DNA from: Phaeacidiphilus oryzae TH49
GTDB lineage: Bacteria; Actinomycetota; Actinomycetes; Streptomycetales; Streptomycetaceae
Assembly (NCBI RefSeq): GCF_000744815.1
Contig: NZ_JQMQ01000005.1
Span: 3,480,055-3,544,054, forward strand
Direction: 5' to 3'
DNA: 64,000 nucleotides
Under the pieces are notes generated by a model. It searched no databases, had not been told where the DNA came from, and saw nothing but the letters and a program-made list of their open reading frames with translations. This document shows positions 1-64,000 of the stretch, one piece after another (position 1 is the first letter of the stretch; each line of letters starts with the position of its first letter). The translations under genes and the position numbers were made by a program.

Positions 1-68
1 CTGACGGGCCGACCGGCGGACCTCCCGCCGTCGGCTCACCGACCCCCGCCGAGCCGGATCGCGCCGCC

Positions 69-866
69 TCAGCGCCGGCTCGGCGGGACCACTCCCAGGA
101 CCCGGTCGCGCAGCACCGGGAAGGCCTCGCGGGCCTTGGCGACCGCGGCCGGGTCCAGGTCCACGGTGAGGACCTCCTCACCGTCCCCGGCCTCGGCCAG
201 CACCTCGCCCCACGGCCCCACGACGATGCTGTGCCCGCCCTGCGGGACACCGCCGTTGCTGCCGGTGTCGTTGCAGCCGAGGACGAAGACCTGCTCCTCG
301 ACGGCCCGCGCGCGGGCCAGCAGCGTCCAGTGGTCGATCCGGCGGGCCGGCCAGGCGGCCGGGACCACCAGCAGCTCGGCCCCGGCGTCCAGCAGGCCCC
401 GGAAGAGCTCGGGGAAGCGCAGGTCGTAGCAGGTGGCCAGGCCGAGGGTGCCGTGCTCGGTGGAGGCGGTCACCAGCTCCTCGCCGGCCGCCATCCGGAT
501 CGCCTCGCCGCGGTCGAAGCCGAAGCGGTGGATCTTCCGGTAGGTGTGGGTCAACTCCCCGTCGGGGGCGAAGAAGAGGGAGGTGTTGTAGATCGGGCCG
601 TCGGGATCGCGTTCCACGATCGAACCGGCGTGCAACCAGACCCCGGCCTCCCGGGCGGCGGCCGACATGGCGTCCGCGGTGGGTCCGTCCAGCGGCTCGG
701 CGGCGTCCGACCAGGCGTCCGCGGCGAACCCGCCGACCGGCCACAGTTCCGGCAGGACCACCAGGTCCGAGCCCCGCTGCTGACGGATCAGCGCCACCGC
801 GCGCTCCCGCCGGGAGTCCGCCGGCTCCCCGTCGGAGACGTCCATCTGGACAAGTGAGGCGCGCAC
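69..866 (-). CDS. Carbon-nitrogen hydrolase (nitrilase superfamily)
   Basis: Cytosolic hydrolase of non-peptide C-N bonds, about 265 aa. The nitrilase fold and its catalytic triad are visible: the first Glu in VVLPELWP, the Lys in TYRKIHRFGFDRGE, and the nucleophilic Cys in LATCYDLRFPELFR. The family includes omega-amidases, so a deaminated glutamine/asparagine-type substrate is possible but not proven. A GTG start at 866 is preferred because GGAGG lies 8 nt upstream and the resulting N-terminus (MRASLVQMDV) is typical of the family. An upstream in-frame GTG at 896 would add ten residues and has no Shine-Dalgarno (SD) sequence. It is divergent from the mycothiol-dependent enzyme gene at 995. 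Confidence 0.88.
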   Translation of the reverse strand: MRASLVQMDVSDGEPADSRRERAVALIRQQRGSDLVVLPELWPVGGFAADAWSDAAEPLDGPTADAMSAAAREAGVWLHAGSIVERDPDGPIYNTSLFFAPDGELTHTYRKIHRFGFDRGEAIRMAAGEELVTASTEHGTLGLATCYDLRFPELFRGLLDAGAELLVVPAAWPARRIDHWTLLARARAVEEQVFVLGCNDTGSNGGVPQGGHSIVVGPWGEVLAEAGDGEEVLTVDLDPAAVAKAREAFPVLRDRVLGVVPPSRR

Positions 867-994
867 GGTACCACCCTCCACGTCAACCCGGACCACAGTT
901 TCCGCTGATAGATCACCCGAAAGCGCCGCCCGGGCGACCGCTGACAGCGTAACCTGCCGTACGCGCTGAGGACCGTAGTCGAGGGGTCGTAACC

Positions 995-1822
995 GTGACC
1001 GACAAGCTCACCGTCCAGAGCTATATCGATGCCTGGACCCACACCATAGAGTCGATCTCCGAACTGGTCGCACCGCTTGCCGAGGGGGAATGGAACCGCC
1101 CCACGGAGTGCCCGTTCTGGTCGGTGCGAGACGTGGTCTCCCATGTGATCGGCATGGAGCTGGAGCTGCTCGGCGATCCGCGCCCCATCCACACCCTCCC
1201 CCGTGATCTCTTCCATGTGGACAGCGAGTTCGCCCGCTACACGGAGATACCGGTGGACACCCGGCGCTGCCACACCGCTCCGGAGATGACCTCCGAGCTG
1301 GAGTACACCATCATCCGCCGCTCGCGGTCGCTGCGGAACGCGACCACCGGCCCGGACGACCAGGTGCGCTGGCCGATGGGCCCGCTGAGCCGGGAGGTGC
1401 CGTACCACCAGCTGCTGCGCACCCGGGTGTTCGACGTGTGGATGCACGAGCAGGATCTGCGCCGGGCGCTGCGCAGCCCCGGCAATCTGGACTCGCCGGC
1501 CGCGTTCGTCTCCCGCGAGGTGCTGGTGGAGGCGCTGCCGAAGGTGGTCGCCCGCAGGGCGGGCGCGCCGGCCGGTACGACGGTGGTGCTGGACGTCCAC
1601 GGGCCGATGGAGTTCATGCTGACGGTGCGGGTCGACCACGACGGCCGCGGCTCGGTCAACGAGCATGTGCCGCTGGCGCCGACGGCGCGGATCGCGATGG
1701 ACTGGGAGACCTACATCCGCCTCGCGGGCGGCCGGATGCCGGCGGCGCAGGCGCAGGTGAAGACGGATGGCGACGAGGAGCTGGCCGAACGCATCCTGGA
1801 GCGGTTCGCGATCACGCCGTAG
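995..1822 (+). CDS. Maleylpyruvate isomerase family mycothiol-dependent enzyme
   Basis: A 275-residue soluble protein of the MDMPI/DinB-like family. The N-terminal helical domain (about residues 10-165) has a WSVRDVVSHVIGMELE-type segment with the metal-ligand His, and HEQDLRRAL near residue 150 supplies a further His. A C-terminal SCP2-like domain (about 185-270) follows. Members use mycothiol, the actinobacterial thiol, for isomerisation or thiol transfer. The true substrate is unknown, and many paralogues are annotated only by family. Start is GTG, with GAGGGG a little over ten bases upstream. Confidence 0.85.
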   Translation: MTDKLTVQSYIDAWTHTIESISELVAPLAEGEWNRPTECPFWSVRDVVSHVIGMELELLGDPRPIHTLPRDLFHVDSEFARYTEIPVDTRRCHTAPEMTSELEYTIIRRSRSLRNATTGPDDQVRWPMGPLSREVPYHQLLRTRVFDVWMHEQDLRRALRSPGNLDSPAAFVSREVLVEALPKVVARRAGAPAGTTVVLDVHGPMEFMLTVRVDHDGRGSVNEHVPLAPTARIAMDWETYIRLAGGRMPAAQAQVKTDGDEELAERILERFAITP

Positions 1823-1843
1823 CGGCATCGGCGCTTCGCCGGC

Positions 1844-1896
1844 GGCGGCTGCGGTGCGGGCGCGGGCGGCCCGCAGCCGGGCGGCCCGCAGCCGCC
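1844..1896. terminator. Hairpin between convergent genes, probable bidirectional terminator
   Basis: An 11-bp perfect stem, GGCGGCTGCGG (1844-1854) with CCGCAGCCGCC (1886-1896), sits between two genes that converge. The loop contains part of a 15-bp tandem duplication (1864-1878 and 1879-1893). No U-tract follows, as is common in GC-rich actinomycetes. Confidence 0.5.
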
Positions 1897-1921
1897 GACC
1901 GGCCGTCCGTCGACCGGCCCG

Positions 1922-3409
1922 TCAGGCGTCCGCGAGTCCCTCGCGCTGACGCGGGATCGACACCGCCACGGCGTGGCCGACGCGGAACTCCGCCTCCCGC
2001 GCCGCCGCGCGCCGGCGCAGGCGGAGGATCTGCGAGAGCCCCAGCGCCATCGGCAGGTACAGCACCCAGAACGCCAGATGGAACGCGTGCGCCGGGTAGT
2101 GGCCGCCGCCCCCGCCGGAGGCGTCCAGCAGGACGCCGATCGTCAGCAGACAGAACATCGTCGCGATGAATCCGCCCATGTTGACGATCCCCGAGGCCGT
2201 CCCGATCCGCTCGGGCGGGTTCACCGGCCGCGCGAAGTCGAGGCCGACGATGGACGCCGACCCGTTGCTGCCCATCCAGGCGCACAGCACGGTCAGCAGC
2301 CACACCGGAGCATGCGGCCCCGGCCAGGTCAGCACCACCGCCCACAGCACGCCGGTGACCGAGACGACGGTGAGCACCAGCGGCAGCCGCAGCGAGTGCC
2401 GCCGCGAGAGCAGCTGCCCGAAGAGCAGCCCGCAGGCCATGTTCGAGACCACCACCAGGCTCAGCAGCGTGCCGGCGGTGCCGGCCGGCAGCCCCTGCCC
2501 GTCCTCCAGGAACGGCTCACCCCACAGCAGCAGGAAAGTCATCGCCGGGAACTGCGAGGTGAAGTGGGTCCACAGCCCGATCCGCGTCCCGGGCTCCGCC
2601 CAGGCCGCGCGGATCAGCGGCAGCACCGGCGGCCGCGGCTCGGTGACCGCCTGCGCGGCGGCCCGGTCGCGGCCCCGCCCGCGCCCCCGCCGGAACCCGT
2701 GATGGTCCGGCGAGTCCCGGAGGAAGAGCAGCACGACAGCGAGCAGCCCGACACCGATCACCCCCGTGACACCGAAGGTCGCGGTCCATCCCGCGCTGTG
2801 CAGCACCCGGGACAGCACCGCGGTGCTGACCAGGTTGCCGCCCATCCCCACCAGAGCCGTGAGCTGGGCCATCAGCGGGTTCCGCCGCGGCGGGAACCAC
2901 AGTGCGCCCAGCCGCAGCACGCTGACGAAGGTCATCGCGTCCCCGCAGCCCAGCACCGCCCGGGAGATCAGTGCCGGGGCGAAGCCGGACGAGAAGGCGA
3001 AGCCGAGCTGCCCGGCGGTGAGGAGGACCAGCCCGAGGCTGAGCACCCGGCGCGGCCCGATCCGGTCCACCAGGAGGCCCGCCGGTATCTGCATGGCCGC
3101 GTAGACCAGCACCTGGAGCAGCGAGAAGGTGGAGAGCTGGGAGGCGCCGATGTGGAAGCGGACGGCGGCGTCGAGCCCGGCCACGCCCAGGCTGGTGCGG
3201 TGGACGACGGCCAGGACGTAGACCGCGACGCCGATCCCCCAGGCCGTCCAGGCTGCCGGGCCGCCCAGCCGGTCGGCGAACCCGCCGGGGCCGGCCGCCG
3301 GGCCCGCCGGGCCGTGGCTCCCCCCGGTGGTCGGTACGGCGGCCGTGCCGCCGGTGGGATCCGGTATGCCGGGTACGCCCGGCTGCTTGCCGGGCACGCT
3401 CGCGGACAC
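1922..3409 (-). CDS. MFS transporter
   Basis: Integral membrane transporter of 495 aa with about 12 hydrophobic segments from residue 50 to 480. An MFS signature, GLLVDRIGPRRVLSLG, lies after the second segment. A Pro/Gly-rich N-terminal tail of about 50 residues precedes the first membrane helix. It resembles the metabolite:H+ symporter/nitrate-type MFS group, but the substrate cannot be read from the sequence. It starts with GTG 4 nt after the stop of the GntR gene, whose end carries the SD (GAGGAG), so the two genes are translationally coupled. The natural reading is that the GntR protein controls this transporter. Confidence 0.88.
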   Translation of the reverse strand: MSASVPGKQPGVPGIPDPTGGTAAVPTTGGSHGPAGPAAGPGGFADRLGGPAAWTAWGIGVAVYVLAVVHRTSLGVAGLDAAVRFHIGASQLSTFSLLQVLVYAAMQIPAGLLVDRIGPRRVLSLGLVLLTAGQLGFAFSSGFAPALISRAVLGCGDAMTFVSVLRLGALWFPPRRNPLMAQLTALVGMGGNLVSTAVLSRVLHSAGWTATFGVTGVIGVGLLAVVLLFLRDSPDHHGFRRGRGRGRDRAAAQAVTEPRPPVLPLIRAAWAEPGTRIGLWTHFTSQFPAMTFLLLWGEPFLEDGQGLPAGTAGTLLSLVVVSNMACGLLFGQLLSRRHSLRLPLVLTVVSVTGVLWAVVLTWPGPHAPVWLLTVLCAWMGSNGSASIVGLDFARPVNPPERIGTASGIVNMGGFIATMFCLLTIGVLLDASGGGGGHYPAHAFHLAFWVLYLPMALGLSQILRLRRRAAAREAEFRVGHAVAVSIPRQREGLADA

Positions 3410-3413
3410 GGAG

Positions 3414-4034
3414 TCAGCTCCTCAGCAGGGTGTCGACGCGTCCGACGTGCTCGCGGACGCGGTGGTCGGCCAGGTCGCGGTCCCCGGCGCGGAGCGCCTC
3501 CAGGATCGCGGAGTGGTCGGTGAGATTGGACCGGACCCGCTCCGGCCGGGCGCGCATCACCTCGACGCCCATGCGCAGCTGGCGGTCCCTCAGCTGGTCG
3601 TAGAGGTGCTCGATGATCTGGTTGCCGGCCTCGGCGACGATGGCGTGGTGGAACGCCCGGTCGGCGGTGGAGGCGCCGAGGAGGTCCCCCCGGGCCACGC
3701 AGTCCCGCTGCTCGTCGAGCAGCTCCTGGAGCCGCTGGAGCAGCGCGGCCGGCGCCGGGATGGCCTTCTGCACGGCATGCCGCTCGACCAGCAGCCGGGC
3801 CTCCACCACGTCGGCGATCTCCTGCGCGGAGACCGGCAGCACCAGGGCGCCCTTCTTCGGGTAGAGCTTGATCAGCCCCTCGGCCTCCAGCCGGAGCAGG
3901 GCCTCGCGTACCGGCGTGCGTGAGACGCCGACGACGTCCGCCAGCTCGCCTTCCACGAGGAGGGTGCCCCCGGCGTAGCTCCGGTCCAGTACGGCTTGCT
4001 TGACATGGGTGTAGACCCGATCGGCTGCGGCCAT
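3414..4034 (-). CDS. GntR family transcriptional regulator (FCD type)
   Basis: 206 aa. An N-terminal winged helix (about residues 8-75, with LADVVGVSRTPVREALLRLEAEGLI) is followed by an all-helical FCD ligand-binding domain (about 85-200) with the metal-type His positions in FHHAIVAEAGN and DHSAILEAL. This is the FadR/VanR subfamily, which usually senses organic acids. It is first in an operon with the MFS gene. The ATG at 4034 has no SD. TATGAT lies 9 nt upstream, so the message may be leaderless. A 19-bp inverted repeat overlaps that -10 box and is the likely autoregulatory operator. Confidence 0.9.
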   Translation of the reverse strand: MAAADRVYTHVKQAVLDRSYAGGTLLVEGELADVVGVSRTPVREALLRLEAEGLIKLYPKKGALVLPVSAQEIADVVEARLLVERHAVQKAIPAPAALLQRLQELLDEQRDCVARGDLLGASTADRAFHHAIVAEAGNQIIEHLYDQLRDRQLRMGVEVMRARPERVRSNLTDHSAILEALRAGDRDLADHRVREHVGRVDTLLRS

Positions 4035-4036
4035 GA

Positions 4037-4055
4037 TGCATCGATCATAGATGCA
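4037..4055 (-). promoter_or_regulatory. Inverted repeat over the -10 box of the GntR-MFS operon
   Basis: TGCATC (4037-4042) and GATGCA (4050-4055) form exact inverted arms around a 7-nt spacer that contains TATGAT, a good -10 box reading on the minus strand (4049-4044). The arrangement suits repression by the GntR protein encoded immediately downstream. Confidence 0.6.
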
Positions 4056-4091
4056 ACACGTATACCCCTGGTGGGCGGGGTCCGGGCCGGC

Positions 4092-5132
4092 TCAGCCGGC
4101 CAGCGTCCAGCGGAGGGTGCGGGTCATGTAGCGGGCGCGGAAGCCCTCGTCGCGGACCCACGGAGTGGTGTCCCGGACGGTCGCGGTGACCGTGCCGCCA
4201 CGGGGCAGGCGCCCGGTCGGCAGCAGGTCGCCGGTCCCCGCCCAGCGGCCGTCGACCCGCCACACCACCCGGGCGTCCGGCACCGCGGGCCGGACCCGCA
4301 GCAGCGGCCGCCCGGTCACCGTCCCCTCCGCCGGCCAGGCCGCGTCCACCGGGGACACCTGGCGGTAGAGGCGCTCGATGATCGCCTCGCGGGAGGGGAG
4401 GTTGTAGGGGTGGCCGAGGTCGCGCATCACCGAGTCCCGGGTCGGCCGGTAGAGGCCGTTGCCGCTGCGGTAGGCGCCGACCCGGCCGCCGCTGGGGTCG
4501 GCGGCGCCCAGCCAGCGCCACCACTTGACGTGCTCCCGGCGCATCTGGCCGGCGTTCGCGGTGGAGACGTTGGGGTAGTCGTCCTCGGCGGGCGCGGTGT
4601 CGTACTCGTCGCCCAGGCCGCCGAGGGTGTGCCCGAACTCGTGCTGGACCACCTGGAGCGCCTGCGGGCCGCCGGCCGAGAGGGTGGTGATCCCGTCGTC
4701 GCCGCCCTCTCCCCCGTAGATCCGGGAGTTGGCGAGGGCGATCACATAGCGCGGGCCGGGGACCGTGTCGGCGTACCGGTCCACGGCGTCCGTGTCGGCG
4801 CAGAGCAGCCGGGCCATCCCCTCGCAGCCGAAGCGCATGCCGAGGGGGGAGCCGGAGCGCAGGCCGGGACGCGGGGAGACCACGTCGATCCGGCGGATCC
4901 GGAAGAGCCTGCGATAGCGGTGGAAGGGTTCGATGGAGCTGAGCGCGGCCCAGACCGCCCTCACCTGCCGCCGGTAGAGCGGCAGTTCGGAGCGGGTATA
5001 GCCGTCGCCGACGAAGACCAGGGAGATCCTGTTGCCCGCGCGCTCGGCCCCGCCGGCCGAGGCCGGCACCAGGCAGCCGAGCAGCAGGCCGAGGACCAGG
5101 GCGACCGCGGCCGACCCGAGCGTCCTGCGCAA
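4092..5132 (-). CDS. Secreted M64-family metallopeptidase
   Basis: 346 aa. A signal peptide (MRRTLG, then a hydrophobic stretch, then PASAGG, about residues 1-27) leads into an M64 (IgA-peptidase-like) zinc metallopeptidase domain. The active site HEFGHTLGGLGDEY near residue 155 contains the HExGH-type zinc helix. FVGDGYT is the conserved N-terminal family motif. A C-terminal beta-rich portion (about 255-346) is probably an accessory domain. It likely acts outside the cell. The start is TTG at 5132, chosen because AGGAAGGGG lies 7 nt upstream and the signal peptide begins there. That SD is buried in a perfect stem. Confidence 0.85.
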   Translation of the reverse strand: MRRTLGSAAVALVLGLLLGCLVPASAGGAERAGNRISLVFVGDGYTRSELPLYRRQVRAVWAALSSIEPFHRYRRLFRIRRIDVVSPRPGLRSGSPLGMRFGCEGMARLLCADTDAVDRYADTVPGPRYVIALANSRIYGGEGGDDGITTLSAGGPQALQVVQHEFGHTLGGLGDEYDTAPAEDDYPNVSTANAGQMRREHVKWWRWLGAADPSGGRVGAYRSGNGLYRPTRDSVMRDLGHPYNLPSREAIIERLYRQVSPVDAAWPAEGTVTGRPLLRVRPAVPDARVVWRVDGRWAGTGDLLPTGRLPRGGTVTATVRDTTPWVRDEGFRARYMTRTLRWTLAG

Positions 5133-5137
5133 GAGAG

Positions 5138-5170
5138 ACCCCTTCCTACGGCCGAAACCGAGGAAGGGGT
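5138..5170 (-). promoter_or_regulatory. Leader hairpin that pairs the SD of the M64 peptidase gene
   Basis: On the minus strand ACCCCTTCCT is followed after 13 nt by AGGAAGGGGT, a perfect 10-bp stem. The 3' arm is the SD of the TTG-started peptidase gene. The 5' arm overlaps a second palindrome, AGGGGTACCCCT (5165-5176). Confidence 0.55.
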
Positions 5171-5181
5171 ACCCCTATTAT

Positions 5182-5196
5182 CTGACGATCTGTCAG
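5182..5196. promoter_or_regulatory. CTGAC-N5-GTCAG operator-like palindrome
   Basis: CTGAC GATCT GTCAG lies about 50 bases upstream of the M64 peptidase start. The same arms and spacing occur at 22527, 25526 and 35655. This resembles a TetR-family operator. Confidence 0.5.
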
Positions 5197-5245
5197 CGCT
5201 TTGCGTTTATCACTGGACCGGCGTAGCCGCCCGGCCGCGGTTCCC

Positions 5246-6727
5246 TCACGACCAGGTGAGCAGCCGCTTCGGCCGCTCCAGGATCGCCGCCGTGTCGGCC
5301 AGCACCTTGGAGCCCAGCTCGCCGTCGACCAGCCGGTGGTCGAAGGAGAGCGCCAGCGTGGTGACCTGACGCGGCACCACCTTGCCCTTGTGCACCCAGG
5401 GCAGCTCGCGCACCTGGCCGACGGCCAGGATCGCGGCCTCCCCCGGGTTGAGGATCGGCGTCCCCGAGTCCACTCCGAAGACCCCGACGTTGGTGATGGT
5501 GATCGTGCCGCCCTGCATGTCCGCCGGCGCGGTACGGCCCTCCCGCGCGGTGGAGATCAGCGAGCCGAGCGCCTCCGCCAGTTCGGGCAGGGTCTTCGCC
5601 CCGGCGTCCTTGATGTTCGGGACGAGCAGCCCGCGCGGGGTGGCCGCGGCGATGCCGAGGTTCACCGCGCGGCGGTGGACGATCTCCTGGTTGGCCTCGT
5701 CCCAGCGGGCGTTGATCTCCGGGTTCCGGCGCACGGCGACCAGCAGGGCGCGGGCGATCAGCAGCATCGGGCTGACCCGCAGCCCCGCGCCGAGCTCGCC
5801 GGTCTCCTTGAGCTTCCGCACCAGCTTCATGGTGCGGGTGACGTCCACCTGGACCCACTCGGTGACATGCGGTGCGGTGAACGCGGAGGCCACCATCGCC
5901 TGCGCGGTCGCCCGCCGCACCCCCCGGATCGGGACCCGGACCTCGTCCTCCACCGCGGCCCCGAGCGCCGGAGCGGCGGACTGCCCGGCAGGCGCCGCCT
6001 CCTCCACCGGGGTGCCGGGAGCCGCAGCCGAGGCGTTCGCCGCCGCGAAGGCCCGCAGGTCGTCACGGGTGACGGTGCCCTCGGGGCCGGTCGGGGGCAC
6101 CACGGAGAGGTCGATCCCCATGTCCTTGGCCATCTTCCGCACCGGCGGCTTGGCCAGCGCCCGGCCGCCGCCCACGGGCGACGGCGCGGCCGGGGCGGCC
6201 GCGGCGGCCGCGGCGGCCGGAGCCGGGGTCTCGGCACCGGACGGCACCTGGGCCGGAGCCGGGGCCTCCTGCGCCTGCCCGGGCGGCGTCAGCTGGACCT
6301 TCCGCGGACGCCTCCGCGCCGAACCGCTCCGCGGTCCGTAGCCGACCAGCACGGCCTGGCGCTCCTCGGCCTCCGGCTCGGCGGCGGCCGCCGCGCCGTC
6401 GGCGGCGGGGGCCTGCGCCTCCTCGGCCGGGGCGGCGGCGCCGGCCCCGGCGGGACCGTCCACCTCCACGGCGATGATCGACGTCCCGACGTCGACCATG
6501 GTGCCCTCGGGGAAGTGGAGCTCGCGCACCACCCCGTCGAACGGGATCGGCAGCTCGACCGCGGCCTTGGCGGTCTCCACCTCGCAGACGACCTGGCCGT
6601 CGTGCACCCGGTCGCCGGGGGCCACCATCCACTTGAGGATCTCGGCCTCGGTCAGCCCCTCGCCCACGTCGGGCATCCGGAACTCGCGCACACCCGCGGC
6701 GGCGCCGGCAACAGCAGTCGTAGTCAT
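5246..6727 (-). CDS. bkdC: Branched-chain 2-oxoacid dehydrogenase E2 (dihydrolipoamide acyltransferase), first copy
   Basis: Transfers the acyl group from E1-bound thiamine diphosphate via lipoate to CoA. From the ATG at 6727 it is 493 aa. An N-terminal lipoyl domain carries the modifiable Lys in VETAKAAVELP (about residue 54). A long Ala/Pro linker, a peripheral subunit-binding domain (VRKMAKDMGIDLSVV, TGPEGTVTRDDL, about 205-240) and a catalytic domain ending with DHRLVDG (His near 465) follow. It is the last gene of an E1 alpha-E1 beta-E2 operon. The products supply isobutyryl- and methylbutyryl-CoA for branched fatty acids and polyketide starters. An upstream in-frame start at 6748 is less likely, because GGAG lies just before 6727. 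Confidence 0.93.
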   Translation of the reverse strand: MTTTAVAGAAAGVREFRMPDVGEGLTEAEILKWMVAPGDRVHDGQVVCEVETAKAAVELPIPFDGVVRELHFPEGTMVDVGTSIIAVEVDGPAGAGAAAPAEEAQAPAADGAAAAAEPEAEERQAVLVGYGPRSGSARRRPRKVQLTPPGQAQEAPAPAQVPSGAETPAPAAAAAAAAPAAPSPVGGGRALAKPPVRKMAKDMGIDLSVVPPTGPEGTVTRDDLRAFAAANASAAAPGTPVEEAAPAGQSAAPALGAAVEDEVRVPIRGVRRATAQAMVASAFTAPHVTEWVQVDVTRTMKLVRKLKETGELGAGLRVSPMLLIARALLVAVRRNPEINARWDEANQEIVHRRAVNLGIAAATPRGLLVPNIKDAGAKTLPELAEALGSLISTAREGRTAPADMQGGTITITNVGVFGVDSGTPILNPGEAAILAVGQVRELPWVHKGKVVPRQVTTLALSFDHRLVDGELGSKVLADTAAILERPKRLLTWS

Positions 6728-6748
6728 GGCGTCTCCTCCGAAGCCCAC

Positions 6749-7729
6749 TCAGAAGGCCATGGCGCGGTCGACGGCGTCGAGCACCCGGTCCAGATCCGGC
6801 AGGAAGGTGTCCTCCACCCGCGACGGCGGGTACGGCGCGAAGAACCCGCCGACCCGCAGCACCGGGGCCTCCAGCGCGTAGAAGCACCGCTCGGTGAGCC
6901 GCGCGGCCAGTTCCGACCCCATACCCAGGAAGACCGGTGCCTCATGCACCACCACGGCCCGGCCGGTGCGCCGGACCGAGGCCTCCAGGGTGTCGAAGTC
7001 CACCGGGGAGAGCGAGCGGAGGTCGACCACCTCGATGCTGCGGCCGTCCTCCGCGGCCGCGGCCGCGGCCTCCAGGCAGACCTTCACCATCGGCCCGTAG
7101 GCGAGGAGGGTCAGGTCGGTCCCGGAGCGGACCACCCGGGCGTCGTGGAGGCCCGCGGGGGCCTCGCCGTCCGGGTCGACCTCGGCCTTGTCCCAGTACC
7201 GGCGCTTCGGCTCCAGGAAGATCACCGGGTCGTCCGAGGCGATGGCCTGCCGGAGCATCCAGTGGGCGTCCGCCGGGCTCGCCGGGGCGACCACCTTGAG
7301 GCCCGCGGTGTGGGCGAAGTACGCCTCGTGCGACTCGCTGTGGTGCTCGACCGCACCGATGCCGCCGGCCCAGGGGATCCGGATGGTGACGGGCAGCCTG
7401 ACCTTGCCCAGCGAGCGGGCGTGCATCTTGGCCAGCTGGCTGACGATCTGGTCGAAGGCCGGGTAGACGAAGCCGTCGAACTGGATCTCCAGCACCGGGC
7501 GGTAGCCGCGCAGGCAGAGCCCGATCGCGGTGCCCACGATGCCGGACTCGGCGAGCGGGGTGTCGATCACCCGGTCCTCGCCGAAGTCCTTGTAGAGGCC
7601 GTCGGTCACCCGGAAGACGCCGCCGAGCCGGCCCACGTCCTCGCCCATGACCAGGGTCTTCGGGTCGGCGTCCAGCGAGCGCCGCAGCGCCTCGTTGAGC
7701 GCCTTCACCATCGTGTACTTCTCGGCCAT
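6749..7729 (-). CDS. bkdB: Branched-chain 2-oxoacid dehydrogenase E1 beta, first copy
   Basis: 326 aa. With E1 alpha it forms the thiamine-diphosphate decarboxylase of the complex. Recognisable are the N-terminal pyrimidine-binding fold (MGEDVGRLGGVFRVTDGL, then DTPLAESGIVGTAIG with the catalytic Glu) and the C-terminal transketolase-like domain (LRSLSPVDFDTLEASVRRTGRAVVVHE written in parts by the family). The start at 7729 begins MAEKYTMVKAL and lies 2 nt after the E1 alpha stop. It shares the operon and the same subunit architecture with the second set at 31374. Confidence 0.93.
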   Translation of the reverse strand: MAEKYTMVKALNEALRRSLDADPKTLVMGEDVGRLGGVFRVTDGLYKDFGEDRVIDTPLAESGIVGTAIGLCLRGYRPVLEIQFDGFVYPAFDQIVSQLAKMHARSLGKVRLPVTIRIPWAGGIGAVEHHSESHEAYFAHTAGLKVVAPASPADAHWMLRQAIASDDPVIFLEPKRRYWDKAEVDPDGEAPAGLHDARVVRSGTDLTLLAYGPMVKVCLEAAAAAAEDGRSIEVVDLRSLSPVDFDTLEASVRRTGRAVVVHEAPVFLGMGSELAARLTERCFYALEAPVLRVGGFFAPYPPSRVEDTFLPDLDRVLDAVDRAMAF

Positions 7730-7731
7730 CG

Positions 7732-8970
7732 TCAGTTCCCCTCCCCGGCGGGCGCGTCCGCGAAGGATGCGGCGTACGCCGCGTACGCCTCGCGCTCCTC
7801 GTCGACCAGGGCGTGGCCCTCGGCGTACACGTTCTCGAAGATCGACATCGGCGAGGGGTCGGGCATGTTGCGCACCCCGTCCCGGACCCGCCGGGCCAGC
7901 GCCTCCGCCTCGGAGTCCACGCCGTCCAGGAACGCCTGGTCGGCCCAGCCCTGGCGGACCAGGTAGGCCTTCACCCGCTCGATCGGGTCCTTCAGCTTCC
8001 AGGACTCCAGCTCCTCGGCCACCCGGTAGCGGGTCGGGTCGTCGGAGGTGGTGTGCGCGCCCATCCGGTAGGTGAACGCCTCGATCAGCACCGGGCCCTG
8101 GCCGCTGCGCGCGTGGTCCAGCGCCCACCGGGTCACGGCGAGGCAGGCCAGCACGTCGTTGCCGTCCACCCGGACGCCCGGGAAGCCGTAGCCGGAGGCG
8201 CGCTGGTAGAGCGGCACCCGGGACTGCTTCTCGGTCGGCTCGGAGATCGCCCACTGGTTGTTCTGGCAGAAGAACACCACCGGCGCGTTGTACACCGAGG
8301 CGAAGGTGAAGGCCTCGTTGACGTCGCCCTGGCTGGAGGCCCCGTCGCCGAAGTAGCCGATCACCGCGTCGTCCGCGCCGTCCTTGGCGATGCCCATCGC
8401 GTAGCCGGTGGCGTGGAGGGTCTGGGCCCCGATGACGATCGTGTAGAGGTTGAAGTTCTTCTCGTCCGGGTCCCAGCCGCCGTTGTTGACCCCCCGGAAC
8501 ATCCCCAGCAGGTTCAGCGGATCCACCCCGCGGCACCAGGCGACGCCGTGCTCGCGGTAGGTGGGGAAGGCGTAGTCGCCGGGGCGGAGCGCCCGGCCCG
8601 AGCCGACCTGCGCGGCCTCCTGGCCGAGCAGCGAGGCCCACAGCCCCAGCTCGCCCTGCCGCTGCAGGGCGGTGGCCTCGGCGTCGAAGCGCCGGACCAG
8701 GATCAGATCGCGGTAGATCGCCCGCAGCTCCTCGGGATCGACCTCCAGCGCGAACCGCGGATGCTCGACCCGCTCCCCCTCGGGGGTCAGCAGCTGTACG
8801 AGCTCGGTGTGCTGCCCGGACTCGGGTTCCCCCCCGGTCGGGGCGGCGGACTCCTCCGGCCTGGTGCTCCTGCGGGAGGCGGGCTTGGCGGGCTCGGAGC
8901 CCGCCGGCCTGCGCTTCTTGGAGCGGGCGGCCGAGGGTACCCCGGTCGTGCCGTCGACGGTCACGTTCAC
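7732..8970 (-). CDS. bkdA: Branched-chain 2-oxoacid dehydrogenase E1 alpha, first copy
   Basis: 412 aa thiamine-diphosphate-dependent dehydrogenase subunit. The ThDP motif is clear: GDGASSQGD near residue 205, then about 26 residues later CQNNQW. An arginine-rich loop (YRMGAHTTSDDPTRYR) corresponds to the phosphorylation/substrate loop of the family. About 55 N-terminal residues are low-complexity Lys/Pro/Glu sequence. The start is GTG with AAGGAG 5 nt upstream. First gene of the operon, divergent from the response regulator gene at 9339. Confidence 0.93.
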   Translation of the reverse strand: MNVTVDGTTGVPSAARSKKRRPAGSEPAKPASRRSTRPEESAAPTGGEPESGQHTELVQLLTPEGERVEHPRFALEVDPEELRAIYRDLILVRRFDAEATALQRQGELGLWASLLGQEAAQVGSGRALRPGDYAFPTYREHGVAWCRGVDPLNLLGMFRGVNNGGWDPDEKNFNLYTIVIGAQTLHATGYAMGIAKDGADDAVIGYFGDGASSQGDVNEAFTFASVYNAPVVFFCQNNQWAISEPTEKQSRVPLYQRASGYGFPGVRVDGNDVLACLAVTRWALDHARSGQGPVLIEAFTYRMGAHTTSDDPTRYRVAEELESWKLKDPIERVKAYLVRQGWADQAFLDGVDSEAEALARRVRDGVRNMPDPSPMSIFENVYAEGHALVDEEREAYAAYAASFADAPAGEGN

Positions 8971-9175
8971 TCCTTGGTCTGTCCGGCCCCGGGGTCGCCG
9001 GTCGCCGGTCCGACTGACCCTCCAGTGACTTCTTTCGAGTCTTCCGCCTTCGGCGGGGAGGGCCGTTCCGTTCGCCGCGCCGGGTTGTGCACGGCTTCGC
9101 GGAACAGGCGGGTGGGGGGTGCTGCCCGACGCCTCCGCCGTGCACGTTACCCAGCAGGCGCGATCGGCGCCTCTG

Positions 9176-9208
9176 CGCTAGGACGTCCAACTTTCCGCTA
9201 GGACGTCC
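9176..9208. promoter_or_regulatory. Two phased copies of CGCTAGGACGTCC in the bkd/response-regulator intergenic region
   Basis: The 368-nt gap 8971-9338 separates the divergent bkd operon and response regulator. It contains a 13-bp exact direct repeat at 9176-9188 and 9196-9208, with a period of 20 bp (two helical turns). The second copy extends to the perfect palindrome TAGGACGTCCTA (9199-9210). Phased half-palindromes suit cooperative dimers, for example the LuxR-type regulator next door. Nothing else stands out in the gap. Confidence 0.5.
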
Positions 9209-9338
9209 TACGAGCTGCGGCGGGTCGGATTCCATCCCCTACCCCTTGCATGCCCGATGGGGGCACCCGCGCACCGTATATCGGTGCCGGGCTGTGCGGT
9301 AGGCCGCCGGAACCACCGGGTTGTGGGAATCTTGACCC

Positions 9339-10043
9339 ATGGCAGAAATCGGACAAAACGCCACGGGTGAGCAGTCCGCGCCGCACCCGGTGAAGGTCTT
9401 CCTCCTCGACGACCACGAGGTGGTCCGGCGCGGTGTCTACGAGATGCTCAGCGCCGAGGACGACATCGAGGTGGTCGGCGAGGCCGGCACCGCCGCCGAG
9501 GCGCTGGCCCGGGTCCCGGCCACCCGGCCGGACGTCGCCGTCCTCGACGTCCGGCTGCCGGACGGCTCCGGCGTCGAGGTCTGCCGGGAGATCCGCTCCC
9601 GACTGCCCGAGGTCAGGTGCCTGATGCTCACCTCCTTCTCGGACGACGAGGCGCTCTTCGACGCGATCATGGCCGGGGCGGCGGGCTACGTCCTCAAGGA
9701 CATCCGCGGCAACGACCTCCTCTCCGCGATCCGCGACGTGGCCGCCGGCCGCTCGCTCCTCGACCCGTCCGCCACCAGCCGGGTGCTGGCCCGGCTGCGG
9801 GACGGCGGGGACAGGCCGGAGGACGCCGAGCTCGCCGCGCTCACCTCGCAGGAGCGGAAGATCCTGGAGCTGATCGGCGAGGGGATGACCAACCGGCAGA
9901 TCGGCGGCCGCCTCCATCTGGCCGAGAAGACGGTGAAGAACTACGTCTCCAGCCTGCTGGCGAAGATGGGCATGGAGCGCCGCACCCAGGCCGCGGCCTA
10001 CGTGGCCCGCCGCCAGGCCGGCGGCGGCCGCCCACTGCGCTGA
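9339..10043 (+). CDS. Two-component response regulator, NarL/FixJ (LuxR) family
   Basis: 234 aa. A receiver domain (about residues 13-135) holds the acidic pocket DDHE, the phospho-acceptor Asp in [13 protein letters not shown], the Thr/Ser of [12 protein letters not shown] and the Lys of GYVLKDI. A LuxR HTH domain follows (about 165-228, [25 protein letters not shown] and [17 protein letters not shown]). It is close to the DevR/DosR group. No sensor kinase lies in this window, so it is an orphan here. Confidence 0.93.
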
Positions 10044-10142
10044 GCCGGTGGGTCGGCGCCCCCCTCCCGGCCCCGTACAGCGGCCCGGACCCGCTGTCCA
10101 GCCGGAACAGAACACACGCGCAACGGCAGTACCATCTGCCCC

Positions 10143-11318
10143 GTGACGCACGGTCAGACGCGCGACCGCCGGGGCCGGTGGACGACCGGCGGACGGACCG
10201 CCCCCGGCACCGAGCGCGGGGACCCGGCCGTGCCGCCCAACCCGCCGCCGCCCGAGCCGCCCCCCGCCCCGCTGCCGCTGGAGGCCGTGCTCCGGCACTT
10301 CCGCGCCGGCGCGCCGCATCGCGCCACCCGGGTGGCGGAGGGGCTCCTCAACCGCGGCCACCGGGTCGAGACCAGCACCGGCCGCTGGTTCCTCAAGCAG
10401 TACGTGGACCCGCGCACCGCCGCCGCCACCACCGTCCTGGCCCAGCACCGGGCCACCGTCCGGCTGCACCGGCTGGGCCTGCCGGTCCCGCCGCCGGTCC
10501 GCTCCCCGCAGGGCGGGACCCTCCTCCAGCTGGACGGCTGCTGCTACGCCCTCTACCCCTGGATCGACGGCCGGCACCGGCACGGCACCGAGCTGACCCA
10601 CGGTCAGTGCGAGGCGCTGGGTGCCCTGCTGGCCCGGGTGCACGCCGAGCTGGACCGGATGAAGCCGCCGGTCCCCCAGCCTGCGGCGCTGCCCTGCGCC
10701 GATCCCGCACGCACCGACCGCCTGATCCGCGACCTCCTCGAACAGGCCCGCGGCCGGAGCCGGACCCGTACCCGGAACAGCCCCGAACTCCCCTCGGAGC
10801 AAAGCGATTTCGACCGGCTGGCGGTCGAGCACCTGGCCCTCCGCCGTGAGCTCCTCGCCGCCCACGCCCACCGCCGCCCACCGGCCGGCCGGGCCCCCCG
10901 CACCGGCTGGGTGCACGGCGACTTCCACCCGCTCAACACCCTGTACGCGGCGGACGGGGTGAACGGGGCGGACCCGGCGGCCATCCTGGACTGGGACCGT
11001 CTCACCCTCGGGCCGCAGGCCGAGGAGGCGGTCAGGTCCGCCGCGCAGTTCTTCCACGACCGCCGCACCGGGGCGCTCGACCTCTCCCGGCTGCGCCGCT
11101 TCTCCCGCGCCTACCGGCAGGCCTCCGGCAGCACAGCCGAGTCGGTGGCGACCGCCGTCCACCGGGTGTGGTGGGAGCGGCTCAACGACTTCTGGATCCT
11201 GGAGTGGCACTACGCCCACGGCGACCGCCGGGCCGACCCGCTCTTCCCGGCCGCGGCCGCGCAGATCCTGTGGTGGTGCGAGGAGTACGAGCAGGTGCTG
11301 GACGCGTACACCAACTGA
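10143..11318 (+). CDS. Aminoglycoside phosphotransferase (APH)-family kinase-like protein
   Basis: 391 aa cytosolic protein of the choline/APH kinase fold. The catalytic loop is WVHGDFHPLN (about residue 255). The Mg-binding Asp is in AAILDWDRLTLGPQAEE. The N-lobe Lys is in GRWFLKQYVD. The first 50 residues are Pro-rich. It could phosphorylate a small hydroxylated metabolite. Antibiotic resistance cannot be inferred from the fold alone. GTG start without SD, and TACCAT ends 7 nt upstream, so translation may be leaderless. Confidence 0.85.
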   Translation: MTHGQTRDRRGRWTTGGRTAPGTERGDPAVPPNPPPPEPPPAPLPLEAVLRHFRAGAPHRATRVAEGLLNRGHRVETSTGRWFLKQYVDPRTAAATTVLAQHRATVRLHRLGLPVPPPVRSPQGGTLLQLDGCCYALYPWIDGRHRHGTELTHGQCEALGALLARVHAELDRMKPPVPQPAALPCADPARTDRLIRDLLEQARGRSRTRTRNSPELPSEQSDFDRLAVEHLALRRELLAAHAHRRPPAGRAPRTGWVHGDFHPLNTLYAADGVNGADPAAILDWDRLTLGPQAEEAVRSAAQFFHDRRTGALDLSRLRRFSRAYRQASGSTAESVATAVHRVWWERLNDFWILEWHYAHGDRRADPLFPAAAAQILWWCEEYEQVLDAYTN

Positions 11319-11338
11319 GGCGGCGGCCGGGCTCTGAC

Positions 11339-11380
11339 GAGGACGCCCCCGGCCCTGGCACCAGGGTCGGGGGCGTCCTC
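11339..11380. terminator. Strong bidirectional terminator hairpin
   Basis: GAGGACGCCCCCG and CGGGGGCGTCCTC form a 13-bp outer stem closed by an inner CCCTGG/CCAGGG pairing. It lies in the 77-nt gap between the convergent APH-like and Ser/Thr kinase genes. Confidence 0.8.
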
Positions 11381-11395
11381 ATCGGAACTACCGGG

Positions 11396-13138
<1,743 letters not shown>

Positions 13139-13298
13139 CACTCTCCGCCGTCGGTTCTCGACTCGGTCACATATACCCCAGTGAACGCTACCGCCTTCCC
13201 GGAGGGCGCGGAAACGCCCCTGGGGCCGGGGAAGACGGGACCTGAACCATTTCTTCCGGTTTCCTTCTCCATGGTGTGCAGCCTGCGGAGCCGCCGGA

Positions 13299-15050
13299 TC
13301 ACGGCGTTCCCGACGCGTTCGCGGCGACCACCGCGCCGATGATCACCAGGACCACTCCGATCAGGACGATCACCCCGACCACCACCCCGACCACGATCAA
13401 CGCCGTGGAGCAGCCGTCCCTCCGCCGGGGAGTGGGCATCACCGGTCCGGCGCCCGGTACGGGGGTGGCCGGCCCGCCCGCCCAGGGCGGAGGCGTCGGA
13501 GCCGCGGACGGCGGGACGTAGGGCCCGGGCGCGCTCTTCGCCGCCGGCGCCGGACTCCAACCGGCCCGCGCACCGCCCGACGCTACCGGCGCCTGCGCCC
13601 CGGGCACCCCGAAACCGGGCGGCGGGGTGTGCGGGAAGCCGGGGGGCGGGGTGTGCTGGCCCGGGGGCGGGGTGTGCGGGAAACCGGCGGATGGAGCGCC
13701 CTGGCCCGGCGGCGGGGTGTGCTGACCTGGCAGCGGGGTGCCCTGCCCAGGGGGCATCGAGAAGCCCGGCGGCGGGGTGTGCTGACCAGTGAGTATCGAG
13801 AAGCCAGGCGGCGGGGTCTGCTGACCACCGGGTATCGAGAAGCCCGGCGGCGGGGTGCCCTGACCTGGCAGCGGGGTGGCCTGGCCTACGGGTGTGGAGA
13901 ATCCCGGAGGCGGGGTGTGCCGGCCTGGTGGCGGTGTGGCCTGGCCGGGGGGCGTGGAGAAACCGGGCGGCGGGGTGTGGGTGCCGGGCGGCGGGGTGTA
14001 GGCGCCCGGTGGTGGGGTGTGGGAGCCCGGGGACGGGGTGTGGGCGGGCGGGGGTGGGGGTGGGAACTGCGTCCCTCCGGACAGCGGCTGGGGGCCCGGC
14101 GGGAGGGCGGCCGCCTCGCAGGCCGCTCGCATCTCCGCCGCGTTCTGGAAGCGCCGCTCCGGGTCCTTCTCCAGGGCCCGGGCGACCAGCGCGTCCACCG
14201 CCTGCGGAAGCCCGGACGCGTACCGGGAGACTGCCGGGGGCTGCTCCTGGACGTGGGCGTAGACGATGCCCAGCGCCGAGTCGCCCTCGAACGGCAGTCG
14301 CCCGGTGAGCAGTTCGAAGAGCAGGCAGCCCACCGAGTAGAGGTCGGACCGCCCGTCCACCGGCCTGCCGAGTCCCTGCTCGGGCGAGAGGTACTGCGGG
14401 GTGCCGACCACCATCCCGGTGCGGGTCATCGAGCCGGCCGCGGACTGCAGCGCCCGGGCTATGCCGAAGTCCATCACCTTGACCGAGCCGCGCTGGTCCA
14501 GCATCACGTTGCCCGGCTTGATGTCCCGGTGGACGAGGCCGTGCTCGTGCGCCTCGCCCAGCGCGGAGAGCACCTCGGCGGTGATCCGCAGCGCCCGGTC
14601 CACCGGCACCACCGGCCCGCCCGCCGGTCCCGCGGCCACCCCGCCCCGCGCCGCCAGCTCCCGGTCCAGCAGGTCGCGCAGCACCTCGCCGGAGACGTAC
14701 TCCATCACGATGTACGGGATGTGTAGCCGCTCACCGGTCGCGTCGTCGACCACGACGTCCTCGCCGGTGTCGTGGACGTCCACGATGTTCGGGTGGTCGA
14801 GCCGGGCCACCCCGGTCGCCTCGCGCCGGAACCGCTCCCGGAAGCCGTCCTCCCGGCCCAGCTCGCTGTGGAGGACCTTCACCGCGACGTCGCGCTCCAG
14901 CACGGTGTCGTACGCGAGGTGGACGGAGGCCATGCCGCCCTGCCCCAGCAGCCGGCGGAACCGGTAGCGCCCCGCTCCCACGGTGCGCGCGGACCCGGGG
15001 GGTCTCGCTTCCTCAGCCCTGTCGGCGCCGTCCGTTCCGTCGGCCAGCAT
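13299..15050 (-). CDS. Transmembrane Ser/Thr protein kinase with Pro/Gly-repeat juxtamembrane region
   Basis: 583 aa. The kinase domain (about residues 25-290) has GQGGMASVHLAYD, the VAVK Lys, HRDIKPGNVML and VMDFGIARAL. It is followed by a long cytoplasmic linker made of repeats such as HTPPPGFS (about 325-490). One C-terminal membrane helix (about 545-575) leaves only a few external residues. Sequence outside the kinase fold is low complexity, so sensing must differ from PASTA kinases. The gap to the next kinase gene (13142-13298) is 157 nt, so the two may be expressed separately. Confidence 0.92.
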   Translation of the reverse strand: MLADGTDGADRAEEARPPGSARTVGAGRYRFRRLLGQGGMASVHLAYDTVLERDVAVKVLHSELGREDGFRERFRREATGVARLDHPNIVDVHDTGEDVVVDDATGERLHIPYIVMEYVSGEVLRDLLDRELAARGGVAAGPAGGPVVPVDRALRITAEVLSALGEAHEHGLVHRDIKPGNVMLDQRGSVKVMDFGIARALQSAAGSMTRTGMVVGTPQYLSPEQGLGRPVDGRSDLYSVGCLLFELLTGRLPFEGDSALGIVYAHVQEQPPAVSRYASGLPQAVDALVARALEKDPERRFQNAAEMRAACEAAALPPGPQPLSGGTQFPPPPPPAHTPSPGSHTPPPGAYTPPPGTHTPPPGFSTPPGQATPPPGRHTPPPGFSTPVGQATPLPGQGTPPPGFSIPGGQQTPPPGFSILTGQHTPPPGFSMPPGQGTPLPGQHTPPPGQGAPSAGFPHTPPPGQHTPPPGFPHTPPPGFGVPGAQAPVASGGARAGWSPAPAAKSAPGPYVPPSAAPTPPPWAGGPATPVPGAGPVMPTPRRRDGCSTALIVVGVVVGVIVLIGVVLVIIGAVVAANASGTP

Positions 15051-15172
15051 CGTGCCCCGTCCCCCTGTTGGCGATGTGACAGGGGGTCAAGGCTAGCGGT
15101 CGCGGGCAGAGTTGATTGCGGGACGTCCGATCCTGCACGGACGCCCCGCAATCGCGGCCGGACGGGCGGCTG

Positions 15173-15754
15173 TCAGAGGTAGGGGCCCGAGCGGGCGCCC
15201 CCGTGCCGGCCGTCTTGGTCCTCGCCCGGCATCCCCTGCATCCCCTGGACGCCGGGCGGCAGCGCCCGGCGCATCTGCTCCAGCTGCGCCCGGGCCGCCA
15301 TCTGCTGGGCGAACAGGGCCGTCTGGATACCGTGGAAGAGACCCTCCAGCCAGCCGACCAACTGCGCCTGGGCGATGCGCAGTTCCGCCTCGCTCGGCAC
15401 GCTGTCGTCGGTGAACGGCAGCGAGAGCCGCTCCAGCTCCTCGACCAGCTCGGGGGCGAGACCCTGCTCCAGCTCCTTCACCGAGCTGGCGTGGATCTCC
15501 TTCAACCGGGCCCGGCTGGCCTCGTCCAGAGGCGCCGCCCGGACCTCCTCGAGCAGCTGCTTGATCATGCTCCCGATCCGCATGACCTTGGCGGGCTGCT
15601 CGACCATCTCGGTGATCGGCGTCTCGCGGGGCTCGTCGCCCTCGTTGTCTCCGTCGCCCCTGTCGCCGGTCAGGCCGCCGACGGCCATCCCGTCCGGGCC
15701 GACGATCAGGACCTGGGGGCCGTCATCAGGCCGTTCGTTCATCGGCGTGTTCAT
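15173..15754 (-). CDS. bpa: Bacterial proteasome activator (PafE/Bpa family)
   Basis: About 193 aa. A helical core (about residues 45-150, KVMRIGSMIKQLLEEVRAAPLD, LGWLEGLFHGIQTALFAQQM in parts) matches the ring-forming ATP-independent activator of the 20S proteasome (DUF2587 family). The protein ends in GPYL, which corresponds to the GQYL C-terminus that mycobacterial PafE/Bpa uses to dock into the alpha-ring and open the gate. The core is flanked by disordered acidic N- and Gly-rich C-terminal tails. Three in-frame ATGs compete (15763, 15754, 15742), and 15754 has the best spacing to GGGAG. Confidence 0.85.
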   Translation of the reverse strand: MNTPMNERPDDGPQVLIVGPDGMAVGGLTGDRGDGDNEGDEPRETPITEMVEQPAKVMRIGSMIKQLLEEVRAAPLDEASRARLKEIHASSVKELEQGLAPELVEELERLSLPFTDDSVPSEAELRIAQAQLVGWLEGLFHGIQTALFAQQMAARAQLEQMRRALPPGVQGMQGMPGEDQDGRHGGARSGPYL

Positions 15755-15816
15755 GTGTTTCATTCTCTCCCACTGGGTGGTTCTCCATGAGGCATACCCC
15801 CGGAGGCCGGGTGGTC

Positions 15817-16622
<806 letters not shown>

Positions 16623-16665
16623 ATCGGATTCTCCCGGCGCACCGGCGTCCGCCCGGCGCGGACGC

Positions 16666-17643
16666 TCAGACCTCGAGGAGGATCTTCCCCACGTGGCCGC
16701 TCGCCTCCATCACCCTCTGCGCCTCCCCCGCCTCGGCCAGCGGCAGCACCCTGTCCACCACCGGCTTCACCCGGCCGTCCTCGATCAGCGGCCAGACGTG
16801 CTCCCGCACCGCCGCCACGATCGCCGCCTTCTCGGAGAGCGGCCGGTTGCGCAGATTGGTCGCGGCCACCGCGGCCCGCTTGGCGAGGAGCTTGCCGAGG
16901 TCCAGTTCGCCCTTGGTGCCGCCCTGCAGGCCGATGATCACCAACCGCCCGCTGGTGGCCAGCGCGTCCACGTTCCGCTGGAGGTACTTGGCGCCCATGA
17001 TGTCGAGGACGACGTCGACGCCCTTGCCGCCGGTCTCCTCCCGTACGGCCTCGACGAAGTCCTGCTCGCGGTAGTTGATCCCGGCGTCGGCGCCGAAGGC
17101 CCGGCAGCGGGCGAGCTTCTCGTCCGTGCCGGCGGTGACGATCACCTTCGCGCCCACCGACTTGGCCAGCTGGATGGCCATCGTGCCGATGCCGCTGCTG
17201 CCGCCGTGCACCAGAAGGGTCTCGCCGGGCCGGAGGTTGCCCACCATGAAGACGTTCGACCAGACCGTGCACACCACCTCGGGCAGCGCGGCCGCGTCCA
17301 CCAGGCCGACGCTCTTCGGCAGCGGCAGCAGCTGGCCGGCCGGGACGGCCACCTTCTCGGCGTAGCCGCCGCCGGCGAGGAGGCCGCAGACCTCGTCGCC
17401 GACCGCCCAGCCGCTGACCCCCGGGCCGAGCTCGGAGATCCGGCCCGCGACCTCGAGGCCGGGATACGGCGGGGTACCGGCGGGCGGGTTGTAGAAGCCC
17501 TGGCGCTGGAGGACGTCGGCCCGGTTGACGCCGGCCGCCGTCACCTCCACCAGGACCTCGCCCTCGGCGGGCTGCGGGTCGGGCACCTCGGACAGGACGA
17601 GCTTCTCGGGCCCACCGGGCTCGGAAATCGTGATCGCACGCAT
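16666..17643 (-). CDS. NAD(P)H quinone oxidoreductase (zinc-independent MDR family)
   Basis: 325 aa. A GroES-like domain (AAGVNRADVLQRQGFYNPP) is followed by a Rossmann domain with the NADPH loop VHGGSSGIGTMAIQL (about residue 145). No structural zinc Cys cluster is seen. It matches the quinone oxidoreductase/TP53I3-like group that reduces quinones or enals with NADPH. ATG at 17643 is preferred because an upstream GTG at 17652 has no better SD. The promoter region faces the K+ channel gene. Confidence 0.9.
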   Translation of the reverse strand: MRAITISEPGGPEKLVLSEVPDPQPAEGEVLVEVTAAGVNRADVLQRQGFYNPPAGTPPYPGLEVAGRISELGPGVSGWAVGDEVCGLLAGGGYAEKVAVPAGQLLPLPKSVGLVDAAALPEVVCTVWSNVFMVGNLRPGETLLVHGGSSGIGTMAIQLAKSVGAKVIVTAGTDEKLARCRAFGADAGINYREQDFVEAVREETGGKGVDVVLDIMGAKYLQRNVDALATSGRLVIIGLQGGTKGELDLGKLLAKRAAVAATNLRNRPLSEKAAIVAAVREHVWPLIEDGRVKPVVDRVLPLAEAGEAQRVMEASGHVGKILLEV

Positions 17644-17735
17644 GGTGCGCACGCTACTCGCCCGAGGCCCGCCACGGACGCAGCGTCAGTTCCCTTGCTG
17701 GTGCGGGATGCAGGGGGCGGGCCGATGATGAGCGC

Positions 17736-18821
17736 GTGGGCGTCAATTCCGGCGAGACGGATGTAGCGGATGTATGGGACGAGAAGGGCGAGTCCGCTCG
17801 GTACATCCGGCTGCCGCACGGTCCGCGGACGACCCCGCTCCGCCAGGTCCTGCGGCGGATGCTGCTGGCCAACGCGGTGCTCTTCCTCACCACCTTCGCC
17901 GTCTATCTCGGCCGGGCCGGCTACCGCGACAGCGCCCGCGCCCACCTGGACTTCCTGGGCTCCTTCTACTACGCGACGGTCACCCTCTCCACCACCGGCT
18001 ACGGCGACATCACACCGGCCAGCGACACCGCGCGGCTGGTGAACGCCCTGCTGATCACCCCGATGCGGGTGATCTTCCTGATCATCCTGGTCGGCACCAC
18101 CCTGGAGGTGCTGACCACCCGGACCCGCCGGCAGTGGCGGCTGGACCGTTGGAGGTCTCGGGTGGAGGACCACACCGTGGTCGTCGGCTACGGAACGAAG
18201 GGCAGGCACGCCGTGGAGAGCCTGCTGGGCCAGGGGGTGCCCAGGGAGAGGATCGTGGTGGTCGACCCGGTCCGCCGGGTGGTCGACGCCGCCTGCCACG
18301 ACGGGCTGGCCGGCGTCCTCGGCGAGGGGACGCGGAGCTCGACGCTGCGGCGGGCGATGGTGGAGCAGGCCGCGAAGGTGGTGGTGGCGGTGCAGCGGGA
18401 CGACGCCGCGGTGCTCACCACGCTGACCGTGCGTCAGCTCAACCAGCGGGCGACGGTGGTGGCGTCGGCACGGGAGGACGAGAACGCGCCGTTGCTGCGG
18501 CAGAGCGGGGCGGACGTGGTGATCACCAGCTCCAGCTCGGCGGGCCGGCTGCTGGGGCTGGCCGCGCTGAGCCCGTTCACCGGCGAGATGCTGGAGGATC
18601 TGCTGACCTACGGCAACGGGCTGGACGTCGTCGACCGGGAGATCACCCCGGCGGAGGTCGGGCGGCCGCCGACGGACTGCCGCGATCTGGTCGTGGGCGT
18701 GGTCCGGGACGGCCGGCTGTTCCGCCACGGCGACCCCGAGCTGGCGACCTTGCAGTCGGGCGACCGCATCATCGCGATCAAACGGGTCGCGACGCCTCCC
18801 GGGGCGGCGCCCCGGACCTGA
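17736..18821 (+). CDS. Two-TM potassium channel with RCK (TrkA-N) domain
   Basis: 361 aa. Two membrane helices (about residues 42-60 and 105-130) flank a pore loop with the K+ selectivity filter TLSTTGYGD (about 88-96). A cytoplasmic RCK domain follows, with the nucleotide-binding motif VVVGYGTKGRHAV (about 150) and a TrkA-C-like end. This is MthK/KtrC-like architecture, so gating by nucleotide or divalent ions is likely. The start is GTG. GATGAT ends 6 nt upstream, suggesting a leaderless or nearly leaderless message. Confidence 0.92.
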   Translation: MGVNSGETDVADVWDEKGESARYIRLPHGPRTTPLRQVLRRMLLANAVLFLTTFAVYLGRAGYRDSARAHLDFLGSFYYATVTLSTTGYGDITPASDTARLVNALLITPMRVIFLIILVGTTLEVLTTRTRRQWRLDRWRSRVEDHTVVVGYGTKGRHAVESLLGQGVPRERIVVVDPVRRVVDAACHDGLAGVLGEGTRSSTLRRAMVEQAAKVVVAVQRDDAAVLTTLTVRQLNQRATVVASAREDENAPLLRQSGADVVITSSSSAGRLLGLAALSPFTGEMLEDLLTYGNGLDVVDREITPAEVGRPPTDCRDLVVGVVRDGRLFRHGDPELATLQSGDRIIAIKRVATPPGAAPRT

Positions 18822-18839
18822 CCCGGTCGCCACGAGGGC

Positions 18840-19015
18840 AGCGCCGCGAGGACAGCGCCGCGGGCGCAGCGCCGCAGGCGCGGGCGAGGGCGCGGGGAAC
18901 CACCCGGCCGGCCGACGCCCCCGCCGCACCCGGCAGCCGGAGTCCGGGCCGCCGCCCGGTGGCCGATGCCGGGGCGGCGCCGTGGATGCCTCGCCGCAGT
19001 CCCCGTGCCCCGAAG
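18840..19015. repeat. Intergenic tiered hairpin element, degenerate copy E
   Basis: It lies between the convergent K+ channel and moeA genes. The left arm GAGGGCGCGGGGAAC (18886-18900) and right arm CAGTCCCCGTGCCCC (about 18997-19011) are decayed versions of the arms in copies A and B. The interior has CGGAGTCCGGG, as in copy B, and forms CCGGGC-CGCC-GCCCGG. Confidence 0.5.
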
Positions 19016-19020
19016 TGCGG

Positions 19021-20354
19021 CTAGAAGAAGAGGAGCTGGACGGGCTCGCCGGGTGACGACCCCGTCGGAGGCACCGCCGCCAGCGCGTCGGATTCGGCGA
19101 GGCCGCGCAGCATCGCGGGGCCGTCGAACGGCACCGGCTCCACCCCCCGCTCCCCCATCCGCACCGGCAGCAGCCGGGTGTCGCGCGGATGCCCCGGCAG
19201 TCCCACCGCGGCCACCCCCGCCGCCCGTCGGCGAAGCCGTCCCGCTCCCCCGCAGGACCCGCGAGCCCCGTCAGCCCGGCCAGTCCCGCCAGCAGCGGCT
19301 GAAGCAGCGTCACCACCCCGGCCACCGCCGCCAGCGGGTTGCCCGGCAGTCCCACCAGCCACCGGCCGCCCGGCAGCTCGGCCAGCAGCATCGGATGTCC
19401 CGGCCGCACCCGCACGCCGTCCACCACCAGCCGGCCGCCCGCCTCGGCGAGGGCGTCGTGGACGAAGTCCACCGGCCCGGCCGCCGTTCCCCCGGTGGTC
19501 ACCACGATCCGAGCCGGGCTCAGCCGCAGGGCGTCCCGCAGCAGCCCGAAGTCGTCGCCGATCCGGCGCACGCCGAGCGGCTCGGCGCCGGCGCCGCGCA
19601 GCCAGTGCGGCAGCATCGGGCTGAGCGCGTCCCGCACCCGCCCGTCACCGGGCGGCCCGGAGTCCAGCAGTTCGTCGCCGAGCACCAGGAGTTCGACGGT
19701 CGGCCGGGGCCGCACGGCGAGCGCGTCGTGGCCGGCCGCGGCGGCCAGCCCGAGCACCGCCGGGGTGACCCGGGCGCCGGCCGGGAGGAGGCGGTCGCCG
19801 CTCCGGCACTCCTGTCCGCGCGGCCGGATGTCCCGGCCGAGCTCGACCGGGTCGGCCGGGGCCGGCCGGTCGTGGAGGACAGGCCCGCCGTGCCCGTCCG
19901 CCCGCACGGTGCCGTACTCCCGGCGCAGCACGGCCGTCGCCCCGGACGGCAGCTGCGCCCCGGTGGCGATGCGGACGGCGGTTCCGTCGGCCAGCGGCTG
20001 CGGCCGGGCGCCCCCGGCGAGGCCCTGTACGGGGCCGCGGTCCAGCAGCCGCCAGGGCCCGGGGCCGGAGACCGCCCAGCCGTCCATCGCCGAGGTGTCG
20101 AAGGCGGGGAGGTCCGCGAGCGCCTCCAGCGGCTCGGCCAGGACGCGTCCCAGCGCCTGGTCGAGGCCGACCGTCTCGGCGTCCGCCGACCCGCCCGCCC
20201 CGGCGCGCCGGGCCGCGGCCCGGGCCTCCGGCCAGCCCATCGGGCCGGACTCGGGAGCCCGGGTGGTCGGCACCTCGGCCTCCTCGGACGGCCGGCGGGA
20301 GGACTCGTCGGCCTCCCGGGCCAGGTCGTAGACGTCGTCGGCGCGGCGGCTCAT
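19021..20354 (-). CDS. moeA: Molybdopterin molybdenumtransferase MoeA (frame interrupted by an apparent 1-nt deletion)
   Basis: MoeA inserts molybdate into adenylylated molybdopterin. From ATG 20354 the first frame shows the family landmarks: FDTSAMDGWAV, VRIATGAQLP, a MoCF-like domain with TTGGTAAGPVDFV and RPGHPMLLAE, and GLPGNPLAAV. Near 19219 the frame leaves the family pattern. The correct C-terminal domain (VAAVGLPGHPRDTRLLP to QLLFF) continues one base over and stops at 19021. Restoring one C in the C5 run 19215-19219 repairs the reading. Without repair the first frame runs on as noise to 17541. It overlaps the upstream mobA gene by ATGA. Confidence 0.85.
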
Positions 20355-21274
20355 CCGCCCTCGCCCGTTTGGCCGTCGCCTCCGCGGCGCTCGGCCCAGG
20401 CCGCGGCCAGCGCTTCGATCTTGGCGTTCGCCCGGGCCACCTGATCGGCCCCGCCCCCCGCCCGGGCGGCGGCGTAGCCCACCAGGAAGGCGGTCAGCGG
20501 CGCCGCCGGCCGGGCGACTCCGTGCGCGACCTCCTTCGTCATATCGAGCAGACCGGGCACGTCCACATCGAGATCGATGCCCAGTTCCTTCTTCGCTGCG
20601 GCGATCCAGTCATCCAGCACCCCACCATGTTCGCGGATGGCCCCCCGCGATTCGTAGCGGGCGCGCGCGTTCCGGATGTCGGGCCAGGTGTCGCAGTCGT
20701 AGGCGGCGCCGGATTCGTCCGCCAACCGGCCGATCCGGTCCGCGTCCAGCCGCCGCAGCAGGGCCCGCAGCGGGAGCCCCGCGCCGGAGGCCGGCGCCCC
20801 GCCTCCACCGCTCCCCTTCGCCGCCGCGTCGGCCACCGCACCGGCCAGCGCGCTGCGCAGCGCCGTCACCCGGTAGGCCGCGACCAGCGGCTGCTCCCGG
20901 CCCTCGCCGTCGACCAGCAGCACGGCGTCGCGGCCCCGGCCGAGCCCGCCGAGGAGGGCGTCCGCGGTACGCGGTTCGAGGAAGGGCAGGTCGGCGGCGA
21001 GCAGCAGCACCGCCTCGGCCTCCGCGCGGACCAGCGGCAACCCGGCCGCCAGCGCGGCCACCGGCCCGCCGCCGGGCGGCCGCTCCCTGGTCCACTCCAC
21101 CGGCCGTACGGTCGGCCGGGGCGGGCCGACCACCACGGTGCGGACGGCCGCCTCGGTCGCCCGCAGCACCCGGTCGAGGAGGGGGCTGCCGCCGACCCGG
21201 ACGGCGGGCTTGTCCACCCCGGCGCCGAGCCGGCGCGCGGCACCGCCGGCGAGGATCAACGCATCGAAGTCCAC
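20351..21274 (-). CDS. mobA: Molybdenum cofactor guanylyltransferase-like (MobA) fused to a DUF6457-like domain
   Basis: 307 aa. The N-terminal nucleotidyltransferase (about residues 1-205) has LILAGGAARRLGAGVDKP, where the family uses LAGG-x-S-x-RMG-x-DK, and AADLPFLEPRT with the metal-binding Asp. The C-terminal helical domain (about 215-300, LDDWIAAAKKELGIDL, HGVARPAAPLTAFLVGYAAARAG in parts) matches an actinobacterial domain of unknown function often found with MobA. It probably attaches GMP to molybdopterin, and the operon with moeA supports this. The Ser/Met of the canonical loop is replaced by Ala/Leu, so activity is not certain. Confidence 0.85.
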   Translation of the reverse strand: MDFDALILAGGAARRLGAGVDKPAVRVGGSPLLDRVLRATEAAVRTVVVGPPRPTVRPVEWTRERPPGGGPVAALAAGLPLVRAEAEAVLLLAADLPFLEPRTADALLGGLGRGRDAVLLVDGEGREQPLVAAYRVTALRSALAGAVADAAAKGSGGGGAPASGAGLPLRALLRRLDADRIGRLADESGAAYDCDTWPDIRNARARYESRGAIREHGGVLDDWIAAAKKELGIDLDVDVPGLLDMTKEVAHGVARPAAPLTAFLVGYAAARAGGGADQVARANAKIEALAAAWAERRGGDGQTGEGG

Positions 21275-21321
21275 ACCGGCCAGTATCCAACGGCCTCATC
21301 CAACGGCCTCCGCGGGCCGTC

Positions 21322-22503
21322 TCAGCCCCGCCGTGCGTCCTTCGCCAGCACGTCGCCCAGCTCCTCCTCGTACGCCGCCGCCGGGCCGAGGAGCAGCTCC
21401 AGGTGCTTGGCCCAGGCGTGGTAGCGGTGGAGGGGGTTGTCCAGGTCGGCGCCCATGCCGCCGTGGAGGTGCTGGGCGCTCGCGGTGACCGCGCGGACCC
21501 CCTCGGCGGCCCAGATCTTCGCCGTGGCCAGGTCCGCCTCGATCGGCAGCGCGCTGCCCGAGGGGGCCTCGCCGCGCAGCTCCAGGTCCATCCGCCAGGC
21601 CGCCTGCCACAGCGTGGCCGCCATCGCCCGCAGGTCGATGAACCGGTCGGCGGCCTGCACCGCGACCGCCTGGAAGGTGGCCAGCGGATGCCCGAACTGC
21701 TCGCGCTGCGAGGTGTACGCGGCGGTCCGGCGGAGGACGTCCTCGCCGAGGCCGAGGCAGAGCGCGGCGACGCCGACCTCCAGCAGCCCGCGGACCCTCC
21801 GCCAGGTGTCGGCGGCGCCGTCCTCCTCCGGCTCGCCGAGCTGCCAGGCCCGCTCGACGGGGGCCGCGGCGAACTCCAGCTCGCCCGAGACCTCCCCGTG
21901 GGTGCCGACCTGCCTCCGGGTGGTCACCCCGCTGCCGCGCGGATCGACGAGCAGCAGCACCACCCCGCCGCCGGGGGTCCGCGCAGGCACCAGCACCCGG
22001 TCCACCAGGGGCGCGTACGGCACCGCGGTCTGCAGTCCGTCGAGCGTCCAGCCGCCGTCGCCCGCCGGAGCCGCGGTGACGCCGTCCGGCGCCGGCTCGT
22101 GGGCGACGCGGCCGTGCGGGGCGACGCTCAGCAGCAGCCGTCCGGCGGCGACCTCCGGCAGCACCCGCCGGCGCAGCTCGGCCGATCCGTAGTGCTGCAC
22201 GGCCAGCGCGGCCGCCCCGGTCTCCAGCAGCGGCACCCGGGCCAGCACCCGGCCGGCCTCCCGCAGCACCAGGGCCCAGGCCAGCACGGACTGACCGCCG
22301 CCGCCGTACTCCTCGGCCAGGGCTATCCCGGTCAGATCGGACTTGCAGAGCCGCTGCCACAGCTCCCGGTCCAGGTCCTCGGCGATCGGCTCGCCGCCGA
22401 CCGCGGGACTCGGGAGGCTGCCGCCGTCGGGCGCTGCGTCGGAGAGAGCGGCCCGGGCCGCCTCCACGGCTGCCTGCTGCTCCTCGCTGAAGGTGAAGTC
22501 CAC
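21322..22503 (-). CDS. Acyl-CoA dehydrogenase
   Basis: 393 aa FAD enzyme with the N-terminal helical (MDFTFSEEQQAAVEAARA), middle beta and C-terminal helical domains. The C-terminus has YTSQREQFGHPLATFQAV and AQHLHGGMGADLDNPLHRY, typical of the family. The usual catalytic Glu region is less obvious. The sequence style resembles the FadE subunits of sterol/branched side-chain oxidation, which often work as pairs of dissimilar subunits, but no partner lies next to it. Upstream are a CTGAC-N5-GTCAG palindrome and a KstR-like box. Confidence 0.88.
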   Translation of the reverse strand: MDFTFSEEQQAAVEAARAALSDAAPDGGSLPSPAVGGEPIAEDLDRELWQRLCKSDLTGIALAEEYGGGGQSVLAWALVLREAGRVLARVPLLETGAAALAVQHYGSAELRRRVLPEVAAGRLLLSVAPHGRVAHEPAPDGVTAAPAGDGGWTLDGLQTAVPYAPLVDRVLVPARTPGGGVVLLLVDPRGSGVTTRRQVGTHGEVSGELEFAAAPVERAWQLGEPEEDGAADTWRRVRGLLEVGVAALCLGLGEDVLRRTAAYTSQREQFGHPLATFQAVAVQAADRFIDLRAMAATLWQAAWRMDLELRGEAPSGSALPIEADLATAKIWAAEGVRAVTASAQHLHGGMGADLDNPLHRYHAWAKHLELLLGPAAAYEEELGDVLAKDARRG

Positions 22504-22524
22504 GACCCTCGGCCCCTTCCTGGT

Positions 22525-22543
22525 TTCTGACGGACAGTCAGAA
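22525..22543. promoter_or_regulatory. Operator-like palindrome upstream of the acyl-CoA dehydrogenase
   Basis: TTCTGAC-GGACA-GTCAGAA is a 19-bp site, perfect in both 7-nt arms, 22-40 nt upstream of the start codon. It is one of four CTGAC-N5-GTCAG sites in the window. Confidence 0.6.
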
Positions 22544-22557
22544 TAGAACAGGTTCTA
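22544..22557. promoter_or_regulatory. KstR-like box upstream of the acyl-CoA dehydrogenase
   Basis: TAGAACAGGTTCTA fits the published KstR core TNNAACNNGTTNNA exactly and is itself a palindrome. It directly abuts the palindrome at 22525. Confidence 0.45.
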
Positions 22558-22689
22558 CCGGCGGACCAGAGTCCCGCACTCCCCGTATCCCCGTAACCGC
22601 CGCTCCGCGAAGCATCCACCGAGCGATCCACCGAGCAGAGGAGTTGCGAGTACGGTGCGGGCCTGAGCGAGCGAGCGCGGGAGGGGCGC

Positions 22690-23373
22690 ATGACCACCGA
22701 ACGGACCGACCCCGCCACCCGGGCGGAGCCGCCCGGCCGGCCCCGGCCGGCCTGGGTGCGCGGGACGCTGGCGCTGGCGGCGGTGGTGCTGGTCGGAGCG
22801 GTCGCTTACCACCTGGGCACGGTCTTCCTCTCGATCGCGCCCGGCAACCCGATCTCCGAGCGCTACCAGAACGGCATATCCGACCACGTCCTCCCCGAGT
22901 TCGAGCAGAACTGGCAGCTCTTCGCGCCCGACCCGCTGCAGGCCGACATCTCGGTCGAAGCCCGGGTGCAGACCCTCTCCCCCGCCGGCGTCCGCGCCGA
23001 CTCCGGCTGGATCGACCTCACCGCCCGGGACTTCGCCCGCATCCGGCACAACCCGGCGCCCAGCCACGTCGACCAGAACCAGCTCCGCCGCGCCTGGGAC
23101 TTCTACACCTCCTGGCACAGCACGAGCGAGGCCCCGATCGGCGACCGCGGCGGCCTCTCCACCGAGTACCTCAAGCGGATCGCCCTCCAGCGGATCGGCC
23201 GCGACCTGGGCGGGCGGCCGATCGTCCAACTCCAGGTCCGCGCGGTCACCGTGCCGCTGCGCGGCCCGGCCTGGGTCGGCGTCCACGCCTCGGCCGGCTC
23301 CGCCACCCGGACCCTGCCGTGGTGGCCGGTGGCCGACGCGGACTACCAGGACCTGGGGGTGGCTGCCCGATGA
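22690..23373 (+). CDS. DUF5819 family membrane-anchored protein
   Basis: 227 aa. One N-terminal membrane helix (about residues 24-46, LALAAVVLVGAVAYHLGTVF) anchors an otherwise extracytoplasmic domain. EFEQNWQLFAPDPLQ is the characteristic motif of the family. Function is unknown. It overlaps the following HTTM gene by ATGA, and the pairing suggests one complex or pathway. The ATG has an excellent SD (GGGAGGGG). Confidence 0.85.
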   Translation: MTTERTDPATRAEPPGRPRPAWVRGTLALAAVVLVGAVAYHLGTVFLSIAPGNPISERYQNGISDHVLPEFEQNWQLFAPDPLQADISVEARVQTLSPAGVRADSGWIDLTARDFARIRHNPAPSHVDQNQLRRAWDFYTSWHSTSEAPIGDRGGLSTEYLKRIALQRIGRDLGGRPIVQLQVRAVTVPLRGPAWVGVHASAGSATRTLPWWPVADADYQDLGVAAR

Positions 23374-24785
23374 CCGTCTCCGGCCCGCCCGCGACCGATC
23401 CCGGACCCGAACCCGAACGCGAACGCGAACGCGAGCCCGAACGCGAGCCCGAGGACGGCCGCACCCCGGGCCGGGCGGACGCCGTTCCCGCGGACGGCGT
23501 CCCCGCGAGCGGCGTCCGCGCGGACGGCGTCCCCGCACGCGCGGCCGACCGGCTGCGACGGCACTGGGCGGCCTGGAGCGGCGGGGTGCTCTTCCCCCGC
23601 CAGGCGGCGGTGGCCCGGATCGGCTTCTCCCTCACCTTCGCCGCCTTCCTCCTCCGCGAGTGGCCGAACCGGCTGCTGCTGTACGGCGACCGCTCGCCGT
23701 TCAGCGGCCCGATGGCCCGCCTGCTGCTCTCCGACAACGGCGCGTTCACCGTGCTGGCCTGGTCGGACGGCCGGTTCTGGTTCGAGCTGGTCTACACCCT
23801 GGCGTTCGCCGTCTCGCTGGCCCTCGCGCTGGGCTGGCGGACCAGGGCGATGTCGGTGCTCTTCATGGTCGCCGTCCTCTCGCTGCAGAACCGCGCGGTG
23901 TTGGTCGGCGACGGCAGCGACAACGTGCTCCACATCATGGCGATCTACCTGGCCTTCACCCGTTGCGGGGAGGCCTGGTCGCTGGACGCGCGCCGCCGGC
24001 GCCGCCGGAGTGGTGACGGCGCCGCCACCACCTCCACCGTCTCCGCCGGCGCCGTCTACGCCACCCCGGCGGACCTCGTCGACGTCCTCCTCTGGGCCCT
24101 CCTCGGCCTGGCCCTGCTGCTGGCCCAGCTCACCGGCTTCGCCAAGCTGGGAATGCTCGCCATGTCCGGCTGGGGGGCCGTCTTCTGGGCCTTCTGGGCG
24201 CTCTCCGGCCTCCGCCGGCTCTCCGGCCTGCGTCGGCTCCCCCGCCTCCGCCGGCTCACCGCCCGGCAGCCGAGCGCGCCGGCCGGTCTCGACCAGCTCC
24301 TGGACGGCCTCGGCAATCTGCTGCACGGCTGCGCGCTCTTCGTGATGGCCGCCGAGGCCTGCCTGATCTACGGCACGGCCGGCTGGTACAAGATCCAGGG
24401 CGACCTCTGGCAGCGCGGCACCGCCCTCTGGTTCCCCCTCCACCTGGACTACTTCTCGCCCTGGCCGGCGCTCTCCCACGCGCTGGCCGCGCACCCGCTG
24501 CCGGTCTTCCTCCTCAGCTACGGCACGGTCGCCGTCCAGGTCGGCTTCCCGTTCCTGGTCTTCCACCGCCGGATCAAGAACCTGCTGCTGGTCGCGCTGA
24601 TCGCCGAGCACCTGGGGATAGCCGTACTGCTCGGACTGCCGCTCTTCTCCGCCGCGATGATCGCGGCCGACCTCCTCTTCCTCCCCACGACCTTCCTGCT
24701 CCGAGTCGAGCGGGCCACTGATTCCGGGGTCCTGCGTTATCGGCATTGGAGGGCTCATACCAATCATTCCAATCAAAGGTATTAG
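23370..24785 (+). CDS. HTTM domain membrane protein (related to vitamin K-dependent carboxylase)
   Basis: 471 aa. A charged N-terminal tail with EREREREPER repeats and a VPADGV/VRADGV tandem (about residues 1-65) precedes about seven to eight membrane helices (about 85-460). It includes WYKIQGDLWQRG, which follows the family pattern. HTTM proteins are distant relatives of gamma-glutamyl carboxylase. Their bacterial reactions are mostly unknown. It is translationally coupled to the DUF5819 gene, which recurs beside HTTM genes in actinomycetes to my knowledge. A run of small repeats, ELxxLRRLxxL, lies around residue 285. Confidence 0.85.
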   Translation: MTVSGPPATDPGPEPEREREREPEREPEDGRTPGRADAVPADGVPASGVRADGVPARAADRLRRHWAAWSGGVLFPRQAAVARIGFSLTFAAFLLREWPNRLLLYGDRSPFSGPMARLLLSDNGAFTVLAWSDGRFWFELVYTLAFAVSLALALGWRTRAMSVLFMVAVLSLQNRAVLVGDGSDNVLHIMAIYLAFTRCGEAWSLDARRRRRRSGDGAATTSTVSAGAVYATPADLVDVLLWALLGLALLLAQLTGFAKLGMLAMSGWGAVFWAFWALSGLRRLSGLRRLPRLRRLTARQPSAPAGLDQLLDGLGNLLHGCALFVMAAEACLIYGTAGWYKIQGDLWQRGTALWFPLHLDYFSPWPALSHALAAHPLPVFLLSYGTVAVQVGFPFLVFHRRIKNLLLVALIAEHLGIAVLLGLPLFSAAMIAADLLFLPTTFLLRVERATDSGVLRYRHWRAHTNHSNQRY

Positions 24786-24835
24786 AGGTATCAGCCCTCT
24801 CAAACCGACCTCAGCGGAATCGCTACCCTCGCACC

Positions 24836-25504
24836 GTGAACACCACCCCCCAGCACGGCGAGCAGTACGACGAGGGCTTCGACGAGGAGCAGCGGGCAGC
24901 CGTCGGCGTCGGACCCCACCCCCTCCCCTGGCCGGAGGGCGACCAGTACGACCCGGCGCTGCTGGCCGCCGGCGACCGCCGGAACGTCGTCGACCGCTAC
25001 CGCTACTGGACCCGGGAGGCGATCGTCGCCGACCTGGACACCCGCCGGCACGGTTTCCACGTCGCCGTGGAGAACTGGCAGCACGACTTCAACATCGGCA
25101 GCGTGGTGCGCACCGCGAACGCCTTCCTCGCCGCCGGGGTGCACATCGTCGGACGCCGCCGCTGGAACCGGCGGGGGGCCATGGTCACCGACCGCTACCA
25201 GCACGTCCTCCACCACGCCGAGGTCGCCGATCTGGCCGCCTACGCCGCCGAGCGGGGACTGCCGGTGATCGGCATCGACAACCTCCCGGGCTCGGTCCCG
25301 CTGGAGAAGACCGACCTGCCCGAGCGCTGCGTACTCCTGTTCGGCCAGGAGGGCCCGGGGCTGACCGAGGCCGCCCGCGAGCACGCCTCCCTGGTCTGCT
25401 CCATCGCCCAGTTCGGCTCCACCCGGTCGATCAACGCCGGGGCCGCCGCCGCGATCGCCATCCACGACTGGATCCGCACCCACGCGCTGGGTGAGATCGG
25501 CTGA
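24836..25504 (+). CDS. TrmH/SpoU-family RNA 2'-O-methyltransferase
   Basis: 222 aa SPOUT methylase. The three family motifs are present: HDFNIGSVVRTANAF (about residue 83), VLLFGQEGPGLT (about 165) and QFGSTRSINAGAAAAIAIHDW (about 190), which form the AdoMet knot and carry the catalytic Arg/Asn. An N-terminal extension of about 60 residues may bind RNA. Whether the target is tRNA or rRNA is unknown. GTG at 24836 is preferred: TACCCT ends 6 nt upstream (leaderless style). The earlier in-frame start at 24746 overlaps the HTTM gene. Confidence 0.88.
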   Translation: MNTTPQHGEQYDEGFDEEQRAAVGVGPHPLPWPEGDQYDPALLAAGDRRNVVDRYRYWTREAIVADLDTRRHGFHVAVENWQHDFNIGSVVRTANAFLAAGVHIVGRRRWNRRGAMVTDRYQHVLHHAEVADLAAYAAERGLPVIGIDNLPGSVPLEKTDLPERCVLLFGQEGPGLTEAAREHASLVCSIAQFGSTRSINAGAAAAIAIHDWIRTHALGEIG

Positions 25505-25525
25505 ACGGATGACCCGGACGATCAC

Positions 25526-25540
25526 CTGACGGGCAGTCAG
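25526..25540. promoter_or_regulatory. CTGAC-N5-GTCAG operator-like palindrome
   Basis: CTGAC GGGCA GTCAG lies in the 144-nt gap before the CGNR regulator gene, one of four such sites. Confidence 0.5.
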
Positions 25541-25648
25541 GGCTAACCGTCGGTCGGCGTTCGAACGGTGTTCACCTTCGGATGACAACCGATCAGATGC
25601 CGTGCGCCGGTTGACTCCCCGGCGAAACCGGGTCGTACGCTGCCGAAC

Positions 25649-26224
25649 ATGACCGCTCCCGATCCCCGCCCGCTGACCGGCGAGCCGCTCGCGCTGGACC
25701 TCCTCAACACCCGTTGGGACGACGGCGACCGGATCCCCTGCGATCTCCTCACGGACACGGCAGGCCTGGCGGTCTGGCTCTCCGCCGCCGCTCTCCCCGA
25801 GGAGGCGGCGGGCCGCTGGACGGCCGACCAGTACACCCTGCTGGCGCTCCGCGAGACCCGGGACGCCCTCGCGGCCGCGGCCCGCGCCCCGCTGAAGCCG
25901 TCCGCGCTGGCCGTACGGGCCGTCAACTCGCAGCTGGCGTACGGGCGGAGGCGCCTGCAACTGGGCACCGACGGCCGGCCGACGTCCACCGTGGCGGTCG
26001 ACGACCCGTCCCGGCTGGTCGGCTGGCTGGCCGCGGAGAACTACCTAGCCCTGCTGGAGCGGGCGCCGACGCGGATCCGCGCCTGCGCGGCGGAGCGCTG
26101 CCCGCTGTTCTTCTTCGACGTCTCCCTCAACGGCCGCCGCCGCTGGTGCTCCATGTCCACCTGTGGCAACCGCAACAAGGCCGCCCGCTTCTCCGCCGCC
26201 CGGCGCGGCGGCAGCCGGGTCTGA
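25649..26224 (+). CDS. CGNR zinc-finger domain transcriptional regulator
   Basis: 191 aa. An N-terminal ABATE-like stress domain (about residues 10-130, GEPLALDLLNTRW) precedes a C-terminal treble-clef-like zinc finger. The ligands are in CAAERCPLFFFD and WCSMSTCGNRNKAAR, and the CGNR motif is exact. Such proteins are probable DNA-binding regulators. TACGCT ends 7 nt before the ATG with no SD, suggesting a leaderless transcript. It is convergent with the MarR/MFS pair. Confidence 0.88.
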   Translation: MTAPDPRPLTGEPLALDLLNTRWDDGDRIPCDLLTDTAGLAVWLSAAALPEEAAGRWTADQYTLLALRETRDALAAAARAPLKPSALAVRAVNSQLAYGRRRLQLGTDGRPTSTVAVDDPSRLVGWLAAENYLALLERAPTRIRACAAERCPLFFFDVSLNGRRRWCSMSTCGNRNKAARFSAARRGGSRV

Positions 26225-26239
26225 GGGGCAGGGCCGGCT

Positions 26240-26773
26240 TCAGGCGCGCAGCAGACGCGCCAGGTAGCCGTCCAGCAGAGCCAGTTCGGACTCCGAGAAG
26301 CTGGCCAGCGCCACCGGCGGCCGGCCGAGGATCTCCAGCGCCCGCTCCGCCTCCACGCGGCCCGCCTCCGTCAGCGCGACCATCCGCCGCCGCCGGTCCT
26401 CCGGATGCGGCGTCCGGGCCACCAGGCCCCGCTCCTCCAGTCCGTCCACCAGCACCGTGGTGTACGGCTTGTCGGTGGCCAGCTCAAGGCTCAGCTGGCT
26501 CATCGTCAGCGGGCCCCGCGCCGCCAGCCGCCGCAGCGCCTTGACCCGCAGGAAGCTGCTCATCCCGAGCTCCTCCGCGGCCTCGCGCCGGCGGTCCTCC
26601 TTCTCCAGGACCAGCGTCCGCATCGCGTCCCAGACCCGGCGCTCGGTCTGCTCCCGCTCGGCCTGCTCCCGCTCGGCGAGCTGCCGGGCGGCCTGCTCCC
26701 GCGCGGCCCGCCACTCCGCCTTCCGTCCGGCCGCCCGCTCGGCGACCGCGCCCCGCTCCGCCGCGTCCGTCAC
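26240..26773 (-). CDS. MarR family transcriptional regulator
   Basis: 177 aa. A charged N-terminal helix of about 50 residues with REQAARQLAEREQAEREQ repeats is likely a coiled coil, which is unusual for MarR proteins. The winged helix follows (LTMSQLSLELATDKPYTTVLVDGLEERGLVARTPHPEDRRRRMVALTEAG in parts, about 75-145). The GTG start overlaps the MFS stop by 4 nt (GTGA), so the pair is coupled and the regulator probably controls the pump. Confidence 0.88.
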   Translation of the reverse strand: MTDAAERGAVAERAAGRKAEWRAAREQAARQLAEREQAEREQTERRVWDAMRTLVLEKEDRRREAAEELGMSSFLRVKALRRLAARGPLTMSQLSLELATDKPYTTVLVDGLEERGLVARTPHPEDRRRRMVALTEAGRVEAERALEILGRPPVALASFSESELALLDGYLARLLRA

Positions 26774-28236
26774 GCCCGCACCGCCGTCCTGTCCTGGCCC
26801 CGACCATCGGCCGCGTCCGAGCCGCCGCCCAGCAGCTCGGCCGTCCGCGCGGCGGTCTGCCGCGCCCACGGCCCGGTGGTGAGGATACCGAGGGCGAAGA
26901 CGGCCACCGCGCAGCCCACGGTGATCCACCAACCGATGTGGCTGGCCTCCGGGAACCCGGTCCGCAGCGGCCCGACGACCGCCGAGGTGACCAGCGAACC
27001 GATCACGGCGACGCCCAGCGAGCTGCCGATCTGCCGGCTGGTCGAGGCCACCGCCGCGGCCACCCCGGCCTGGCTGCGCGGCATCCCGGAGACCGCCGTG
27101 TTGGTGATCGGCGCGTTGACGAAGCCGAAGCCGATGCCGAAGAGGACGTACGCCACGATCAGCACCGCCAGCGGCGTGGTCGCGCTCACCGTGGTGAGGA
27201 TCAGCGCGCTGACGCCGATCGCCGCCGCCGCGAGCAGCAGCGGCAGCCGCGGACCGCGCCCGCCCACCAGCCGCCCGGAGAGCGGCGCGAAGAAGAGGGT
27301 CATCAGCGCCATCGGCAGGGTGACCAGGCCGGCGTGCACCGCCGAGTACCCGCGGACGTCCTGCAGGTAGATGGTGTTGACGAAGAGGAAGCCGGCCAGC
27401 GACCCGAAGGAGCAGACCGCGATCACCGCCGCACCCGAGAACGGCGCGCTGCGGAAGAACCGCACGTCGATCAGGGGCTCCCGGCGCCGCACCTCGTAGC
27501 GGCAGAGGACGGCCACCGCGACCGCGCAGACCGCGAAGAGGCCCAGCGTCTGGGCGGAGGCCCACCCGGCGTGCGGCGCCTCGATGATGGCGTAGGTGAC
27601 GCTGGCCAGGGCCACGATCACCAGCACCTGGCCGACCGGGTCGATCCGGCGCGCCCGGGGAGCGCGGGACTCGGGGACGAAGATCCCGGCGAGCACCATC
27701 GCGGCCACCCCGATCGGGATGTTGATCCAGAAGATCGACTGCCAGCCGACCGAGTCCACCAGCAGCCCGCCGAGCACCGGTCCGAGCGCCATGCTGACGC
27801 CCATGGTCGCGCCCCACACCCCGATCGCCCTGGCGCGTTCCCGGGGGTCGGTGAAGGTGTTGGTGACGATGGACATCGCCACCGGGTTCAGCATCGAGCC
27901 ACCGACCGCCTGCACCGCCCGCGCGGCCACCAGCCAGCCGAGCCCGGGGGCCAGGCTGCAGGCCAGCGAGCCGGCGGTGAAGAGGACTAGGCCGGTCTGG
28001 AAGGTGCGCCGGCGGCCGAGCCGGTCCGCCGTGGAGCCGGAGAACATCAGCAGGCTGGCCAGCACCAGGGTGTAGGCGTCGATGGTCCACTGCAGCCCGG
28101 AGACGGAGGCGTGGAGGTCGCGCTGGATGGAGGGCAGCGCGATGTTCACGATGGTGTTGTCGAGTCCGACGATGAACAGACTCATGCAGCAGATGGCGAG
28201 TACCAGCATCCGCCGCCGCGGCGAGAGATCGGTCAC
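26770..28236 (-). CDS. DHA2-family drug:H+ antiporter (14-TM MFS)
   Basis: 488 aa with about 14 hydrophobic segments. LDNTIVNIALPSIQRDLHAS near residue 25 and TADRLGRRRTF near residue 75 are characteristic of the EmrB/QacA-type DHA2 family, which exports drugs and metabolites. The GTG at 28236 has GGGGAAG 6 nt upstream. A longer frame to 28452 runs through the TetR promoter and is rejected. Operon with the MarR gene. It is divergent from a TetR gene. Confidence 0.9.
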   Translation of the reverse strand: MTDLSPRRRMLVLAICCMSLFIVGLDNTIVNIALPSIQRDLHASVSGLQWTIDAYTLVLASLLMFSGSTADRLGRRRTFQTGLVLFTAGSLACSLAPGLGWLVAARAVQAVGGSMLNPVAMSIVTNTFTDPRERARAIGVWGATMGVSMALGPVLGGLLVDSVGWQSIFWINIPIGVAAMVLAGIFVPESRAPRARRIDPVGQVLVIVALASVTYAIIEAPHAGWASAQTLGLFAVCAVAVAVLCRYEVRRREPLIDVRFFRSAPFSGAAVIAVCSFGSLAGFLFVNTIYLQDVRGYSAVHAGLVTLPMALMTLFFAPLSGRLVGGRGPRLPLLLAAAAIGVSALILTTVSATTPLAVLIVAYVLFGIGFGFVNAPITNTAVSGMPRSQAGVAAAVASTSRQIGSSLGVAVIGSLVTSAVVGPLRTGFPEASHIGWWITVGCAVAVFALGILTTGPWARQTAARTAELLGGGSDAADGRGQDRTAVRA

Positions 28237-28295
28237 CGGTCTTCCCCGGCCTTCCTTGGTATGTGGGCTATGGATCGTTCGGATTGGTGAGAGAC

Positions 28296-28321
28296 GTACA
28301 ACTATTACTACTGTACAACTA
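28296..28321. promoter_or_regulatory. Direct repeat GTACAACTA in the divergent MFS/TetR promoter
   Basis: GTACAACTA occurs at 28296-28304 and 28313-28321 (17-bp period) in an AT-rich island between the divergent MFS and TetR genes. TGTACA at the second copy is itself palindromic. It could bind either the MarR or the TetR protein. Promoter elements for both directions must lie here. Confidence 0.5.
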
Positions 28322-28363
28322 ATCCGCGCGGCTTCTGCCCACGGGTGCTGGATACTCGTCTGC

Positions 28364-28969
28364 ATGGTCGACCAGATCCGATCCACCGGGAGCCCTCGCC
28401 GGGACGCGTACACCGCCGACTCGCTGCTCGCCGTGACCGTGCGGGTCTTCAACGAGCGCGGCTACGACGGCACCTCGATGGAGGACCTCTCCCGCGCCGC
28501 CGGGATCTCCAAGTCGTCGATCTACCACCACGTCCGCGGCAAGGAGGAGCTGCTCCGGCGGGCCGTCGGCCGCGCCCTGGACGGGCTCTTCGGCATCCTG
28601 GAGGAGCCCGGGGCCGTCAGCGGCCCGGCGGTCGCCCGCCTGGAGCACGTGGTGCGCCGGATGACCCAGGTGCTGGTCGCCGAACTCCCGTACGTGACCC
28701 TGCTGCTGCGGGTGCGCGGGAACACCGGCACCGAGCAGTGGGCGCTGGCCCGCCGCCGCGAGTTCGACCACCGGGTGGCTGGCCTCTTCGCGGCCGCGGC
28801 CGCCGAAGGGGACCTGCGGGCCGACGTGGAGCCCCGGCTCGGCACCCGGCTGCTCTTCGGGATGATCAACTCGATCGTCGAGTGGTACCACCCTGGCCAG
28901 GGCGCCGACGGTGAGCGCGCGCTGGCCGACGCCGTGGTCCGGATCGCCTTCGACGGCCTGCGCGCCTGA
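28364..28969 (+). CDS. TetR family transcriptional regulator
   Basis: 201 aa. The N-terminal HTH (about residues 15-62) reads FNERGYDGTSMEDLSRAAGISKSSIYHHVRGKEEL in pieces, a textbook TetR helix. The C-terminal ligand domain (about 75-200) is helical. It resembles regulators of fatty-acid or phenylacetate catabolism, but the ligand cannot be assigned. The ATG has no SD. GATACT ends 7 nt upstream. It is divergent from the DHA2 pump. It is the only TetR gene in the window and hence a candidate for the CTGAC-N5-GTCAG sites, though none lies at its own promoter. Confidence 0.9.
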   Translation: MVDQIRSTGSPRRDAYTADSLLAVTVRVFNERGYDGTSMEDLSRAAGISKSSIYHHVRGKEELLRRAVGRALDGLFGILEEPGAVSGPAVARLEHVVRRMTQVLVAELPYVTLLLRVRGNTGTEQWALARRREFDHRVAGLFAAAAAEGDLRADVEPRLGTRLLFGMINSIVEWYHPGQGADGERALADAVVRIAFDGLRA

Positions 28970-28978
28970 CCGCCCCCG

Positions 28979-29150
28979 GCGCAGCGCCGCAGGCGCACGT
29001 AGGGGGCGCGGGGAACTGCGCGGCCCGCCGCTTACGGTCTGCAGTCGGCAGCGGAGTTCGGGTTGCAACCCAGGAGCCGTTGCCGGTTGCGGCGCCGTGG
29101 TCGGCTGGGCGCGCAGTTCCCCGCGCCCCTGGGTTTGCGGCTGCGCCGCG
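28979..29150. repeat. Intergenic tiered hairpin element, copy A
   Basis: Between convergent TetR and Lrp genes. Outer arms GGGGCGCGGGGAACTGCGCG (29003-29022) and its exact complement at 29110-29129 enclose a middle stem, CGGCAGCGG (29046-29054) with CCGTTGCCG (29077-29085), and an inner palindrome, GGGTTGCAACCC (29060-29071). Further outer pairing involves GGCGCAGC on the left and GCTGCGCC on the right. Copy B at 46644 is alignable along its length. Confidence 0.75.
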
Positions 29151-29214
29151 ACACCCCAGGGGCCCGACGCGACATCACACCTCACACCGTGAAGCCCCGT
29201 CGGCCCTCAGGTCC

Positions 29215-30042
29215 TCACTCCGGAAGTACCGGGATCCGGTCTGTCTCGTCGAAGACCAGCAGCGTGTGGGTGCTCAGCACGGCCGGCAGCCCCTGGATCC
29301 GGTTGAGCACCAGGTCCCGCAGCGCCCGGTTGTCCGCGGTGTGCACCAGCAGCAGGACGTCGAACTCCCCGCTGACCAGCGCGATGTGCTCGACTCCCGG
29401 CAGGTCGAGGAGCTGCCCCCGCACGGTCCGCCAGGAGTTCTGCACGATCTTCAGCGTGACGTACGCCGAGGCGCCCTGCCCGGCCCGCTCGTGGTCCACC
29501 CGCGCGGTGAACCCGCGGATCACCCCGTCCTCCATCATCCGCGCGATCCGCGCGTAGGCGTTGGCCCGGGAGACGTGCACCCGCTCGGCGACCGAGCGGA
29601 TCGAGGCCCGTCCGTCCTGCTGCAGCAGCCGGAGAATGGCCCGATCTATCCGGTCCAGCGGCCGGTGCCCGGGCCCCGAACCCCCGCCGCCGGCGCCGCC
29701 GTTGCCGAACGGGTTGCCTGCGGGCGAGCCGGGAGCCGCCGGGCCCCCACCGCCACCGGAGGCTCCGGCGGAGGCGGATCCACCGCCCGGGCCCGCCGCG
29801 TACCCGGCCGACTGGGCCGCTCCGCCCGGCGGTCCTCCCGCCGGGCCGCCGCTCCCCGACTGCCCGGGCGCCCCCGCGGCGCCCGGCCCGCGCTCGGCTC
29901 CTCTGCCGCCGCCTCGGGCGCGCTCCGCCGCCTGATCGGCCGAACGGACCCGCTCGGACCGGGCGGCCGGTCTGGGCGCGGGTGTCTGCGGTCGATGAGC
30001 GGTCCTGCGTCCCCTGTCCCCGGCCATGTGTTCAGCGGGCAT
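29215..30042 (-). CDS. Lrp/AsnC family regulator with long disordered N-terminal extension
   Basis: 275 aa. The first 115 or so residues are Gly/Pro/Ala/Arg-rich and disordered, far beyond the usual 150-aa length of the family. The standard Lrp HTH follows (LDRIDRAILRLLQQDGRASI, VHVSRANAYARIARM, about 125-175), then the RAM ligand domain (about 190-270, YVTLKIVQN, VSGEFDVLLLVHT). It is divergent from the second bkd operon across a 171-nt gap. By analogy with BkdR-type Lrp proteins it likely controls branched-chain amino-acid catabolism. ATG at 30042 has GGAGGG upstream. Confidence 0.88.
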   Translation of the reverse strand: MPAEHMAGDRGRRTAHRPQTPAPRPAARSERVRSADQAAERARGGGRGAERGPGAAGAPGQSGSGGPAGGPPGGAAQSAGYAAGPGGGSASAGASGGGGGPAAPGSPAGNPFGNGGAGGGGSGPGHRPLDRIDRAILRLLQQDGRASIRSVAERVHVSRANAYARIARMMEDGVIRGFTARVDHERAGQGASAYVTLKIVQNSWRTVRGQLLDLPGVEHIALVSGEFDVLLLVHTADNRALRDLVLNRIQGLPAVLSTHTLLVFDETDRIPVLPE

Positions 30043-30213
30043 GTCCCCCTGCCCTCCCGAGATGGACGTCCGGTTATCAGCAGACCGCGCCCTCAGCCGT
30101 TTGTCCACCACTCGGCAGCCTCTGTGGCCAATCCGCACCGTCGACCGAACAATCGGTAGGGAAGGCACGGCAGGGAAGGCGCCGGCGTCGCCGCCCACCC
30201 CGGAGGTGTTCAG
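30043..30213. promoter_or_regulatory. Divergent Lrp/bkd promoter region
   Basis: The 171-nt gap between the Lrp and E1 alpha genes holds promoters in both directions. A GGACGTCC palindrome (30064-30071) recalls the motif in the other bkd promoter at 9181 and 9201. The octamer is expected a few times by chance in this much GC-rich sequence, so the match is weak. Confidence 0.4.
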
Positions 30214-31377
30214 ATGACTCTGCTGGACCGCGCCCAAGGGTCCGCCCCGTGGACCCCGCAGAGCACGGGCCCGCGTACCGAGCCGGGCCCGCTGCTGCCG
30301 GACGCGGCACCTGTCCGGCTGCTCGGCGAGGACGCCGCCGGCTCGGCGGGGACGGCCGCAGGGCTCGCCCCGGAACTGCTGCGCACTCTCCACCGCCGAC
30401 TGGTCACCGGGCGCCGGTTCAACGAGCAGGCCACCGCCCTGGCCAAGCAGGGCAGGCTCGCCGTCTACCCGTCCTCCACCGGCCAGGAGGCCTGCCAGAT
30501 CGCCGCGGCCGGGGTGCTCCAGCCCACCGACTGGCTCTTCCCCAGCTACCGGGACAGCCTGGCCGCGGTGGCCCGCGGCATCGACCCGGTCGAGGTCCTC
30601 ACCCTGCTGCGCGGAGACGCCCACAGCGGCTGGGACCCGCGGCGGAACCGCACCGCCCCGCTGGCCACGCCCCTGGCCACCCAGGCGCCGCACGCGGTCG
30701 GCCTGGCCCGGGCGGCGGCGTTGCGCGGCGAGCGGCTGGTCGCCCTGGTGCTGATGGGCGACGGCGCCACCAGCGAGGGGGACTTCCACGAGGCGCTCAA
30801 CTTCGCCGCCGTGCTCCGCGCCCCCGTGGTCTTCCTGGTGCAGAACAACGGCTACGCCATCTCCGTACCGCTGGCCAAGCAGTCCGCCGCGCCCTCGCTG
30901 GCGCACAAGGCGGTCGGCTACGGGTTGCCCGGGCGGCTGGTGGACGGCAACGACGCGGCCGCCGTCCACCAGGTGGTCGGCGAGGCCGTGGAGTACGCCC
31001 GGGACACCGGTGGGCCGGTGCTGGTCGAGGCGATCACCTACCGGGTGGACCCGCACACCAACGCCGACGACCCCCGCCGCTACCGCTCCCCGGAGGAGGC
31101 GGCGGCCTGGCGTGACCACGACCCGCTGGTCCTGATGGAACGTCATCTGCGGGCCGCCGGCCTGCTGGACGAGGAGCAGCGGTCGGCCGCCGCGGCCGAG
31201 GCCGAGGCGCTGGCCGAACGGATGCGGGCGGCCTTCAGGACCGACCCGCGGCCCGATCCGCTGGACCTCTTCGCCCACGTCTACGCCGAGCCGACCCCGC
31301 AGCTGCGCGAACAGGAGGCGCTGCTGCGCGCCGAGTTGGCCGCGGAGGCCGAGTCCTCGGGGGAGGAGCACCGATGA
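30214..31377 (+). CDS. bkdF: Branched-chain 2-oxoacid dehydrogenase E1 alpha, second copy
   Basis: 387 aa. ThDP motif GDGATSEGD (about residue 185) and QNNGYAISV. PHTNADDPRRYR is the substrate/phosphorylation loop. QNNGY and the shorter N-terminus distinguish it from the first copy. GGAGG lies 8 nt before the ATG. It heads an operon in which each gene overlaps the next by ATGA, ensuring equal synthesis of subunits. Two bkd sets are known from streptomycetes, where one can dominate supply of branched starters. Confidence 0.93.
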   Translation: MTLLDRAQGSAPWTPQSTGPRTEPGPLLPDAAPVRLLGEDAAGSAGTAAGLAPELLRTLHRRLVTGRRFNEQATALAKQGRLAVYPSSTGQEACQIAAAGVLQPTDWLFPSYRDSLAAVARGIDPVEVLTLLRGDAHSGWDPRRNRTAPLATPLATQAPHAVGLARAAALRGERLVALVLMGDGATSEGDFHEALNFAAVLRAPVVFLVQNNGYAISVPLAKQSAAPSLAHKAVGYGLPGRLVDGNDAAAVHQVVGEAVEYARDTGGPVLVEAITYRVDPHTNADDPRRYRSPEEAAAWRDHDPLVLMERHLRAAGLLDEEQRSAAAAEAEALAERMRAAFRTDPRPDPLDLFAHVYAEPTPQLREQEALLRAELAAEAESSGEEHR

Positions 31378-32495
31378 GCACCACGGGCACCACCGGCACC
31401 ACCGGCACCACCGGCACCACCGGCACCACCGACACCACCGGCACCGCAGCGGCCCCTGCGCCCGCCGGCCGCGCGGCCGGGACCACCATGGCGCAGGCCC
31501 TCAACCGCGCCCTGCGCGACGCCCTGCGCGCGGACCCGAGCGTCCACCTCCTCGGCGAGGACGTCGGCGCCCTCGGCGGCGTCTTCCGGGTCACCGACGG
31601 GCTGACCGCCGAGTTCGGCGAGGACCGCTGCACGGACACCCCGCTCGCCGAGGCCGGCATCGTCGGCACGGCGGTGGGGATGGCGATGTACGGGCTGCGC
31701 CCGGTCGTCGAGCTGCAGTTCGACGCCTTCGCCTACCCCGCCTTCGAGCAGCTCGCCTCGCATGTGGCCAAGATGCGCAACCGCACGGCCGGCCGGCTGC
31801 CGCTGCCGCTCACCGTGCGGATCCCCTACGGCGGCGGGATCGGCGGGGTCGAGCACCACGGCGACTCCTCCGAGGCGTACTACGTCCACACCCCCGGGCT
31901 CCATGTGATGGCGCCGGCCACGGTGGAGGACGCCTACGGGATGCTGCGCGCGGCCATCGCCTCCGACGACCCGGTCGTCTTCCTGGAACCCAAGCGGCTC
32001 TACTGGTCCAAGGCCGAGTGGGATCCGGAGGCGCCCGCGGCCACCGCTCCCCCCGGGCGCGCGGTGCTGCGCCGGGAGGGCCGCTCGGCGGTGCTGATCG
32101 CCTACGGCCCCTCAGTCCCGGTCTGCCTGGAGGCGGCGGAGGCCGCCCGGGCGGACGGCTGGGACCTGGCCGTACTGGACCTCCGCTCGCTGGTCCCGTT
32201 CGACGACGAGACGGTCTGCGCGGCGGTCCGCAGGACCGGGCGGGCGGTGGTCGTCCACGAGTCCTCGGGGTTCGCCGGAGTCGGCGCGGAGATCGCGGCC
32301 CGGGTCACCGAGCGCTGCTTCCACCACCTGGAGGCGCCGGTGCTGCGGGTCGCCGGCTTCGACATCCCCTATCCGCCGCCGATGCTGGAACGGCACCATC
32401 TCCCGGGCGTGGACCGGATCCTGGACGCGGTCGCCCGGCTGCAGTGGGAGTCGTCCCCGTCGGGCGACCCGGACGAAGGGGCGGGACGGCGATGA
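31374..32495 (+). CDS. bkdG: Branched-chain 2-oxoacid dehydrogenase E1 beta, second copy
   Basis: 373 aa, about 47 longer than the first copy because of an N-terminal Thr/Gly repeat (TTG units, about residues 3-23) and an Ala/Pro stretch. The enzyme proper starts at TTMAQALNRALRDAL. LGEDVGALGGVFRVTDGL, DTPLAEAGIVGTAVG and the transketolase C-terminal domain are intact. It overlaps E1 alpha and E2 by ATGA. The repeat is encoded by a 9-bp minisatellite. Confidence 0.93.
   Translation: MSTTGTTGTTGTTGTTGTTDTTGTAAAPAPAGRAAGTTMAQALNRALRDALRADPSVHLLGEDVGALGGVFRVTDGLTAEFGEDRCTDTPLAEAGIVGTAVGMAMYGLRPVVELQFDAFAYPAFEQLASHVAKMRNRTAGRLPLPLTVRIPYGGGIGGVEHHGDSSEAYYVHTPGLHVMAPATVEDAYGMLRAAIASDDPVVFLEPKRLYWSKAEWDPEAPAATAPPGRAVLRREGRSAVLIAYGPSVPVCLEAAEAARADGWDLAVLDLRSLVPFDDETVCAAVRRTGRAVVVHESSGFAGVGAEIAARVTERCFHHLEAPVLRVAGFDIPYPPPMLERHHLPGVDRILDAVARLQWESSPSGDPDEGAGRR
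31381..31445 (+). repeat. 9-bp minisatellite in the E1 beta N-terminus
   Basis: About seven tandem units of GGCACCACC encode TTG repeats. One unit has a G to A change giving Asp. Copy number could vary by slippage in multiples of three codons without breaking the frame. Confidence 0.8.
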
Positions 32496-33724
32496 CCGCG
32501 GCGACCGGAGTGCACGAGTTCCTGCTGCCCGACCTGGGGGAGGGGCTGACCTCCGCGGAGATCGTCCGCTGGCTGGTCGAGGTCGGCGAGGTGGTCGCCG
32601 TCGACCAGCCGGTGGTCGAGGTGGAGACGGCGAAGGCCGCCGTCGAGATCCCCTGCCCGTACGGGGGAGTGGTGACCGCGCGGTTCGGCGAGCCGGGGGA
32701 GGAGCGGCCGGTCGGCGCCCCGCTGATCACGGTGGCCGCGGACGGCGCCGAGCGGGAGGGATCGGGCAGCGTCCTGGTCGGCTACGGCACCACCGAGGGC
32801 CCGCGCACCCGCCGGCGCCGGGTGAGCCAGGCTCCCCCCTCGGCGCCGGCCGCCGACGGCCCCGTCCCGGTCATCTCGCCCCTAGTCCGCAGAATGGCCC
32901 GGACCCACGGCCTCGACCTGCGGAGCATCCGCGGCAGCGGCCCGGACGGTCTGATCACCCGCGCCGACGTCCAGCGCGCGCTGGACGGGGAGCGGGCCCG
33001 GCCGGCCGAGCAGCAGCCCGCCGCCGCCGCTGAGGTGACCCCGCTGCGGGGCCTCGCCCGCGCGGCCGCCGAGACCTTCACCCGCAGCCACCGCGAGATC
33101 CCGGACGCCACCTGCTGGGTGGACGCCGACGCCACCGAACTGCTGGCCGCGCGCGAGGCGTTGAACGCCTCGGCCGGCTCCCCGCGGATCGGCCTCCTCG
33201 CCCTGCTGGCCCGCATCTGCGTCCTCGCCCTGGTCCGCCACCCGGAGCTCAACTCCACCGTGGTGGACGGCCCTTCAGGTCCGGGACTGCGCCGGAACCC
33301 GCGGGTCCACCTGGGGGTGGCCGCGCAGACCGACCGCGGGCTGCTGGTCCCCGTGATCCGGGACGCCGACCGCCTCAGCACCGAGCGCCTGGCCGCCGCC
33401 CTGACCGGCACCGCGGCGGCCGCCCGGGAGGGCCGCCTCGCCCCCGCCGATCTCACCGGGGGCACCTTCACCCTGAACAACTACGGCGTCTACGGAGTGG
33501 ACGGCTCCACCCCGATCATCAACCACCCCGAGGCGGCGATGCTCGGCATCGGCCGGATCGCCGCCAAACCCTGGGTCCACCAGGGGGAACTGGCGGTCCG
33601 CCAGGTGGTCCAGCTCTCCCTGACCTTCGACCACCGCACCTGCGACGGCGCCACCGCGGGCAACTTCCTCCGCGAGGTCGCCGACGCCGTCGAGTCCCCC
33701 GTCACCCTCCTCCGCGACCTCTGA
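32492..33724 (+). CDS. bkdH: Branched-chain 2-oxoacid dehydrogenase E2, second copy
   Basis: 410 aa, shorter than the first E2 because its linkers are shorter. Lipoyl domain with VETAKAAVEIP (Lys about residue 48), subunit-binding domain (SPLVRRMARTHGLDLRSIRG, GLITRADVQ, about 125-165) and catalytic domain with DHRTCDG (about 380). The HxxxDG motif is retained although LV is replaced by TC. Last gene of the operon. E3 (dihydrolipoamide dehydrogenase) is not in the window. Confidence 0.92.
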   Translation: MTAATGVHEFLLPDLGEGLTSAEIVRWLVEVGEVVAVDQPVVEVETAKAAVEIPCPYGGVVTARFGEPGEERPVGAPLITVAADGAEREGSGSVLVGYGTTEGPRTRRRRVSQAPPSAPAADGPVPVISPLVRRMARTHGLDLRSIRGSGPDGLITRADVQRALDGERARPAEQQPAAAAEVTPLRGLARAAAETFTRSHREIPDATCWVDADATELLAAREALNASAGSPRIGLLALLARICVLALVRHPELNSTVVDGPSGPGLRRNPRVHLGVAAQTDRGLLVPVIRDADRLSTERLAAALTGTAAAAREGRLAPADLTGGTFTLNNYGVYGVDGSTPIINHPEAAMLGIGRIAAKPWVHQGELAVRQVVQLSLTFDHRTCDGATAGNFLREVADAVESPVTLLRDL

Positions 33725-33759
33725 ACGCCCCTGACGCGGCGCCGAAGGCACGAGACATC

Positions 33760-33787
33760 AGGGGCGGCGCGGGGAACCAACTGCGCG
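33760..33787. repeat. Intergenic tiered hairpin element, fragment D
   Basis: Between convergent bkdH and acyl-CoA synthetase genes. AGGGGCGGCGCGGGGAAC, then CAACTGCGCG, matches the left arm of the element with two small insertions. The right arm and middle stems are not clear, so this is a fragment. Confidence 0.45.
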
Positions 33788-33876
33788 CCCAGCCGACCGC
33801 CGCCCACCCGCAGCCGCCCAACCGCCCCGCACCCCGATCAGGCGTACTCGCCGGTGCGGGAAGGGCCACGGGGAAC

Positions 33877-35631
33877 TCAGCGCCCGTGCTCGGCGAACAG
33901 CGCCCGCACCGCCTCGCGGTCGGCGGACGTCAGCTCCCGGTACCCCCCGTCCCCCCGGTCCCCGTAGGGACGCCATAGCACCCGCTCCGGCACGTCCCAC
34001 CCCTCCGCCCGCAATCGCGCCCGGGCGACCTTCAGCGTCGCCGTCACCGGCAGTTCGACCATCAGGCGGACGAACCGCGGCGCCATCTTCGTCCCCAGAT
34101 CCGGCTGCCCGGCCAGGAACCGCCCCAGCCTCTCGCCGAGTTCCGCGACGGCGGCCTCGCCGGGCGCTCCCTCCCCCCACGCCCCCTCCGCCCACGCCCC
34201 CTCCGCCCACGCTCCCTCCGCCGGCTGGACGGCGGCCATCACCTGGTCCCCGGCCACCGGGTCCGGCACCGCGTAGACCGCCACCGACCGCGCCTCCGGC
34301 CACCGCGCCAGGATGTTCTCGATGTCCGCGACCGCCAGGTTCTCGCTGTCCACCCGCAGCCAGTCCGCCGACCGCCCGGCGAAGCGGAACCAGCCGTCCT
34401 CGTCCCGGTGGAAGAGGTCCCCCGTCCAGTACCAGCCGTTACGGACGCGGCGCCGCTCCGCCTCGGCGTTCCGCCAGTACCCCTCGAAGCCGGTCCGGGC
34501 CCGCCGGTTGACCAGCTCCCCTATCGCCTCGTCCCCGTTGAGCAGCCGGCCGTGCTCGTCGAAGCGCGAGCGGGGGCATTCCTCGCCGGTCTCCGGGTCG
34601 ACCACCGCGAGGTCGTCCCCGGGCGCCGATCCCGTCCGGCCCAGCGCCCCGGCCGGCGCGTCCGGTTCCCGGCGGAGGTTGCAGCCGCCCTCCGAGGAGC
34701 CGTAGCCCTCGATCAGCCGGCAGCCGAAGCGCCGCTCGAAGCGCTCGGCGTCGACCTTTCCGGCCTCGGTGCCGAAGCCGAGCCGCAGCGCGGTCTCCCG
34801 CTCGCCCTCCGCCTCGGGGACGGCCAGCAGATAGGAGATGGTCCGCCCGACATAGGTGAAGTAGCTGATCCCGTACCGGCGGACGTCCGGCAGGAAGCCG
34901 GAGGCGGAGAACCTGCGCCGGAGCACCACCGCGCCGCCGGCCAGCAGCATCGGCGACCACAGCCCCATCAGGGCGTTGCCGTGGAAGAACGGCATGCAGC
35001 CGTACCCGGTGTCGGCGGCGGTGAGCCGGAGGTCGCCGCGCAGCTTCTCCCCGGCCCGGACCAGCCGGCCCTGACCGCAGACCACGGCCTTGGGCGCGCC
35101 GGTGGAGCCGGAGGTGAAGGTCAGCAGCATCCGGGTGTCCGGCCCCGGCAGCGCGGAGGCCGGCGGGGGGTCGGCCCCGCGGTAGCCGGAGAGGAGCCGC
35201 TCGTACTCGGGGGAGTCGGTGACCAGCACTCGCTCGCCCCGCGGCCCGAACCGCCCGCCGAGCCCGTCCGCCCCGGCACCGCCCGGCAGCGGCAGCAGCG
35301 GTAGCAGCCGGCGCTCCGTCACCAGCACCGCGCCGTCCGTGTGGTGGAGGTCCCGGACCAGGTCGGGGCCGCGCCGCGTGGGGTTGACGCCGATCAGTGC
35401 GGCCCCGGCCAGCGCGCAGGCCTGGAGCCAGTGGACGTACTCGGGCCCGTTGTCGAGCAGCACGGCGACATGCGGCTCGGCCCCCGGGGGCAGCAGTTCG
35501 CGCAGCAGCGCGGCCCGCGCGCAGGCGGCCGCGAGCAGTTCCTCCGGCTCGATCCTGCGGCCCTCGAAGAGGACGGGGCCGCGCTGGGCGAGGACGGCTT
35601 CGGCGACGGTCTTCGGGGTCTCCTCCGGCAT
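33877..35631 (-). CDS. Acyl-CoA synthetase (AMP-dependent, FATP/FadD-like)
   Basis: 584 aa adenylating enzyme. The P-loop-like motif LLTFTSGSTGAPKAVV (about residue 175), YGSSEGG (about 330), the hinge TGDLFHRDEDGWFRFAGRSADWLRV in parts (about 415) and the C-terminal catalytic Lys region (TATLKVARARL, about 545) are visible. It makes acyl-CoA from a long-chain or unusual fatty acid. A short repeat EGAWA (three units, about residue 485) sits on the surface loop. A palindromic operator like that of the acyl-CoA dehydrogenase lies 24-39 nt upstream, so the two genes may share a regulator. Confidence 0.88.
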   Translation of the reverse strand: MPEETPKTVAEAVLAQRGPVLFEGRRIEPEELLAAACARAALLRELLPPGAEPHVAVLLDNGPEYVHWLQACALAGAALIGVNPTRRGPDLVRDLHHTDGAVLVTERRLLPLLPLPGGAGADGLGGRFGPRGERVLVTDSPEYERLLSGYRGADPPPASALPGPDTRMLLTFTSGSTGAPKAVVCGQGRLVRAGEKLRGDLRLTAADTGYGCMPFFHGNALMGLWSPMLLAGGAVVLRRRFSASGFLPDVRRYGISYFTYVGRTISYLLAVPEAEGERETALRLGFGTEAGKVDAERFERRFGCRLIEGYGSSEGGCNLRREPDAPAGALGRTGSAPGDDLAVVDPETGEECPRSRFDEHGRLLNGDEAIGELVNRRARTGFEGYWRNAEAERRRVRNGWYWTGDLFHRDEDGWFRFAGRSADWLRVDSENLAVADIENILARWPEARSVAVYAVPDPVAGDQVMAAVQPAEGAWAEGAWAEGAWGEGAPGEAAVAELGERLGRFLAGQPDLGTKMAPRFVRLMVELPVTATLKVARARLRAEGWDVPERVLWRPYGDRGDGGYRELTSADREAVRALFAEHGR

Positions 35632-35653
35632 CCGGACTCCCGCGGCAGCGTTT

Positions 35654-35670
35654 TCTGACGGCCCGTCAGA
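35654..35670. promoter_or_regulatory. Operator-like palindrome upstream of the acyl-CoA synthetase
   Basis: TCTGAC-GGCCC-GTCAGA, 17 bp, perfect 6-nt arms. Fourth member of the CTGAC-N5-GTCAG set. Confidence 0.6.
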
Positions 35671-35731
35671 TATTGCTGCGGCCGGGAACCCGGACGCAAG
35701 ACCGCGTCCGGGAAAGGCCCGGGCGCCGGAC

Positions 35732-36064
35732 TCAGAGCACGTGCGCGGGGCTGCCGTCGCTGCTGGCCATCGGCCGGCCCGCGGCCTCCCAGGCGTACAT
35801 CCCGCCGTCCACGTTCACCGCGTCCCTGCCCTGCGCCACCAGGTACTGCACGACCTGGGCCGAACGGCCGCCGACCCGGCAGAGGACGTACAGCCGGCCG
35901 TCCTCGGGCAGCTCGCCCATCCGCTCGACCACCTCGCCGATCGGAATGTGCAGCGCGCCCTCGACATGGCCGGCGTCCCACTCGTCCTGCTCTCGGACGT
36001 CCAGCAGGGCGGCGTCGGCCGGTACGGAGGCCGCGTCCACGGTCGGCACGGAAGCCTGGAACAT
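35732..36064 (-). CDS. Single-domain rhodanese-like sulfurtransferase
   Basis: 110 aa, one rhodanese fold with the active-site loop VLCRVGGRSAQV (Cys about residue 64) and the CH2-like LDVREQDEWDAGHVEGALHIP. It moves sulfane sulfur or reduces thiols. The neighbouring genes give no clear substrate. Confidence 0.9.
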   Translation of the reverse strand: MFQASVPTVDAASVPADAALLDVREQDEWDAGHVEGALHIPIGEVVERMGELPEDGRLYVLCRVGGRSAQVVQYLVAQGRDAVNVDGGMYAWEAAGRPMASSDGSPAHVL

Positions 36065-36131
36065 CTTTCGTCTTCTCCCTCTTCGGGCCGGTCTCGCGCA
36101 GAGGTGCCGCGCGGGTGTCGCCCGGGCGAGC

Positions 36132-36956
36132 CTACGCGCCGACCAGGCCGTCCAGCTGCCGCTGCTTCTGCTCGACCTCCGCGAGCAGCTGCTCGGCCAG
36201 CTGTTCGAGGACGGCCTCCGGGTCCTCCGGGGACAGCTCCAGGAGCTGCCCGATCGGGTTCCTGCGGAGCTCGTCCCGCTCCTCGGCGAGGCCCTCGATC
36301 CGCGACGCCAGCCACTCCAGCCGGGCCCGCAGCCAGGCGATCCGGTCGGGCGTGCCGGCCCCGGGGGCGGTCACCGGATCGGCGTGCCACTCGGCGGCCA
36401 GCTCCTCCAGCGCGGCCAGGTCGCCCTCCGCGTAGGCGGCGTTGACCCGGGTGATGAAGGCGCTCCGGCGCTCCTGGTCCCCGGCGTCCCTGGCCAGGTC
36501 GGGGTGGGCCCGGCGGGCCAGCTCGCGGTAGAGGCGCTGGGCCTCCTTGCTGGGGCGGACCCGGCGCATCGGCTCGCTCAGCCGGGGCGGCGGCATGTCC
36601 TCGCCGGCGCCCCCGGCGGCGGCCGCCGCGTCCCGGGCGGCGAAGAGCTCGTCCAGGTCCGGCATCGGCTCGACCTTGCTGCGCGCCTCGTAGGCCCGCC
36701 GGATGTCCTCGGGCCGGCCGGAGCGCGCCGCCACCGCCTCCGCGATCAGCGCGTCCAGCTCGTCGAGCCGGCCGTACATCGGGCCGAGCCGCTGGTGGTG
36801 GACGAGGGCGAAGTTGTCCATCTCGACCCGCAGGGTCTCCAGCGCCACCGAGGCGTCGGTCCAGGCGGACTCGATGATCGCCACCCGCTCGGTGAGCCAC
36901 TGCTCCTCGGGGTCCGTGGGCCCCGGATCGACCGCATCGGCCAGGCCGTCTGCCAT
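36132..36956 (-). CDS. J-domain containing protein (DnaJ-like)
   Basis: 274 aa. A helical N-terminal domain is followed by a J-domain-like segment, KEAQRLYRELARRAHPDLARD, with the HPD tripeptide near residue 145, and a C-terminal coiled coil (about 200-274, SRIEGLAEERDELRRN and LAEQLLAEVEQKQRQL). Glycine/phenylalanine and zinc-finger regions of true DnaJ are absent, so it is a specialised DnaK co-chaperone. ATG at 36956 is preferred: GAGGAG is about 11 nt upstream, versus only 2 nt for GTG at 36965. Confidence 0.82.
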   Translation of the reverse strand: MADGLADAVDPGPTDPEEQWLTERVAIIESAWTDASVALETLRVEMDNFALVHHQRLGPMYGRLDELDALIAEAVAARSGRPEDIRRAYEARSKVEPMPDLDELFAARDAAAAAGGAGEDMPPPRLSEPMRRVRPSKEAQRLYRELARRAHPDLARDAGDQERRSAFITRVNAAYAEGDLAALEELAAEWHADPVTAPGAGTPDRIAWLRARLEWLASRIEGLAEERDELRRNPIGQLLELSPEDPEAVLEQLAEQLLAEVEQKQRQLDGLVGA

Positions 36957-37318
36957 CAGCTGCACAACTCCTCATCAGTCCCGGCGGTCCCGGCTCCCGC
37001 GCCACCCTACTCATGCCCGTGGAACCGCGGGCGGCGCTCCATCGTCTCCCCCTGGGGCGTACACGGGGCGCTCGCGCGCCTCCCCCTGGGGGAAACTGCG
37101 GGATTCCGCCGCATCGCTGGGGATTCCGTGCTTGCCTGAGAGCGCGCGTGCCGCTCTACGGAACGTCACGCTCCTCCCTGCCCGCCACCGAAATCCAGCC
37201 GCTGCGGTCGTCAGAGAACACGCTTCACACCCGGAGCCCCCTGAAGATCCGCTGAAGATCCGCCCACAAACCGCTACCCCTGGCGGAAACGCCAGGTCCT
37301 CGGGGGAGACTGGTAGCC
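36957..37318. promoter_or_regulatory. Upstream region of the SpoIIE phosphatase gene with tandem repeat and GNRA-type hairpin
   Basis: No gene is convincing in this gap. It contains the adjacent 11-bp tandem repeat CTGAAGATCCG (37241-37251 and 37252-37262). A 7-bp stem CCTGGCG/CGCCAGG capped by GAAA (37279-37296) sits 22 nt before the ATG. CCCCCTGGGG-type palindromes occur twice around 37045-37095. Confidence 0.5.
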
Positions 37319-39901
37319 ATGTCGGAGGACACCCTGCTTCCGCCCCGCCCCGAATCCGGCTCCGGATTCAGGGCGCCGGGCGGTTCGGCGGCCCGCGGGA
37401 CCACCCCGCCGGCCGGTGCCCCGGCGGCCGGTCAGGCCGTCGGGGACGTCATGGTGTCCGCGCTCGTCCGGCTCGCCTCGGTGTGGGTGGGCCCGGACGG
37501 CCGGATCGGCCACTGGGCCGGGACCGCCGACCAGCTCTTCGGCCGCACCGCCGCGGAGGCGGTCGGCCGGCCCCCGGCCGAGGCGCTGCCCCGCGAGGTG
37601 TGCGGGGCCCTGGCCGGCGAGCCGACCTGCGGCGGCCGGTACCTGGTGTGGAGCTATCCGGCCCGCCCGGGCGTGCTGCCGGGCCCGCGACCCGGCTCGG
37701 CGGCCTCCTCCGCCGTCGCGGCCGCGACCGGAGACGTCCTGCTGATGATCGCCGACGGCGAGGAGCTCTCGGCCACCGGCCCGCGGCTGGCCGTCGGACC
37801 CCAACGGCTGACCTACGCCCCGCCCGCCCCGGCGGCCGGAGGACCCGCGGAGGCCGGGGAGGCCGCCGCGCTCCACGGCGAGCCCGGCTCCGTACCGCCC
37901 GCCGGGCTGGGGCTCGCCGCGCTGCTGCCGGAGGGCGAGCGGGAGCGGCTGCTGGAGCGGATCGCCGCGCTCGGCGCTCCGCTGCTCCAGGTCGGTAAGG
38001 ACTTCGCGGTCCCGGTGACGCCGGCCGGCGCGGAGAACCCCGAGGTCCCCGCCGCCCGGACGGCCTCGGAGACCGACGGCTCGGTGCCCTCGCCGGTGAT
38101 CCGGATCACCCCCGGCGGGATCACCGAGATACTGGTCACCGACTGGCAGCTGGGCCGGCTGCACGGCTTCGGCGTCCAGGTCGGCACCACCCTCGACCTG
38201 GACACCACCGTCCAGGAGCTGGCCAGCGCGGTCGTCCCGGAGGCCGCCGACCTGGCCGTGGTCGACCTCAGGGCCGACCTCCTCGGCGACCCCGACCTGG
38301 CCGTCTCCGGCCCCGAGGACGGCACCCGGCTGCGCCGGCTCGCGGCGGCCCGCGCCCCGCGCGCCCCGCGTGCCACGACGGCCGACGCGACAGACGCGAC
38401 CGACGCCTCCGATGCCTTCGACGCGTCCGACGCGTCCGACGCGACAGACGCGACGGACGCGACCGGCCGGGAGGCCCTCCCGACCTCCGCCGGGCGGCTG
38501 CTGATGCCCCGGCACACCCCGCCCGGCCTCGCCCTGCAGACCGCCCGCCCGGTGCTGGTGCCGGAGCTGGACGCGCCGCTGGCCGAGCTGCTGGCCCAGG
38601 CGCTCGGCGGCCCCGAGCCGGACGCCGGCAGCGCCGCCGAGCTGGTCGGCCACTCGCTGCTGGTGCTGCCGCTGGTCGCGCGCGGCACGGTGCTCGGCTG
38701 CATCTCGCTGATCCGGCGCCCGGACCGGCCCGCCTTCGACGAGACCGGCACCGCCTACCTCCGCGAGTTCGCCGCCCGGGCGGCGCTCAGCATCGACAAC
38801 GCCCGGCTGCACGGCAAGGAGGCCCGCGCGGCCTCCCTCCTCCAGCGCTCGATGCTGCCGGACAGCCCGCCGATGATCCCCGGCGTGCAGATCGCCCATC
38901 GCTACCTCCCGGGCGATCCGGACGCCGAGGTCGGCGGCGACTGGTTCGACGCCATACGGCTCCCCGGCAGCCGGGTCGCCCTGGTGGTCGGGGACGTGAT
39001 GGGCCACGGGCTGGAGTCGGCCGCCGCCATGGGCCGGTTCCGCACCGCCATGCAGACCCTGGCCGAACTGGACCTGCCGCCCGCCCAGATCCTCCGCCAC
39101 CTGGACAACATCTCCCAGCGCCTCGGCCCCGAGCAGCTGGCCACCTGCCTGTACGCGGTCTACGACCCGATCGCCCGGACCTGCACCCTGGCCAGCGCGG
39201 GCCATGTGCCGCCGGTGCTGGTGCACCCGGACGGCCGCGGCGAGCTGCTGACCATCCCCAGCGGCGCCCCGATCGGCGTCGGCGGCGTGCCCTTCGAGAC
39301 CACCGAGATCCCGGTCACCGACGGCAGCATGCTGGTGCTCTGCACGGACGGCCTGGTGGAGGTGCGCGGCGGGGACATAGGCGACGGCCTGGCCGCCCTC
39401 TGCGGCGACGTGGTGGATCCCACCCGGCCTCCGGAGGAGGTCTGCGACTCGGTGCTGGAGCGGCTGGACAGCGGCGACCGCAAGGACGACCTGGCGCTGC
39501 TGGTCGCCCGGTTCGACGGGATCGAACCGGTGGACGTGGCCGGCTGGCCGCTGCACCTGGACACCGCGGAGGTGCCGAGGGCCCGCCGGCTGGTCGCCGA
39601 CCGGCTCGCCGACTGGGGTCTCCACGAGCTCTCGGAGACCGCGGAGCTGCTGGTCAGTGAGCTGGTGACGAACGCCATGCGGGTGGCGCGGCAGAGTGTG
39701 TGGCTGCAGCTCACCCGGGTGGACCGGCTGCTGGTCGAGGTCAGCGACGACGACCACAACCTGCCCTCGCTGGTGCCCTCCCTGCCGACCGACGTGTCCG
39801 GCCGCGGCCTCGGCCTGGTCAGCCAGCTCTCCGCACGCTGGGGGACCAGCCGGCGGGCGGTGGGCAAGGTGGTCTGGTTCGAGCTCCCGCTCCCCGGATA
39901 G
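37319..39901 (+). CDS. SpoIIE-family PP2C phosphatase with PAS, GAF and HATPase domains
   Basis: 860 aa regulatory protein. N-terminal PAS-like region (about residues 40-100, GRIGHWAGTADQLFGRT), a GAF domain (about 285-500), an Asp/Ala/Thr repeat within GAF (about 355-385), a PP2C/SpoIIE domain (about 505-735; GGDWFDAI, GDVMGHGLESA, LCTDGLVE) and an RsbW-like HATPase (about 742-860; LLVSELVTNAM). Such proteins dephosphorylate anti-anti-sigma factors and phosphorylate others, controlling stress or developmental sigma factors. The long upstream region suggests regulation at the RNA level. GGGGGAG lies 9 nt before the ATG. Confidence 0.92.
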   Translation: MSEDTLLPPRPESGSGFRAPGGSAARGTTPPAGAPAAGQAVGDVMVSALVRLASVWVGPDGRIGHWAGTADQLFGRTAAEAVGRPPAEALPREVCGALAGEPTCGGRYLVWSYPARPGVLPGPRPGSAASSAVAAATGDVLLMIADGEELSATGPRLAVGPQRLTYAPPAPAAGGPAEAGEAAALHGEPGSVPPAGLGLAALLPEGERERLLERIAALGAPLLQVGKDFAVPVTPAGAENPEVPAARTASETDGSVPSPVIRITPGGITEILVTDWQLGRLHGFGVQVGTTLDLDTTVQELASAVVPEAADLAVVDLRADLLGDPDLAVSGPEDGTRLRRLAAARAPRAPRATTADATDATDASDAFDASDASDATDATDATGREALPTSAGRLLMPRHTPPGLALQTARPVLVPELDAPLAELLAQALGGPEPDAGSAAELVGHSLLVLPLVARGTVLGCISLIRRPDRPAFDETGTAYLREFAARAALSIDNARLHGKEARAASLLQRSMLPDSPPMIPGVQIAHRYLPGDPDAEVGGDWFDAIRLPGSRVALVVGDVMGHGLESAAAMGRFRTAMQTLAELDLPPAQILRHLDNISQRLGPEQLATCLYAVYDPIARTCTLASAGHVPPVLVHPDGRGELLTIPSGAPIGVGGVPFETTEIPVTDGSMLVLCTDGLVEVRGGDIGDGLAALCGDVVDPTRPPEEVCDSVLERLDSGDRKDDLALLVARFDGIEPVDVAGWPLHLDTAEVPRARRLVADRLADWGLHELSETAELLVSELVTNAMRVARQSVWLQLTRVDRLLVEVSDDDHNLPSLVPSLPTDVSGRGLGLVSQLSARWGTSRRAVGKVVWFELPLPG

Positions 39902-39921
39902 GCTTCCGCTCCGTGAATGAA

Positions 39922-39936
39922 GTTGTAAACTGCAAC
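39922..39936. promoter_or_regulatory. Inverted repeat upstream of the MarR gene
   Basis: GTTGTAAACTGCAAC has GTTG/CAAC arms in an AT-rich patch 48 bases before the MarR start, with TAGACT (39949-39954) as a possible -10. Probable autoregulatory operator. Confidence 0.45.
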
Positions 39937-39983
39937 GAATTGCGGGCCTAGACTGCGATCCGCTGGATCCGAGGAGGGGAAGC

Positions 39984-40406
39984 GTGTCCGACCGCGATCG
40001 GGACATCGACACCATCCAGCGGGAGCTCACCGCCTTCGCCCGGCGGGCCCGGGCCCAGGCCGGCCGGATGCACCCGGAGCTGAGCCTGGTCACCTACACC
40101 ATCCTCAACCACCTCCGCGAGGAGGGCGGTTGCCGGGGCACCGACCTCGCCATCCACTTCATGCTGGACAAGTCCACCGTCAGCCGGCAGGTGGCCGCGC
40201 TCGACCGGCTCGGCCTGATCGAGCGCACCCCCGACCCGGACGACCAGCGGGGACAGATCATCCGCCCCTCGGAGGCCGGCGAGCGGCTGCTCAACTCGGT
40301 GCTGGCGCAGCGCAGGCAGATCTTCCGCTCCCGGCTGGAGTCCTGGACCGAGGAGGACCTGGCCGACTTCGCCGTCTTCCTCCACCGCTTCAACGCGGGC
40401 GCCTGA
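39984..40406 (+). CDS. MarR family transcriptional regulator
   Basis: 140 aa winged-helix regulator (GGCRGTDLAIHFMLDKSTVSRQVAALDRLGLIERTPDPDD in parts, about residues 45-95). Short and typical. GTG start with GAGGAGGGGA upstream. The natural target is unknown. It lies alone between the SpoIIE phosphatase and XRE regulator genes. Confidence 0.9.
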   Translation: MSDRDRDIDTIQRELTAFARRARAQAGRMHPELSLVTYTILNHLREEGGCRGTDLAIHFMLDKSTVSRQVAALDRLGLIERTPDPDDQRGQIIRPSEAGERLLNSVLAQRRQIFRSRLESWTEEDLADFAVFLHRFNAGA

Positions 40407-40417
40407 ACCGCCACTCA

Positions 40418-40449
40418 GCTCCTCCGCTCCTCCGCTCCTCCGCTCCTCC
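40418..40449. repeat. 8-bp tandem repeat between convergent genes
   Basis: Four perfect units of GCTCCTCC fill most of the short gap between the MarR and XRE-type regulator genes, a slippage-prone microsatellite. Confidence 0.8.
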
Positions 40450-40459
40450 GGACATCGCG

Positions 40460-42106
40460 TCACCCGATGCCCCGCGGGGCCGCCGCCCGCCGGGCCAGCC
40501 CGGCGAACTCCTTGGCCGCCCTGGCCCCCCGGTACGTGGAGAGGAGGGTCTTCGCCAGCTGAGCGGCCCGGACGTTGATCGCCTCGGCCGGCCGGGGGCT
40601 CCGCAGCGCCTCCCGGCCGGCTTCCACCGCCCCCTCCAACTCCCCCTCCGCGGCCCGGGCTCCGGCGAGGTCGAGCAGCGCGATGGCCAGCCGGGTGGGC
40701 GAGCCGGCCGCGCCCCCCGGCGCCCCGACCCCCGCCTCCCGGTACTGCCGCAGCGCCTCCTCGGCCGCCCGCCGGGCCCGGTCCGGCCGGCCCAGCATCC
40801 GCTGCCCGCTCGCCTCGAACGAGGAGATCCGGGCCGCGTCCGCGCTGAACAGCCCGACCGCATGGGCCGGCAGCCGGTCCTGGAACCCCCGCGCCTCCGC
40901 CATCACCACCCGGAACTCGTCCGCCCGGCCGGAGCGTGCGCAGGCCCGGGCCACCTGCCCGACCAGCCTCACCTCCGCCCTCGTCCCCGCCGGGGCGTAG
41001 GCGCGTCCGCGCAGCGCGGCGGAGAGCGCGATCTCCGGCCGCTCGGCGTAGAGCGCCACCGTGGAGCGGCAGTCCTCCGCCCAGGCGCAGACCTCCGGCA
41101 GCTCGGCGTGCTCCCCGTGCAGCCGCGCGTCCAGGCAGTACGCCTCGGCCGCCACCGTCTCGCCCAGGTCGTGCGCCAGCCAGCCGAGTACCACCGAGAG
41201 GAGGCCGGCGCAGCGCGCCAACTCCCTGGCCTCGCGCATGGTGTGACGGCCGCTCATCAGCGCCGCCACCTGCCGCCGGTAGAGGAGGGCGAGCTGGCTG
41301 GCCTCGTCCGGCGGCAGCTCCGCGTAGCCGTGGCAGAGCCGGTCCACCGCCGCCTCCAGATGGGCCAGGGTGCCCGGACCGACGTCCGTGCGCTCCAGTT
41401 CACGGCTCCAGGAGAGCGCCTCGGCGGTGCACTGCCCGGACGAGACCGCCCGGCCCAGCGCCCCGGCGGCGGCCGGACCGGCCTCCAGCAGGGGCGCCAT
41501 CGCACCGCCGCCGATCAGCCGCAGCGCGGAGCGGCGGGGCCGCCGGGCGCCGTACTCGCCGCCGCCGGCGCCGGGGCCCTGAAGGCCCACGGCGCCCCGG
41601 CCGGGCCGCCGTCCGGCGGAGAGGGGTCCGGGTGGCACCCGCGGCCCGGACGGACCGGGCGGGTCCGCCGCCGTCGGGGGCGGCGCGTACGCGATGCCGA
41701 TCACATCCACCGGCTGGGCGCCCCCGGTGACGGTGCCCTCGATGGCCGCCACCGGTTCCGGCCCGGCCCCGGGACCCGGAAAAGGGCCCGCGCAAGGATC
41801 CGCGGCCTCGCCCATGGACTCGCCCGCGGCCTCGTCCGCCGCCGCCCCGGCCGGCCTGGAGCGGGGTGGCGCCAGCAGCTCCGGCGCCGCCTGCCCGAAC
41901 AGCTCCTCCAGCACCTCGCAGGCCGCCGAGCGCGGCCGCTCGACCCGGCCCGACCGCCACCGCTTCAACTGCCGCTCCTCCGGCGGGTGAGCGGGCACCC
42001 CGAGCCGCTCGGCGGCCTTGCGGTACTCGCGGGCGAACCGGGCGTAGCCCCACATCCGGCGCCGCATCAACTCGTCCAGCAGGGTGGGGGAGTGACCATC
42101 CGTCAT
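40460..42106 (-). CDS. XRE-type HTH protein with TPR-like helical domain
   Basis: 548 aa. Residues about 8-60 resemble an HTH of the actinomycete XRE/TPR type, with RQLKRWRSGRVERPRSAACEVLEELFG. A Pro/Gly linker (about 75-190) follows. Helical repeats (about 225-540) are rich in Ala/Leu with recurring ARACARSGR- and AARAEAALRQYREAG-like pairs, a TPR-type ligand or protein-binding surface. Such proteins are quorum- or stress-responsive regulators in streptomycetes, but their ligands are mostly unknown. ATG with GGGAG 6 nt upstream. Confidence 0.8.
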   Translation of the reverse strand: MTDGHSPTLLDELMRRRMWGYARFAREYRKAAERLGVPAHPPEERQLKRWRSGRVERPRSAACEVLEELFGQAAPELLAPPRSRPAGAAADEAAGESMGEAADPCAGPFPGPGAGPEPVAAIEGTVTGGAQPVDVIGIAYAPPPTAADPPGPSGPRVPPGPLSAGRRPGRGAVGLQGPGAGGGEYGARRPRRSALRLIGGGAMAPLLEAGPAAAGALGRAVSSGQCTAEALSWSRELERTDVGPGTLAHLEAAVDRLCHGYAELPPDEASQLALLYRRQVAALMSGRHTMREARELARCAGLLSVVLGWLAHDLGETVAAEAYCLDARLHGEHAELPEVCAWAEDCRSTVALYAERPEIALSAALRGRAYAPAGTRAEVRLVGQVARACARSGRADEFRVVMAEARGFQDRLPAHAVGLFSADAARISSFEASGQRMLGRPDRARRAAEEALRQYREAGVGAPGGAAGSPTRLAIALLDLAGARAAEGELEGAVEAGREALRSPRPAEAINVRAAQLAKTLLSTYRGARAAKEFAGLARRAAAPRGIG

Positions 42107-42546
42107 GACGTGCTCCCGGAGGTCTTAGTGGTCGGTCTCCGTCTGAATGCGATCACCGTAGAGCGGCCGCCGCCGACCGGCCGGTACCCGCCCCGGCTAC
42201 CCACCGGACGGGTGATCCGAGGGCGGAATCCTTGCGCGGCGAGGGCGAGTTGTGCCTTTCCCCGGCCCCGCCCCATGACGGCTCTGACCGGCCGGAAGTC
42301 CCCTCTCGCGCGGAAAAGTCCCCGCAGCCCCACTGGCGCGGTCGGCCTGAACGGACAACGCTCCGATACCAGCCAGGCTGCTGCCGTAGGTCCGCCGGAG
42401 ATGGACGAGACCGTGCTCCCGCCCCACTTCACCGGACCGCTGCCCGCATCGGCGCCGTCCCGACCACCGTCCGCCCCCGCCGGGCCGACCGCCGCGGCCC
42501 CGCAGCCGCCGCCGAGGCCGCCTGCCCGGCCGGCCGGCTGCCGCAG

Positions 42547-43089
42547 ATGGAGCTGCCGGGCGGGCGGATCGCCTCCTCCCCGGCCCGGCCCTCGCTCCAG
42601 TTGCTGCTGTCTCTGCCGGCCGTGCTGTCCTCCGTGCCCTACGCCCGCACGCAGCTCCGCCGCGCGGTGCGGCTGCGCTGCCCGGACGCCGATCCCGAAC
42701 TGCTCCTCCAGGCGGCCCTGGTGGTGGACGAGCTGATGGCCAACGCGGTCACCCACGGCAGCGCCCACGCCCTCGGCGCCGAGGCCCCCTCGGTCACCCT
42801 CGGGCTGTCCCTGATCCCGGTCCGCCGCCTGCGGATCGCGGTACGCGACCAGGGCGGCGGCTGGCCGCTGCCGCTCGGGGCGCCCCCGCGGCGCTCGACC
42901 GCGCCCGACCCGCCGCTGGAACGCGAGGACGGCCGGGGCCTGATGCTGGTGCAGGAGTTCGCCGAGCGCTGGGGCACCTTCCCGGCCGGCGGCGGCACCC
43001 CGCACGGCTGTGCCCCGCCCGCCCCGGAGTCGCAGGACGCCGCCCTCCCCGACCGGGGGACCGTGGTCTGGGCGGTCGTCCCGCTCTGA
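42547..43089 (+). CDS. ATP-binding protein, RsbW-like anti-sigma kinase fold
   Basis: 180 aa from ATG 42547. It has LVVDELMANAVTHG (the N-box, about residue 62), VRDQGGGWPLP (G1, about 100) and GRGLMLVQEFAERWG (G2, about 130). These fit the HATPase_c anti-sigma family, which binds sigma factors or anti-anti-sigma proteins. No SD precedes 42547. An upstream ATG at 42401 (MDETVLPPHFTGPLPA) opens a coding-like region one base out of frame. The true start may be there with a one-base deletion between. Confidence 0.75.
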   Translation: MELPGGRIASSPARPSLQLLLSLPAVLSSVPYARTQLRRAVRLRCPDADPELLLQAALVVDELMANAVTHGSAHALGAEAPSVTLGLSLIPVRRLRIAVRDQGGGWPLPLGAPPRRSTAPDPPLEREDGRGLMLVQEFAERWGTFPAGGGTPHGCAPPAPESQDAALPDRGTVVWAVVPL

Positions 43090-43459
43090 CCTCTTCCGGG
43101 CCCCGGGCCCCGGCTCCAGGCGCCGGAGGGCCGAAGAGGCCGGAGAGGTGAGACGCGTCACACAGCGGGCTCAGAAGTCACGACAATCCATCAGGAAGCG
43201 GTCAAAGCAGCGGAGTCGGCCGACGCCGAGGGGAATGCGAGCCCCCGCCAGATCATTCCTGCTCTCGCGGCGCCGGCACCGGCGCCCCCGACCGACCCGG
43301 CCGGGCCCGGCCGTCCGGCCGCCCGGCCGCCCGCCGACGAACCGTCGCACACCGCGTCACGACGCCGTGCCGCCGCGCGCCGCCGCACCGGCGCGCGCCC
43401 GCGAGACCGACGCACGGTGTCGCCCTGCCAGCCCGCTGTCGCCACCGGAGGCCGCACGT
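43090..43459. other. Intergenic region with no supported gene
   Basis: This 370-nt gap between the ATP-binding protein and MFS genes has GC-rich palindromic stretches (GGGCCCCGGGCCCC at 43099) and no convincing gene, tRNA or terminator. It presumably contains the MFS promoter. Confidence 0.4.
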
Positions 43460-45877
43460 ATGACCACTCACGCCCGGACCGCCGATCGCTCCCCCGGAGC
43501 CGCGGGACCGCCCGCGGCAGCCTCCGGCCGCCCCGATCCGGTCGCCCACCAGGCGGCCAGGGGTGCCTCGGCCGCCCCGGGGGAGCCGGGAGCCGTGCGG
43601 CCGGCCCAGGGCGGCGGGATGATCGCCGTCCTCGCCTTCGCCGGCATCGTGGTGGCGATCATGCAGACCCTGCTGGTGCCGGTGGTGGCCCAGCTCCCGG
43701 TGCTGCTCTCCACCAGCGCTTCCAACGCGACCTGGGTGATGACCGCGACCCTGCTGGCCGGCGCCGTCGCCACGCCGATCATGGGGCGCCTCGGCGACCT
43801 CTTCGGCAAGCGCCGGATGATGCTGGTCAGCCTGGCGCTGATGGTGGTCGGCTCGCTGGTCTGCGCCTTCACCTCGCAGCTGACCGTGATGGTGGCCGGC
43901 CGGGCGCTGCAGGGCTTCGCCATGGGCGCCATCCCGCTCGGCATCAGCATCATGCGGGACGAGCTGCCGCGGGAGCGGCTCGGCTCCGCGATGGCGCTGA
44001 TGAGCTCCTCCATCGGGATCGGCGGCGCCATCGGCCTGCCGCTGGCCGCGGTGATCGCCGAGCACGCGAACTGGCACGTCCTCTTCTACAGCTCGGCCGG
44101 CGTCGGCGTGGTCTCCATCGCGCTGATCCTGCTGGTGGTCCCGGAGTCCGCGTACCGGGCGCCGGGCCGGTTCGACGTCCTCGGCACGATCGGCCTCACC
44201 GCCGGTCTGGTCGCCCTGCTGCTGCCGATCACCAAGGGCAGCGACTGGGGCTGGGGCAGCCCCACCACCCTCGGCCTCTTCGGCGCCGCCGTGCTGATCC
44301 TCCTCCTCTGGGGAGTGCTTGAGCTGCGCCTGCGGGACCCGCTGGTGGACCTGCGGACGACGGCCCGCCGCCAGGTGCTGCTCACCAACCTCGCCTCGAT
44401 CATGGTCGGCGTCGCCTTCTACGCGATGTCCCTGGTCCTGCCCCAGCTGCTGGAGCTGCCCACCGGGACCGGCTACGGCCTGGGCAAGTCGCTGGTGGTG
44501 GCCGGGCTCACGGTGATGCCGATGGGCCTCGCGATGATGCTGGTCTCGCCGCTCTCCGCGCGCCTGACGGCCGCCCGCGGCGCCAAGACCTCGCTGATCC
44601 TCGGCCTGGTCATCATCGCCGCCGGGTACGGGGCCGGGCTCGGCCTGATGAACGCGGTCTGGCAGGTGGCGCTGATCACGATCATCGTGGGCGCGGGCAT
44701 CGGCTTCGCCTACTCCTCGCTGCCGACGCTGATCATCGGTGCCGTCGACGCCTCCGAGACGGGCGCCGCCAACGGGCTCAACACCCTGATGCGCTCCATC
44801 GGCACCTCGGTGTCCAGCGCGATCGTCGGCATGGTGCTGGCGCACAACACCACGGTCTTCGCCGGCCGGCCGCAGCCGAACCTCCACGGCTTCCGGCTCT
44901 CGTTCCTGATCGCCACGGCGGCGGTCGCGGTGGGCGTGCTGATCGCCGCCTTCCTCCCCCGCCGCTCGCCCCGCCCAGCAGCGAACCCGGCCGGGACGGA
45001 GACGTCCCCCCTGCCGGCCGCCGCCGCACCGGCCGCTCCGGCCACCCTCGCGGCCCCGGTGGCCTCCGCGACCGCGGGCGGCCATGGCGGCCAGGGCAGT
45101 CCGGCCGGCCCGGGCGTCTACGGCAGGGTGCTCGGCACCGGCGGCGCCCCCGTGCCCCACGCCTCGGTCACCGCGATCGACCCGACGGGCCGCCAACTCG
45201 GCCTCGCCACCGCCGACTCCACCGGCTTCTACCGGCTCCCCCTGCCGGCCGCCGGGCCGGGCACCGGCTGCGTGCTGATCGCCTCCTCCCCGGGCCACCA
45301 GCCCGAGGCGGCGACCGTCTCCCTGGCCGCCGAAGCGCCGATCGCCGTCGACCTCTCGCTGGCGGGCGTGGGCGGCCTCGCGGGCACCGTCACCGACCCG
45401 GACGGCAGCCCGCTGTCCGGCGTCCTCGCGGTGGCCGCCGACCCGTACGGCGAGGTGGTCGGCTCCGCCACCACCGGCGCGGACGGCGGCTACCGGCTGC
45501 CCGAGCTGGCCCCCGGACGGTATGTGCTGGCCCTCACCCGTGCCGGACGCCGTCCCTCCGCCGTGCCGGTCGAGGTCACCGCGGGCGGCCCCACCCGGCA
45601 GGACGCCGTGCTGGCCCCGGCCGCCGCGGTCCGCGGCACCGTCACCGACCCGGTGGGCCGCCCGCTGCCGGAGGCCCGGGTGTCTCTGCTGGACTCGGCG
45701 GGCCAGGTGGTCGGCCTCCACCTGACCGGCCCGGACGGCCGCTACGCCTTCGACGGGCTCGCCGGCGAGGACTTCACCGTGGTCGCGGCCGGCTACCCGC
45801 CGGTCGCCACGACGGTGACCATCGCCGGCTCCGGCCGGGACGACATGGACCTCCACCTCTCCCACGAAGCGGGCTGA
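43460..45877 (+). CDS. MFS transporter fused to carboxypeptidase-regulatory-like repeats
   Basis: 805 aa. An N-terminal Pro/Ala tail (about 50 residues) and 14 hydrophobic segments (about residues 53-500; TLLAGAVATPIMGRLGDLFGKRRM) make a DHA2-type transporter. The C-terminal 250 residues hold three beta-sandwich repeats, each with VYGRVLGTGGAPVPHASVTAI, VTDPDGSPLSGVLAV, VTDPVGRPLPEARVSLL and a GFYRL/GGYRL/GRYAF strand. Such carboxypeptidase D regulatory-like domains are usually extracytoplasmic and bind proteins or glycans. A transporter with them is unusual. ATG at 43460 follows a purine-rich stretch (GGAGG, about 10 nt upstream). Confidence 0.88.
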   Translation: MTTHARTADRSPGAAGPPAAASGRPDPVAHQAARGASAAPGEPGAVRPAQGGGMIAVLAFAGIVVAIMQTLLVPVVAQLPVLLSTSASNATWVMTATLLAGAVATPIMGRLGDLFGKRRMMLVSLALMVVGSLVCAFTSQLTVMVAGRALQGFAMGAIPLGISIMRDELPRERLGSAMALMSSSIGIGGAIGLPLAAVIAEHANWHVLFYSSAGVGVVSIALILLVVPESAYRAPGRFDVLGTIGLTAGLVALLLPITKGSDWGWGSPTTLGLFGAAVLILLLWGVLELRLRDPLVDLRTTARRQVLLTNLASIMVGVAFYAMSLVLPQLLELPTGTGYGLGKSLVVAGLTVMPMGLAMMLVSPLSARLTAARGAKTSLILGLVIIAAGYGAGLGLMNAVWQVALITIIVGAGIGFAYSSLPTLIIGAVDASETGAANGLNTLMRSIGTSVSSAIVGMVLAHNTTVFAGRPQPNLHGFRLSFLIATAAVAVGVLIAAFLPRRSPRPAANPAGTETSPLPAAAAPAAPATLAAPVASATAGGHGGQGSPAGPGVYGRVLGTGGAPVPHASVTAIDPTGRQLGLATADSTGFYRLPLPAAGPGTGCVLIASSPGHQPEAATVSLAAEAPIAVDLSLAGVGGLAGTVTDPDGSPLSGVLAVAADPYGEVVGSATTGADGGYRLPELAPGRYVLALTRAGRRPSAVPVEVTAGGPTRQDAVLAPAAAVRGTVTDPVGRPLPEARVSLLDSAGQVVGLHLTGPDGRYAFDGLAGEDFTVVAAGYPPVATTVTIAGSGRDDMDLHLSHEAG

Positions 45878-45920
45878 GCGCTCGGCAGCGCTGCAGAAAA
45901 GTAAGGAGGTACAGTTACGC

Positions 45921-45935
45921 CAGGACATTGTCCTG
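45921..45935. promoter_or_regulatory. Perfect 15-bp palindrome upstream of azoR
   Basis: CAGGACATTGTCCTG is perfectly symmetric about its central T and lies 32-46 bases before the azoR ATG. It is a probable operator for a redox- or quinone-responsive repressor that is not encoded next to the gene. Confidence 0.55.
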
Positions 45936-45966
45936 TTTTCAACAACCTAGCGACCAAGGACCCAGC

Positions 45967-46614
45967 ATGGCCACTCTTCTGCAGATCGACTCCTCCCTCT
46001 ACCCGCTCGGCGGCTCCTCCTCGCGCGAGGTGACCGACATCTTCCGCAACGAGTGGCTGGCCGCCCACCCCGAGGGCAAGGTCATCCACCGCGACCTGGC
46101 CGCCCAGCCGCTGCCGCACCTGGACGTCCACGGCGCCCTGGCCGGCTTCTCCGCGCCCGACCAGCACACCCCCGAGCAGGCCGCCGCCTTCGCCCTGCGC
46201 GACGAGCTGGCCCGCGAGCTGGAGTCGGCGGACGTCGTGCTGGTGGGCGCGCCGATGTACAACTTCACCATCCCGTCCACCCTGAAGGCGTGGCTGGACC
46301 AGGTGATCATCATGGGCCGCACCTCCGGCCCGGAGTCCACCCTCAAGGGCAAGAAGGCCGTCATCGTGGCCAGCCGCGGCGGCTCCTACGCGCCCGGCAC
46401 CCCGCGGGAGAGCTTCGAGTACGTCCAGAACTACCTGGGCGCCGTCTTCACCGGCATGTTCGGCATGGAGGTCGAGTACATCCTCCCGGAGCTGACCCTG
46501 GCCCGCTCCAACCCGGCGATGGCCGACCTGGTCGACAAGGCCGACGCGGCCAAGGCCAAGGCCCACTCCGACGCCCGCGAACTCGCCAAGAAGCTCGCGA
46601 CCGCGTCGGCCTGA
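45967..46614 (+). CDS. azoR: FMN-dependent NADH-azoreductase (AzoR)
   Basis: 215 aa flavodoxin-like enzyme. The N-terminal phosphate-binding loop DSSLYPLGGSSSREVTD, the FMN motif GAPMYNFTIPSTLKAWLDQV (about residue 95) and SRGGSYAPGTPRE (about 138) are typical. It reduces quinones and azo compounds at NADH expense, protecting against electrophiles. Convergent with the FAD/Fe-S dehydrogenase. Confidence 0.93.
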   Translation: MATLLQIDSSLYPLGGSSSREVTDIFRNEWLAAHPEGKVIHRDLAAQPLPHLDVHGALAGFSAPDQHTPEQAAAFALRDELARELESADVVLVGAPMYNFTIPSTLKAWLDQVIIMGRTSGPESTLKGKKAVIVASRGGSYAPGTPRESFEYVQNYLGAVFTGMFGMEVEYILPELTLARSNPAMADLVDKADAAKAKAHSDARELAKKLATASA

Positions 46615-46643
46615 CGCCTGCGGCCCCAGCGCCCCGGGATGTA

Positions 46644-46806
46644 GCCCGAAGGGCGCATCCAGGGGCGCGGGGAACTGCGCGCCTGGCCACTTACGGTCTG
46701 TACTCGACAACGGAGTCCGGGTTGCAATCCGGTAGTCGTTGCCGGGTGCGGCAGGCTGCGGCGCTGGCCGCGCAGTTCCCCGCGCCCCTGAAGTGGCCCT
46801 TCGGGC
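46644..46806. repeat. Intergenic tiered hairpin element, copy B
   Basis: Exact 20-nt outer arms (46662-46681 and 46769-46788) surround CGACAACGG (46705-46713) and CCGGGTTGCAATCCGG (46717-46732), with CGTTGCCG at 46737-46744. A second, more external stem GCCCGAAGGGC (46644-46654) pairs with GCCCTTCGGGC (46796-46806). It ends exactly at the stop codon of the convergent dehydrogenase gene. Confidence 0.75.
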
Positions 46807-49800
46807 CTACTTCCGGGGCAGCCGAGCGGGGTCCGGGGCGGCAGCCCCGGCGCCCCGCCGCAGCGCGTCCCGCAGCAGCTCCGCCAGATGGCGAGGACGG
46901 CGGTCCGACAGCTGCGTGATCTGCGTGCGGCAGCTGTAGCCGTCCGCCAGGACGACCGCGTCCGGCGCGGCCGCCCGCAGCGCCGGCAGCAGCGCCTGCT
47001 CCCCCACCGCCACGGACACCTCGTAATGCCCGGCCTCGAAGCCGAAGTTGCCCGCCAGCCCGCAGCATCCGGAGTCCAGCCGCCCCGGGTCCACACCGAT
47101 CCGCGCCAGCACCCGGTCGTCCGCCCGGCTGCCCAGGGTCGCGTGCTGATGGCAGTGGGTCTGCGTCAGCGCCGTGACGTCCTCAAGACGGCCGAAGTCG
47201 ACGTCCGCCGCCTCCCGGTCCAGCAGCTCGGCCAGCGTCACCGTCTGCTCGGCCAGCCGCCGCGCCCGCGGATCGTCCGGCAGCAGCTCCGTCGCGTCGC
47301 TGCGGAAGAGCGAGGTGCAGCTCGGCTCCAGGCCGACCAGCGGCACCCCCTCCCGCAGGTAGGGGTCGACGGACCGCAGGGTCCGCGCCAGCACCCGCTT
47401 GGCGACGTCGAGTTGGCCGGTGGTGTGCCAGGTCAGCCCGCAGCACAGCCGGTCCGGCGGCAGGACCACCTCGAAGCCCGCGTACTCCAGGACCTCCACC
47501 GCCGCCCGTCCCACCTCGGGCGACATGAACTCGGTGAAGGTGTCCGGCCAGAGCAGCACCTTCCCCCGGCTGCCCGGAGCGGGCGCCGGGACCGGCGCCG
47601 TCCCCCGCCCCCGGAACCACTTCCGGAACCGCCGCTCGGCGAACGCCGGCACCGGCCGCTCGGGCGCGATCCCGCCCGCCCTCTTCAGCAGCGACACCGC
47701 CCCCGCGCTCCGCGTCACCCGGTTCACCAGCCGGGGTGCCGCCCCCGCCAGCCGGGCCCACAGCGGCAGCCAGCCCAGCGAGTAGTGCGAGGCCGGCCTC
47801 CGCCGCCCCCGGTAGTGCTGGTGGAGGAACTCCGACTTGTACGAGGCCATGTCGACCCCGACCGGGCAGTCGCTCTTGCAGCCCTTGCAGGAGAGGCAGA
47901 GGTCCAGCGCCTCGACGGCCTCCTCGGACCGCCAGCCGTCGGTGATCACCTCGCCCTGCACCATCTCGTACAGCACCCGGGCCCGCCCCCGGGTGGAGTC
48001 CTTCTCGTCCCCGGTCGCGCGGTAGCTCGGGCACATCACCCCGCCCGAGGCCGTGCGGCACTTGGCGACCCCCACGCAGCGGCGCAGCGCCTTGCTGAGG
48101 TCCCCGTCGTCCTCGGCCAGGGCCAGGGTCGTGGTCATCGGCAGCGTCGGCCGGTGACCCGGCCGGATCCGCAGCCGCTCGTCCACCGGACGCGGATGGA
48201 CCAGGATCCCCGGGTTGAGCCGATTGCCCGGGTCCCACACGGACTTGAAGGCCGCGAAGGCCTCCATCGCCTCCTCGCTGTACACCACCGGCAGGAACTC
48301 GGCCCGGGCCTGCCCGTCCCCGTGCTCCCCGGAGAGGGTGCCGCCGTGCCGGGAGACCAGCTCGGCCGCGTCCCGGATGAAGGAGCGGAAGTTCCGGACG
48401 CCTTCCTCCGTACCGTGGTCGAAGTCGATCCTGATGTGGACGCAGCCCTCGCCGAAGTGCCCGTACGGGGTGCCCTGCAACCCGTGGCCGGCCAGCAACC
48501 GCTCCAGGTCCCGCAGGTAGTCCCCCAGTCGCTCGACCGGTACGGCCGAGTCCTCCCACCCTGGCCAGGCCTCGGAACCGTCCGGGGCCCGGGTGGCCAG
48601 CCCGGAACTGTCCTCCCGGATCCGCCAGAGCGCGGCCTGCTCGGTAGGGTCCCGCACCAGCCGTACGTCGATCGCGCCGGTGCCCCGACGCAGCGCCTCG
48701 GCCAGCTCCTCGGCGCGCTTCCGCTCGGCCTCCGGGTCGGGTGCCGCGTCCTCGTGGCCGAACTCGCAGAGCAGCCAGCCGGCGCCGTCCGGCAGCAGCT
48801 CCTCGGGGCGGGCGTCCGGGACGTTCCGCCGGAGCGCGGCGACCTGGTCGCCGCCCAGCCCCTCGCAGGCGATGGGCTGATGGCGCAGTACGTGCTGGGC
48901 GGCGTCGCCGGCCGCCGGCAGATCGGAGAAGCCGAGGGCGACCAGGGTCCGCCGGGCCGGCAGCGGCACCAGCCGCACCGTCGCCGAGACCACCACCGCG
49001 CAGGTCCCCTCGGTGCCGACCAGGGCCGCGGCCAGGTCGAAGCCGCGCTCCGGCAGCAGATGTTCCAGGCTGTAGCCGGAGACCTGGCGGCGGAAGCGCC
49101 CGAACTCGGTGCGCAGCATGGCCAGATGGGCGTCCCGAAGGTCGCGAAGGGACGCGTGGATCTCGCCGGCCCGGCCGCCGCCGTCGATCACCTTCCGCAG
49201 CTCCTCGGCGTCCCGTGAGCGCAGCCGCAGCCGCTCGCCGTCGTAGGTCAGCACCTCCAGCTCGACGATGTTGTCGGCGGTCCTGCCCCAGGCCACCGAG
49301 TGGGTGCCGCAGGCGTTGTTGCCGATCATCCCGCCGATCGTGCAGCGGGCGTGGGTGGAGGGGTCCGGGCCGAACCGCAGCCCGTGCGGCTTGCAGGCCT
49401 CCTGCAGCCGGTCCAGCACCAGCCCGGGCTCGACCCGCGCGGTGCGCGCCTCGGGGTCGATCTCCAGGATCCGGTTGAGGCTGCGCGAGGTGTCGACGAC
49501 CACCCCGTCGCCGACCGCCTGCCCGGCGATGGAGGTGCCGGCCCCGCGCAGGGTGACCGCGACGCCGAGCCGGTGGCAGGCGGCCAGCGCCCCGGCCAGC
49601 TCCCCGGCGTCGGCGGGCAGTACGACGGCGCTCGGCACCTGCCGGTAGGTGGAGGCGTCCTGGGCGTACTCGGCCCGCCTGCGCCGGCCGAAGGCGACCT
49701 CGCCACGCGGCACCGCGGCCCGCAGCGCCCGCTCCAGCGCGGCCAGCGTCTCCGCGTCCGGCACGTCGGGACGCGGCGGCCCGGCCGCCCCCGCGGTCGA

Positions 49801-49827
49801 TCCGGTCGCTGCGGTCGGTGCTGACAT
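46807..49827 (-). CDS. FAD-linked oxidase with Fe-S C-terminal half (D-lactate/D-2-hydroxyglutarate dehydrogenase type)
   Basis: 1006 aa. A PCMH FAD domain (about residues 57-290; RGAGTSIAGQAVGDGVVVD) and FAD-oxidase C domain precede a ferredoxin-like region with CVGVAKC and CLSCKGCKSDCPVGVDM (about 605-660). Two CCG domains follow (LCCGLTWHTTGQ about 790, SGCCGLAGNFGFE about 922), which bind clusters in LutA/GlpC proteins. Length and order match the roughly 1000-aa YdiJ family, which oxidises D-2-hydroxyglutarate/D-lactate and feeds electrons to a membrane acceptor. The start ATG has AAGGAG about 10 nt upstream. It may be cotranscribed with the aminotransferase upstream (119-nt gap). Confidence 0.9.
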   Translation of the reverse strand: MSAPTAATGSTAGAAGPPRPDVPDAETLAALERALRAAVPRGEVAFGRRRRAEYAQDASTYRQVPSAVVLPADAGELAGALAACHRLGVAVTLRGAGTSIAGQAVGDGVVVDTSRSLNRILEIDPEARTARVEPGLVLDRLQEACKPHGLRFGPDPSTHARCTIGGMIGNNACGTHSVAWGRTADNIVELEVLTYDGERLRLRSRDAEELRKVIDGGGRAGEIHASLRDLRDAHLAMLRTEFGRFRRQVSGYSLEHLLPERGFDLAAALVGTEGTCAVVVSATVRLVPLPARRTLVALGFSDLPAAGDAAQHVLRHQPIACEGLGGDQVAALRRNVPDARPEELLPDGAGWLLCEFGHEDAAPDPEAERKRAEELAEALRRGTGAIDVRLVRDPTEQAALWRIREDSSGLATRAPDGSEAWPGWEDSAVPVERLGDYLRDLERLLAGHGLQGTPYGHFGEGCVHIRIDFDHGTEEGVRNFRSFIRDAAELVSRHGGTLSGEHGDGQARAEFLPVVYSEEAMEAFAAFKSVWDPGNRLNPGILVHPRPVDERLRIRPGHRPTLPMTTTLALAEDDGDLSKALRRCVGVAKCRTASGGVMCPSYRATGDEKDSTRGRARVLYEMVQGEVITDGWRSEEAVEALDLCLSCKGCKSDCPVGVDMASYKSEFLHQHYRGRRRPASHYSLGWLPLWARLAGAAPRLVNRVTRSAGAVSLLKRAGGIAPERPVPAFAERRFRKWFRGRGTAPVPAPAPGSRGKVLLWPDTFTEFMSPEVGRAAVEVLEYAGFEVVLPPDRLCCGLTWHTTGQLDVAKRVLARTLRSVDPYLREGVPLVGLEPSCTSLFRSDATELLPDDPRARRLAEQTVTLAELLDREAADVDFGRLEDVTALTQTHCHQHATLGSRADDRVLARIGVDPGRLDSGCCGLAGNFGFEAGHYEVSVAVGEQALLPALRAAAPDAVVLADGYSCRTQITQLSDRRPRHLAELLRDALRRGAGAAAPDPARLPRK

Positions 49828-49946
49828 GGGCGGACGACTCCTTCGTCGGTGCGGTACGACGGCGCCCCGGCGGGCGTCGGCCGGCCGGGGCGCCAGGTTA
49901 GTGCGGACGGTGCGGGTACCGGCAGTACGCGCGGCCGCCGCCGGGT

Positions 49947-51224
49947 TCAGCCGAGGACCGCGGACACCGACTCGCGCCAGAGCCGCAGACCCTCGTCGAT
50001 CTGCTCGGCGTCGACCACCAGCGGCGGGATCATCCGGACCACCTCGCCCCGCGGCCCGCAGGTCAGCAGGAGCAGCCCGCGCTCGGCGGCGGCCGCGTGC
50101 ACCTTGGCGGCGGTGGCCCCGTCCGGCTCCCCGTCGGCGGTGGTGAACTCGGTGCCGGCCATCAGGCCCAGGCCCCGGACGTCGCCGATCCCGCCGCGGC
50201 CGCCGGCCGGGTGGGCGGCGGCGACCTCGCGCAGCCCGGCGAAGAGCTGCTCGCCCCGCTCGGCGGCGTTCTCCACCAGCTTCTCCTCCTGGATCACGTC
50301 CAGGGTGGCGATGGCGGCGGCGCAGGCCACCGCGTTGCCCCCGTAGGTGCCGCCCTGCGAGCCCGGCCAGGCCTTCTCCATCAGGGCCCTGGGGGCGGCG
50401 ATCGCGGACAGCGGGAAGCCGCTGGCCAGGCCCTTCGCCGTGACCAGGATGTCCGGCCGGCCGTCGAAGTGGTCGTGGCCCCAGAACCGCCCGGTCCGCC
50501 CGAAGCCGGTCTGCACCTCGTCGAGGATCAGCAGGATGCCGTGCCGGTCGGCCCGCTCCCGCAGCCCGCGGAGGAAGGCCGAGTTGGCCGGGACGTACCC
50601 GCCCTCGCCGAGCACCGGCTCGACGATGAAGGCGGCGGTGTCCGCGGGCGCGCTGACGGTGGCCAGCAGCTCGTCCAGCTCGCGCAGCGCGAACCGGGTG
50701 GCCGCCTCCTCGTCCATCCCGTACCGGGCGTAGTGGGCGGCGTGGGGAAAGGGCGCGATCGCCACCCCCGGCATCAGCGGCCCGTACCCCGAGCGGAACT
50801 TGGTGGCCGAGGTGGTCATCGACGCGGCGGCCAGCGTGCGGCCGTGGAAGGAGCCCTGGAAGACCACGATGTTGGGGCGCGCGGTGGCCTGCTTGGCCAG
50901 CCGCATCGCGGCCTCCACGGCCTCGCTGCCGGAGTTGACGAAGAAGAGCGAGTCCAGGCCGGCCGGCAGCACCTCGCCGAGCCGCTCGCTGAGGGTCAGC
51001 AGCGGCTTGTGCATGACGGTCGTGTACTGGCCGTGCACCAGCCTGCCGACCTGCTCCTGGGCGGCCGCGACCACCTTGGGGTGGCAGTGGCCGGTCGAGG
51101 TCACCCCGATGCCGGCGGTGAAGTCGAGGTGCCGGCGCCCCGACTCCTCGTACAGGTAGACGCCTTCGCCACGTTCCGCGAGCACGGGCGTGGCCTGCTT
51201 GAGGACGGGGGAGAGTGCGCTCAT
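49947..51224 (-). CDS. Class III aminotransferase (4-aminobutyrate/omega-amino acid type)
   Basis: 425 aa PLP enzyme. NSGSEAVEAAMRLAK (about residue 105), FHGRT, LILDEVQTGFGRTG (about 220) and the PLP Lys in LVTAKGLASGFPLSA (about 262) are clear. It matches GABA/acetylornithine/omega-amino-acid aminotransferases and would yield an aldehyde from an omega-amino acid, which the divergent aldehyde dehydrogenase could oxidise. The ATG at 51224 has AGGAGC 7 nt upstream. A longer in-frame start at 51275 would reach into the promoter and is rejected. Its -35 (TTGACA) lies inside the island operator. Confidence 0.9.
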   Translation of the reverse strand: MSALSPVLKQATPVLAERGEGVYLYEESGRRHLDFTAGIGVTSTGHCHPKVVAAAQEQVGRLVHGQYTTVMHKPLLTLSERLGEVLPAGLDSLFFVNSGSEAVEAAMRLAKQATARPNIVVFQGSFHGRTLAAASMTTSATKFRSGYGPLMPGVAIAPFPHAAHYARYGMDEEAATRFALRELDELLATVSAPADTAAFIVEPVLGEGGYVPANSAFLRGLRERADRHGILLILDEVQTGFGRTGRFWGHDHFDGRPDILVTAKGLASGFPLSAIAAPRALMEKAWPGSQGGTYGGNAVACAAAIATLDVIQEEKLVENAAERGEQLFAGLREVAAAHPAGGRGGIGDVRGLGLMAGTEFTTADGEPDGATAAKVHAAAAERGLLLLTCGPRGEVVRMIPPLVVDAEQIDEGLRLWRESVSAVLG

Positions 51225-51290
51225 GGGGTCAGCTCCTGTGGAGTGGCGGTGCTCGGTTCGACCTCGGATCAACATGGGGGGTACTTCGTA

Positions 51291-51306
51291 GGATTGTCAA
51301 CAACCT
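51291..51306. promoter_or_regulatory. Island operator 1 (aminotransferase/aldehyde dehydrogenase promoter)
   Basis: TTGTCAACAA (51294-51303) followed by CCTGCA. On the minus strand it contains TTGACA as the -35 of the aminotransferase promoter. The same sequence recurs at 56289 and, with one change, at 57423. Confidence 0.7.
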
Positions 51307-51362
51307 GCATCCATGCAAGCATGCAATTCCGCCGCTGTCGACGAGCAATCAGGGAGAGCACC

Positions 51363-52853
51363 TTGAGCACCGCTAGCGCAGACCAGACACAGCAGGAGCG
51401 GGAGCGGTCGGTGGTGGCGGCCGTCCCCGACGGGCTGTTCATCGGCGGCGAGTGGCGGCCGGCCGCGTCCGGTGCCGAGTTCCCCGTCGAGGACCCCTCC
51501 CTGGCCCGCACCCTGCGCACCGTCGCGGACGCCGGCGCGGAGGACGCCGAGGCCGCCGCCGAAGCGGCCGGAGCCGCGCAGGAGGCCTGGGCGGCCACCG
51601 CCCCGCGCGAGCGCGGCGAGATCCTCCGCCGCGCCTACCAGCTGCTCCTGGACCGCCAGGAGGACCTGGCCCTGCTGATGACCCTGGAGATGGGCAAGCC
51701 GCTGGCCGAGGCCCGCGGAGAGGTCGCCTACGCGGCCGAGTTCTTCCGCTGGTTCTCCGAGGAGGCGGTCCGGATCGAGGGCGGCTACCAGACCTCCCCG
51801 GACGGCAGGGACCGCTTCATCGTGATGCGCCGCCCGGTCGGCCCGGTGCTGCTGGTCACCCCGTGGAACTTCCCGCTGGCCATGGGCACCCGCAAGATCG
51901 GCCCGGCGATCGCGGCCGGCTGCACGATGATCGTCAAGCCGGCCGAGCAGACCCCGCTGACCATGCTGGCGCTGGCCGCGATCATGACCGAGGCGGGCGT
52001 CCCGGCCGGCGTCCTCAACGTCCTCACCACCAACCGGCCCGGCGAGGTGGTCGAGCCGCTGCTGCGCGGCGGGGTGATCCGCAAGCTGTCCTTCACCGGC
52101 TCCACCGCGATCGGCCGGCTGCTGCTGGAGCAGAGCGCCCAGCAGGTGCTGCGGGTCTCCCTGGAGCTGGGCGGCAACGCGCCCTTCATCGTCTGCGCCG
52201 ACGCCGACCTGGACAAGGCCGTCGAGGGCGCGATGGCCGCCAAGATGCGCAACATCGGCGAGGCCTGCACGGCCGCCAACCGGCTCTACGTCCACGAGAG
52301 CGTGGCCGCCGAGTTCGCCGAGCGGCTGGCCGCCCGGATGGGCGCGCTCACCGTCGGCCGCGGCACCGAGCCCGGCGTGGACGTCGGCCCGCTGATCGAC
52401 GAGGCCGGCCGGGGCAAGGTCGACGAGCTGGTCTCGGACGCGGTCGGGCGCGGCGCCAAGGTCCTCACCGGCGGCGAACACGCCCCGGGCGAGGGGTACT
52501 TCTACACCCCCACGGTGCTCACCGACGTCCCCGCCGACGCGGCCATGCTCAGCCAGGAGATCTTCGGCCCGGTCGCCCCGCTGCTCGCCTTCTCGGACGA
52601 CGAGGAGGCCGTGGCCGCGGCCAACGACACCGAGTACGGCCTCGTCTCCTACCTCTTCACGGAGAACCTGGACCGGGCGCTGCGGCTCTCCGAGCGCCTG
52701 GACACCGGGATGGTCGGCCTCAACAAGGGCGTGGTGTCCAACCCGGCGGCGCCCTTCGGCGGCGTCAAGCACTCCGGCCTCGGCCGGGAGGGCGGCCGGA
52801 TGGGCATCGACGAGTTCCTGGAGACCCGCTACCTCGCCGTACCGCTCGGCTGA
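51363..52853 (+). CDS. NAD(P)-dependent aldehyde dehydrogenase, succinate-semialdehyde dehydrogenase-like
   Basis: 496 aa. VTPWNFPLAM (about residue 160), FTGSTAIGRLL (about 243), the catalytic Glu in LELGGNAPFIV (about 267) and the nucleophilic Cys in GEACTAANR (about 301) are intact. It groups with GabD-type enzymes that oxidise succinate semialdehyde and similar aldehydes. Start is TTG at 51363, chosen because AGGGAGAG lies 4-5 nt upstream. No ATG or GTG gives the full N-terminus. It continues into DUF3830 after a 38-nt gap. Confidence 0.9.
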   Translation: MSTASADQTQQERERSVVAAVPDGLFIGGEWRPAASGAEFPVEDPSLARTLRTVADAGAEDAEAAAEAAGAAQEAWAATAPRERGEILRRAYQLLLDRQEDLALLMTLEMGKPLAEARGEVAYAAEFFRWFSEEAVRIEGGYQTSPDGRDRFIVMRRPVGPVLLVTPWNFPLAMGTRKIGPAIAAGCTMIVKPAEQTPLTMLALAAIMTEAGVPAGVLNVLTTNRPGEVVEPLLRGGVIRKLSFTGSTAIGRLLLEQSAQQVLRVSLELGGNAPFIVCADADLDKAVEGAMAAKMRNIGEACTAANRLYVHESVAAEFAERLAARMGALTVGRGTEPGVDVGPLIDEAGRGKVDELVSDAVGRGAKVLTGGEHAPGEGYFYTPTVLTDVPADAAMLSQEIFGPVAPLLAFSDDEEAVAAANDTEYGLVSYLFTENLDRALRLSERLDTGMVGLNKGVVSNPAAPFGGVKHSGLGREGGRMGIDEFLETRYLAVPLG

Positions 52854-52891
52854 CGCCCCTCGTTCCCCCAACCCCTCCTGGAGGCTGCCCC

Positions 52892-53419
52892 ATGCCCATG
52901 GACCGTTTCATCGAGGTCTCCCTGCCCAAGCGCGGCGTGAGCTGCACCGCGAAGCTCCTCTTCGACCGGGCGCCGATCACCTGCCAGGCGATCTGGGACG
53001 CGCTGCCGCTCGGCGGCGACGTCTACCACGCCAAGTACGCGCGCAACGAGATCTACACCCTGGTACCGCCGTTCGCGCCGCAGGAACCGCCGCTGGAGAA
53101 CCCCACCATCACGCCGATCCCCGGCGACCTGTGCTACTTCACCTTCTCCGACACCCAGTTGAGCAGCTCCGCCTACGGCTACGAGGCGGCCGCCGAGCAG
53201 CAGGGCACCAGGGCCGCGCACGCCGAGCGCACCACCGTGGTCGACCTCGCGCTCTTCTACGAGCGCAACAACCTGCTGATCAACGGCGACGCCGGCTGGG
53301 TGCCCGGCATCGTCTGGGGCGCCATCACCGAAGGCCTGGACCGCATGGCCGAAGCCGCCCAGGACCTCTGGCGCGCCGGCGCCCTGGGCGAATCCCTCCA
53401 CTTCAAGCGCGCCGACTAG
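52892..53419 (+). CDS. DUF3830 family protein, cyclophilin-like fold
   Basis: 175 aa, no signal peptide or membrane segment. SLPKRGVSCTAKLLFDRAPITCQAIWDALP matches DUF3830 (shown in parts), a family related in fold to cyclophilins and often encoded with amidases and racemase-family enzymes. Function is unknown. A substrate-binding or isomerase role in the island is only inference. GGAGG lies 7 nt before the ATG. The gene is downstream of the aldehyde dehydrogenase and likely cotranscribed. Confidence 0.82.
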   Translation: MPMDRFIEVSLPKRGVSCTAKLLFDRAPITCQAIWDALPLGGDVYHAKYARNEIYTLVPPFAPQEPPLENPTITPIPGDLCYFTFSDTQLSSSAYGYEAAAEQQGTRAAHAERTTVVDLALFYERNNLLINGDAGWVPGIVWGAITEGLDRMAEAAQDLWRAGALGESLHFKRAD

Positions 53420-53458
53420 CCCCGAGCGCAGCGAGCGCAGCGCCGAAGGCGCAAGCAA

Positions 53459-53542
53459 GGGGCGCGGGGAACTGCGCGACCAACCACCAACGGCGCCGCG
53501 CCCGGCGACGGCCCCCCGGTTGCAGCCGGACCTCCGTCGCCG
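53459..53542. repeat. Intergenic tiered hairpin element, copy C
   Basis: The left outer arm is exact (53459-53478). CGGCGACGG (53503-53511) pairs perfectly with CCGTCGCCG (53534-53542), and CCGGTTGCAGCCGG (53516-53529) forms the inner stem. The right outer arm is degenerate, although GGAGGCGCAGCC follows. It lies between convergent DUF3830 and amidase genes. Confidence 0.65.
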
Positions 53543-53598
53543 GCCGCGGCGCCGTCCCGCGCGGAGGCGCAGCCTCGGCCGCAGCCGCAGCCGCCGCC

Positions 53599-55017
53599 TC
53601 AGCCGACCGGCCCCGTCCCGACCACCCCCTCCGCGCACAGCGCGGCATGCAGCACCGCGGAAGCCCGCAGCACCAGCTCGTCCCCATGCCGGGCGGCCAC
53701 CAACTGCGCCCCCACCGGCAGCCCCCCGGCGAGGCCGGCCGGCACCGTCGCCGCCGGCTGCTGGGTGAGGTTGAACGGGTAGGTGAACGGCGTCCACCCG
53801 GTCCACCGGCGCAGCCCGCTGCCCGGCGGCACCTCGACCCCCGCCTCGAACGCCGGGATCGGGATCGTCGGCGTCAGCAGCAGGTCGTAGGTCTCGTGGA
53901 AGCGCCCCATCCACACCCCCAGCGCCATCCGCTCGTCGACCGCTCCCAGGTACTCCAGCGCGCTCTTCGCCGCGCCCTCCCGGCAGATCTCCTGCAGTCC
54001 CGGGTCCAGCCGCGCGAACTGCTCCGGGCCCAGCTGCTCGACCACCTTCGCCGCCCCCGAGAACCACAGCGTGTGGTACGCCTCCACCGGGTCGGCGAAC
54101 CCCGGGTCGGCGGTCTCCACGTCCGCGCCCAGCCGCTCCAGCAGCCCCGCGACCGCTTCCACCCGGGCAGCGACCTCCGGGTCCACCTCGGCACCCGCCA
54201 GGGTCGGCGCGTAGGCGATCCGCAGCCCCGCCAGCGAGCCCATCGCCAGCGCCTCGGCGACCGCCGCCCGGTACCCCCCGCGCGGCGACTCCAGCGCCGA
54301 CCAGTCCCGGCTGTCCGGCCCCGTCACCACGTCCATCAGCAGCGCGGCGTCCTCGACGGTCCGGGCCATCGGCCCGGCATGCGCGAGGGTGCCGAACGGC
54401 GAGGCCGGATAGAGCGGGATCCGACCGTACGTCGGCTTCATCCCGAAGATCCCGCAGAACGCCGCCGGGATCCGCACCGACCCGCCCCCGTCGGTGCCCA
54501 CCGACAGCGGCGCCATCCCGGCGGCCACCGCCGCCGCGCTGCCGCCCGAGGAGCCGCCGGACGTGGTCGACGGGTTCCAGGGGTTGCGGGTGATCCCGGT
54601 CAGCGGGTTGTCGGTGACGCCCTTCCAGCCGAACTCCGGGGTGGTGGTCTTGCCGACGAAGACCGCCCCCTGCTCCCGCATCCGCGCCACGCTCGGCGCG
54701 TCCTCCGCCCACTCGCGCTCCGCGGAGATGCTCAGCGAGCCCCGCAGGGTGGGCCGGCCCCGGGTGTACAGCAGGTCCTTGATGGAGACCGGGACGCCGT
54801 CCAGCAGCCCCGCCGGCTCCCCGCGGCTCCACCGGTCCTCGCTCCGCCGGGCCTCCTCCATCGCCGCGTCCGCCTCGACCAGGCAGTACGCGTTGAGCAC
54901 CGGGTCCGCGGCCTCGATCCGGTCCAGCACCGAGGCGGTGGCCTCGACCGGCGAGAGCTCCTTGGACTCGTACGCGGCGACCAGCTCGGTCGCCGTCATC
55001 GCATACGGCTCGGTCAT
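53599..55017 (-). CDS. Amidase (amidase signature family)
   Basis: 472 aa. The catalytic Ser-cisSer-Lys triad is clear: GVPVSIKDLLYTRG (Lys about residue 78) and TSGGSSGGSAAAVAAGMAPLSVGTDGGGSVRIPAAFCG (shown in parts, about 150-190). It hydrolyses an amide or imide to an acid plus ammonia or amine, substrate unknown. The ATG overlaps the stop of the 2-hydroxyacid dehydrogenase gene by 4 nt (ATGA), so the two enzymes are coupled. Confidence 0.92.
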   Translation of the reverse strand: MTEPYAMTATELVAAYESKELSPVEATASVLDRIEAADPVLNAYCLVEADAAMEEARRSEDRWSRGEPAGLLDGVPVSIKDLLYTRGRPTLRGSLSISAEREWAEDAPSVARMREQGAVFVGKTTTPEFGWKGVTDNPLTGITRNPWNPSTTSGGSSGGSAAAVAAGMAPLSVGTDGGGSVRIPAAFCGIFGMKPTYGRIPLYPASPFGTLAHAGPMARTVEDAALLMDVVTGPDSRDWSALESPRGGYRAAVAEALAMGSLAGLRIAYAPTLAGAEVDPEVAARVEAVAGLLERLGADVETADPGFADPVEAYHTLWFSGAAKVVEQLGPEQFARLDPGLQEICREGAAKSALEYLGAVDERMALGVWMGRFHETYDLLLTPTIPIPAFEAGVEVPPGSGLRRWTGWTPFTYPFNLTQQPAATVPAGLAGGLPVGAQLVAARHGDELVLRASAVLHAALCAEGVVGTGPVG

Positions 55018-56066
55018 CGGTTCCCCTCCTCGTCCGGGGCCGGCGCGCCGGCCGCGACCGGTACGTAGCCCAGCTTCTTGTCCACGACGTTGCGCAGCGG
55101 CCGGCCGGCCCGCCAGCGGGCGAGGTTGTCCGCGAAGACCTCGGCGAGGTCCTCCAGCCAGCTGTCGGTGTCGGCCGACATGTGCGGCGAGACCAGCAGG
55201 TTCGGCGCCGTCCAGAGCGGGCTGCCGGCGTCCAGCGGCTCCTCGCGGAAGACGTCCAGCGCGGCCCCGCCGAGCCGCCCGTCCGCCAGCGCCGCCAGCA
55301 GGTCCTCCTCGACGACCAGCGGGCCGCGGCCGACGTTCAGGAACCGCGCCCCGCGCTTCATCCGGGAGAACGCCGCCGCGTCGAACATCGAGTCGGTCTC
55401 CGCGGTCAGCGGAGCGGCGCAGACCACCCAGTCCGCCTGCCCCAACAGGCCTTCGTCAGACACGAGTTCGTCGAATCCGTGCACCAGGCCGAGCTCCGGG
55501 TCGTCCTCCCGGCGGGTCCGACCCACCAGGTCCGCCCGCAGCCCGAGCGCCCGCAGCGTCCGCAGTACGGCCCGTCCGATCGGCCCGCCGCCGACGACCA
55601 CCGCCCGCGTCCCCGCGACCCGGCCGGTGACCCGGTGCTCCCAGATTCGGTTCCGCTGCCGCTCGTAGGTCCCGGCGAAGTCCTTGGCCAGGGCGATCAC
55701 CCAGCCGGCCACGTACTCCGCGATGGGCTGCTCGAAGACCCCGCGGGAGTTGGTGACCAGCACGTCGGACTCGGTCAGCGCCGGGAACATCAGCCGGTCC
55801 ACCCCGGCGCTCGCGGTGTGCACCCAGCGCGGGCCGCCCTCCTCGGGCCAGGCGGCGGGCAGCGCCTCGGTGCCGAACTCCCAGACCAGCAGCACGTCGG
55901 CGGCCGGGAGCTCGGCGGCGAGCCGCTCCTCGGGGATGCAGACCAGCTCGGCCTCGGCGGCCACCCCGGCCAGCTCCGGCGGCGGTTCGCCGGCGAGTAC
56001 CAGCACCCGCGGGGCCCGGGGCTCGCGCGGAGGGCTGGACGCACGGAGGGATTCGCTCTTCGTCAC
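55014..56066 (-). CDS. D-isomer specific 2-hydroxyacid dehydrogenase
   Basis: 350 aa NAD enzyme of the phosphoglycerate-dehydrogenase/formate-like family. The Rossmann motif VVVGGGPIGRAVLRTLRALG (about residue 160) is followed by NVGRGPLVVEEDLLAAL (about 255) and SPHMSADT with the catalytic His (about 300). It would interconvert a 2-oxo and a 2-hydroxy acid. GTG at 56066 is chosen for AAGGA 5 nt upstream. A longer frame to 56267 crosses the promoter. First gene of the unit that also holds the amidase. Confidence 0.88.
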   Translation of the reverse strand: MTKSESLRASSPPREPRAPRVLVLAGEPPPELAGVAAEAELVCIPEERLAAELPAADVLLVWEFGTEALPAAWPEEGGPRWVHTASAGVDRLMFPALTESDVLVTNSRGVFEQPIAEYVAGWVIALAKDFAGTYERQRNRIWEHRVTGRVAGTRAVVVGGGPIGRAVLRTLRALGLRADLVGRTRREDDPELGLVHGFDELVSDEGLLGQADWVVCAAPLTAETDSMFDAAAFSRMKRGARFLNVGRGPLVVEEDLLAALADGRLGGAALDVFREEPLDAGSPLWTAPNLLVSPHMSADTDSWLEDLAEVFADNLARWRAGRPLRNVVDKKLGYVPVAAGAPAPDEEGNR

Positions 56067-56261
56067 GACGGTCCTTCGGATCGCTCGGCGATTCGCCGAC
56101 AGGAGGTGAGAGGCGGGCGGTGCGAGGTAAGAGGCAACCGGCAGGCAACCGGCGGGCAACACGTGCGGTGCAGACTGGGAGGACAGGCGGCACGACGCTT
56201 CCGGCGGCCGCCTCCCACCAGCCGGTTCACCCGCGTCGACGGGTCGTTGCCGGCAGGGGAT

Positions 56262-56305
56262 TGACACGCTAAGCAGCAGATCTTTACGTTGTCAACAATC
56301 TACAC
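56262..56305. promoter_or_regulatory. Divergent promoter and island operator 2
   Basis: Plus strand: TTGACA (56262-56267), 17 nt, TACGTT (56285-56290). Minus strand: TTGACA (56295-56290) and TAGCGT (56272-56267). Both overlap the operator TTGTCAACAA (56289-56298), so binding there should block or alter both directions. Confidence 0.65.
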
Positions 56306-56435
56306 GGCTCCCCGGTCCGTCCGCAGGGGACGGCCCGGACCGCAGGCACCGCACAACCCACTCGTCATCGTGTCCACCTCTGGCGCGTGGTCCGGGGATT
56401 CGGCCGCGCGCGTGCAGCCACGAAGGGGCCCTGCA

Positions 56436-57380
56436 TTGGACATCACCACCTTCGGCGGCCCGGTACCGCAGCGCGGCATCGGCGTCGTCGCCCCGTTCGA
56501 CTTCGCACTCGACCGGGAGCTCTGGCGGTGGACGCCAGAGGAGGTCTCCCTCCACCTCACCCGCACCCCCTACGTGCCCGTCGAGGTGAGCGTCGACATG
56601 GCCCGCCTGATCAGTGAGCACGAGACACTGCAGTCCGCGGTCACCGCCCTGGACGCGGTCCGGCCCGTGTCCTTCGCCTACGCCTGCACCTCGGGCAGCT
56701 TCGTCGGGGGCATCCCGCACGAGCGCGCGATGTGCTCCTCGATGAGCCGGGCCGGCCGGGACATGCCGGCCGTCACCACCTCCGGCGCCCTGCTGGAGGC
56801 GCTGCTCGAACTGGGGGCCCGCCGGGTGAGCGTGATCACCCCCTACACCGCCTCGCTCACCGACGCGCTGGCGGACTTCCTCGCCGAGGCCGGCGTGGAG
56901 GTGGTCAGCCGCCAGTACATGGGGCTGACCGGGGAGATCTGGAAGGTCGGCTACCGCAACGTGGTGGACCTGGCCCGCACCGCGGACCTGTCCGAGGCCG
57001 ACTGCCTCTTCATCAGCTGCACCAACCTCGCCACCTACGACGTGATCCCGCAGCTGGAGGCCGAGCTGCGGATCCCGGTGATCTCGGCCAACCAGGTCAC
57101 CATGTGGGCCGCGCTGCGGCACATCGGCCTGCGGGCCACCGGCGACTACCAGTCGCTGATCGACCAGGCGGCCCGCGAGGCCCTCGGCCCGTACCTCCGC
57201 AACAGGTCCCTGCCGCTGCCGCCCGCCGAGCCCCTGCCCTCGGCCGAGCCGCTGCCGCCCGCCGAGCCGCTGCCCGCCACCGGCCCGGCGCCGTGCGAGC
57301 CAACCCTTCCGGACCCCCCTCCGGCCGGCCAGCCGGAGGATCCGGGTCCGGCATCGGAACCCAACTGGCCCGAGCACTAA
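56436..57380 (+). CDS. Asp/Glu racemase superfamily, maleate cis-trans isomerase-like enzyme 1
   Basis: 314 aa from TTG 56436 (SD GAAGGGG, 7 nt upstream). The earlier frame begins inside the operator and is unlikely. Two catalytic Cys motifs are present: YACTSGSFVGG (about residue 88) and FISCTNLATYD (about 195). Both Cys of maleate isomerase/Asp racemase type are retained. ISANQVTMWAALRHIGL closes the domain. A Pro-rich tail (PLPPAEPLPS repeats, about 250-314) is unusual. A maleate-, racemate- or malonate-like substrate is possible. Confidence 0.82.
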   Translation: MDITTFGGPVPQRGIGVVAPFDFALDRELWRWTPEEVSLHLTRTPYVPVEVSVDMARLISEHETLQSAVTALDAVRPVSFAYACTSGSFVGGIPHERAMCSSMSRAGRDMPAVTTSGALLEALLELGARRVSVITPYTASLTDALADFLAEAGVEVVSRQYMGLTGEIWKVGYRNVVDLARTADLSEADCLFISCTNLATYDVIPQLEAELRIPVISANQVTMWAALRHIGLRATGDYQSLIDQAAREALGPYLRNRSLPLPPAEPLPSAEPLPPAEPLPATGPAPCEPTLPDPPPAGQPEDPGPASEPNWPEH

Positions 57381-57421
57381 GCCGGTTGACCAGCGCCCAG
57401 GGGGTTCCCCGGGCGCCTTCC

Positions 57422-57463
57422 GATGTCAACAATCTGCACTTGCCGGGCTTTCGCCGCTAGAAT
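57422..57463. promoter_or_regulatory. Island operator 3 and promoter of the second isomerase-like gene
   Basis: ATGTCAACAATCTGCAC (57423-57439) matches sites 1 and 2 apart from one base. TAGAAT (57458-57463) is a good -10 25 nt before the ATG, and the operator reaches into the -35 position. Confidence 0.65.
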
Positions 57464-57487
57464 GCCCGCACGAAAGGACCACTCAGC

Positions 57488-58258
57488 ATGAGCGACATGG
57501 CGGCCCGCGTCGGCTTCCTCTACCCCGGCCACTCCGCCGAGGACGACTACCCCCGGCTGGAGGCCATGATCGGCGGCGGGGTGCGGCTGACCCTCGTCCA
57601 CACCGACATCGGCACCGACGCCCACCGGCCCGACGAGCTGCTCGAGATGGGCGCCACCCACCGTCTCAAGGCCGCCCTCGGCGAGCTTCTCCGGCAGCCG
57701 CAGGACGCCGTCGTCTGGGCCTGCACCAGCGCCAGCTTCATCTACGGCCCGGAGGGCGCCCGCCGCCAGGTCGAGGAGCTGGCCGAGGCCGCCGGGCTGC
57801 CCGTCGAGCGGGTCTCCTCCACCTCCTTCGCCTTCACCGGCGCCGTCCGGGCGCTCGGCGTACGGCGGCTGGCGATCGCCGCCACCTACCCCGAGGACGT
57901 GGCCGGCTACTTCGTCCGCTTCCTGGAGGCGGCCGGCTCCCAGGTGGTCCAGGTCTCCGGGCGCGGGATCATCACCGCCGCCGAGGTCGGCACCCTGGGC
58001 CGCGACGAGGTGCTGGAGCTGGCCCGGTCCAACGACCACCCGGACGCCGAGGCGATCCTCCTCCCGGACACCGCGCTGCACAGCGCGGCCTGGCTGGACG
58101 AGCTGGAGGAGGCCGTCGGCAAGCCGGTGCTGACCGCCAACCAGGTCACCGCCTGGGAGGGCCTGCGGCTTGCCGGGGACGCCGCCCCGCGCCCCGGCCT
58201 CGGCTCGCTCTTCCGGCGCTCCCGAACCCCCGATCACCCCACCCATGCGGCCGTGTGA
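57488..58258 (+). CDS. Asp/Glu racemase superfamily, maleate isomerase-like enzyme 2 (second Cys missing)
   Basis: 256 aa. It keeps the first catalytic-Cys motif (WACTSASFIYG, about residue 78) but has ILLPDTALHS where the paralogue has FISCTNLAT, so Asp replaces the second Cys. Its C-terminal LTANQVTAWEGLRLAG matches the family. The upstream gene shares the fold. One-Cys members of the superfamily can be decarboxylases (arylmalonate decarboxylase), so the activity may have changed. AAAGGA precedes the ATG. Confidence 0.82.
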   Translation: MSDMAARVGFLYPGHSAEDDYPRLEAMIGGGVRLTLVHTDIGTDAHRPDELLEMGATHRLKAALGELLRQPQDAVVWACTSASFIYGPEGARRQVEELAEAAGLPVERVSSTSFAFTGAVRALGVRRLAIAATYPEDVAGYFVRFLEAAGSQVVQVSGRGIITAAEVGTLGRDEVLELARSNDHPDAEAILLPDTALHSAAWLDELEEAVGKPVLTANQVTAWEGLRLAGDAAPRPGLGSLFRRSRTPDHPTHAAV

Positions 58259-58294
58259 GCCACGGCCGCAGCCACTCGAGGAATCGAACTGAAT

Positions 58295-58996
58295 ATGGCC
58301 ACTGCGAAAGCCCTGCGACCGGTCAAGCGGGAACCCGCGTCGACCATCATCGCCGCCCAGCTCACCGAAGCGATCATGGACGGCACCCTCGCCCCCGGCA
58401 CCCAGCTGGGCGAGGCCGAGCTGGCCGGCCAGCTCGGCGTCAGCCGCGGCCCGCTCCGCGAGGCCCTGCAGCGCCTGGTGCAGCAGGGCATCGCGGTCAG
58501 CGCCCCGCACCGCGGCGTCTTCGTGACGACGCTGGACGAGGACGACGTCCGGGACATCTACCTCGCCCGCACCGCCATGGAGTCCGCCGCCTGCCGGCTG
58601 GTGCTCCAGCGGGACCCGCAGCGGACGGCGGACCGGCTGGCCAAGGTGCACCGCACCATGGCGGCGGCGGCCCGCCGCGGCAACCTCACCGCGATCGGCA
58701 CCGCGGACACCGAGTTCCACCAGGTCCTGGTCGAGGAGTCGGGCAGCCCCCGGCTCCGGCGGATCTGCGAGACCCTCTTCGTCGAGACCAGGATGTGCCT
58801 TTCCGCACTCACCGGCGAGCACCCCGACCCGGACGCCCTGGTGGAGGAGCACGCGGCGCTCATCGAGGCGCTGCGCGAGGAGGACGAGCCGCGCCTCCTC
58901 GCCCTGATCGAGGAGCACATGCAGGACGCCGTGCGCCGCCTCACACCCCCGTCGCTTGACGAGATCGCGGAGACCCCGGCCGCCGCCGGCGGCTGA
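58295..58996 (+). CDS. GntR/FCD family transcriptional regulator of the island
   Basis: 233 aa. The winged helix (about residues 15-80; LAGQLGVSRGPLREALQRLVQQGI) and FCD domain (about 90-220; FHQVLVEESGS, EEHAALIEAL) are typical of the FadR/VanR group, which bind TNGTNNNACNA-like sites. TTGTCAACAA in three island promoters fits that shape. Only a 36-nt gap follows the second isomerase, so it is cotranscribed from site 3 and probably feedback-regulated. The ligand is probably a pathway acid. Confidence 0.9.
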   Translation: MATAKALRPVKREPASTIIAAQLTEAIMDGTLAPGTQLGEAELAGQLGVSRGPLREALQRLVQQGIAVSAPHRGVFVTTLDEDDVRDIYLARTAMESAACRLVLQRDPQRTADRLAKVHRTMAAAARRGNLTAIGTADTEFHQVLVEESGSPRLRRICETLFVETRMCLSALTGEHPDPDALVEEHAALIEALREEDEPRLLALIEEHMQDAVRRLTPPSLDEIAETPAAAGG

Positions 58997-59058
58997 CCCC
59001 CGCCCGCGCCCGGGGCCGCCCGCGCCCCTGGGCGCACGGTGCCGGCGAGAGCACACGA

Positions 59059-59096
59059 AAGAGCCCCTTCCCGGAGATCTCCGGGAAGGGGCTCTT
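59059..59096. terminator. Strong terminator hairpin downstream of the GntR gene
   Basis: AAGAGCCCCTTCCCGGAGA pairs perfectly with TCTCCGGGAAGGGGCTCTT. It separates the island's last gene from tRNA-Leu on the opposite strand, so it probably terminates both. Confidence 0.85.
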
Positions 59097-59104
59097 CCAC
59101 TGTG

Positions 59105-59188
59105 TGCGCGAGGGGGGAGTTGAACCCCCACGCCCTTTCGGGCACTGGAACCTGAATCCAGCGCGTCTGCCTATTCCGCCACCCGCGC
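59105..59188 (-). tRNA. tRNA-Leu (anticodon CAG)
   Basis: 84 nt on the minus strand. Acceptor GCGCGGG pairs with CTCGCGC (one G-U). The D-arm holds GGCGGAATAGGCAGACGC. The anticodon stem CTGGA/TCCAG encloses TTCAGGT, giving anticodon CAG. A long class II variable arm (GTGCCCGAAAGGGCGT) and the T-arm GGGGGTTCAACTCCCCC follow. The CCA tail is not encoded. Confidence 0.95.
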
Positions 59189-59204
59189 ATTGGGTGTGCC
59201 GTCG

Positions 59205-59234
59205 ATGCTACCGAACTCCTCGGCCGAGGTTCAA
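59205..59234 (-). promoter_or_regulatory. Promoter of tRNA-Leu
   Basis: Reading the minus strand, TTGAAC (59234-59229), 18 nt, then TAGCAT (59210-59205), 16 nt before the tRNA 5' end. Confidence 0.6.
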
Positions 59235-59285
59235 ACCCGATCCCGACCAGGTTCTCCGCCCCGGCTCCGCTCTCCGGCGGCGCCT

Positions 59286-59314
59286 TCCGACGTGGAAAAC
59301 ATTAGCACGTCGGA
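59286..59314. other. Hairpin in the tRNA-fhaA intergenic region
   Basis: TCCGACGTG and CACGTCGGA form a 9-bp stem with an 11-nt A-rich loop within the 564-nt gap 59189-59752. The rest of the gap is presumably the fhaA promoter region. No other RNA or gene is evident. ATG 59753 has AAGGGGG upstream. Confidence 0.45.
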
Positions 59315-59752
59315 GGGGGTGCCCCGGACCACCCCGGACCACCCCGACCCTTACCACCAGGGCGCCGCCGGGCCCGGTCGCGGCACACCCGATGGACGAA
59401 GCCGAACGGGTGGATCGGCTCAGGTCCCCCGGATGACCATGGCCGCGCGGGGGTAACCGTGGACTGCGGACCCGGGCCCCCTCACCAACTTCCGCCGGAC
59501 GGTGGCATGCTGCCGTTAGCCACCGGTGCCGAACCGTGGCCGCGGTGTGCAGCAGTTGTGTTCCGCGCCACAGGGGACCGGTGCTCGATCGCCCTCCGGA
59601 CGGGGAACCGCACAGTTGCCCGCCGCGTGGATACGATCAGTAAGCACGACAGCAGTACCGGGTGGCGACGTCCCCGACCGAGCCCACCCGGCATGCCGGA
59701 AGCTGCACACGAAGAGCAGGCCGATGGAACACGCAACGGAAGGGGGTGCCCC

Positions 59753-60696
59753 ATGGGAGTCCTGAAGAAGTTCGAACAGCGACTCGAGGGTCTTGTGAAC
59801 GGCACCTTCGCCAAGGTGTTCAAGTCCGAGGTCCAGCCGGTGGAGATCGCCGGGGCGCTGCAGCGCGAGTGCGACAACAACGCCTCGATCTGGAACCGGG
59901 ACCGCACCGTCGTCCCCAACGACTTCATCGTCGAGCTCAGCCCGCACGACCACGACCGGCTGAGCCCGTACGCGCACCAGCTGGGCACCGAGCTCGCCGG
60001 GATGGTCCGGGAGTACGCCCAGGCCCAGCGCTACTCCTTCATGGGGCCGCTGCAGGTGCACCTGGAGCGGGCCGAGGACCTCGACACCGGGCTCTACCGG
60101 GTGCGCAGCCGCACCCTGGCGGCGGGCGAGGCGCAGGGCCAGCAGCCCCCGGGCTCCTACCAGCAGCCCCCGCAGCCGGGCGGCTACGGCTACCCGCCGC
60201 CCGGCGGCTACGGCCAGGGCCCGCCCGCCCCGCGCCTGCGCCGGGCTACGGTCCGCCCCCGGGCCAGCAGCCCCCCATGCCCTCCGCCCCGCCGCCCGTC
60301 CCCGGCTACTCGCCGACCATCGGCGGGAACGAGCCGAGCCCGGCGGCCGCCCAGCCCGGCGGCCAGGGCGTGCCCGGCGGCTACGGTTCGCCGGCGCCCA
60401 CGGGCGCGGGGCAGCCGGGCCGCAACTGGCTGGAGATCAACGGCAGCCGGCACCAGATGACCGGCGCGCCCGTGGTCCTGGGCCGGAGCACCGAGGCCGA
60501 CATCCGGATCGACGACCCCGGTGTCTCCCGCAAGCACGCCGAGATCAGGCCCGGAAATCCGCCGATGGTGCTCGATCTGGGCTCCACCAACGGCATCGTG
60601 GTGGACGGACAGCACACCCAGCGCGCTACGCTCCGCGACGGCTCACGGATCGTCGTGGGCAGTACCACCATCGTCTACCGGCAAGCCGAAGGGTGA
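59753..60696 (+). CDS. fhaA: FhaA-like protein: DUF3662 domain, disordered linker, FHA domain (apparent frameshift)
   Basis: Part of the Ser/Thr-kinase cell-wall operon. Residues about 1-120 (MGVLKKFEQRLEGLVNGTFAK) form DUF3662. A Gly/Pro/Gln linker follows. Near 60231 the frame changes: the upstream frame reads GQGPPAPRLRRAT, but the FHA domain (GAPVVLGRSTEADIRIDDPGVSRKHAEI in parts, LGSTNGIVVDG) is one base over, stopping at 60696. Adding one C to the C4 run 60228-60231 gives GQGPPAPAPAPGYGPPPG and restores the protein. The FHA domain binds phospho-Thr on kinases. ATG at 59753 has AAGGGGG upstream. Confidence 0.85.
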
Positions 60697-60706
60697 CGCG
60701 GCCCAC

Positions 60707-61225
60707 ATGTCAGAGCTGACCCTGACGGTCATGCGGCTGGGATTCCTCGCCGTTCTGTGGCTGTTCGTGATTGTCGCCGTGCAGGTGATCCGCAGCGACC
60801 TGTTCGGCACCCGGGTCACCCAGCGGGTGGCCAGGCGGCCCGCCGCGGCCGCCGCCGGCCGGCAGCAGCCGCCGGCCCAGCGCGGCGGGCAGCGCGCCGC
60901 CGGCCGCAAGGAGAACCGGCAGCGCCGGGGGGTGCCCACCCAGCTGGTGATCGTCCAGGGCTCGCTGGCCGGCACCACGGTCGCCCTCCAGGGCCAGACG
61001 ATCACGCTCGGCCGGGCGCACGATTCCACAATCGTGCTGGACGACGACTACGCGTCCTCCAGGCATGCCAGGATCTATCCGGACCGCGACGGTCAGTGGA
61101 TCGTCGAGGACCTGAACTCGACCAACGGCACCTACCTGGACAAGACTCGGCTCACCACGCCGACGCCGATCCAGCCGGGCATGCCCATCCGAATCGGCAG
61201 GACCGTCATCGAGCTGCGGAAGTAG
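60707..61225 (+). CDS. fhaB: FhaB/FipA-like membrane FHA protein
   Basis: 172 aa. One N-terminal membrane helix (about residues 5-27, TVMRLGFLAVLWLFVIVAVQV) then a linker with basic residues and a C-terminal FHA domain (about 95-165; GRAHDSTIVLDDDYASSRHARI in parts, LNSTNGTYLD). In actinomycetes FhaB recruits kinases and phosphatase to the division site. It starts 10 nt after fhaA. Confidence 0.92.
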   Translation: MSELTLTVMRLGFLAVLWLFVIVAVQVIRSDLFGTRVTQRVARRPAAAAAGRQQPPAQRGGQRAAGRKENRQRRGVPTQLVIVQGSLAGTTVALQGQTITLGRAHDSTIVLDDDYASSRHARIYPDRDGQWIVEDLNSTNGTYLDKTRLTTPTPIQPGMPIRIGRTVIELRK

Positions 61226-61293
61226 TAGCGCATGAGGGATCGGATTCAGCCCGCCCGCGGGACGGCCGCACACCCGAAGGGGGACGGCACCGC

Positions 61294-62784
61294 ATGAGCC
61301 TCGTGCTGCGCTTCGCCGCAGGATCGCACAAGGGGATGATCCGGGAGGGGAACGAGGACTCCGGGTACGCGGGCCCGCGGCTGCTCGCCGTCGCCGACGG
61401 CATGGGCGGTGCGGCGGCCGGCGAGGTCGCCTCCTCCGAGGTGCTGACCACGATGGTCTCCCTGGACGAGGACGTCCCCGGCACCGACGTGCTGACCGCC
61501 CTCGGCCAGGCCGTCGACCGGGCCAACGACCGGCTGCGGGAGCTGATCGAGGAGGACCCGCAGCTGGAGGGGATGGGCACCACCCTCACCGCGCTGCTCT
61601 GGACCGGCCAGCGGCTCGGCATGGTCCACATCGGCGACTCGCGCGCCTACCTGCTGAGGGACGGCGTCCTCAACCAGATCACCCAGGACCACACCTGGGT
61701 GCAGCGGCTGGTGGACGAGGGCCGGATCACCGAGGAGGAGGCCTCCACCCACCCGCAGCGCTCCCTGCTGATGCGCGCCCTGGGCACCGCGGAACGCGTC
61801 GAGCCCGACCTGTCGATCCGGGAGGTCCGGGCCGGCGACCGGTACCTCCTCTGCTCCGACGGGCTCTCCGGGGTGGTCTCCCACCAGACCCTCGAAGAGA
61901 CCCTGGGCAGCTACTACTCCCCGCAGCAGACCGTGCAGGAGCTGATCCAGCTCGCCCTGCGCGGCGGCGGCCCCGACAACATCACCTGCGTGATCGCCGA
62001 CGTCCTGGACGTGGGCGGCCCGGACACCACCCTGGCCGGCCAGCTGAACGACACCCCGGTGGTGGTCGGCGCGGTCTCCGAGAACGCCGCCAACCCGGCG
62101 GGCGGCCCCTGGGGCGGCCACCACACGCTGCCCAACACCCCGGCCGCCCGGGCCGCGGGCCTGGGCCGGAGCGGCTCCCCCGACCCCTCGGGCCAGGCCG
62201 AGACCGGCTACGACGGGTACGACGGCCTGGACGAGGACGAGCCGTACGGCAGGCCGCGGCGCCGCCGCCGCGGCCTGAAGGCCGGACTGATCACCCTGGC
62301 CGTGCTGGTGGTGCTGGCCGGCGGCGGCTGGGCGGGCTACCAGTGGACCCAGAGCCAGTACTACGTGGGCGCGGACGGCGACCACGTGGCGGTCTTCCGC
62401 GGGGTCAACCAGAGCCTGGCGGGGATCGACCTCTCCTCGATCTACCAGGACTACCCGGGGATCCAGCTCAAGTACCTGCCGTCCTTCCAGCAGACCCAGG
62501 TCGACGGCACCATCAGCGTCTCCAGCCTGAGCGACGCCCAGTCCAAGGTGGCCTCGCTGCAGGACCAGGCGACCGTCTGCAAGACCGTGGCGACGACCGG
62601 GAAGCCGTCCTCCCGCACCTCCTCCGAGTCGGCCAGGCCCACCCCCTCCGCGGGTGCGAGCAGCAGCGCGAAGCCCGGCGCCCCGCGCCCGACGGCGAGC
62701 GCCTCGCCGTCCGCCACGCCCAGCCTCACCCAGCAGCAGCGCCAGCTCGCGGGGCAGTGCGACACCGCCTCCGGCACGCCCTAG
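61294..62784 (+). CDS. pstP: PP2C-type Ser/Thr phosphatase (PstP)
   Basis: 496 aa. The PP2C domain (about residues 6-235) has the metal-binding motifs GNEDSGYAG, ADGMGGAAAGE, GDSRAYLLRDG, LCSDGLSGV and GGPDNITCVIAD. A linker, one membrane helix (about 330-350) and an external Ser/Ala/Pro domain follow. It counteracts the Ser/Thr kinases of the operon and of the pair at 11-15 kb. fhaB and pstP are on the same strand with a 68-nt gap. Confidence 0.93.
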   Translation: MSLVLRFAAGSHKGMIREGNEDSGYAGPRLLAVADGMGGAAAGEVASSEVLTTMVSLDEDVPGTDVLTALGQAVDRANDRLRELIEEDPQLEGMGTTLTALLWTGQRLGMVHIGDSRAYLLRDGVLNQITQDHTWVQRLVDEGRITEEEASTHPQRSLLMRALGTAERVEPDLSIREVRAGDRYLLCSDGLSGVVSHQTLEETLGSYYSPQQTVQELIQLALRGGGPDNITCVIADVLDVGGPDTTLAGQLNDTPVVVGAVSENAANPAGGPWGGHHTLPNTPAARAAGLGRSGSPDPSGQAETGYDGYDGLDEDEPYGRPRRRRRGLKAGLITLAVLVVLAGGGWAGYQWTQSQYYVGADGDHVAVFRGVNQSLAGIDLSSIYQDYPGIQLKYLPSFQQTQVDGTISVSSLSDAQSKVASLQDQATVCKTVATTGKPSSRTSSESARPTPSAGASSSAKPGAPRPTASASPSATPSLTQQQRQLAGQCDTASGTP

Positions 62785-62796
62785 GGCGGCGCCGAG

Positions 62797-64000
62797 GTGA
62801 GCACCTTGAGCGGTAGGGGCCCCGCCACCAGCACGATCACCATCACCCCGCAGGGAGCGCCGAACCGCCGCAACACCGAGCTGGCCCTCCTCGTCTTCGC
62901 GGTGCTGATCCCGGTCTTCGCCTACGCCAACACGGGTCTGGCGATGGACGGGTCGGTGCCCGCCGGGATGCTGGGCTACGGCCTGGGGATGGGCGGCCTG
63001 GCACTGGTCGCCCACCTGGTGGTGCGCCGCTGGGCGCCGTACGCGGATCCGCTGATGCTGCCGATCGCCACCCTCCTCAACGGGCTCGGGCTGGTCTTCA
63101 TCTGGCGGCTGGACAAGGCCAAGGAGCTGCAGGACAACTCCAGCTCGGCGCCGACCCAGCTGGTCTGGTCCGCGCTCGGCGTGGGCCTCTTCGTGGGCGT
63201 GCTGATCCTGCTGCGGGACCACCGGCTGCTCCAGCGCTACACCTACATCTCGATGGCGGCGGCCATCGTGCTGCTCGCCGCCCCGGCGTTCTTCCCGGCG
63301 GTCTACGGCGCCAAGGTGTGGATCAAGATCGGCGGGTTCTCCATCCAGCCGGGCGAGTTCGCCAAGCTGGTGCTGCCGGTGTTCTTCGCCGGCTACCTGA
63401 TGGTGAAGCGGGACGCCCTCGCGCTGGCCTCCCGGCGGGTGCTGGGGCTCTACCTGCCGCGCGGCCGGGACCTCGGGCCCATCCTCGCGGTCTGGCTGCT
63501 CTCCCTGCTGATCCTGGTCTTCGAGACGGACCTGGGCACCTCGCTGCTCTTCTTCGGCATGTTCGTGCTGATGCTGTACGTCGCCACCGAGCGCACCAGC
63601 TGGATCGCGGTCGGGCTGCTGCTGTCGGCCGGCGGGGCCTTCGCGGTGGGCTCCACCGAGGGCCACGTCCACCAGCGGGTCACCGACTGGCTCCACCCCT
63701 TCGCCCAGGGGCTGGCGCACAAGGGCAACTCGCAGCTCGCCGAGTCGCTCTTCGCCCTCGGCTCCGGCGGGACCCTGGGCACCGGACTGGGCCAGGGCCA
63801 CTCCTGGCTGATCGGCTTCGCCGCCAAGAGCGACTTCATCCTCGGCACCATCGGCGAGGAGCTCGGGCTGGCCGGGCTGATGGCGCTCTTCCTCCTCTAC
63901 GCGCTGCTGGTGGAGCGGGGGATGCGGACCGCCCTGGCGGCCCGCGACCCGTTCGGGAAGCTGCTGGCGGTCGGCCTCTCCGGCGGCCTCGCCCTCCAGG
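62797..64000 (+). CDS. FtsW/RodA/SpoVE-family SEDS protein (truncated by the window)
   Basis: More than 400 aa, open to the end of the window, with about ten membrane helices. GAKVWIKIGGFSIQPGEFAKL (in parts) and ETDLGTSLLFF match the SEDS family, which polymerises peptidoglycan. It follows pstP by 12 nt, as in the conserved fhaA-fhaB-pstP-rodA-pbpA-pkn cluster of actinobacteria. The start is GTG. Penicillin-binding protein and PASTA-kinase genes would be expected next. Confidence 0.92.
   Translation, partial: MSTLSGRGPATSTITITPQGAPNRRNTELALLVFAVLIPVFAYANTGLAMDGSVPAGMLGYGLGMGGLALVAHLVVRRWAPYADPLMLPIATLLNGLGLVFIWRLDKAKELQDNSSSAPTQLVWSALGVGLFVGVLILLRDHRLLQRYTYISMAAAIVLLAAPAFFPAVYGAKVWIKIGGFSIQPGEFAKLVLPVFFAGYLMVKRDALALASRRVLGLYLPRGRDLGPILAVWLLSLLILVFETDLGTSLLFFGMFVLMLYVATERTSWIAVGLLLSAGGAFAVGSTEGHVHQRVTDWLHPFAQGLAHKGNSQLAESLFALGSGGTLGTGLGQGHSWLIGFAAKSDFILGTIGEELGLAGLMALFLLYALLVERGMRTALAARDPFGKLLAVGLSGGLALQ

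Follow-up and report, generated by a model that had tools for sequence, protein, structure and literature searches.

The stretch of DNA analysed here (the window) comprises 64,000 nucleotides of the Phaeacidiphilus oryzae TH49 genome, and holds two adjacent genes, P1 and P2, for paralogous proteins with a racemase fold. These stand within the following set of genes and sites:

49947..51275, minus strand: class III aminotransferase (PF00202)
51294..51306, plus strand: operator-like site in the interval between the aminotransferase and aldehyde dehydrogenase genes
51363..52853, plus strand: aldehyde dehydrogenase of the succinate-semialdehyde-dehydrogenase type, with a TTG start and 65% identity to its counterpart in locus L057, which belongs to PF00171
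52892..53419, plus strand: DUF3830 protein (PF12903, 204 bits when scanned from 52922, minus the first ten residues; start read from the sequence)
53599..55017, minus strand: amidase-signature hydrolase (PF01425; PRK06169, 725 bits), with a 4-base overlap with the dehydrogenase gene
55014..56117, minus strand: D-2-hydroxyacid dehydrogenase-like protein (PF02826, PF00389; start codon approximate, reading frame open to 56267)
56289..56301, plus strand: operator-like site in the interval between the dehydrogenase gene and P1
56436..57380, plus strand: P1, a two-Cys (C84, C195) AMDase/EutA-like racemase-fold protein with a low-confidence C-terminal tail past about residue 250
57423..57435, plus strand: operator-like site in front of P2
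57488..58258, plus strand: P2, a paralogue of P1 that retains C79 and has D194 at the position of the second catalytic Cys, in the motif LPDTALHS
58295..58996, plus strand: GntR/FCD-family transcriptional regulator (PF00392, PF07729), the probable regulator of the module described below

Both reading frames lie where a preliminary description of the window had placed them and carry the motifs it had named: YACTSGSF and SCTNLAT in P1 (Cys84 and Cys195), WACTSASF and LLPDTALHS in P2. Their membership of the Amdase family of Pfam is clear (PF17645; 96.3 bits for P1 and 86.5 bits for P2, cut-off 25.9). In HMMER alignments, Pro193-Asp194 of P2 is aligned with Ser-Cys188 of arylmalonate decarboxylase (AMDase), and C79 of P2 falls at AMDase position 74. 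As C79 is the sole cysteine of P2, no other can fill the second catalytic position, and none aligns there. P1 thus has Cys at both catalytic positions, and P2 pairs C79 with D194, bearing out the earlier claim that P2 lacks the second catalytic Cys. It was also correctly suggested that P2 keeps the opposite cysteine to AMDase, which has Gly74 and Cys188 and, according to the available part of the source, needs the one with the other (PMC4996985); P1 (Cys/Cys) and P2 (Cys/Asp) both depart from this combination. The same substitution in two-Cys homologues would have told against a special P2, and all four EutA proteins examined keep both cysteines.

The structure predictions place P2 in the fold of maleate isomerase and AMDase, a comparison that the preliminary description had proposed. 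The P2 model (mean pLDDT 88) superposes on maleate isomerase 2xed with VIA Z 31.2 and rmsd 2.1 over 239 residues, and on AMDase 3dg9 with VIA Z 31.1 and rmsd 2.0 over 228 residues. For the P1 model (mean pLDDT 77), the corresponding values are VIA Z 28.3 and rmsd 2.3 over 224 residues against AMDase 3ixl, and VIA Z of about 28 against 2xed.

We found that Asp at the second position of P2 is a clade trait, neither a chance nor a sequencing event. A P2 match with an E-value of at most 1e-10 was found in 34 of 396 sampled Actinomycetota genomes, 24 of which, the window's included, encode orthologue-like proteins (about 200 bits or more); P1 orthologues were sought with a single query at E 1e-20. 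The second catalytic position of the 24 P2 orthologues is Asp in 21 and Gly in three, and the first is Cys in 15 and Ser in nine. All 18 P2s from P1-bearing genomes carry the motif PDTAxH with its Asp, and 14 of them retain the first Cys. The other four (L056, L058, L060 and L064), which make up family f18 among the module P2s, have Ser at this position and thus no Cys at either catalytic position. Additionally, a scan of genome contigs yielded at least 581 P2 relatives, of which the best 80, all from Streptomycetaceae and hence no broad sample, have PDTALH[ST] and the first Cys without exception (80/80 for each). The Gly-bearing P2s all come from genomes without a P1 orthologue. As Gly replaces D194 in three of the six P2-only loci (Asp stands in the other three, and Cys at the first position in one), catalysis based on D194 is not general there. 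The P2-only copies of Streptomyces look relaxed.

When 16 of the 18 module P2s are aligned, E18, D19, H46, T80, S81, D194, T195 and H198 are invariant, and the counterpart of this polar set in the AMDase cleft is partly hydrophobic (available part of PMC4996985, Table 4). This conservation speaks for a working, altered active site over decay, and the divergent function raised in the preliminary description seems likely. Our proposal of a polar site in P2 rests on residue conservation and homology. In a quick tree (SH-aLRT support only, with long branches among the outside rows), P1, P2 and EutA form three separate groups; on these separate clades, a recent tandem duplication as the source of the pair was rejected. 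A Nitratireductor plasmid protein groups beside P2 and has the PDTA motif, and its gene neighbours are unlike ectoine genes.

The close company of the two genes bears on another reading, in which P2 is a catalytically dead partner that stabilises or regulates P1 and the pair works as a heteromer. Such a partner would fit the presence of P2 in 18 of the 19 sampled Actinomycetota genomes with a P1 orthologue, the spacing of the genes (about 1 kb apart or less in 17 of 18 loci) and the loss of both cysteines in the four f18 proteins among 18 module P2s. One further genome (G205) has P1 without P2, 0.3 kb from an EhuB gene on a 6.9-kb contig. However, the strict polar invariants of the 16 aligned module P2s are more than a scaffold should need, and P2 occurs without a P1 orthologue in six of the 24 genomes, which, together with the separate clades, indicates that P2 does not depend on P1 everywhere. 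We consider a dead partner unlikely, and an obligate heteromer, which the preliminary description had offered as one option, unlikely as a general rule; a P2 with an altered but working active site is the reading that we carry forward.

P1 and P2 belong to a conserved gene module. Across the 18 loci with both genes, read as stretches of 11-20 kb in which absence means absence nearby, the amidase is present in 18, the DUF3830 protein in 17, the dehydrogenase in 16 and the GntR/FCD regulator in 14; the class III aminotransferase and the aldehyde dehydrogenase each occur in eight. (Overall, loci span 4-21 kb and not every neighbour is annotated, and a missing gene is again one missing nearby.) The exact order of DUF3830, amidase and dehydrogenase on the opposite strand, P1 and P2 recurs in 68 of 80 Streptomycetaceae loci, the best 80 of at least 581. 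Two enzymes of the window resemble those of a Rhizobium eut cluster: its aldehyde dehydrogenase shares 47% identity with the enzyme in the Ssd position, and its aminotransferase 31% with that in the Atf position. The best solved relative of the amidase is aryl acylamidase 4yj6. In Streptomyces, the P2-only loci retain Ehu and in most cases the dehydrogenase but not P1, the amidase or DUF3830, a gene content that the pathway proposed here leaves unexplained. A role in pyrimidine or hydantoin degradation, prompted by a luciferase-like neighbour in Streptomyces, was rejected: the neighbour is an MsnO8-type oxidoreductase and a nearby gene encodes an M6-type protease, and the presence of both is probably chromosomal synteny.

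A conserved operator stands in front of module genes and, in some loci, of transporter genes. The pattern TTGTCAACAATCT, with up to two mismatches, occurs four times in the window against 0.03 expected. The pattern TGTCAACAAYCTRCA was built from three of these sites and is thus informative only in that no others match: allowing up to one mismatch, the 7.8-Mb genome has it at those three alone, all in the module cluster, and its reversed control nowhere. More broadly, the palindrome ATTGTNNACAAT has 25 copies in 12 of the 14 GntR-bearing module loci (242,710 bases) and none in any of 20 dinucleotide shuffles. The 28 control loci (four Streptomyces module loci without GntR, six P2-only loci and 18 module-less Ehu loci) lack it, and the shorter TTGTNNACAA occurs once among them. 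The window's locus has the shorter form TTGTNNACAA only, twice, and locus L056 has neither form. Nearly all sites are intergenic, as judged from tblastn matches. Sites in L041 precede P1, EhuB and the MFS gene of a ProP-like cluster and also occur between GntR and P2; those in L060 and L064, where start codons are approximate, lie between a BCCT gene and an amino-acid dehydrogenase gene. The three operator-like sites of the window have no obvious transporter under their control, and none of the four Streptomyces module loci examined has the operator.

A pointer to the substrate comes from transporter genes, among them those of Ehu. Its binding protein EhuB (TIGR02995) scores above the cut-off in 31 of the 396 genomes: 16 are among the 24 with P2, and 15 belong to the other 372. 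In 11 of these 16 P2 genomes, the EhuB gene is found no more than 5 kb from P2; in one (G226) the distance is about 10 kb, in another 22 kb, and the remaining three have EhuB elsewhere. The named loci (the best 80 of at least 581) include 64 with EhuB, 62 of which also have DUF3830, divergent in 61, and the gap between the EhuB and DUF3830 matches is at most 692 bases in 59 of these. At least six of the 16 named loci without EhuB are short, ended by contig ends, and ten of the 80, again the best of at least 581, lack it without being obviously shortened. The closest relative of the window among the matches listed (L072) is full length and also has no EhuB.

In Streptomyces module loci, EhuB adjoins DUF3830 divergently, with EhuC, EhuD and EhuA behind it. 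The EhuB of one such locus (L053) reaches 269.7 bits on TIGR02995 (cut-off 190.9), and its closest solved protein is the ectoine-binding EhuB of S. meliloti, 2q88, at 192 bits, the next scoring 78. We take the ligand-binding residues of EhuB to be Glu21, Phe24, Tyr60, Phe80 and Arg85; at these presumed positions, the L053 protein reads E, F, F, Y and R in our alignment, the reference residues being those just assumed.

Transporter genes also occur apart from the module. Among 18 Ehu loci without the module nearby, eight have EutD, EutB or EutC beside Ehu, and all eight belong to family f16 (8/12). In the other ten, the surroundings contain no eut genes and no module, and four of these loci belong to P2 genomes in which Ehu is found at a distance from the module; thus Ehu alone is no proof of catabolism. 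Only one sampled f16 genome, G226 (locus L203), has the module. Its EhuB nests in the clade of EutD-linked EhuBs with 100/100 support in a tree with long branches, and its nearest rows are two loci with neither eut genes nor module. This placement, together with the eut linkage in f16, suggests a single transporter lineage that is linked in some cases to known ectoine enzymes and in others to the module. Other lineages have a gene for a BCCT or ProP-like carrier in their module loci; BCCT, a broad solute-carrier family, is encoded in three of the four f18 loci. Additionally, Sinorhizobium sp. CCBAU 05631 has a P1-like gene (38%) among ehuD, ehuA, ehuB and an annotated diaminobutyrate transaminase gene, with no EutD match within 16.6 kb.

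The known enzymes of ectoine breakdown do not accompany the module. EutD exceeds its cut-off of 613 bits in none of the 24 P2 genomes, the top score being 416 bits (G008), and EutE stays below its own of 402.7 in all of them (top score 108), so that no P2 genome combines eutD with eutE, as a canonical cluster would. A EutD match over 100 bits was found in one of the 80 named loci (best 80 of at least 581), and EutE, EutB and EutC in none; within the window, eutB, eutC, eutD and eutE are absent beside P1 and P2. In G008, which has the module, the EutD-like gene that gives the 416-bit match, below the cut-off, lies elsewhere (locus L152), where it adjoins a homologue of the module dehydrogenase (44%); L058 has a weak EutD-like neighbour (28%). 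Ectoine synthase is encoded in 19 of the 24 P2 genomes, P. oryzae TH49 included, and in all 11 sampled P2-bearing Streptomycetaceae genomes; those that lack it are the four f18 genomes and G008.

The module might instead degrade another zwitterionic solute, taken up through Ehu-, BCCT- or ProP-like carriers. Transporter types do differ by lineage, the P. oryzae TH49 genome has no EhuB over the cut-off, and ectoine synthase is missing in the five P2 genomes just named. Yet EhuB exceeds a curated cut-off, relatives have eutD linked with that lineage of EhuB, and the aminotransferase and aldehyde dehydrogenase fit the last two steps of ectoine breakdown, all of which makes a solute other than ectoine quite unlikely. 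It is highly improbable that P1 and P2 are AMDase- or maleate-isomerase-type enzymes acting on malonates or maleate, a reading invited by fold and Pfam family and rejected or unsupported when catalytic residues and family thresholds are compared: P1 contains two Cys; the one Cys of P2 is the wrong one, with none at the place of Cys188; both proteins score far short of the cut-off of the AMDase equivalog NF052327 (89.5 bits for P1 and 80.1 for P2 against 225); and genes for nicotinate or malonate degradation are absent among the recurrent neighbours annotated. The decarboxylation and the maleate, malonate and hydantoin substrates considered in the preliminary description are likewise unsupported, because gene context points to ectoine and hydroxyectoine.

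The computations establish a conserved module, its recurrent proximity to EhuBCDA and, in other lineages, to BCCT or ProP-like carrier genes, a shared operator and the Asp-for-Cys exchange of P2. The explanation that we favour, and consider rather probable, is that an actinobacterial module for (hydroxy)ectoine catabolism, independent of EutD, EutE, EutB and EutC, includes P1 and P2 as two EutA-like enzymes, P2 being an Asp-for-Cys variant. That the substrate class is ectoine and/or 5-hydroxyectoine appears quite likely from gene context.

In the known route, as given in the available parts of two sources, EutD opens the ectoine ring, EutE deacetylates, and Atf and Ssd lead on to aspartate (PMC5924519, PMC8739950). 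EutA, EutB and EutC are required for 5-hydroxyectoine, with precise activities described as unknown (PMC8739950) and proposed roles as epimerase, dehydratase and reductase (PMC5924519, PMC8739950). A figure legend in the available part of the review notes that some ectoine clusters encode a hydroxyacid dehydrogenase that is uncharacterised (PMC5924519).

By analogy with this route, the steps of the module can be assigned only with considerable doubt. The solute would be imported by Ehu or another carrier, and the DUF3830 protein would be, by exclusion, a candidate ring opener. The amidase may do the job of EutE, N-deacetylation, and the aminotransferase and aldehyde dehydrogenase those of Atf and Ssd. 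With its two Cys, P1 could be a cofactor-free epimerase or isomerase, like the role proposed for EutA. Asp194 of P2 would probably serve as acid/base towards the intermediate of P1 or the one after it, for example in elimination of the 5-hydroxyl. P2 would then stand in the place of EutB, and the 2-hydroxyacid-dehydrogenase-like enzyme, in the place of EutC, would reduce the product of P2 next to the carboxylate.

More tentatively, we raise the possibility that P2 is the type of a clade of the Asp/Glu-racemase fold in which an Asp/His site replaces two-thiol chemistry and a different reaction, elimination or ring hydrolysis, takes place. This would be part of a complete EutD/EutE-independent pathway for ectoine or hydroxyectoine in actinobacteria, including those that encode ectoine synthesis.

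The available part of a 2026 study describes ectoine catabolism as previously undescribed in Gram-positive bacteria, for which homologues of EutD and EutB lead it to predict such catabolism (PMC13188858). A module without EutD and EutE would escape searches based on such homologues. Our literature search, with subscription papers mostly outside it, found no published description of DUF3830 or of the module, which is probably an unrecognised (hydroxy)ectoine pathway of actinobacteria. The P1/P2 pair offers a direct handle on the function of EutA-like enzymes, with a natural Asp-for-Cys contrast, and the conserved operator-like site a ready reporter for finding the inducer.

Among known enzymes, AMDase (EC 4.1.1.76) shares its fold with P2 (VIA Z 31) and P1 (28); of the two catalytic Cys it has just the second (C188), alongside Gly74, whereas P2 retains the first alone and P1 retains both. 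Maleate cis-trans isomerase (2xed, 4fq7) is equally alike in fold (Z 31 for P2, 28 for P1), and P1 shares both of its Cys, at an identity to P1 and P2 of 20-25% over the aligned part. EutA (TIGR02990) belongs to the same fold family, is the top-scoring NCBIfam model for P1 and P2, has both Cys positions in common with P1 and also occurs with ehu transporter genes. In contrast, P1 (109.9 bits) and P2 (113.3 bits) fall far below the EutA cut-off of 318, which Rhizobium EutA passes at 421; the EutA clade is separate from those of P1 and P2, and P2 has Asp at the second Cys position. By the tests applied, P1 and P2 are members of neither EutA nor AMDase, and they may work like EutA.

The canonical ehuABCD-eutABCDE-ssd-atf cluster is that of S. 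meliloti, R. pomeroyi and Rhizobium anhuiense. It has in common with the module EhuBCDA (in many loci), EutA-like proteins, an aldehyde dehydrogenase and a regulator of the GntR superfamily, and with some module loci also a class III aminotransferase. The two regulators differ in type, the canonical one being the MocR-type EnuR and that of the module an FCD-type GntR protein. Where the canonical cluster has EutD, EutE, EutB and EutC, the module has the amidase, the DUF3830 protein, the D-2-hydroxyacid dehydrogenase and a second EutA-like protein.

Beyond the genes of the module itself, the following features were noted in the window:

45936-45948: weaker, two-mismatch copy of the operator-like site, located where an azoreductase-like gene begins
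46807-49827: FAD/FeS dehydrogenase, D-2-hydroxyglutarate dehydrogenase-like, adjoining the aminotransferase gene
59104-59188, minus strand: tRNA-Leu (CAG), directly downstream of the GntR/FCD regulator gene

Because a 45% homologue of the FAD/FeS dehydrogenase adjoins the module in another locus (L041), this enzyme may be a module member. A Glu/Leu-type amino-acid dehydrogenase is present in the f18 family loci L056, L058, L060 and L064, with no aminotransferase match nearby, and the operator-like site adjoins its gene in three of these (L058, L060 and L064).

Six Streptomycetaceae genomes carry P2, the paralogue with Asp at the second catalytic position, alone beside the ectoine transporter genes EhuBCDA (L042, L043, L062, L066, L067 and L069). 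These loci are a reduced form of the locus. The module's D-2-hydroxyacid dehydrogenase is kept with P2 in four of the six, and the P2 motif is often gone, the Asp being replaced by Gly in 3/6 and the first Cys by Ser in 5/6.

Relatives of the two racemase-fold proteins were also found elsewhere:

L007, 1345-2223: additional paralogue of the two-Cys protein P1, located at ~1.41 Mb in the window's own genome
L185, 6974-7747: plasmid-encoded protein from Nitratireductor thuwali that shares the PDTA motif of P2

The additional P1 paralogue reads GSANLPS around the second position, which is thus Ser, and its first motif is changed to ACPTGSC. It sits on a long branch in the tree and looks like a P1 copy that has decayed or been repurposed. 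The Nitratireductor protein lies in a gene context different from that of P2, and its PDTA motif suggests that the range of the Asp variant extends past the actinobacteria.
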